The position numbers were made by a program, and so were the translations under genes. Positions 1-17,400 of a stretch of 17,400 nucleotides of DNA are shown one piece after another. Source of the stretch: Dactylosporangium sp. AC04546. Its GTDB lineage: Bacteria; Actinomycetota; Actinomycetes; Mycobacteriales; Micromonosporaceae. Positions within the stretch are counted from its first letter, which is position 1, and each line of letters begins with the position of its first letter. The notes under the pieces were generated by a model, which had not been told where the DNA came from, made no database searches, and was given only the letters and a program-made list of their open reading frames with translations. The stretch covers positions 1-17,400 of the forward strand of contig NZ_JAHYSG010000174.1 of the NCBI RefSeq assembly GCF_022095675.1. Reading direction: 5' to 3'.

Positions 1-87
1 GGCGGGCTCGGGCGGGCTCGGGCCGTTCAGGTCGCTCGGGCCGCTCCGGGGCCCTCGGGACGCCTCAGCCCTCGCTACCCCTGGGGA

Positions 88-127
88 ACCACCACCTGCT
101 CGACCACTGGGTGCACCGCGAGCGCCG
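88..127 (+). repeat. Short DedA-gene-like fragment
   Basis: This 40-base stretch matches positions 4701-4740, inside the intact DedA-family gene, at 35 of 40 bases by hand alignment. Four of the five differences are G in the gene and A here. It lies in the same orientation as the gene and runs directly into the DUF4407-like fragment, sharing a few bases at the join. A chance match is possible at this GC content, but adjacency to a second copied fragment makes a recombination scar more likely. Confidence 0.5.
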
Positions 128-350
128 AAGCCGGCCGCCGCCTCGACGGAGGTCCGGTTGCTGGTGCGCTGCGCCTCGACCTGCTCGTTCGGCGCGGCGA
201 TCTGGGCGGCGCGGGACTGGCGGGCCGGTTCCTGGGCTGCCCGGACCGTCGATGCCTCCTGATCGAGGCGCGTCGCCTCCGCGTTCAGTGATCGGGACTG
301 CTCGACCAGCGCGTCGCAGGAGCCGCCGGACGGGCCGGCTCACGCCGCCG
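122..350 (-). pseudogene. Partial duplicate of the DUF4407 gene (remnant)
   Basis: Bases 122-335 align with 7931-8145 of the intact DUF4407 gene with about 14 mismatches, roughly 93% identity by hand count. Past 335 an 11-base gap and a 1-base gap break the frame before similarity fades near 350. The fragment covers roughly residues 204-282 of the 406-residue protein, the part of the coiled coil just before the last membrane segment. There is no membrane domain, start or stop of its own, so it is a remnant and not a gene. The same orientation as the parent copy suggests a direct, non-tandem duplication or residue of a deleted paralogue. Confidence 0.85.
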
Positions 351-505
351 CCGCCCTCCGCTCCGAGCCGCACCTGTCGCTGCCTGGCTTCTCCGAGAGC
401 GCTAGGGAGCGCTAGCAGGCCCGCCACATCCGGGCCGTGCAAGGCGAGCGGGCCTCGTCATCCTGGGTAAGCATCAGTCGGCGTGTCCCCGGTTCGGGTC
501 CGCGG
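351..505. other. Non-coding stretch between remnant and terminator
   Basis: No convincing coding region was found. It holds a short direct repeat (AGCGCTAG at about 398 and 408). Open frames here are shadow frames of GC-rich DNA. Bases 1-87 are likewise empty apart from a ten-base tandem repeat of the type GGCGGGCTCG at 1-20. Confidence 0.5.
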
Positions 506-542
506 CCGGGGTGGGCCCGCCCCCCGGTCGGGCCCACCCCGG
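506..542 (-). terminator. Hairpin terminator of the CPBP protease gene
   Basis: Two perfectly complementary 14-base arms (506-519 and 529-542) flank a 9-base loop. The hairpin begins four bases after the stop codon of the minus-strand CPBP gene. No T-run follows on the minus strand, as is common for actinobacterial terminators. Confidence 0.75.
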
Positions 543-546
543 GCGG

Positions 547-1290
547 TCAGGAGAGGACCGCCGCCAGGGCGAGCAGGATCGCCAGCGAGTTGCTGGCGCA
601 GTGGACCGCGATGCTCAGGCGGATGCTGTTCAGGCGGACCATCACCGCCGTCAGCAGGAGCTGGGCCAGGAAGATGAACAGGAACTTCTCCGGCTGCCAG
701 TAGTGCTGCGCCGCGAACAGCGCCGCCGAGGTCGCCACGGCCAGTGCGCCGCGGACCGGGAGGCGGGGGAGCAGGTGCGCGCGGAAGTACAGCTCCTCGA
801 CCGCCGGGTTGACCAGGCCGTCGACCAGCAGCGCGAACAGCAGCGTCGCGACCATGGTGGCGGTCGGGAACGCGGTCGAGTCCTCGGGGAGTAACCAGGA
901 CGACGGGTACGCCGAGCGGATCGCGCGCTCCAGCGGCTCCAGCAGCATCACCAGGCCGACCGCGACGGCGATCAGGCTCGGGATGGTGATCGCATAGAGG
1001 CGCAGCGGGAGCTTTCGCTGGAACGGCAGCGACCGGAACAGGTCGCGCACCGAGCGGGCGCCCGTCGCGTGGAACAGGACGGCCAGCTCGATCGGGGTGA
1101 GCACGAACGCGAACGCGAGCGTCAGGGCGAACTGCGGTGGCAGGTCCAGCGAGCGCATGACGGGGCCGAGCGCCATGGCCACGGCGAACGTCGCCGCGGA
1201 CGGCAGCAGGTGCAGCGCGAGCGTTGCGGGCCAGCCGAACCGGCGAGTCGGCGGCGCTGGGACGCGAGTGCGGATCAGCGTCTCGGTCAT
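547..1290 (-). CDS. CPBP family intramembrane metalloprotease
   Basis: A 247-residue polytopic membrane protein. The N-terminal half has hydrophobic segments around residues 22-42, 54-74 and 98-118. The C-terminal half carries the CPBP (Abi/CAAX-protease-like) signature: the Glu-Glu pair with Arg in EELYFR (165-170), a His in AAQHYW (His196), and a late His in AVHCASNS (His230), which in this family are proposed metal or catalytic residues. The family includes CAAX prenyl proteases and bacteriocin-immunity proteins; the substrate here cannot be told. The ATG at 1290 was chosen because the frame upstream, read back through 2130, is a shadow of the methyltransferase gene. No clear Shine-Dalgarno is seen, so the mRNA may be leaderless. 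A strong hairpin follows the stop. Confidence 0.88.
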   Translation of the reverse strand: MTETLIRTRVPAPPTRRFGWPATLALHLLPSAATFAVAMALGPVMRSLDLPPQFALTLAFAFVLTPIELAVLFHATGARSVRDLFRSLPFQRKLPLRLYAITIPSLIAVAVGLVMLLEPLERAIRSAYPSSWLLPEDSTAFPTATMVATLLFALLVDGLVNPAVEELYFRAHLLPRLPVRGALAVATSAALFAAQHYWQPEKFLFIFLAQLLLTAVMVRLNSIRLSIAVHCASNSLAILLALAAVLS

Positions 1291-1350
1291 GGACAAGACG
1301 CTATGGAACAAGGGCCCCGCGCCCCAGCCCGCTGAGTGGAGTCTTTGAGG

Positions 1351-1388
1351 TAGGGCCTGCCCCACCCCCGATGGTGGAGCTGGCTCTA
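1351..1388. promoter_or_regulatory. Imperfect 16-base inverted repeat, possible operator or hairpin
   Basis: Arms 1351-1366 and 1373-1388 pair at 13 of 16 positions around a 6-base centre. It lies between the stop of the methyltransferase gene (1398) and the start of the CPBP gene (1290), both on the minus strand. It could be an operator for the CPBP gene or a terminator for the methyltransferase gene. No T-run follows. Confidence 0.35.
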
Positions 1389-1397
1389 GCAAACGCG

Positions 1398-2180
1398 CTA
1401 GCGCACGCCCGCCACGGCGGCATCCGCGCCGCCGCGCCAGACGATGCCGGTCTCCGTGAAACCCGCCGCGACCAGGGCATCCAGGTGCCACCCGGCCGGC
1501 GGCAGGAACTCGCTGCTGGAGTGCGGCGTCGCGTAGAGCCGGTTCCGCTCCTCGACCAGCGGCGCCAGCACCGGGTCGGTCGCCGCCCGGTCCCACCAGG
1601 CCCGCCACGGCAGGACCGCGCCCGCCGCGTACCGCGCCTCCCGCCGCACGTCGGCCCGCTCGATCATCCGCCGGCTCAGCGCCGGCAGCGACGCGTCCGG
1701 CATGTGGTCGGCGTTCACGAACACGCCGCCGGAGCGCAGGACCCCGGGCAGCTCGGCGTAGAGGGCGGTGAGCCGGTCCGGGGTCAGCCAGTGCAGGGCC
1801 GTCGCGGTGAGCACGGCGTCGTACGAGCGGTGCGGCAGCTGCGCGACCCACCCGGGCGTGCGCAGGTCGGCGGTCACGACGGTGACCCGCGAGCCGAGCG
1901 ACGCCGCGGCGATCGCCAGCAGCGCCGGGTCGAGATCGAGGAGTGTCACCTCGGCGTCCTGGAAGCGGGTCAATGCCCGCAGGCTGATCGAGCCGGTCCC
2001 GCCGGCCAGGTCGAGCAGTCGCAGCGGTGCGTCGACCGCCACCGCGTCCACGACGTCGAGCATCGCGGTGAAGCGGTGCTCGCGGTCCGGCAGGTACGCC
2101 TCCTGCTGGCGGTCCCAGCTCTCCTGCCACGCGCGAGCATCGAGCTTGTAAGGAGTCATAGACGTCAGACTAGTTACCAT
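1398..2180 (-). CDS. Class I SAM-dependent methyltransferase
   Basis: A 260-residue protein with a Rossmann methyltransferase core. Motif I is LDLAGGTGS (56-64), the acidic end of strand beta-2 is LDLD (81-84), ADLRTP (104-109) is the next cofactor-contact loop, DAVLTATALHWL (121-132) resembles motif IV, and GGVFVNADHM (151-160) is the post-core strand. The acceptor is unknown; the closest general type is small-molecule or UbiE/Trans-aconitate-like methyltransferases. The ATG at 2180 overlaps the stop of the upstream pseudouridine synthase gene by 11 bases, which would allow translational coupling. The second in-frame ATG at 2159 (MTPYKL) is an equally credible start and would give 253 residues. 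Neither has a strong Shine-Dalgarno. Confidence 0.9.
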   Translation of the reverse strand: MVTSLTSMTPYKLDARAWQESWDRQQEAYLPDREHRFTAMLDVVDAVAVDAPLRLLDLAGGTGSISLRALTRFQDAEVTLLDLDPALLAIAAASLGSRVTVVTADLRTPGWVAQLPHRSYDAVLTATALHWLTPDRLTALYAELPGVLRSGGVFVNADHMPDASLPALSRRMIERADVRREARYAAGAVLPWRAWWDRAATDPVLAPLVEERNRLYATPHSSSEFLPPAGWHLDALVAAGFTETGIVWRGGADAAVAGVR

Positions 2181-2874
2181 CCGCCACTTGCGCCAGGAAC
2201 GACGGCGAAGGCGGTGCCTCCACCGACACCCGCCGGCCGCCGAGGTCGAAGGCCAGCCGCCACGAGTGCAGGTAGGTCCGGCCGGTCGCGTGCTTGTCGA
2301 ACAGCGGGTCGCCCACGATCGGGTGGCCGATCCAGGCCAGGTGCACCCGGATCTGGTGCCGCCGCCCGGTCAACGGATACGCCTCGACCAGCGCCGTCTC
2401 CGCCGTCTGCGAACGGACCTCGAACGTGGTCACCGACGGGTACGTCGGCACCTGGTCGAACACCTCGCCGGCAGGCACGGTCCAGGTGCCGGCGGTAAGG
2501 TCGGCGACGATGCTCTCGCGGGGCGCGGCGATACGCACGCGGTTCTTCCGGCCGACGCTGAGCGGCAGGTCGATCCGGCCCGCCGGCGGCAGCCCGCCGG
2601 GGCGGGTGATCGCGAGGTATGCCTTGTCGACCGTCCGCTTGTTGAACTGCCGGGTGAGCCCCCCGTGTACCGCGAGATCCTTCGCGAACAGCACGACGCC
2701 GGAGGTGACCTTGTCGATGCGGTGCACCGGAAAGAGCCTCTCGCCCGCCTCCTCGGCCATCCGCACCAGGTCGGACTCGTGGCGCTCGCCCATCACCGAC
2801 ACGCCGACCGGCTTGTCCAGCACCAGGATCGCGTCGTCCTCGAGGATCACGTGCTTGCGATACTCCGCCCACAT
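2170..2874 (-). CDS. RluA-family RNA pseudouridine synthase
   Basis: A 234-residue enzyme expected to isomerise uridine to pseudouridine in rRNA or tRNA. The hallmark RluA motif is HRIDKVTSG (51-59), with Asp54 the catalytic aspartate of the HRLD-type motif. KPVGVSVMG (21-29) near the N-terminus and LTGRRHQIRVHL (168-179) followed by GHPIVGDPLF (183-192) are also typical. There is no N-terminal S4 domain, so it is a minimal, RluC/RluD-like catalytic unit; the target site cannot be inferred. The ATG at 2874 was chosen because the frame further upstream runs antisense through the sigma factor gene. It is divergent from that gene with 36 bases between starts, and overlaps the downstream methyltransferase. 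Confidence 0.92.
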   Translation of the reverse strand: MWAEYRKHVILEDDAILVLDKPVGVSVMGERHESDLVRMAEEAGERLFPVHRIDKVTSGVVLFAKDLAVHGGLTRQFNKRTVDKAYLAITRPGGLPPAGRIDLPLSVGRKNRVRIAAPRESIVADLTAGTWTVPAGEVFDQVPTYPSVTTFEVRSQTAETALVEAYPLTGRRHQIRVHLAWIGHPIVGDPLFDKHATGRTYLHSWRLAFDLGGRRVSVEAPPSPSFLAQVADGN

Positions 2875-2910
2875 GGCCTTAACATCCCACGCCGAGCCGG
2901 AAGGACCGCG

Positions 2911-3855
2911 ATGAGGGGCGCCGACCTGGAGGAGCACCGGCGGGAGCTGGAGGTGCACTGCTACCGCATGCTCGGCTCGTGGCACGAGGCCGAGGACCTG
3001 GTCCAGGAGACGTTCCTCAAGGCCTGGCGCGGCCGCGACGCCTTCGACGGCCGGGCGTCCGTGCGCACCTGGCTCTACAAGATCGCGACCAACGCCTGCC
3101 TCGACGCGCGCAAGAGCGGGCAGCGGCGCATCCTGCCCGTCGACCTCGGGCCGCCCGCGGACCCCTCGCTCAGCCTCCCGCCGCGGACCGACGTCGCCTG
3201 GCTGGAGCCCGTGCCCGACCGGCTGCTCGACGAGTCGCCCGAGGCCGCGGTCGTCGCCAAGGAGACCATCGAGCTCGCGTTCGTCGCGACGCTCCAGCAC
3301 CTGCCGGCCCGGCAGCGGGCCGTGCTCATCGTCCGCGACGTGCTCGGCTGGCCCGCCGACCAGACCGCCGAGCTGCTCGACATCAGCATCGCCGCGGCCA
3401 ACAGCGCCCTGCAGCGGGCCCGGGCGACCATGCGCGACCGGAGACAAGAGCCGCGACGGCCCAGCCCGGACGAGCGGGAGGTGGCCCGGCGGTTCGCCGA
3501 GGCGTACCAGCGGGCCGACGTGGACGGCATGGCCAGGCTGCTGGCCGCCGACGCGCGCATCACGATGCCGCCGCTGCCCATGTGGTACCACGGAAAGGCG
3601 GCGATCGTCGGAGCGCTCCGGCAGAGCCTGCCCTTCCTCGGCGAGCTGCGCACCGGGCTCACCGGCGCGAACCGGCAGCCGGCGGTGTACTCGCTGGTCA
3701 GGCAGGACGGCGAGTGGAAACCCTTCGCGGTCTCCGTGCTCACGGTCGAGGCGGGCCTGATCGTCGCGGCCACCGCCTTCCACGACCCCGAGGTGTTCGC
3801 GTTCTTTCAGCGGGCCGATGATTTCGGCGGTACCGAATCGTCAGTCCCGGCATGA
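2911..3855 (+). CDS. ECF sigma factor, SigG-like, with SnoaL-like C-terminal domain
   Basis: A 314-residue sigma-70 family factor directing RNA polymerase to a specific promoter set. Region 2 spans about residues 8-70 (LEVHCYRMLGS, AEDLVQETFLKAW, RTWLYKIATNACLD). Region 4 spans about 120-176 (LQHLPARQRAVLIVRDVLGW and a helix-turn-helix DQTAELLDIS). From about 190 to 300 is a SnoaL/NTF2-like domain (RFAEAYQRADVDGMARLLAADA), the arrangement seen in the mycobacterial SigG/SigJ-type ECF groups, where the tail modulates activity in place of a classical anti-sigma factor. The start at 2911 has a GGAAGGA Shine-Dalgarno at 2899-2905. Its stop overlaps the next gene (ATGA), so the two are co-translated. 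No anti-sigma gene is adjacent. Confidence 0.93.
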   Translation: MRGADLEEHRRELEVHCYRMLGSWHEAEDLVQETFLKAWRGRDAFDGRASVRTWLYKIATNACLDARKSGQRRILPVDLGPPADPSLSLPPRTDVAWLEPVPDRLLDESPEAAVVAKETIELAFVATLQHLPARQRAVLIVRDVLGWPADQTAELLDISIAAANSALQRARATMRDRRQEPRRPSPDEREVARRFAEAYQRADVDGMARLLAADARITMPPLPMWYHGKAAIVGALRQSLPFLGELRTGLTGANRQPAVYSLVRQDGEWKPFAVSVLTVEAGLIVAATAFHDPEVFAFFQRADDFGGTESSVPA

Positions 3856-4379
3856 CGACACAACGAGTGCTGTGGCACGTGACGATGTCCCTCGACGGCT
3901 TCATCGCCGGCCCCAGGCACGAGATGGACTGGATGCCCGACAACGAGGCCGAGAACCCGGTCGTGCCGGCCGTCATCGCCTCGGTCGGCGCCGTGCTGTG
4001 CGGGCGCAACACCTGGGACCTGGTCGAGGGCCCGCGCGAGCGGGACGGCGCGGGCGCGGTGTACGGCGGCCAGTTCGACGGCCCGGTCTTCGTGATGACC
4101 CACCGGCCCGAGCCCGGCGGCCCCTACCTCAGCGGCGACCTCAAGACGGCCGTCGGCACCGCGCTGGCCGCGGCCGGCGGGCGTGACCTGCTGCTCATCG
4201 GGGCCGGCCTGGCCCGCACCTGCGTCGCGGCCGGGCTGGTCGACCGGCTCGTCGTGCACGTCGCGCCGATCCTGCTCGGCGAGGGCGTCCGGCTGTACGA
4301 GGCGGTCGACCGCGCCCCGCTGCGGCTCGTCGAGGAGAGCCGGGCCGGGCAGTACGTCAACCTGGAGTACAACTTCTGA
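3852..4379 (+). CDS. Dihydrofolate reductase family protein (RibD C-terminal-like)
   Basis: A 175-residue protein of the RibD_C/DHFR-like fold, predicted to use NADPH. Visible signatures are SLDGFIAG (13-20), GRNTWDLVEG (51-60), LLLIGAGLAR (113-122) and the late PILLGEGVRLY (139-149). In this family such small single-domain proteins accompany many actinobacterial regulators and lack the deaminase half of RibD. The physiological substrate is unknown. It overlaps the sigma factor gene by four bases (ATGA), indicating one transcript and coupled translation, so the two probably act in the same response. The length is normal. Confidence 0.88.
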   Translation: MTTQRVLWHVTMSLDGFIAGPRHEMDWMPDNEAENPVVPAVIASVGAVLCGRNTWDLVEGPRERDGAGAVYGGQFDGPVFVMTHRPEPGGPYLSGDLKTAVGTALAAAGGRDLLLIGAGLARTCVAAGLVDRLVVHVAPILLGEGVRLYEAVDRAPLRLVEESRAGQYVNLEYNF

Positions 4380-4407
4380 CGCGTCATCGTGGCCGCCCCC
4401 TGCAGCG

Positions 4408-4432
4408 CCCTAGTGGGGATCCCGCGGTAGGG
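4408..4432. promoter_or_regulatory. Dyad-symmetric site upstream of the DedA gene
   Basis: CCCTA at 4408-4412 and TAGGG at 4428-4432 flank a GGGATCCC palindrome, giving an overall 25-base imperfect dyad in the 122-base gap between the reductase and DedA genes. Its form suggests a dimeric regulator site; no regulator can be named. Confidence 0.3.
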
Positions 4433-4501
4433 AAAACACCACCGGCAATCGACACGCTGGCACCGCTGCGGGTGGCACCCCCGGCGGGCAGGGTTGACCG
4501 C

Positions 4502-5065
4502 ATGGAATGGACGTACGCGCTGATCTTCGCGCTGCTGGTGATCGACTGCCTGCTGCCCGTCGTGCCGGCCGAGACCAGCCTCATCGCCGGCGGGGCGCTC
4601 GCCGCCGACGGCCGCCTCGAGCTGCCGATCGTGCTGGCCGCGGCGATGACGGCGGTCGCGGTCGGCGACGTGCTCACGCACGAGGCGGCCCGGCGCGGCG
4701 GCCACCGCCTGCTCGACCGCTGGGTGCGCCGCGAGCACCGGGGCCGGATCACCCGCCTGCTCGACCGGCGCGGTGGTGCGCTGGTCGCCGCCGGGCGGTT
4801 CGTCCCGCTCGGGCGCACCACGGTCGCGCTGGCCACCGGCTACGCGCGCTTCCCCCGCCAGCGGTTCGTGCCCGCGCTGCTGGTCGGCGCCGCGCTGTGG
4901 ACCTGCTACATGGTCGGCCTGGGCTACCTCGGCGGGCACTTCTTCACCCACCCGGTGGTGGCCGCGTTGCTGGGGGTGGCGCTGTCGTTCGCCGTGACGG
5001 GTGTGACGACCCTGGTCCACCGTGCGCGTTTGCACCGCCGCCGGGGCGGGCAAGGTTATGTGTAG
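4502..5065 (+). CDS. DedA family (VTT domain) membrane protein
   Basis: A 187-residue membrane protein of the DedA/SNARE-associated (VTT) family, implicated in lipid-carrier or phospholipid flipping and envelope homeostasis. Hydrophobic segments lie around 4-21, 41-57, 122-145 and 151-170. Family marks are PVVPAETSLIAGG (19-31, a conserved re-entrant loop with Glu24) and GRFVPLGRTTVALATG (98-113), with the paired arginines typical of DedA. The ATG at 4502 begins directly with the first hydrophobic segment and is preferred over the GTG at 4472. The C-terminus ends in a basic tail. CsbD follows 35 bases downstream. A 40-base piece of this gene recurs near the window's left edge. Confidence 0.88.
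   Translation: MEWTYALIFALLVIDCLLPVVPAETSLIAGGALAADGRLELPIVLAAAMTAVAVGDVLTHEAARRGGHRLLDRWVRREHRGRITRLLDRRGGALVAAGRFVPLGRTTVALATGYARFPRQRFVPALLVGAALWTCYMVGLGYLGGHFFTHPVVAALLGVALSFAVTGVTTLVHRARLHRRRGGQGYV
5030..5059 (+). promoter_or_regulatory. Possible promoter of the CsbD gene
   Basis: TTGCAC (5030-5035) and GGTTAT (5054-5059) are separated by 18 bases, about 40 bases before the CsbD start and inside the end of the DedA gene. It is a weak match to a housekeeping or SigB-like promoter and could be chance. Confidence 0.2.
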
Positions 5066-5100
5066 CAAGGCAAAGACCGGAAACGTGGGAAGGATCAGCG

Positions 5101-5295
5101 ATGAGCTTCACGGACAAGGTCGAGCACAAGGCCGAAGAGCTCAAGGGCACCGCCAAGGAGAAGTATGGCGACGCCACGGACAACGAGCGCACGCAGGCCG
5201 AGGGTGCTGCCGAGCGCGCCGCCGCGAAGGCCAAGCAGGCCGGCGACCACGTGAAGGACGCCGGGCGCAATGTGAAGGATGCCTTCGACCGCTGA
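5101..5295 (+). CDS. CsbD-like general stress protein
   Basis: A 64-residue, highly charged, Ala/Lys-rich helical protein. It matches the CsbD family: an N-terminal DKVEHKAEELKGTAKEKYGDAT stretch (split here as DKVEHKAEELKG and KEKYGDATDNE), then an AERAAAKAKQAGDHVKDA helix. In Bacillus and actinomycetes CsbD is induced by general stress sigma factors; its molecular activity is unknown. Length is standard. The start has a GGGAAGGA Shine-Dalgarno at 5087-5094. It follows the DedA gene closely, and the strong hairpin after the stop ends the transcript. Confidence 0.9.
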   Translation: MSFTDKVEHKAEELKGTAKEKYGDATDNERTQAEGAAERAAAKAKQAGDHVKDAGRNVKDAFDR

Positions 5296-5313
5296 CCTGT
5301 GGTGGACGGAACG

Positions 5314-5349
5314 AGGGGTCGCCCCGGGCCAAGCGGGGCGGCCCCTTTT
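5314..5349 (+). terminator. Rho-independent terminator after CsbD
   Basis: Arms 5314-5326 and 5334-5346 pair over 13 bases (one G-U wobble) around a 7-base loop and run into TTTT (5346-5349). It sits 18 bases after the CsbD stop and between convergent genes. Confidence 0.9.
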
Positions 5350-5356
5350 CGCATGT

Positions 5357-5785
5357 CTAGTCGGCCGCGCCGAGCAGTGTGCAGGCCAGGATGATCACGC
5401 CGACGATGATGTCGTTGGCGGTCGCGCCCGACCAGCCGTACTGCAGGACGACCGGCGCCACCAGCAGCCACCCGGCCAGCCCGCCGATGACCCAGGCGAA
5501 CGGCGCGTTCGGGTGCAACAGCCGGATCGTGGTGATGATCGCGATCGTGATGCCGACGACGGCGTCGCTCCAGAAGACGTCGTAGCGGCCCGCGCCCAGG
5601 TACCCGATGGGCACCGCCGAGATGACCAGCCACACCGCCGCCAGCAGGACCATGCTGTGGAAGGGGACCGCCGAGGCGGGCTGCCCGCGCCGGGAGTCGC
5701 GCCGGTCCTCGCGCTTGACGTCGTCGAGCGTCACGCGGACGTGCGCGGGCGTGGTGAAGTCCTGGTCCGAGATGAAGCTGGTCAT
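5357..5785 (-). CDS. SPW-repeat-like four-helix membrane protein
   Basis: A 142-residue protein. After a charged cytoplasmic N-terminus (about 1-42) come four hydrophobic segments at about 44-62, 72-90, 96-117 and 124-141. The paired pattern with DVFWSDAVVGITI (69-81) and GWSGATANDIIVGVII (117-132) resembles the SPW repeat family, a membrane protein group of unknown function common in actinobacteria. The start is uncertain: ATG at 5785 is preferred, but ATG at 5797 and TTG at 5803 are in frame, and none has a Shine-Dalgarno. The stop lies only eight bases from the CsbD terminator, so the two genes converge. Confidence 0.75.
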   Translation of the reverse strand: MTSFISDQDFTTPAHVRVTLDDVKREDRRDSRRGQPASAVPFHSMVLLAAVWLVISAVPIGYLGAGRYDVFWSDAVVGITIAIITTIRLLHPNAPFAWVIGGLAGWLLVAPVVLQYGWSGATANDIIVGVIILACTLLGAAD

Positions 5786-5844
5786 GCGGCGAAGCATCGA
5801 CAAGCGGCGGATGAGCGAGGATCACCCGGCCGGGGTTCTTCGCG

Positions 5845-7455
5845 CTACACCGCCGCCGTCGCTCCGCTCTCGTTCCACGAACGGTCGAGCGCGGTCACGC
5901 AGTACTTGGCGGCCGGGCCGGTCCACTCGCCGTCACCGCCGCGCTTCGTGGCGACCAGGCCGGCCTTGTCCCCGTCGACCCGGTAGACCGCGACCGCGGC
6001 CCCCTTGCTCTTCCAGCTCAGCTTCACCTTGTCGCCGCTCTTCTCGGCGCGGACGGCCGGCGCCGCGGGCACGTGCGAGGGCAGCCAGTCCATCACCGGC
6101 GGCAGCGCCGGTGTGGCGTAGAACCGGGCGGCGTACCGCGACACCGAGCCGAGCGCGTCGCTGCGCATGCTTTTGGCGCTGAAGTGGACGCTGCCGGTCA
6201 CCTGCGGATACGTGCGGTTCAGGGCCAGCTGGCGGTCGAGCTCGGCCGGGTCCGACCACGCGCCCGACTGGCCCACCCGATAGTCGGCCTGCCCGATGTA
6301 CAGCTGGACCCTCGTGTCCTTGACGACGTTCACCCACCACGGCAGCAGCTTCGCGTAGTCGGCGACGTCGAAGCCGATGTTCCAGTAGAGCTGCGGCACG
6401 ATGTAGTCCAGCCACTGCCGCTGCACCCACAGGCGGGTGTCGGCGTAGATCTCGTCGTAACTCTGCAGCCCGCGCGTCGGTGAGCCCTGCGGGTCGGTGG
6501 TCGCGTTGCGCCAGATGCCGAACGGGCTGATCCCGAACTTCACCCACGGCTTCATCTTGTGGATGCGGACGCTCATCTCCTCGACGAGCTTGTTCACGTT
6601 GTCGCGGCGCCAGTCGGCCTTCGACTTCCCGCCGCCGTACTGCTGGTAGGCCGCCTGGTCCGGATAGTCCTGCTTGCCGACGGGGTACTGGTAGAAGAAG
6701 TCGTCGAAGTGCACGCCGTCGACGTCGTACTGCTCGACCGCCTCCAGCATCGAGTCCTCGACGAACTTGCGCGCCTCGGGGATGCCCGGGTTGAAGTGCA
6801 GCCGGCTGCCGGTCGTGCCCTTGGCCGGGTAGACGACCGCCCACTCGGGGTGCTTGCGCAGCGGGTGGTCCGGCGCGAGCGCCTCGATGTCGGGCCCGGC
6901 GCCGTTCGGCCCAGGCTGGCTGCCCCGGTACGGGTTGAACCAGGCGTGGAACTCCAGGTTCCGCGCGTGCGTCTCGTCGATCATCCACTGCATGAGGTCG
7001 AAGCCGGGGGCCTTCCCGCGCACTCCGGTGATCCACTCCGACCAGGGCGCGTACTTCGACGGCCAGAGCGCGTCGCCGCTGGGCCGCACGTGCACGAACA
7101 CCGCGTTGAGGTTGCGCTGCTGGGCCAGGTCGAGCCAGCCGCGGTACTCGGTCTTGATCTGCTCGTCGGGCAGCCCGGGCGTGCTGGGCCAGTCGATGTT
7201 CTCGACCGTGGTGATCCAGATGCCGCGCAGCTCGCGGGGCGCGGTGAGCGGCTTGCCGTCGCACCGGCTGTCGCCGCGTCCGGCCCGGTCGGCCCGGTCG
7301 GCCAGCCGCTCTTGCACCGACGCGTCGGCGCCGCCGGCCGGCGCGCTGCTGCTGACCCAGACCGCGCGCAGGGCGGCGACCCCGGCCACGATGGCCAGCA
7401 CGATCCCGATCACGATGGGCAGCACCGGCGAGCGGCGGGGCAGGCGGTGACGCAC
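5845..7455 (-). CDS. GHL10-type glycoside hydrolase, membrane-anchored (YngK/UPF0748-like)
   Basis: A 536-residue secreted or membrane-tethered protein. An arginine-rich N-terminus is followed by a hydrophobic anchor (11-35). The TIM-barrel begins with PRELRGIWITTVENIDWP (73-90), continues with NAVFVHVRPSGDALWPSKYAPWS (117-139), EFHAWFNPYRG (168-178), DGVHFDDFFY (246-255) with the likely acidic catalytic residues, and IVPQLYWNIGF (352-362). These mark the family once called DUF187 and now glycosyl-hydrolase-like 10. Residues about 463-536 look like a fibronectin-III-type domain. Relatives are thought to act on cell-wall or exopolysaccharide glycans. GTG at 7455 is chosen because the anchor follows it directly; ATG at 7524 would add an unusual 23-residue leader. 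Confidence 0.9.
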   Translation of the reverse strand: MRHRLPRRSPVLPIVIGIVLAIVAGVAALRAVWVSSSAPAGGADASVQERLADRADRAGRGDSRCDGKPLTAPRELRGIWITTVENIDWPSTPGLPDEQIKTEYRGWLDLAQQRNLNAVFVHVRPSGDALWPSKYAPWSEWITGVRGKAPGFDLMQWMIDETHARNLEFHAWFNPYRGSQPGPNGAGPDIEALAPDHPLRKHPEWAVVYPAKGTTGSRLHFNPGIPEARKFVEDSMLEAVEQYDVDGVHFDDFFYQYPVGKQDYPDQAAYQQYGGGKSKADWRRDNVNKLVEEMSVRIHKMKPWVKFGISPFGIWRNATTDPQGSPTRGLQSYDEIYADTRLWVQRQWLDYIVPQLYWNIGFDVADYAKLLPWWVNVVKDTRVQLYIGQADYRVGQSGAWSDPAELDRQLALNRTYPQVTGSVHFSAKSMRSDALGSVSRYAARFYATPALPPVMDWLPSHVPAAPAVRAEKSGDKVKLSWKSKGAAVAVYRVDGDKAGLVATKRGGDGEWTGPAAKYCVTALDRSWNESGATAAV

Positions 7456-7558
7456 GCGCCCAGTCTGCCCGCGGGGGACACCCGGAAGGCAAGCGATCCA
7501 CCAAGTTAGGGACGAACGGCCCATGTCGTTCGCCCGCTTCCTCCGGGTTCGCGGCGAT

Positions 7559-8779
7559 TCACCGCAGGCCGGGGATCAGATCCGTGTCCGTCCTGGTCTG
7601 CTCCTCCAGCTCGGCCAGCAGGCGGGTCGTCGCCTGGGACACCGCCGCGTCCAGCAGGCGCTGCTCGCGGACCACCGTTTCCAGTCCGGCGCCCGCGACG
7701 TCCGTCGCCGCCTCGGTCACCCGGAGCTCCTGGTGATGGCGGCGCGTCTCGGACAGCTCGCGGCGGCGGGCGTCGCGGGCCTCCGCGCGCTCGTAGCCGT
7801 TGCCGTGCGACACCAGCTTCAGCCACACCGCGGCGCAGTCCAGGCAGACCAGCAGCGCCGCCACACCCAGGTAGAAGAAGCCGAAGCCCCAGAAGTCGCG
7901 CTTCACCAGCTCCCACATCGCCGCCGTGCGGGCGCCGAAGCCGGCCGCCGCCTCGACGGACGTCCGGTTGCTGGTGCGCTGCGCGTCGACCTGCTCGTTC
8001 AGCGCGGTGATCTGGGTGGCGCGGGATTGGCGGGCCGCTTCCTGGGCCGCCCGGACCGTCGATGCCTCCTGATCGAGCCGCGTCGCCTCCGCGTTCAGCG
8101 ACCGGGACTGCTGGACCAGCGCGTCGCAGAAGCCCCCGGACGGGCAGCCGGTGCGGCGGCTCACGCCCGCCGCCCGGGAGTCGGCCAAGGCCTGGTCGTA
8201 GGCCTCGGTGGCGGCCGCCCGCTTCGCCTCGGCGAGCCGGTGCAGGCCGGTCACGGCCTCGTCGTCGGCCGCGTCCTGGGCCCGCAGCCCGTCGATCTGC
8301 CGCTGGAAGGCGGCGATGGCGCCGCCCTGCTCCAGGCGGGCGAGCTCCTGGTTGTGGACGGAGCCGAGGTACGCGTCGATCTCGCCCTTGTAGCGGGCGA
8401 GCATCAGCGGCTCCGTGATCACGATCGCGAACAGCAGGGCGAGCACCATCCGCCCGGCGTAGAGCCCGGCCGTGCGGCGCCGCAGCAGCCGGTGCGGGTC
8501 GGCGGACTCCAGGTGCTCGTAGTTCACCGCCACCCGGCCGACCACGGCCCGGTCGTAGGCGATGACGGCGGCCGCCACCGGCGGGCCGACCAGCCACTGC
8601 CACCAGGGGTGGGCGTAGTTGGTGGACGCGTCGACGAAGGACGCGGCACCGACGACCGCGTACCCGCCGTACAGCAGGATGAAGATCCCGATGGAGCGGT
8701 ACAGCGCTCGATCGGTGTGGGTCAGCACGTTCGCCGGGTTGACGTTGGCGACCCTGAGGAGGAAGGAGCGCCCGGCCAT
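7559..8779 (-). CDS. DUF4407 membrane protein with long periplasmic or cytoplasmic coiled coil
   Basis: A 406-residue protein of the DUF4407 family, function unknown. Hydrophobic segments lie at about 29-48, 61-78, 108-127 and 296-320. Between the third and fourth is a long Ala/Glu/Arg/Gln-rich helical stretch (140-285) predicted to form a coiled coil, holding two cysteines (Cys212, Cys218). A second charged helix (330-395) follows the last membrane segment. NVNPANVLTHTDRALYRSIG (12-31) and AVIAYDRAVVGR (71-82) resemble conserved N-terminal family motifs. The ATG at 8779 was chosen as the frame upstream runs through the urt remnants. It is co-oriented with the glycoside hydrolase gene, with about 100 bases between. 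Part of the coiled-coil region is duplicated at 122-350. Confidence 0.88.
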   Translation of the reverse strand: MAGRSFLLRVANVNPANVLTHTDRALYRSIGIFILLYGGYAVVGAASFVDASTNYAHPWWQWLVGPPVAAAVIAYDRAVVGRVAVNYEHLESADPHRLLRRRTAGLYAGRMVLALLFAIVITEPLMLARYKGEIDAYLGSVHNQELARLEQGGAIAAFQRQIDGLRAQDAADDEAVTGLHRLAEAKRAAATEAYDQALADSRAAGVSRRTGCPSGGFCDALVQQSRSLNAEATRLDQEASTVRAAQEAARQSRATQITALNEQVDAQRTSNRTSVEAAAGFGARTAAMWELVKRDFWGFGFFYLGVAALLVCLDCAAVWLKLVSHGNGYERAEARDARRRELSETRRHHQELRVTEAATDVAGAGLETVVREQRLLDAAVSQATTRLLAELEEQTRTDTDLIPGLR

Positions 8780-8844
8780 GCGCTCGACGCTACGCGAGGA
8801 TAAGTCACATTTGCGGGGTTTTCGGATAACAACGTGCCACCCCC

Positions 8845-8907
8845 GGCCTGGACCTCGGCGACCGTCCCCTGGCAGAGCAGCCGCCCCTCGTGCAGCACCG
8901 TGATCCA
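8845..8907 (-). pseudogene. urtD: Remnant of UrtD C-terminus (urea ABC transporter ATPase)
   Basis: Read on the minus strand this gives WITVLHEGRLLCQGTVAEVQA, matching the last strand and helix of UrtD/LivG-type ATPases (VTVLHxGxxLxEGxxxxVQ). Only some 21 residues remain, without Walker A, Walker B or signature motif, so it cannot be functional. It points away from the UrtE remnant next to it, although urtD and urtE are normally consecutive on one strand. UrtD rather than another branched-chain-type ATPase is inferred from the neighbour. Confidence 0.6.
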
Positions 8908-8937
8908 CGTCGACCGACTCAACCGAACAAGGCCGGC

Positions 8938-9240
8938 TTCCTGTCCGGCGGGCAGCAACAGCAGCTGGCGATGGCCCGCACGCTGTTCACCCGCCCGTCG
9001 ATGCCGCTGCTGGACGAGCCGACCGAGGGCATCCAGCCGTCGGTGATCCTGGAGATCGAGGCGGCGATCGAGCGGCTGCACAAGGAGACGGGCGTGGCGG
9101 TACTCCTGGTCGAGCAGTACCTCGACCTGGCCCTGCGCCTGGCCGACAACTTCGTGATCATGGACGCTGGCGAGGTCGTCCGCGGCGGCGACCGCGAGGA
9201 CCTCCAGGACCCCGCGGTGCGCCGGCTGCTCACGGTGTGA
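8938..9240 (+). pseudogene. urtE: Remnant of UrtE (urea ABC transporter ATPase), C-terminal part only
   Basis: About 100 residues carry the ABC signature LSGGQQQQLAMART, Walker B PLLDEPTEGIQPSVI, the H-loop-region VLLVEQYLDLALRLADNF, and a normal end (VRRLLTV). QQQQLA, EGIQPS and VEQYLD are diagnostic of UrtE. Walker A and everything before the signature motif are missing, and the frame further upstream has no similarity to the family, because it is antisense to a UrtD fragment. Full-length UrtE is about 230 residues. The remaining frame is undamaged, suggesting a fairly recent rearrangement. An ATG at 8890 would open this frame but lacks a credible context. Confidence 0.85.
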
Positions 9241-9325
9241 GTCGCAGGTCCTAACCCGTGATCGTGACCAGGGAGCCGAAGGACAACCTGTCTGATGCGT
9301 TCGGCTGGCGGCAAATACTAGGCAC
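9241..9325. other. Intergenic gap between convergent urtE remnant and GNAT gene
   Basis: A seven-base inverted repeat (AGCCGAA at 9274-9280, TTCGGCT at 9300-9306, 19-base loop) lies between the two convergent stops and could act as a weak bidirectional terminator. Nothing else is seen. Confidence 0.3.
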
Positions 9326-9817
9326 TCAGAGCGTTTTCACCAGAACCCGACATTGTTCCGGCACGTGGACCTCTTGGCCGTTCTCGATGACGATGTAGTA
9401 CGTGTCGAGCAGGCCATGTAGCCATTGATGGTAGCCGAGCCGCAGGTAAAGACGTTCGGCGGCGAAATTGTCGATATCCATACCCAAAGCGAGTTGGGCG
9501 TGGCCGCGCGCCCGAACAGCCTGTTCGGCAGCCGTCACCAGTGAGCTGCCGATTCCCTGGTTTCGCAGCTCGGAGACCACGAGTAGGCGATGCATCAGCG
9601 GTACGCCGGGGAGGTGCTCTCGGAGGCCGGCCTCGTCGGCTTCCTCGAATGCTATGTAGACGCAGCCCACGGCGTTTCCGGACAGCCAGGCGAGCAGCAG
9701 CAACCCACGTTCGTCCCGCTGCCGCGCCCGCCGTTCGGCGAAGAATGTGGCGCTGCCCAGCCTTGGGTCGATCGCGTCGAGGTCGGCTTCGGTCACGGGT
9801 CGGATCTCGATCGTCAT
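9326..9817 (-). CDS. GNAT family N-acetyltransferase
   Basis: A 163-residue acetyl-CoA-dependent acyltransferase. It opens with MTIEIRPVTEADLDAI, typical of GNAT beta-1/alpha-1. NAVGCVYIAFEE covers strands 2-3, then comes MHRLLVVSELRNQGIGSSLVTAAEQ with the acetyl-CoA loop RNQGIGSS (Q/RxxGxG/A). NFAAERLYLRLGYHQW is the usual closing helix and strand. The substrate is unknown. The ATG at 9817 has a GGGAG Shine-Dalgarno ten bases away. Third-position GC (33 of the first 40 codons) is lower than that of the flanking host genes. It is divergent from the caspase locus and may belong to the same imported segment; a direct functional link is not shown. Confidence 0.9.
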   Translation of the reverse strand: MTIEIRPVTEADLDAIDPRLGSATFFAERRARQRDERGLLLLAWLSGNAVGCVYIAFEEADEAGLREHLPGVPLMHRLLVVSELRNQGIGSSLVTAAEQAVRARGHAQLALGMDIDNFAAERLYLRLGYHQWLHGLLDTYYIVIENGQEVHVPEQCRVLVKTL

Positions 9818-9899
9818 GCCGGCATGGCTCCCATCGTGCGGCTCAAACCGTTGGTGCAGTTCACCTGCCGACGGCTGTCCCGGCGAAGCAACGATCGCT

Positions 9900-9905
9900 A
9901 GTATA
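9900..9905 (-). promoter_or_regulatory. Possible -10 element of the GNAT gene
   Basis: The minus strand reads TATACT, five of six bases of the consensus -10 box, about 80 bases upstream of the GNAT start in an otherwise GC-rich region. No convincing -35 box was seen at the usual spacing (TTCCCG is nearest). Confidence 0.3.
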
Positions 9906-10047
9906 TTGGCGGAGCTGATCGCCGGGAATGCGGACATTTCAGGATGGTGGGATGCGCGAAGACGAGGCCGTGGTCGAGGCACGTCATTCCTGCCGTCCGA
10001 TACCTCCGCAACGCAAGGTCGTTCGCCTGGGTGTTTCTCACGTTTGG

Positions 10048-10077
10048 CGATGTGTCATCTGTGGTCACGACACATCG
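10048..10077. promoter_or_regulatory. Perfect 9-base inverted repeat upstream of the caspase locus
   Basis: CGATGTGTC (10048-10056) and GACACATCG (10069-10077) are exact reverse complements separated by 12 bases. The centre-to-centre spacing of about 21 bases (two helical turns) fits a dimeric repressor operator. It lies 31 bases before the proposed start of the first gene of the two-gene locus, in a stretch with non-coding-like composition. It could also form an RNA hairpin. Confidence 0.45.
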
Positions 10078-10107
10078 AGTCCGCCAGTCGACGGTCCTGA
10101 CTCCAGA

Positions 10108-10797
10108 GTGACTGCGGGGGAAGTGGGATGGGCCGGCCCGGTCGTGCGGCGTGCGGCGGCGGCCACCCTCGCTATCGTCGATGAGCAAACGGTCGGCGCT
10201 GCTGCATCGGAACCGGAGATAGTGCGTCTCGCGGCCGATCTCCGAACGGCAGTGCAGCGCGGCGCGGGCGACGCGGACCTGCTGATCCTGACCCAGTGGC
10301 TGGTTGACGCGGCCTCTCGATCCGGGCTGGCTCCGGAGGTGGGATCGGCGCATGCCTTGCGTAGCCTCGGACATCTCTCGGTCGAGGACGGCGAGGTGGT
10401 TTACCGCGAGCCGGACCTTGGCGTTGTTGCTGACGTCGCCGTTGATCTCGCTGGTCTGCTCGCCGGTGGAATCGCCGGCAACGCGGCATACGAGCTGCTC
10501 AAGCACGCTGCCGGGAGCTTCCGTCGGCGAGTTGTGACTGCTGGTGAGGTGTCGGCTCGGCAGCCGGTGACACCGTTGGCGAGGTCTGACGCCCTGAGCG
10601 TCGCGCTCAGTGCCGTCGCGAACGAATGGCCGGAGTACGGCCCTGCGTTGGGTCGGTTCTCCGTGCGGCAGGAGCAGCGCACATCGGACGGCCGCTGGCG
10701 GTTCGTGTTCGCCTGCGGACGTGACGTATTCGTCGCGTACGTGCCGCCGGGTGAGCCGTCACTCGACCGCGTCGAGCTGCACCGGCAGGGTTCCTGA
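10108..10797 (+). CDS. Unrecognised protein, probable partner of the caspase-STAND-WD40 protein
   Basis: I do not recognise this family. As called it has 229 residues: a mostly helical N-terminal part rich in Ala, Leu and Asp, a glycine- and alanine-rich hydrophobic stretch (DVAVDLAGLLAGGIAGNAAYELL, here about residues 110-132) that might insert in or associate with a membrane, a basic segment (SFRRR), and a C-terminal region of about 70 residues with beta-type pattern (GRWRFVFACGRDVFVAYVPPGE). It ends 30 bases before the caspase gene, so the two surely share a transcript. The start is uncertain: GTG at 10108 is chosen because third-position GC rises there from about 56% to about 75%. Alternatives are ATG 9952 (AGGA seven bases upstream), GTG 10123 and GTG 10144. 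Confidence 0.6.
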   Translation: MTAGEVGWAGPVVRRAAAATLAIVDEQTVGAAASEPEIVRLAADLRTAVQRGAGDADLLILTQWLVDAASRSGLAPEVGSAHALRSLGHLSVEDGEVVYREPDLGVVADVAVDLAGLLAGGIAGNAAYELLKHAAGSFRRRVVTAGEVSARQPVTPLARSDALSVALSAVANEWPEYGPALGRFSVRQEQRTSDGRWRFVFACGRDVFVAYVPPGEPSLDRVELHRQGS

Positions 10798-10827
10798 CCG
10801 CGCACTTGGCTCAAGGAGACCATCGAC

Positions 10828-13800
10828 ATGGCTGACGAGGCTCCCCGGCGCATCGTCGTGATCGCTCCGGATGGATACCCGTCGTTCAACGCCGACTTTC
10901 GGACCGGGCTGGACGAGCAGATCGACGTCGTGGTCAGTTGGTTTCGCGGACCGGAGGTGGAGTCCGCCGCGTGCCGGCTGTCGGTGTTGCGCCCGACCAG
11001 CCTGCATCAGCTGGAGGATCTCGTCCGAAGCGAGGACCTCGCCGGTCTACATAAGGACCAGCCGACAGTCCTGTACATCACCGGACATGGCGTACAAGAC
11101 TCCTCCCGTCGGCATTTCCTGCTGTTCCCGGCGTCACAAGAAGGCAGCTTGCGCAACACCGCACTCGTGACCGCGGATCTTGTCGAGTCGGTCCTCTCCT
11201 CCGCGTCCGAGCAGATCCTGGTGTTCGTCGACTCCTGCCATGCCGGGGCGCTCCACGCCGAGCTCGCGGAACGACTGCGTTCGTTGCCGCCGGATCGCCG
11301 CCGCCTGAGAACCATCGCCGTGATCACGGTTGGCGATTTCGACGAGAAGCCCCGCGTCGGGGAGTTCGCAGAGATCCTCTTCAAGCTCTTCGAGCGTTTT
11401 CGCAGCCCGCAGAACGGCTACGTCCAGCAGTATCTGTCGTTCCGTGATCTCGCCTTCGAGATGGCGAACCTGTTCGAGGAGGAGGACTCCTTACTCGAGC
11501 CGCTGTGGGTCTGGCCGCGATCATCGCCAACTCCGGTGGCCACTCGCTGTATCCCCAACCCTGGATACCAGCCGATGAGCCCGATCGTCGAACCTGCCCG
11601 CCAACAGCTCGCCCAGGCGTTTTCGACGGAGCCCTACTGGCGCAGCCGAGCGTCCGGCCAGTACTCGGACCTCGCGGCCGGCTGGTACTTCTCCGGGAGG
11701 CGACGCATTCTTCAGCAGCTCAGCGCCTTCCTGTTGCACGACGCGGGTACGGCGATCGTCACGGGTGAGGCTGGCAGCGGCAAGTCGGCGATCCTTGCAC
11801 AACTCGCGGTGCTGACCGATCCGACCTTCCGTGAGCGTCCAGAATTCCATGTCGCCGTCCAGCGATTCGGTGCTGAGCTGATCCCGCCGCTCGCCTCCGT
11901 CGATGTCGCCCTGTACCTGCACAATCTCCCGCTCGAACAGGTCGTGGGGCAGCTGGCGGAGTTGCTGGCGGTGGCACCCGCTCAAGCGCCGGGCGAAACC
12001 GTCAACCGCCTGCTCGCGCACTTCCAGTCGCGTGCTGCTGTGACCACCATTGCCTTCGACGGGCTTGACGAGGCGGTGCAACCAGAGGCGGTCATCTTCG
12101 ACGTCATCGGCCGGTTTCTTGCCGTGGCGGATGCGGAAGGGCGGCCGCTCGTCCGGCTGCTCGTCGGACTACGTTCCGAGCGTCCTACCGACATATCCGA
12201 GCCGAACCACGGCGGGTTGCTCGGGCTTTTGGTCAGGGTCGCCGAGAACGCCCGTCCGGACGACGCGCCGCTGGTGCTGCGGACCGACCGTTCCGCGGAC
12301 GTCACCAGCGATATCGCGGAGTACGTCGAACGGATTCTGACGGAAGGCGCCGGCGAAGGAGCGTTCGTCCGCCGCGACCGTGAGGTCGAGCGTGCGGCAC
12401 ATGCCATCGCGGAGGCAGTGAGCCCGTCGTTCCTCGATGCACGATTCGCGGCCGCGAGGCTACGCGCCTCGGGTGACATACGGCGGGCCACGTCAGCTGC
12501 CTTCCTCGGTCGTCTTCGCGCCGGCACCCTAGAACTGTTCAAGTCGGACGTCCAGGAGGAATCTCGCCGCCTGGGTGTCGCCGCAGACCGCATCGTCGGC
12601 GTTCTGCGGGCGGTGGCTTTCGCCGGCGGCGCCGGTCTTCCGTGGGCCGGGGTCTGGGAGAGGGTGGCCGCAGCGTTGATCGACGACCCGGATCTGCGCC
12701 CGGAAGAGGTGGGCCGCATGATCGCGGCCATCCAGCGAGGGCGGTTGTCGGGATACCTCGCGTCGGGGATCGAGGATGAGCGGGTCGTCTACCGTCCCGC
12801 GCATACTCGGATCGGCGAGATCCTGCGCAACGACCCAGAGCTGATCGCCCCGCGATCGGAGTCGCTCACGGCTTTGGACCCAGACGAGCGGTTCGACATC
12901 GCCAGCAACCATCGAGCTATCGCCGAGGCGCTGCTGGCTCAGTACCGGCAGGGGGCTGATGAGTTCGGCCCGCACCCGTACGTCCGCCGGCATCTGGTGC
13001 GGCACGCGGCGTTGGGTGGGGCGCTCACCGACGGGACGGTGCCGGTCGACTTCCTGCCCTGGGAAACCAGCGGGCAGGTTCGGAAGCTGATCATTCAGGG
13101 AGTCGGTGACGACGCATCGATCGTCGGCCTCCACGCGTGGGCTCTTGCCGAGCCATACCTAGGCGATGCGGATCAGCCGTCCCGTCGATCGACCCTGGCG
13201 TTTCAGTTGGTCGCGTCTGGCAGCGACGACCATTCGGCCGTGCTCGCGCCGGTCGTGCACACCAGATGGGTCAACTGGCGTGGCGAGTTTCGGCACGTGT
13301 CAGGCTGGGATTCACCGACCTGGGCGGTACTGCCTTTGGTTCGCGGCGACGGACGCTGCGTCGTCGCGGCAGCCTCGACTGATTGCAGTATCAGACTGGT
13401 CTCGCTCGACTCCGGCACTGAAGTCTGCCCACCTCTGCTTGGTCATACCGGACGGGTGAGAGCGTTCGCACACGCCTGGCTGGATGACCACGAGTTGCTG
13501 CTGTCCGGTGCCGATGACGCGACGGTGCGTGTTTGGGACCTGGCGACCGGTCGCGCGTCAGGGGTGCCGCTCATTGGTCACCATGGCTCGGTTACTGCGA
13601 TCGCGACGGTGCGGTTCGGCGACTTGGATCTGCTGGCCACCGGCTCGGTTGATGGCTCCGTGCTGTTGTGGGACATCAGATCGCGGGAGCGGTTCGGCGA
13701 CCCGCTCGTCGTGCTCGGCAGCGCTGTCTTCACGTTGGCCGTAGCCAAGGCAGGTGGCTACCCGATCGTCGTCGCGGGTGCCGTGGACGGGACGATCCGC

Positions 13801-15174
13801 CGGTGGGGCGTTGCCGACGGCATCGAGATCGGCACCCCGATCCAGGCTTACGTCCGGAGTGTTGTTGTGGCGCGGATCGGTTCGCGGGCGGTGATCGTCT
13901 CCGGGGGAGAGCAGGGCGCATTGGTCTGGGATCTGATCACCGGTGATCAGATCGGTGAGCCGTTCGATCGGCATCGCTACGGTGTGTGGGGTGTCGACGT
14001 CGTCCACCGCGAAGGACGCCCGACCGTGCTCTCAGCCGGTGGCGACCGTGACATCCGGGTGTGGGACTTGGAGACCCGGCAAGAGCTGTCCGCGCCCCTT
14101 GTCGGCCACGAGCGTGGTATCCACGAGCTGGTCACCGCGACCGTGAACGGCCGGCCGATTGCCGTCTCGGCCTCGCTGGACACTACCGTCCGTGCCTGGG
14201 ACGTATTGTCCTTGCGCGAGTTTGACGGGCTCCTGCTGGGCTCGGCAAACGTCGTCAACGCTGTCGACGTGCTCCAGCGCGACGGCCAGGCGGTCGTGGC
14301 GTGCGGCAGCAGCGATACTGCGGTGACCCTCCTCGACCTCGAGACCGGCCAGTTCCTGGAACGGCTCCCCGTGGGCCATACCCGAGGGATTAACGCCCTC
14401 GTGCAGGTCGACGACACGTCGACCGTGACTGGCGCTGAAGACGGGTTGGTCATTGTGGCGCGCTTGTCCGGCGATATGGCCGGGCAGCGGCACATCCTTG
14501 ACGCCGGTGCAGGGCCGGTGACTTCTGTCGATGTCATTGCGGTTGAGGGACGCGACCTGATCCTCGCCGCGTATGAGGATCACGTGGTACGCATCTGGGA
14601 TATCGACGCTTTGGTGGAGGCCGGACCCGAGGTTCACCATCACGCGGGTGCGGTCCGCGCGGTCCGAGCCGTTCGGCTCGGTGGGCGTCCAGTGGCGGTG
14701 AGCGCGGGCGATGACCGCATGGTGTACGTCTGGGATGTCCGGTCCGGCGAACTCGTTCTCCCGCCGCTCGCGGGCCATAACGATTGGATTCTTGGTCTGG
14801 CGACGCTCGAGCTCGACGACCGGCTCGTCATCGTCTCAGCGAGCGACGACCGCACCGTCCGTGTCTGGGATGTGGAGAACGACCAGGTGCGCGAGTCGAT
14901 CATCCGCGGCCATACGGGATGGGTCAATAGTGTGGCTATCGGCATGATTGGCGGCCGGATCGTCGTGGCGTCGGCCGCGGACGACCAGAGCGTCCGCATC
15001 TGGGACGTTGAGACAGAAGCCGAGGTGCACCGCGTAGTCGTCGGCTCGCCGATGTTGTCGATGAAGTTCGTTCCGGTCGTCGGTTCGGCTGACGTTCGAC
15101 TGGTGATGGGCGGCATCGCCGGTGTCGCGCAGCTCGCAATCGGGCCCGATGTCTTCGGGGATGGCGCCATATAG
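10828..15174 (+). CDS. Caspase-like protease / STAND NTPase / 14-blade WD40 protein
   Basis: A 1448-residue multidomain protein. Residues about 8-200 form a caspase-like (peptidase C14) domain: the catalytic His is in YITGHGVQ (His87) and Cys in VFVDSCHAG (Cys137). A linker with GWYFSGR (285-291), a motif seen ahead of STAND P-loops, leads to Walker A GEAGSGKS (313-320), Walker B IAFDGLDE (408-415) and a sensor-like LLVGLRSERP (444-453), then a helical STAND region to about 740. From about 830 to the end are 14 WD40-type units of about 45 residues, most ending in VRVWD-like strands, consistent with two seven-bladed propellers. By family logic the propellers sense a ligand, the NTPase oligomerises and the protease is activated. 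The start has AAGGAG at 10813-10818. Third-position GC is low (28 of 40 sampled codons). The exact trigger and protease target are unknown. Confidence 0.93.
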   Translation: MADEAPRRIVVIAPDGYPSFNADFRTGLDEQIDVVVSWFRGPEVESAACRLSVLRPTSLHQLEDLVRSEDLAGLHKDQPTVLYITGHGVQDSSRRHFLLFPASQEGSLRNTALVTADLVESVLSSASEQILVFVDSCHAGALHAELAERLRSLPPDRRRLRTIAVITVGDFDEKPRVGEFAEILFKLFERFRSPQNGYVQQYLSFRDLAFEMANLFEEEDSLLEPLWVWPRSSPTPVATRCIPNPGYQPMSPIVEPARQQLAQAFSTEPYWRSRASGQYSDLAAGWYFSGRRRILQQLSAFLLHDAGTAIVTGEAGSGKSAILAQLAVLTDPTFRERPEFHVAVQRFGAELIPPLASVDVALYLHNLPLEQVVGQLAELLAVAPAQAPGETVNRLLAHFQSRAAVTTIAFDGLDEAVQPEAVIFDVIGRFLAVADAEGRPLVRLLVGLRSERPTDISEPNHGGLLGLLVRVAENARPDDAPLVLRTDRSADVTSDIAEYVERILTEGAGEGAFVRRDREVERAAHAIAEAVSPSFLDARFAAARLRASGDIRRATSAAFLGRLRAGTLELFKSDVQEESRRLGVAADRIVGVLRAVAFAGGAGLPWAGVWERVAAALIDDPDLRPEEVGRMIAAIQRGRLSGYLASGIEDERVVYRPAHTRIGEILRNDPELIAPRSESLTALDPDERFDIASNHRAIAEALLAQYRQGADEFGPHPYVRRHLVRHAALGGALTDGTVPVDFLPWETSGQVRKLIIQGVGDDASIVGLHAWALAEPYLGDADQPSRRSTLAFQLVASGSDDHSAVLAPVVHTRWVNWRGEFRHVSGWDSPTWAVLPLVRGDGRCVVAAASTDCSIRLVSLDSGTEVCPPLLGHTGRVRAFAHAWLDDHELLLSGADDATVRVWDLATGRASGVPLIGHHGSVTAIATVRFGDLDLLATGSVDGSVLLWDIRSRERFGDPLVVLGSAVFTLAVAKAGGYPIVVAGAVDGTIRRWGVADGIEIGTPIQAYVRSVVVARIGSRAVIVSGGEQGALVWDLITGDQIGEPFDRHRYGVWGVDVVHREGRPTVLSAGGDRDIRVWDLETRQELSAPLVGHERGIHELVTATVNGRPIAVSASLDTTVRAWDVLSLREFDGLLLGSANVVNAVDVLQRDGQAVVACGSSDTAVTLLDLETGQFLERLPVGHTRGINALVQVDDTSTVTGAEDGLVIVARLSGDMAGQRHILDAGAGPVTSVDVIAVEGRDLILAAYEDHVVRIWDIDALVEAGPEVHHHAGAVRAVRAVRLGGRPVAVSAGDDRMVYVWDVRSGELVLPPLAGHNDWILGLATLELDDRLVIVSASDDRTVRVWDVENDQVRESIIRGHTGWVNSVAIGMIGGRIVVASAADDQSVRIWDVETEAEVHRVVVGSPMLSMKFVPVVGSADVRLVMGGIAGVAQLAIGPDVFGDGAI
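13390..15140 (+). repeat. Coding repeat: 14 WD40-type units of about 135 bases
   Basis: The unit-ending strands fall at residues near 855, 900, 945, 990, 1031, 1076, 1121, 1166, 1208, 1254, 1299, 1344, 1389 and 1433, a steady step of 41-46 residues. Units 2, 3, 5-7 and 10-13 retain Trp-Asp or a close form; unit 4 has Trp-Gly; units 1, 8, 9 and 14 have lost the Trp. Units 10-13 are the most alike, each with the SA(x)DD(R/Q)xVxxWDV pattern. Confidence 0.85.
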
Positions 15175-15186
15175 CCCGAATATGGC
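15166..15186. repeat. Small inverted repeat over the caspase-gene stop codon
   Basis: GCCATAT (15166-15172) and ATATGGC (15180-15186) are exact reverse complements with a 7-base loop and include the TAG stop (15172-15174). The stem is weak and not followed by T residues, so terminator function is doubtful. The rest of the 94-base gap to the next gene holds only a small GAGT-AAAA-ACTC palindrome at 15208-15219. Confidence 0.3.
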
Positions 15187-15254
15187 CTCGTGTTTCGAGC
15201 CGACCCTGAGTAAAAACTCCTCCAGCGTGGTATGCCATGTGGACGGCACCGTGT

Positions 15255-15260
15255 GGAGGT
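15255..15260 (+). promoter_or_regulatory. Ribosome binding site deciding the GCS2 start
   Basis: GGAGGT, eight bases before the ATG at 15269. It rules out the longer in-frame reading that would overlap the end of the caspase gene from 15122. Confidence 0.85.
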
Positions 15261-15268
15261 GGCATCCC

Positions 15269-16738
15269 ATGGGCAAGGACGTCGAGACCCGCGAGTTCAG
15301 TCGCGAGGACCGCATGCGGTACCGGGACAAGGTGCGCCAATGTCTCGATGCCTTCGCGCGGATGCTCGCCGAGTCGTCGTTCGAGGACGGCCGCGGGATG
15401 AGCGGCCTGGAGATCGAGCTCAACCTGGTCGACGAGGACTACGACCCCGCGCTGCGCAACCAGCGCGTGCTCGACGCGCTGGCCGACCCGGCGTTCGTGA
15501 CCGAGCTGGGGCAGTTCAACATCGAGATCAACGTGCCGCCGCAGCAGCTGCGGGACGAGGGGCTGGCCAGGTTCGAGGCGCAGGTGCGGGAGAGCCTCAA
15601 CGCGGCCGAGGAGCACGCCGCCGGTGTCGACACGCGGCTGGCGATGATCGGGATTTTGCCGACGCTGCGCCGCGACCAGCTCACGCCTGACGTGCTGAGC
15701 GCCAACCCGCGGTACGCGCTGCTGAACGAACAGATCTTCACGGCCCGCGGCGAGGACCTGCTGATCGCCATCGACGGCGTCGAGCGGCTGCACGTGCGGT
15801 GTGACTCCATCGCGCCCGAGGCCGCCTGCACCTCGGTCCAGTTCCACCTCCAGGTCCCGCCGCAGCAGTTCGCCGCGCACTGGAACGCGGCCCAGGCGAT
15901 CGCCGCCGCGCAGGTCGCGCTCGGCGCCAACGCGCCGTTCCTGTTCGGCCGGGAGCTCTGGCGGGAGACCCGGATCCCGCTGTTCGAGCAGGCCACCGAC
16001 ACCCGCGCCGAGGAGCTGAAGTCGCAGGGGGTCCGGCCCCGGGTCTGGTTCGGGGAGCGCTGGATCACCAGCATCTTCGACCTGTTCGAGGAGAACGTGC
16101 GGTACTTCCCCGCCCTGCTGCCGATCTGCGAGGAGGAGGACCCGATCGCCGCCCTCGACGCGGGCGAGGTGCCGCACCTGGGCGAGCTGCGGCTGCACAA
16201 CGGCACCGTCTACCGCTGGAACCGGCCGATCTACGACGTGGTCGACGGGCGGCCGCACGTGCGCGTCGAGAACCGGGTCCTGCCGGCCGGACCGACCGTC
16301 GTCGACAGCATGGCCAACGCCGCCTTCTACTTCGGCCTCGTCCACCGCCTCGCCGAGCAGGACCGGCCGGTCTGGACGCAGATGTCGTTCGGCGTCGCCG
16401 AGGAGAACTTCCACACCGCCGCCCGCCACGGCATCGACGCCTCGCTGTTCTGGCCCGGCCTCGGCTCGGTGCCGGTGACCGAGCTGGTGCTGCGCCGCCT
16501 GTTGCCGCTCGCCTACGAGGGGCTCGACGGCTGGGGCGTCGCGCCGGCGCACCGCGACCGGCTGCTCGGCATCATCGAGCAGCGCTGCCTGGCCCACCGC
16601 AACGGCGCCTCCTGGCAGGTCGAGACCGTGCACGCGATCGAGGGCGCGGGGCCGGTGGGGCGGGACGACACGATGCGCAAACTGCTCCAGGAGTACCTTC
16701 CGAGGATGCATTCGAACGTCCCCGTCCACGAATGGTGA
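15269..16738 (+). CDS. Glutamate-cysteine ligase family (GCS2) protein
   Basis: A 489-residue member of the GCS2 carboxylate-amine ligase family, which joins the gamma-carboxyl of glutamate to an amine in an ATP-dependent step. GMSGLEIELNLVDEDYDP (about 46-63) holds the metal-binding Glu residues of the first family motif. ELGQFNIEINVPPQ (about 80-93) is the second conserved strand pair. SVQFHLQVPPQQFAAHWNAA and GANAPFLFGRELWRETRIPLFEQ are typical of the core, and RVENRVLPAGPTVVDSMANAAF contains the late arginine motif. This long actinobacterial type is usually annotated only as glutamate-cysteine ligase family; the true amine acceptor is not certain, and a role in thiol or ergothioneine precursor supply is only possible. 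Codon use is strongly GC-ending (39 of 40 sampled). Its stop overlaps the next start. Confidence 0.9.
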   Translation: MGKDVETREFSREDRMRYRDKVRQCLDAFARMLAESSFEDGRGMSGLEIELNLVDEDYDPALRNQRVLDALADPAFVTELGQFNIEINVPPQQLRDEGLARFEAQVRESLNAAEEHAAGVDTRLAMIGILPTLRRDQLTPDVLSANPRYALLNEQIFTARGEDLLIAIDGVERLHVRCDSIAPEAACTSVQFHLQVPPQQFAAHWNAAQAIAAAQVALGANAPFLFGRELWRETRIPLFEQATDTRAEELKSQGVRPRVWFGERWITSIFDLFEENVRYFPALLPICEEEDPIAALDAGEVPHLGELRLHNGTVYRWNRPIYDVVDGRPHVRVENRVLPAGPTVVDSMANAAFYFGLVHRLAEQDRPVWTQMSFGVAEENFHTAARHGIDASLFWPGLGSVPVTELVLRRLLPLAYEGLDGWGVAPAHRDRLLGIIEQRCLAHRNGASWQVETVHAIEGAGPVGRDDTMRKLLQEYLPRMHSNVPVHEW

Positions 16739-17184
16739 GCCTGGTCGTCCGGCACGACGGTCCGGTGGCCACGATCGTGATCACCAACCCGGCCAAGCGC
16801 AACGCGATGACGGCCGACATGTGGCGGGCCCTGCCGCCGCTGCTCGACGGCCTGCGCGACGACCCCGCGGTCAAGGTCGTGGTGCTCACCGGGGCGGGCG
16901 GCACGTTCTGCGCCGGCGCCGACATCACCGAGGCGGCGCCGCTCGCCCGCGACGGCGACGACAGCCTGGCCGTGCGGGCCGAGCGCGCCCTCGCCGATTT
17001 CCCGAAGCCGACGATCGCCCGCATCGAGGGCTTCTGCGTCGGCGGCGGCTGCCAGCTGGCGGTCGCCTGCGACCTGCGGTTCGCGACCGGGGACAGCCGG
17101 TTCGGGGTGACCCCGGCCAAGCTCGGGATCGTCTACCCGCCCTCGACGACCCGGCGGCTGGCCGCCCTAGGCCGTGTTTCGTAA
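16732..17184 (+). pseudogene. Enoyl-CoA hydratase/isomerase, truncated by an IS element
   Basis: The first 146 or so residues are a good crotonase: VTITNPAKRNAMTADMW-type N-terminus (about 14-31), GTFCAGADI (57-65) forming the first half of the oxyanion hole, and GFCVGGGCQLAVACDLRFAT (100-119) the second half, followed by FGVTPAKLGIVYPP. Full members have about 255-265 residues, so the C-terminal third with the trimerisation helices is missing. Reading leaves the family after RRLAAL and meets a stop at 17182-17184 inside the IS5-like element. The ATG at 16732 overlaps the GCS2 stop by seven bases (ATGGTGA), so the pair were co-translated. In the intact gene the reaction would be hydration or isomerisation of acyl-CoA; as it stands it is probably inactive. 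Confidence 0.85.
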
Positions 17185-17400
17185 GGCTCGGAGCCATTGG
17201 TTGATGATGGCTACGGTGATGGTGGCTTCGAAGCGGACGGCGAGTTTGTCGTAGCGGGTGGCCATTGCGCGGTGTTGTTTGAGCTGGTTGATGCCGCACT
17301 CGACGGCGTGACGCAGCCGGTAGACGGCCGGGTCAAAGGCGGGCGGCCGCCCGCCTTTGGATCCCTTGGCCTTGCGGTGGGCGTCCTGGTCGGCCTTGCT
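17167..17400 (-). CDS. IS5-family-like DDE transposase, C-terminal part (runs off the window)
   Basis: The minus strand codes for at least 77 residues. [11 protein letters not shown] (13-23), [26 protein letters not shown] (27-52) with the conserved Glu of the Y-(2)-R-(3)-E-(6)-K signature (Tyr27, Arg30, Glu34 with shifted Lys/Gln near 41), and [12 protein letters not shown] (63-74) match the C-terminal end of IS5-group transposases. The catalytic first Asp residues lie outside the window. The stop codon TAG (17167-17169) is at the very junction with the interrupted hydratase gene. Confidence 0.85.
17170..17400. mobile_element. IS5-like insertion sequence, one end
   Basis: Similarity of the hydratase gene ends at about 17169, and the transposase reading begins right after, so the IS end is at or near GGCCGTGTTTCGTAAG (17170-17185), the presumed terminal inverted repeat. 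A CTA or CTAG at 17167-17170 may be target or duplicated target sequence. The other end is outside the window. Confidence 0.75.

Follow-up and report, generated by a model that had tools for sequence, protein, structure and literature searches.

What does a small, unrecognised protein do when its gene lies directly ahead of the gene of a caspase fused to an NTPase switch and WD40 repeats, and do such large genes generally depend on it? The question is raised by a two-gene locus in the window, as the whole 17,400-nucleotide stretch of DNA from a soil actinobacterium of the genus Dactylosporangium is called here. An earlier note had regarded both genes as necessary and the locus as unmatched to any named type of defence.

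The two genes and their products

Frame reading confirmed two open frames, 10108-10797 and 10828-15174, on the plus strand and in the identical reading frame, with the 30 bases between them that the earlier note had given; an AAGGAG precedes the ATG of the large gene (Table 1). The start given there for the small gene was corrected: the true one is probably the ATG at 9952, which follows an AGGA (9941-9944) at 7 nt and adds 52 N-terminal residues. When this extension was compared with the relative from G038, a local score of 64 was obtained (shuffled mean 21.6, sd 4.1, 0/1000 shuffles equalled it). Against the longer protein count the lower third-position GC of the extension (0.56 vs 0.75) and the public records, in which the Dactylosporangium and Actinoplanes relatives start later. 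The extension carries an HxC...CxxC element, absent from the 229-aa version starting at GTG 10108, which could possibly be a metal-binding zinc knuckle.

Table 1. Features of the locus (window positions).
Feature	Position	Strand	Basis
Variable genomic slot holding the cassette, bordered by genes for DUF4407 (left) and a GCS2-type ligase (right)	8827..15207		Flank comparison in the genus
Small partner gene, likeliest extent, 281 aa (earlier start GTG 10108)	9952..10797	+	ATG with AGGA; extension homology to G038; relatives
HxC...CxxC element (His12, Cys14, Cys34, Cys37)	9985..10062	+	Common to the G038 relative
Glycine-rich hydrophobic helix, then arginines (LGVVADVAVDLAGLLAGGIAGNAAYELLKHAAGSFRRR)	10417..10530	+	8-sequence alignment, Kyte-Doolittle
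Conserved C-terminal segment (VRQEQRTSDGRWRFVF...)	10660..10794	+	8-sequence alignment
AAGGAG ahead of the large gene, resembling a ribosome-binding site	10813..10818	+	Direct reading of the sequence
Large gene; 1448-aa product with caspase, STAND-like NTPase and WD40 parts	10828..15174	+	Open frame, Pfam/NCBIfam searches, alignment, motif reading
Divergent caspase domain, residues 1-262; His87 = 11086-11088, Cys137 = 11236-11238	10828..11613	+	NCBIfam NF047832, alignment
STAND-like NTPase covering roughly residues 270-800, with its P-loop at 11764-11787 and Walker B near 12058-12072	11635..13227	+	Pfam, alignment
14 WD40 blades	13285..15171	+	Pfam WD40 family E 2e-37; repeat motifs

Judged from its profile matches, the N-terminus of the large protein appears to be a divergent EACC1-type caspase. 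Its best NCBIfam match was NF047832, caspase_w_EACC1 (E 7.2e-10; 38.7 bits, cut-off 140), and the caspase protein of an EACC1-linked locus, L156, also reached only 43.8 bits. Within residues 1-280 Pfam PF00656 (Peptidase_C14) gave no match up to E 10, with just CHAT appearing (E 0.017); the six PF00656 matches in the own genome (E <=0.001) did not include the large protein. The NTPase region matched AAA_16 (E 3.6e-06), NACHT (5.6e-04) and nSTAND in Pfam, all below the cut-offs, in a scan covering the first 821 residues.

Motif reading bore out the earlier description of His87, Cys137, an intact P-loop with Lys319 and 14 WD40-type blades. The catalytic residues stand in TGHG and DSCHA, the GHG and D-x-C contexts of the caspase superfamily, the P-loop reads GEAGSGKS and the Walker B motif TIAFDGLDEA. 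The 14 repeat motifs, spaced by 41-46 residues, probably fold into two seven-bladed propellers. H87, C137 and K319, as well as G313, G316, G318, S320, D411, D414 and E415, were invariant across 30 aligned sequences, the window's own among them (30 of the 32 protein-search matches; P0033 and P0035 were excluded). The WD40 parts are strongly diverged in more distant relatives. These domains and motifs support the view that the protein is of a kind proposed for conflict or regulated cell death.

For the small protein none of Pfam, NCBIfam and PADLOC yielded an acceptable match; a zinc-finger match at E 0.21 was all that appeared, and no enzymatic domain was matched in Pfam or NCBIfam. It had been called unrecognised, and from these searches it appears to be new and previously undescribed. 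A bacterial gasdermin, TIR or nuclease identity was rejected, as nothing in the three collections supported it beyond that zinc-finger match; a degenerate hydrolase was rejected as well, the protein having no GxSxG and its frame not being among the best hydrolase-profile matches listed. In eight aligned sequences, the window among them, Gly173, Gly176, Asn177 and Ala179 were invariant, and so were Trp249, Phe251, Val252, Val264 and Pro269. The hydrophobic Gly-rich stretch noticed earlier is real (highest 19-residue Kyte-Doolittle mean 1.85), but the relatives' copies are clearly less hydrophobic, with peak means of 1.17-1.56.

Genomic slot and distribution

Both flanks of the slot could be found in 6/6 other genomes of the genus, with differing contents between them. 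The two flank matches are only 68 bases apart in G104, and 413 bases apart in G102, so the slot is empty or nearly so in 2/6. The GC content of the cassette is 64-68%, compared with 68-76% on the left side. No tRNA gene was found in the window, and the slot ends had one 8-mer in common and no further direct repeat. Between 9750 and 15300 the sigma-70 promoter scan gave a single match, on the minus strand within the large gene, and four terminator-like sites were seen where 2.4 were expected. The contig stops 2.2 kb downstream of the large gene.

The large-gene family is patchily distributed (58/354 family genomes at E <=1e-20, own included), and no paralogue was detected in the own genome at E <=0.001. 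These observations bear on the proposal that the locus is a developmental or stress regulator rather than a defence system, acting for example in controlled lysis during differentiation. The related EACC1 systems do occur mostly in multicellular organisms (650/671 in the table of PMC7159879), but the patchy presence, the missing paralogue, the (nearly) empty slots and the diverged WD40 parts suit a mobile conflict gene better, and we consider the regulator improbable.

Neighbours of the large gene in relatives

In 52 of 58 caspase-positive loci an alpha/beta-hydrolase-type gene was located within 500 bp of the large gene (39 + 1 of a ~290-aa kind, 12 LCAT-like); EACC1 was present instead in 2/58 and neither in 4/58. 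The count omits L036 and L032, which are copies of L067 and L064, and seven places from the family-genome search (G083:C9, G128, G135, G153, G248, G305, G308) were left out of the locus set. A second genus sample gave 37 places, from which 29 further loci were read (L189 and L191 were already counted and six places had no locus), 28 of them with a hydrolase; the named Streptomyces loci may overlap the other genomes counted. Among 29 STAND loci lacking the caspase profile, 15 were also without the hydrolase. On the window's own 17.4-kb contig no frame matched either of two hydrolase profiles at E <0.05.

The small protein was seen beside none of the 58 caspase-positive loci and none of the 29 further ones, some of which are incomplete upstream. 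This absence, at 58/58 and 29/29 loci, is the outcome that the earlier note had itself named as refuting its interpretation; the family in general thus does not need the small protein. Its own matches are rare: 4/354 family genomes and 3/394 class genomes, and three and four proteins in the two protein searches (relatives P0002, P0003 and P0036-P0038), with the window counted each time; both protein searches scored only the 8000 candidates with most words in common. In the five regions fetched around small-protein relatives (L072-L074, L111, L112) no STAND profile match was obtained, though in L111 a WD40 frame adjoins the relative on the opposite strand; for the control loci the results cover the small profile and the first of the hydrolase profiles. 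Both proteins are also encoded in two Dactylosporangium genomes, where the contigs carrying them have matching lengths (595,332 and 170,333 bases) and the two genes may be adjacent.

Apparent partner replacement

The tree comprised the window, ten P proteins and the 58 caspase-positive loci minus eight with a STAND stretch <300 aa. In it the window grouped with two Dactylosporangium proteins as one clade of three rows (support 100/100). This clade is placed inside a 17-row clade with eight hydrolase-linked and six unlabelled rows. Because it nests among hydrolase-linked proteins, a replacement of the hydrolase by the small protein in this Dactylosporangium-like lineage seems likely; the small protein is the partner in one lineage. 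In L156 and L158 genes identified as EACC1 (Pfam E 2.5e-17 and 1.3e-17) lie 46 and 16 bp ahead of the same kind of caspase-STAND gene, and there EACC1 seems to have taken the hydrolase's place separately.

A bolder and rather doubtful extension would treat the partner position beside actinobacterial caspase-STAND-WD40 switches as a plug-in socket, with the alpha/beta-hydrolase as default and at least two replacements, by EACC1 and by a new family with the HxC...CxxC element and a G-x-x-G-N-x-A helix, the window partner being a new caspase-released executioner. If this holds, one sensor-switch-protease module would work with interchangeable output parts, the EACC1-caspase pair, in print called not exchanged, would in fact be exchanged, and the natural swap in one lineage would separate the module's doing from that of its partner.

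Proposed mechanism and alternatives

Literature searches found no paper with a functional test of any member of the caspase-STAND-WD40 family. Our preferred reading, a tentative one given somewhat less than even chances, is that the two genes form a cassette for conflict or programmed cell death. A sign of attack would be bound by the WD40 propellers, which would free the STAND-type NTPase switch; its release would lead to assembly (oligomerisation) and activation of the N-terminal caspase, and this would act on, or through, the co-encoded partner. The domains and catalytic residues, the hydrolase neighbours of relatives, the single small-protein clade, the presence of both proteins in two Dactylosporangium genomes, the tight spacing with its ribosome-binding-like site, the variable slot and the lower GC count for this cassette; against it count the weaker helix of the relatives, the caspase match far under the NCBIfam cut-off, the 15 of 29 caspase-negative STAND loci without a hydrolase and the five regions in which small-protein relatives have no nearby caspase-STAND gene. 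Precedents exist in which a co-encoded proenzyme is activated by a fused protease or by a caspase (PMC12799240), and Kaur et al. 2020 (PMC7159879) describe VMAP systems whose caspases have an alpha/beta-hydrolase gene as neighbour.

Since the partner of most relatives is a lipase-like alpha/beta-hydrolase, what the caspase normally sets free is probably an enzyme, which may attack membrane lipids. The small protein would most likely take this output role too, acting after processing by the caspase as an effector or effector adaptor, perhaps at the membrane. As it has neither the GxSxG motif nor a known enzymatic domain, it is the position that argues for this role, and the same position is held in L156 and L158 by EACC1, a sensor according to Kaur et al., which favours a sensor or adaptor.

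The partner may accordingly work on the input side as EACC1 does, as a sensor or scaffold at the membrane which activates the caspase, the caspase's targets then being other proteins; it would be either a functional stand-in for EACC1 or its very distant kin. True EACC1 directly precedes the same kind of gene in the two loci, visual inspection shows similar layouts (a helix containing WL, a hydrophobic helix rich in glycine, arginines and strands), and the window's helix is about as hydrophobic as those of EACC1 (median 1.87, range 0.64-2.18, n=26), which was proposed as a membrane sensor by Kaur et al. (PMC7159879). Alignment by hhalign with an EACC1 profile, built from 26 of 28 EACC1 matches, was roughly co-linear (P 0.005 and 0.0065), but the probabilities were just 7.2 and 5.8%, no match to Pfam EACC1 (PF19953) appeared up to E 10, and the partner, with more than double the length of the EACC1 model, carries the N-terminal HxC...CxxC. 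With the EACC1 profile the small frame was not among the best four matches listed for the window. An identity with EACC1 was rejected on these grounds; a role as EACC1-like input is possible, though we think it rather unlikely.

An inhibitor or immunity-type regulator, restraining the caspase until infection disturbs the partner, would also be a small upstream gene tightly coupled to a protease gene and could have its own lineage-specific history. The place is, however, usually filled by the hydrolase or EACC1, neither of which is known to us as an inhibitor, and small-protein relatives exist without a caspase; we give this alternative a low probability.

If the cassette reading holds, caspase-hydrolase pairing now includes STAND-WD40 genes in large number, and the idea that filamentous actinobacteria have a caspase pathway of cell death directed at lipids becomes testable. 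The comparison of hydrolase, EACC1 and new protein, now at hand, would bear on the partner as substrate, sensor or regulator, also for EACC1 and the caspase-hydrolase pairs.

Comparison with known systems

No annotated PADLOC system was accepted for the two genes scanned, which gave just a match of the WD40 region to HEAT-ARM_XIII and weak P-loop matches. Caspases are named in gasdermin, NLR, Thoeris and type III CRISPR systems (PMC12799240), and the locus has in common with these a caspase homologue of bacterial immunity; no gasdermin, TIR or CRISPR components came to light when ten window proteins were compared with Pfam and the two genes with PADLOC. In the Canu caspase-nuclease systems and the Hachiman/AVAST nuclease-protease pairs of PMC12799240, a caspase or fused protease likewise stands beside the effector that is activated, and partners are exchanged; here, however, no nuclease was found, a STAND-WD40 protein replaces the Ig/TPR parts, and the window locus is known from sequence alone. 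Of the MoxR-vWA-VMAP ternary system, neither MoxR ATPase, vWA nor VMAP genes were shown by Pfam in the ten window proteins, on a contig that ends 2.2 kb downstream; for the large protein, one scan listed 25 of 47 families and another took in its first 821 residues.

The nearest systems are two, and the earlier statement that the locus matches no named type stands for the partner and needs to be modified for the whole. The pairs of caspase and alpha/beta-hydrolase described by Kaur et al. 2020 for VMAP systems resemble it in that the large gene's relatives nearly always adjoin a hydrolase-type gene, but the window's caspase is joined to STAND and WD40 parts, not to VMAP, and by the two profiles its contig has no hydrolase gene; both domains are also named among GAP1-N1 effectors (PMC7159879). 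In the EACC1 two-gene system (System 4 of that paper; Pfam PF19953, NCBIfam NF047832) a small 5' gene encoding a glycine-patched hydrophobic helix precedes a 3' gene whose product starts with a caspase and varies towards its C-terminus, where STAND NTPases and repeats may occur; the variable part is represented here by the STAND-like NTPase and WD40. EACC1 precedes the same large-gene kind in L156 and L158, and its caspase family is the best NCBIfam match of the window's; on the other hand the window partner is undetectable as EACC1, longer and equipped with a cysteine element, and the caspase is far under the family cut-off and has its closest kin linked to hydrolases. The types of system are already known, and the partner and its swap appear to be new.

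The large gene and its contig

The window spans the entire contig NZ_JAHYSG010000174.1 of a 13.0 Mb assembly with an estimated contamination of 11.5%. Since most flanking stretches are 88-94% identical to the genus genome G106, the contig belongs with its genus. The small and the large genes lie on the plus strand, separated by 30 bases, and protein searches found each in a single copy in its own genome.

In the large protein a divergent caspase is followed by a STAND-like NTPase and then by 14 WD40 repeats. The caspase part gave no match to Pfam Peptidase_C14, and its top NCBIfam match, 'caspase, EACC1-associated type' (E 7.2e-10), was well under the model cut-off. His87, Cys137 and the P-loop Lys319, all named in the earlier note, were invariant across 30 aligned sequences, the window among them.

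Coordinates of the features (L numbers are regions fetched from compared genomes)
Feature	Position	Strand	Remarks
Large gene	window 10828-15174	+	1448 aa; ribosome-binding-like AAGGAG
Genuine EACC1 gene	L156:7378-7767		46 bp before a caspase-STAND gene nested in a hydrolase-linked group
Genuine EACC1 gene	L158:9544-9966		16 bp before a caspase-STAND gene nested in a hydrolase-linked group
Two-gene pair	L072:6410-8625		
Slot two-gene pair	L229, L230, L231: ~7980-10450		reverse complements
ABC transporter ATPase gene, 3' remnant	window 8890-9240		
DUF4407 gene	window 7559-8908		
Stretch matching the DUF4407 region	window 118-335		near contig start
Second caspase protein with EACC1-like segment	L160:4915-6528		upstream of hydrolase-caspase-STAND pair
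Trypsin-like and MoxR-like frames	L022:1-4959	-	Streptomyces pilosus
258-aa relative of the C-terminal module of the small protein, with a neighbouring WD40-repeat frame	L111:7771-10456		frame lies on the opposite strand

Neighbours of the relatives

The neighbours of large-gene relatives were inspected by eye, and profiles were then made from 16 hydrolases of those loci. Near-identical loci (L022, L024, L026) were counted separately, and gaps were taken between the longest open frames, giving many negative values. The caspase profile was present in 58 of 87 STAND-positive loci, the window not counted. Within 500 bp of the gene, 39 of these 58 had an approx. 290-aa alpha/beta-hydrolase and 12 an LCAT-like one; EACC1 without hydrolase occurred in two and neither partner in four, while the single locus with both the shorter hydrolase and an EACC1 match (L160) owes the latter to a different caspase gene. 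LCAT-like hydrolases were found in 14 of the 29 STAND loci lacking the caspase profile, and nothing in 15. Among the matches listed for 12 loci without a STAND gene, none was to the first hydrolase profile. In a second sample, from one genus taken to be Streptomyces, 31 of 392 genomes were positive at E <=1e-60, and a hydrolase was present in 28 of the 29 loci read, which are L235-L263, the exception (L253) starting at its contig end.

Most often the hydrolase gene precedes the large gene in the same orientation; the remaining ones are divergent or downstream. Two longer hydrolases (L027, L078) exceed the Pfam LCAT cut-off; the four shorter ones scanned matched Pfam alpha/beta-hydrolase families only under the cut-offs, and a GHSLGSV motif was read in them by eye.

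The earlier note had taken the tight spacing to imply that both genes are needed, and its refuting condition was absence of the small protein beside most homologues of the large one. Here the survey was unfavourable: the small protein was found in none of the 58 caspase-positive loci and none of the 29 of the second sample, some of which are cut short upstream.

Some arrangements are of separate interest. Divergent LCAT-like hydrolase and caspase genes recur in part of the family (L064, L067, L189, L190, L246-L249) and may be linked by a shared regulatory region instead of an operon. The second caspase protein of L160 is listed in the table. The L022 frames, seen by eye a few kb from a hydrolase-caspase pair, are perhaps a VMAP ternary system.

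Proposed partner replacement

In a midpoint-rooted tree of 61 STAND sequences, the window and two Dactylosporangium proteins form a single clade (100/100). It is nested in a larger one of 17 rows, of which seven are linked to the ~290-aa hydrolase, one to the LCAT-like hydrolase, and six have no label. The 'small' label of the two Dactylosporangium rows reflects an adjacency inferred from the large and the small protein of each being on contigs of identical length (595,332 bases in one case and 170,333 in the other). The two EACC1-linked rows group elsewhere (100/100), with a hydrolase-linked row attached to them (100/96). Read most simply, the hydrolase was swapped once for the small protein and once for EACC1, the direction being inferred. 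Such a replacement bears on a statement of PMC7159879, according to which exchange does not occur in the EACC1-caspase pair. Among the open-licence papers listed, titles and abstract openings contained nothing on this small partner or on caspase-STAND-WD40-hydrolase systems.

The genomic slot

Each of the six other genus genomes has a slot, bounded by a DUF4407 region and a GCS2-type ligase gene, with contents that differ. The distance from one flank match to the other is 68 bases in G104 and 413 in G102; in G103, G105 and G106 the slot is filled by an acetyltransferase gene together with a pair of genes. Measured per 1 kb, GC content is 64-68% over the cassette region and 68-76% left of it. 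Given these variable contents and the lower GC, the slot is read as a hot spot, and acquisition of the caspase-partner pair is probable.

The two-gene pair that occupies the slot in three genus genomes comprises, by eye, a helix-turn-helix regulator-like protein and a protein with an 'AVIVPTARP...VVLCS' stretch; homologues (42-45% identity) lie near the small-protein relative of genome G038, and the pair is possibly another mobile conflict cassette. In the slot, where the window has the ATPase gene remnant, G103 carries an apparent transporter operon of greater length that includes a stretch of 89% identity. The match near the contig start is to the DUF4407 region of L229, L230 and L232 (three of six genus relatives), and part of the DUF4407 gene therefore seems to be duplicated.

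The small gene

The GTG at 10108, chosen in the earlier note, is probably too late a start, and ATG 9952 is favoured. Homology with the G038 relative extends 52 window residues upstream, as far as this ATG, with a score of 64 that none of 1000 shuffles reached (shuffled mean 21.6); the extension contains an HxC...CxxC element. Against this start, however, third-position GC is 0.56 in the extension versus 0.75, and the public records of the relatives begin later.

The small protein was unrecognised by every profile library scanned (Pfam, NCBIfam, PADLOC). With the 8000 best candidates scored in both searches, a database of 5.8 billion proteins yielded the small protein itself, two Dactylosporangium proteins (51 and 47%) and three Actinoplanes proteins. 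A module of a glycine-rich helix and a VRxExRTxxGxWRFVF-type segment recurs, degraded to varying extent, in L072, L073, L074, L111 and L112; the L074 copy comes after a region that matches TPR weakly.

Comparison with known systems

When the window is compared with two more distant relatives, conservation is lowest in the WD40 part (15.5 and 19.9%, versus 34.6-37.1% for caspase and STAND), which fits the expectation for a sensor. In the comparison with the two close Dactylosporangium proteins, divergence of the WD40 part is similar to that of STAND (50% and 53.5%), the caspase standing at 78-79%. By analogy, the WD40 part would be the sensor, the NTPase a switch acting between it and the caspase, and the small partner would occupy the output place after the caspase. 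Output is tentatively preferred for the partner; that it delivers the input is rather unlikely, and that it inhibits the system very unlikely. EACC1 is proposed by Kaur et al. (PMC7159879, System 4) as a membrane sensor triggering the caspase. The sensor-switch-caspase-partner reading, with output as the tentative role of the partner, is drawn from analogies with this EACC1 system, with the VMAP systems, where according to the same paper the caspase is always accompanied by an adjacent alpha/beta-hydrolase gene, and with the phage defence shown in PMC12799240 (2025), in which co-encoded proenzymes are activated by proteases and a caspase.
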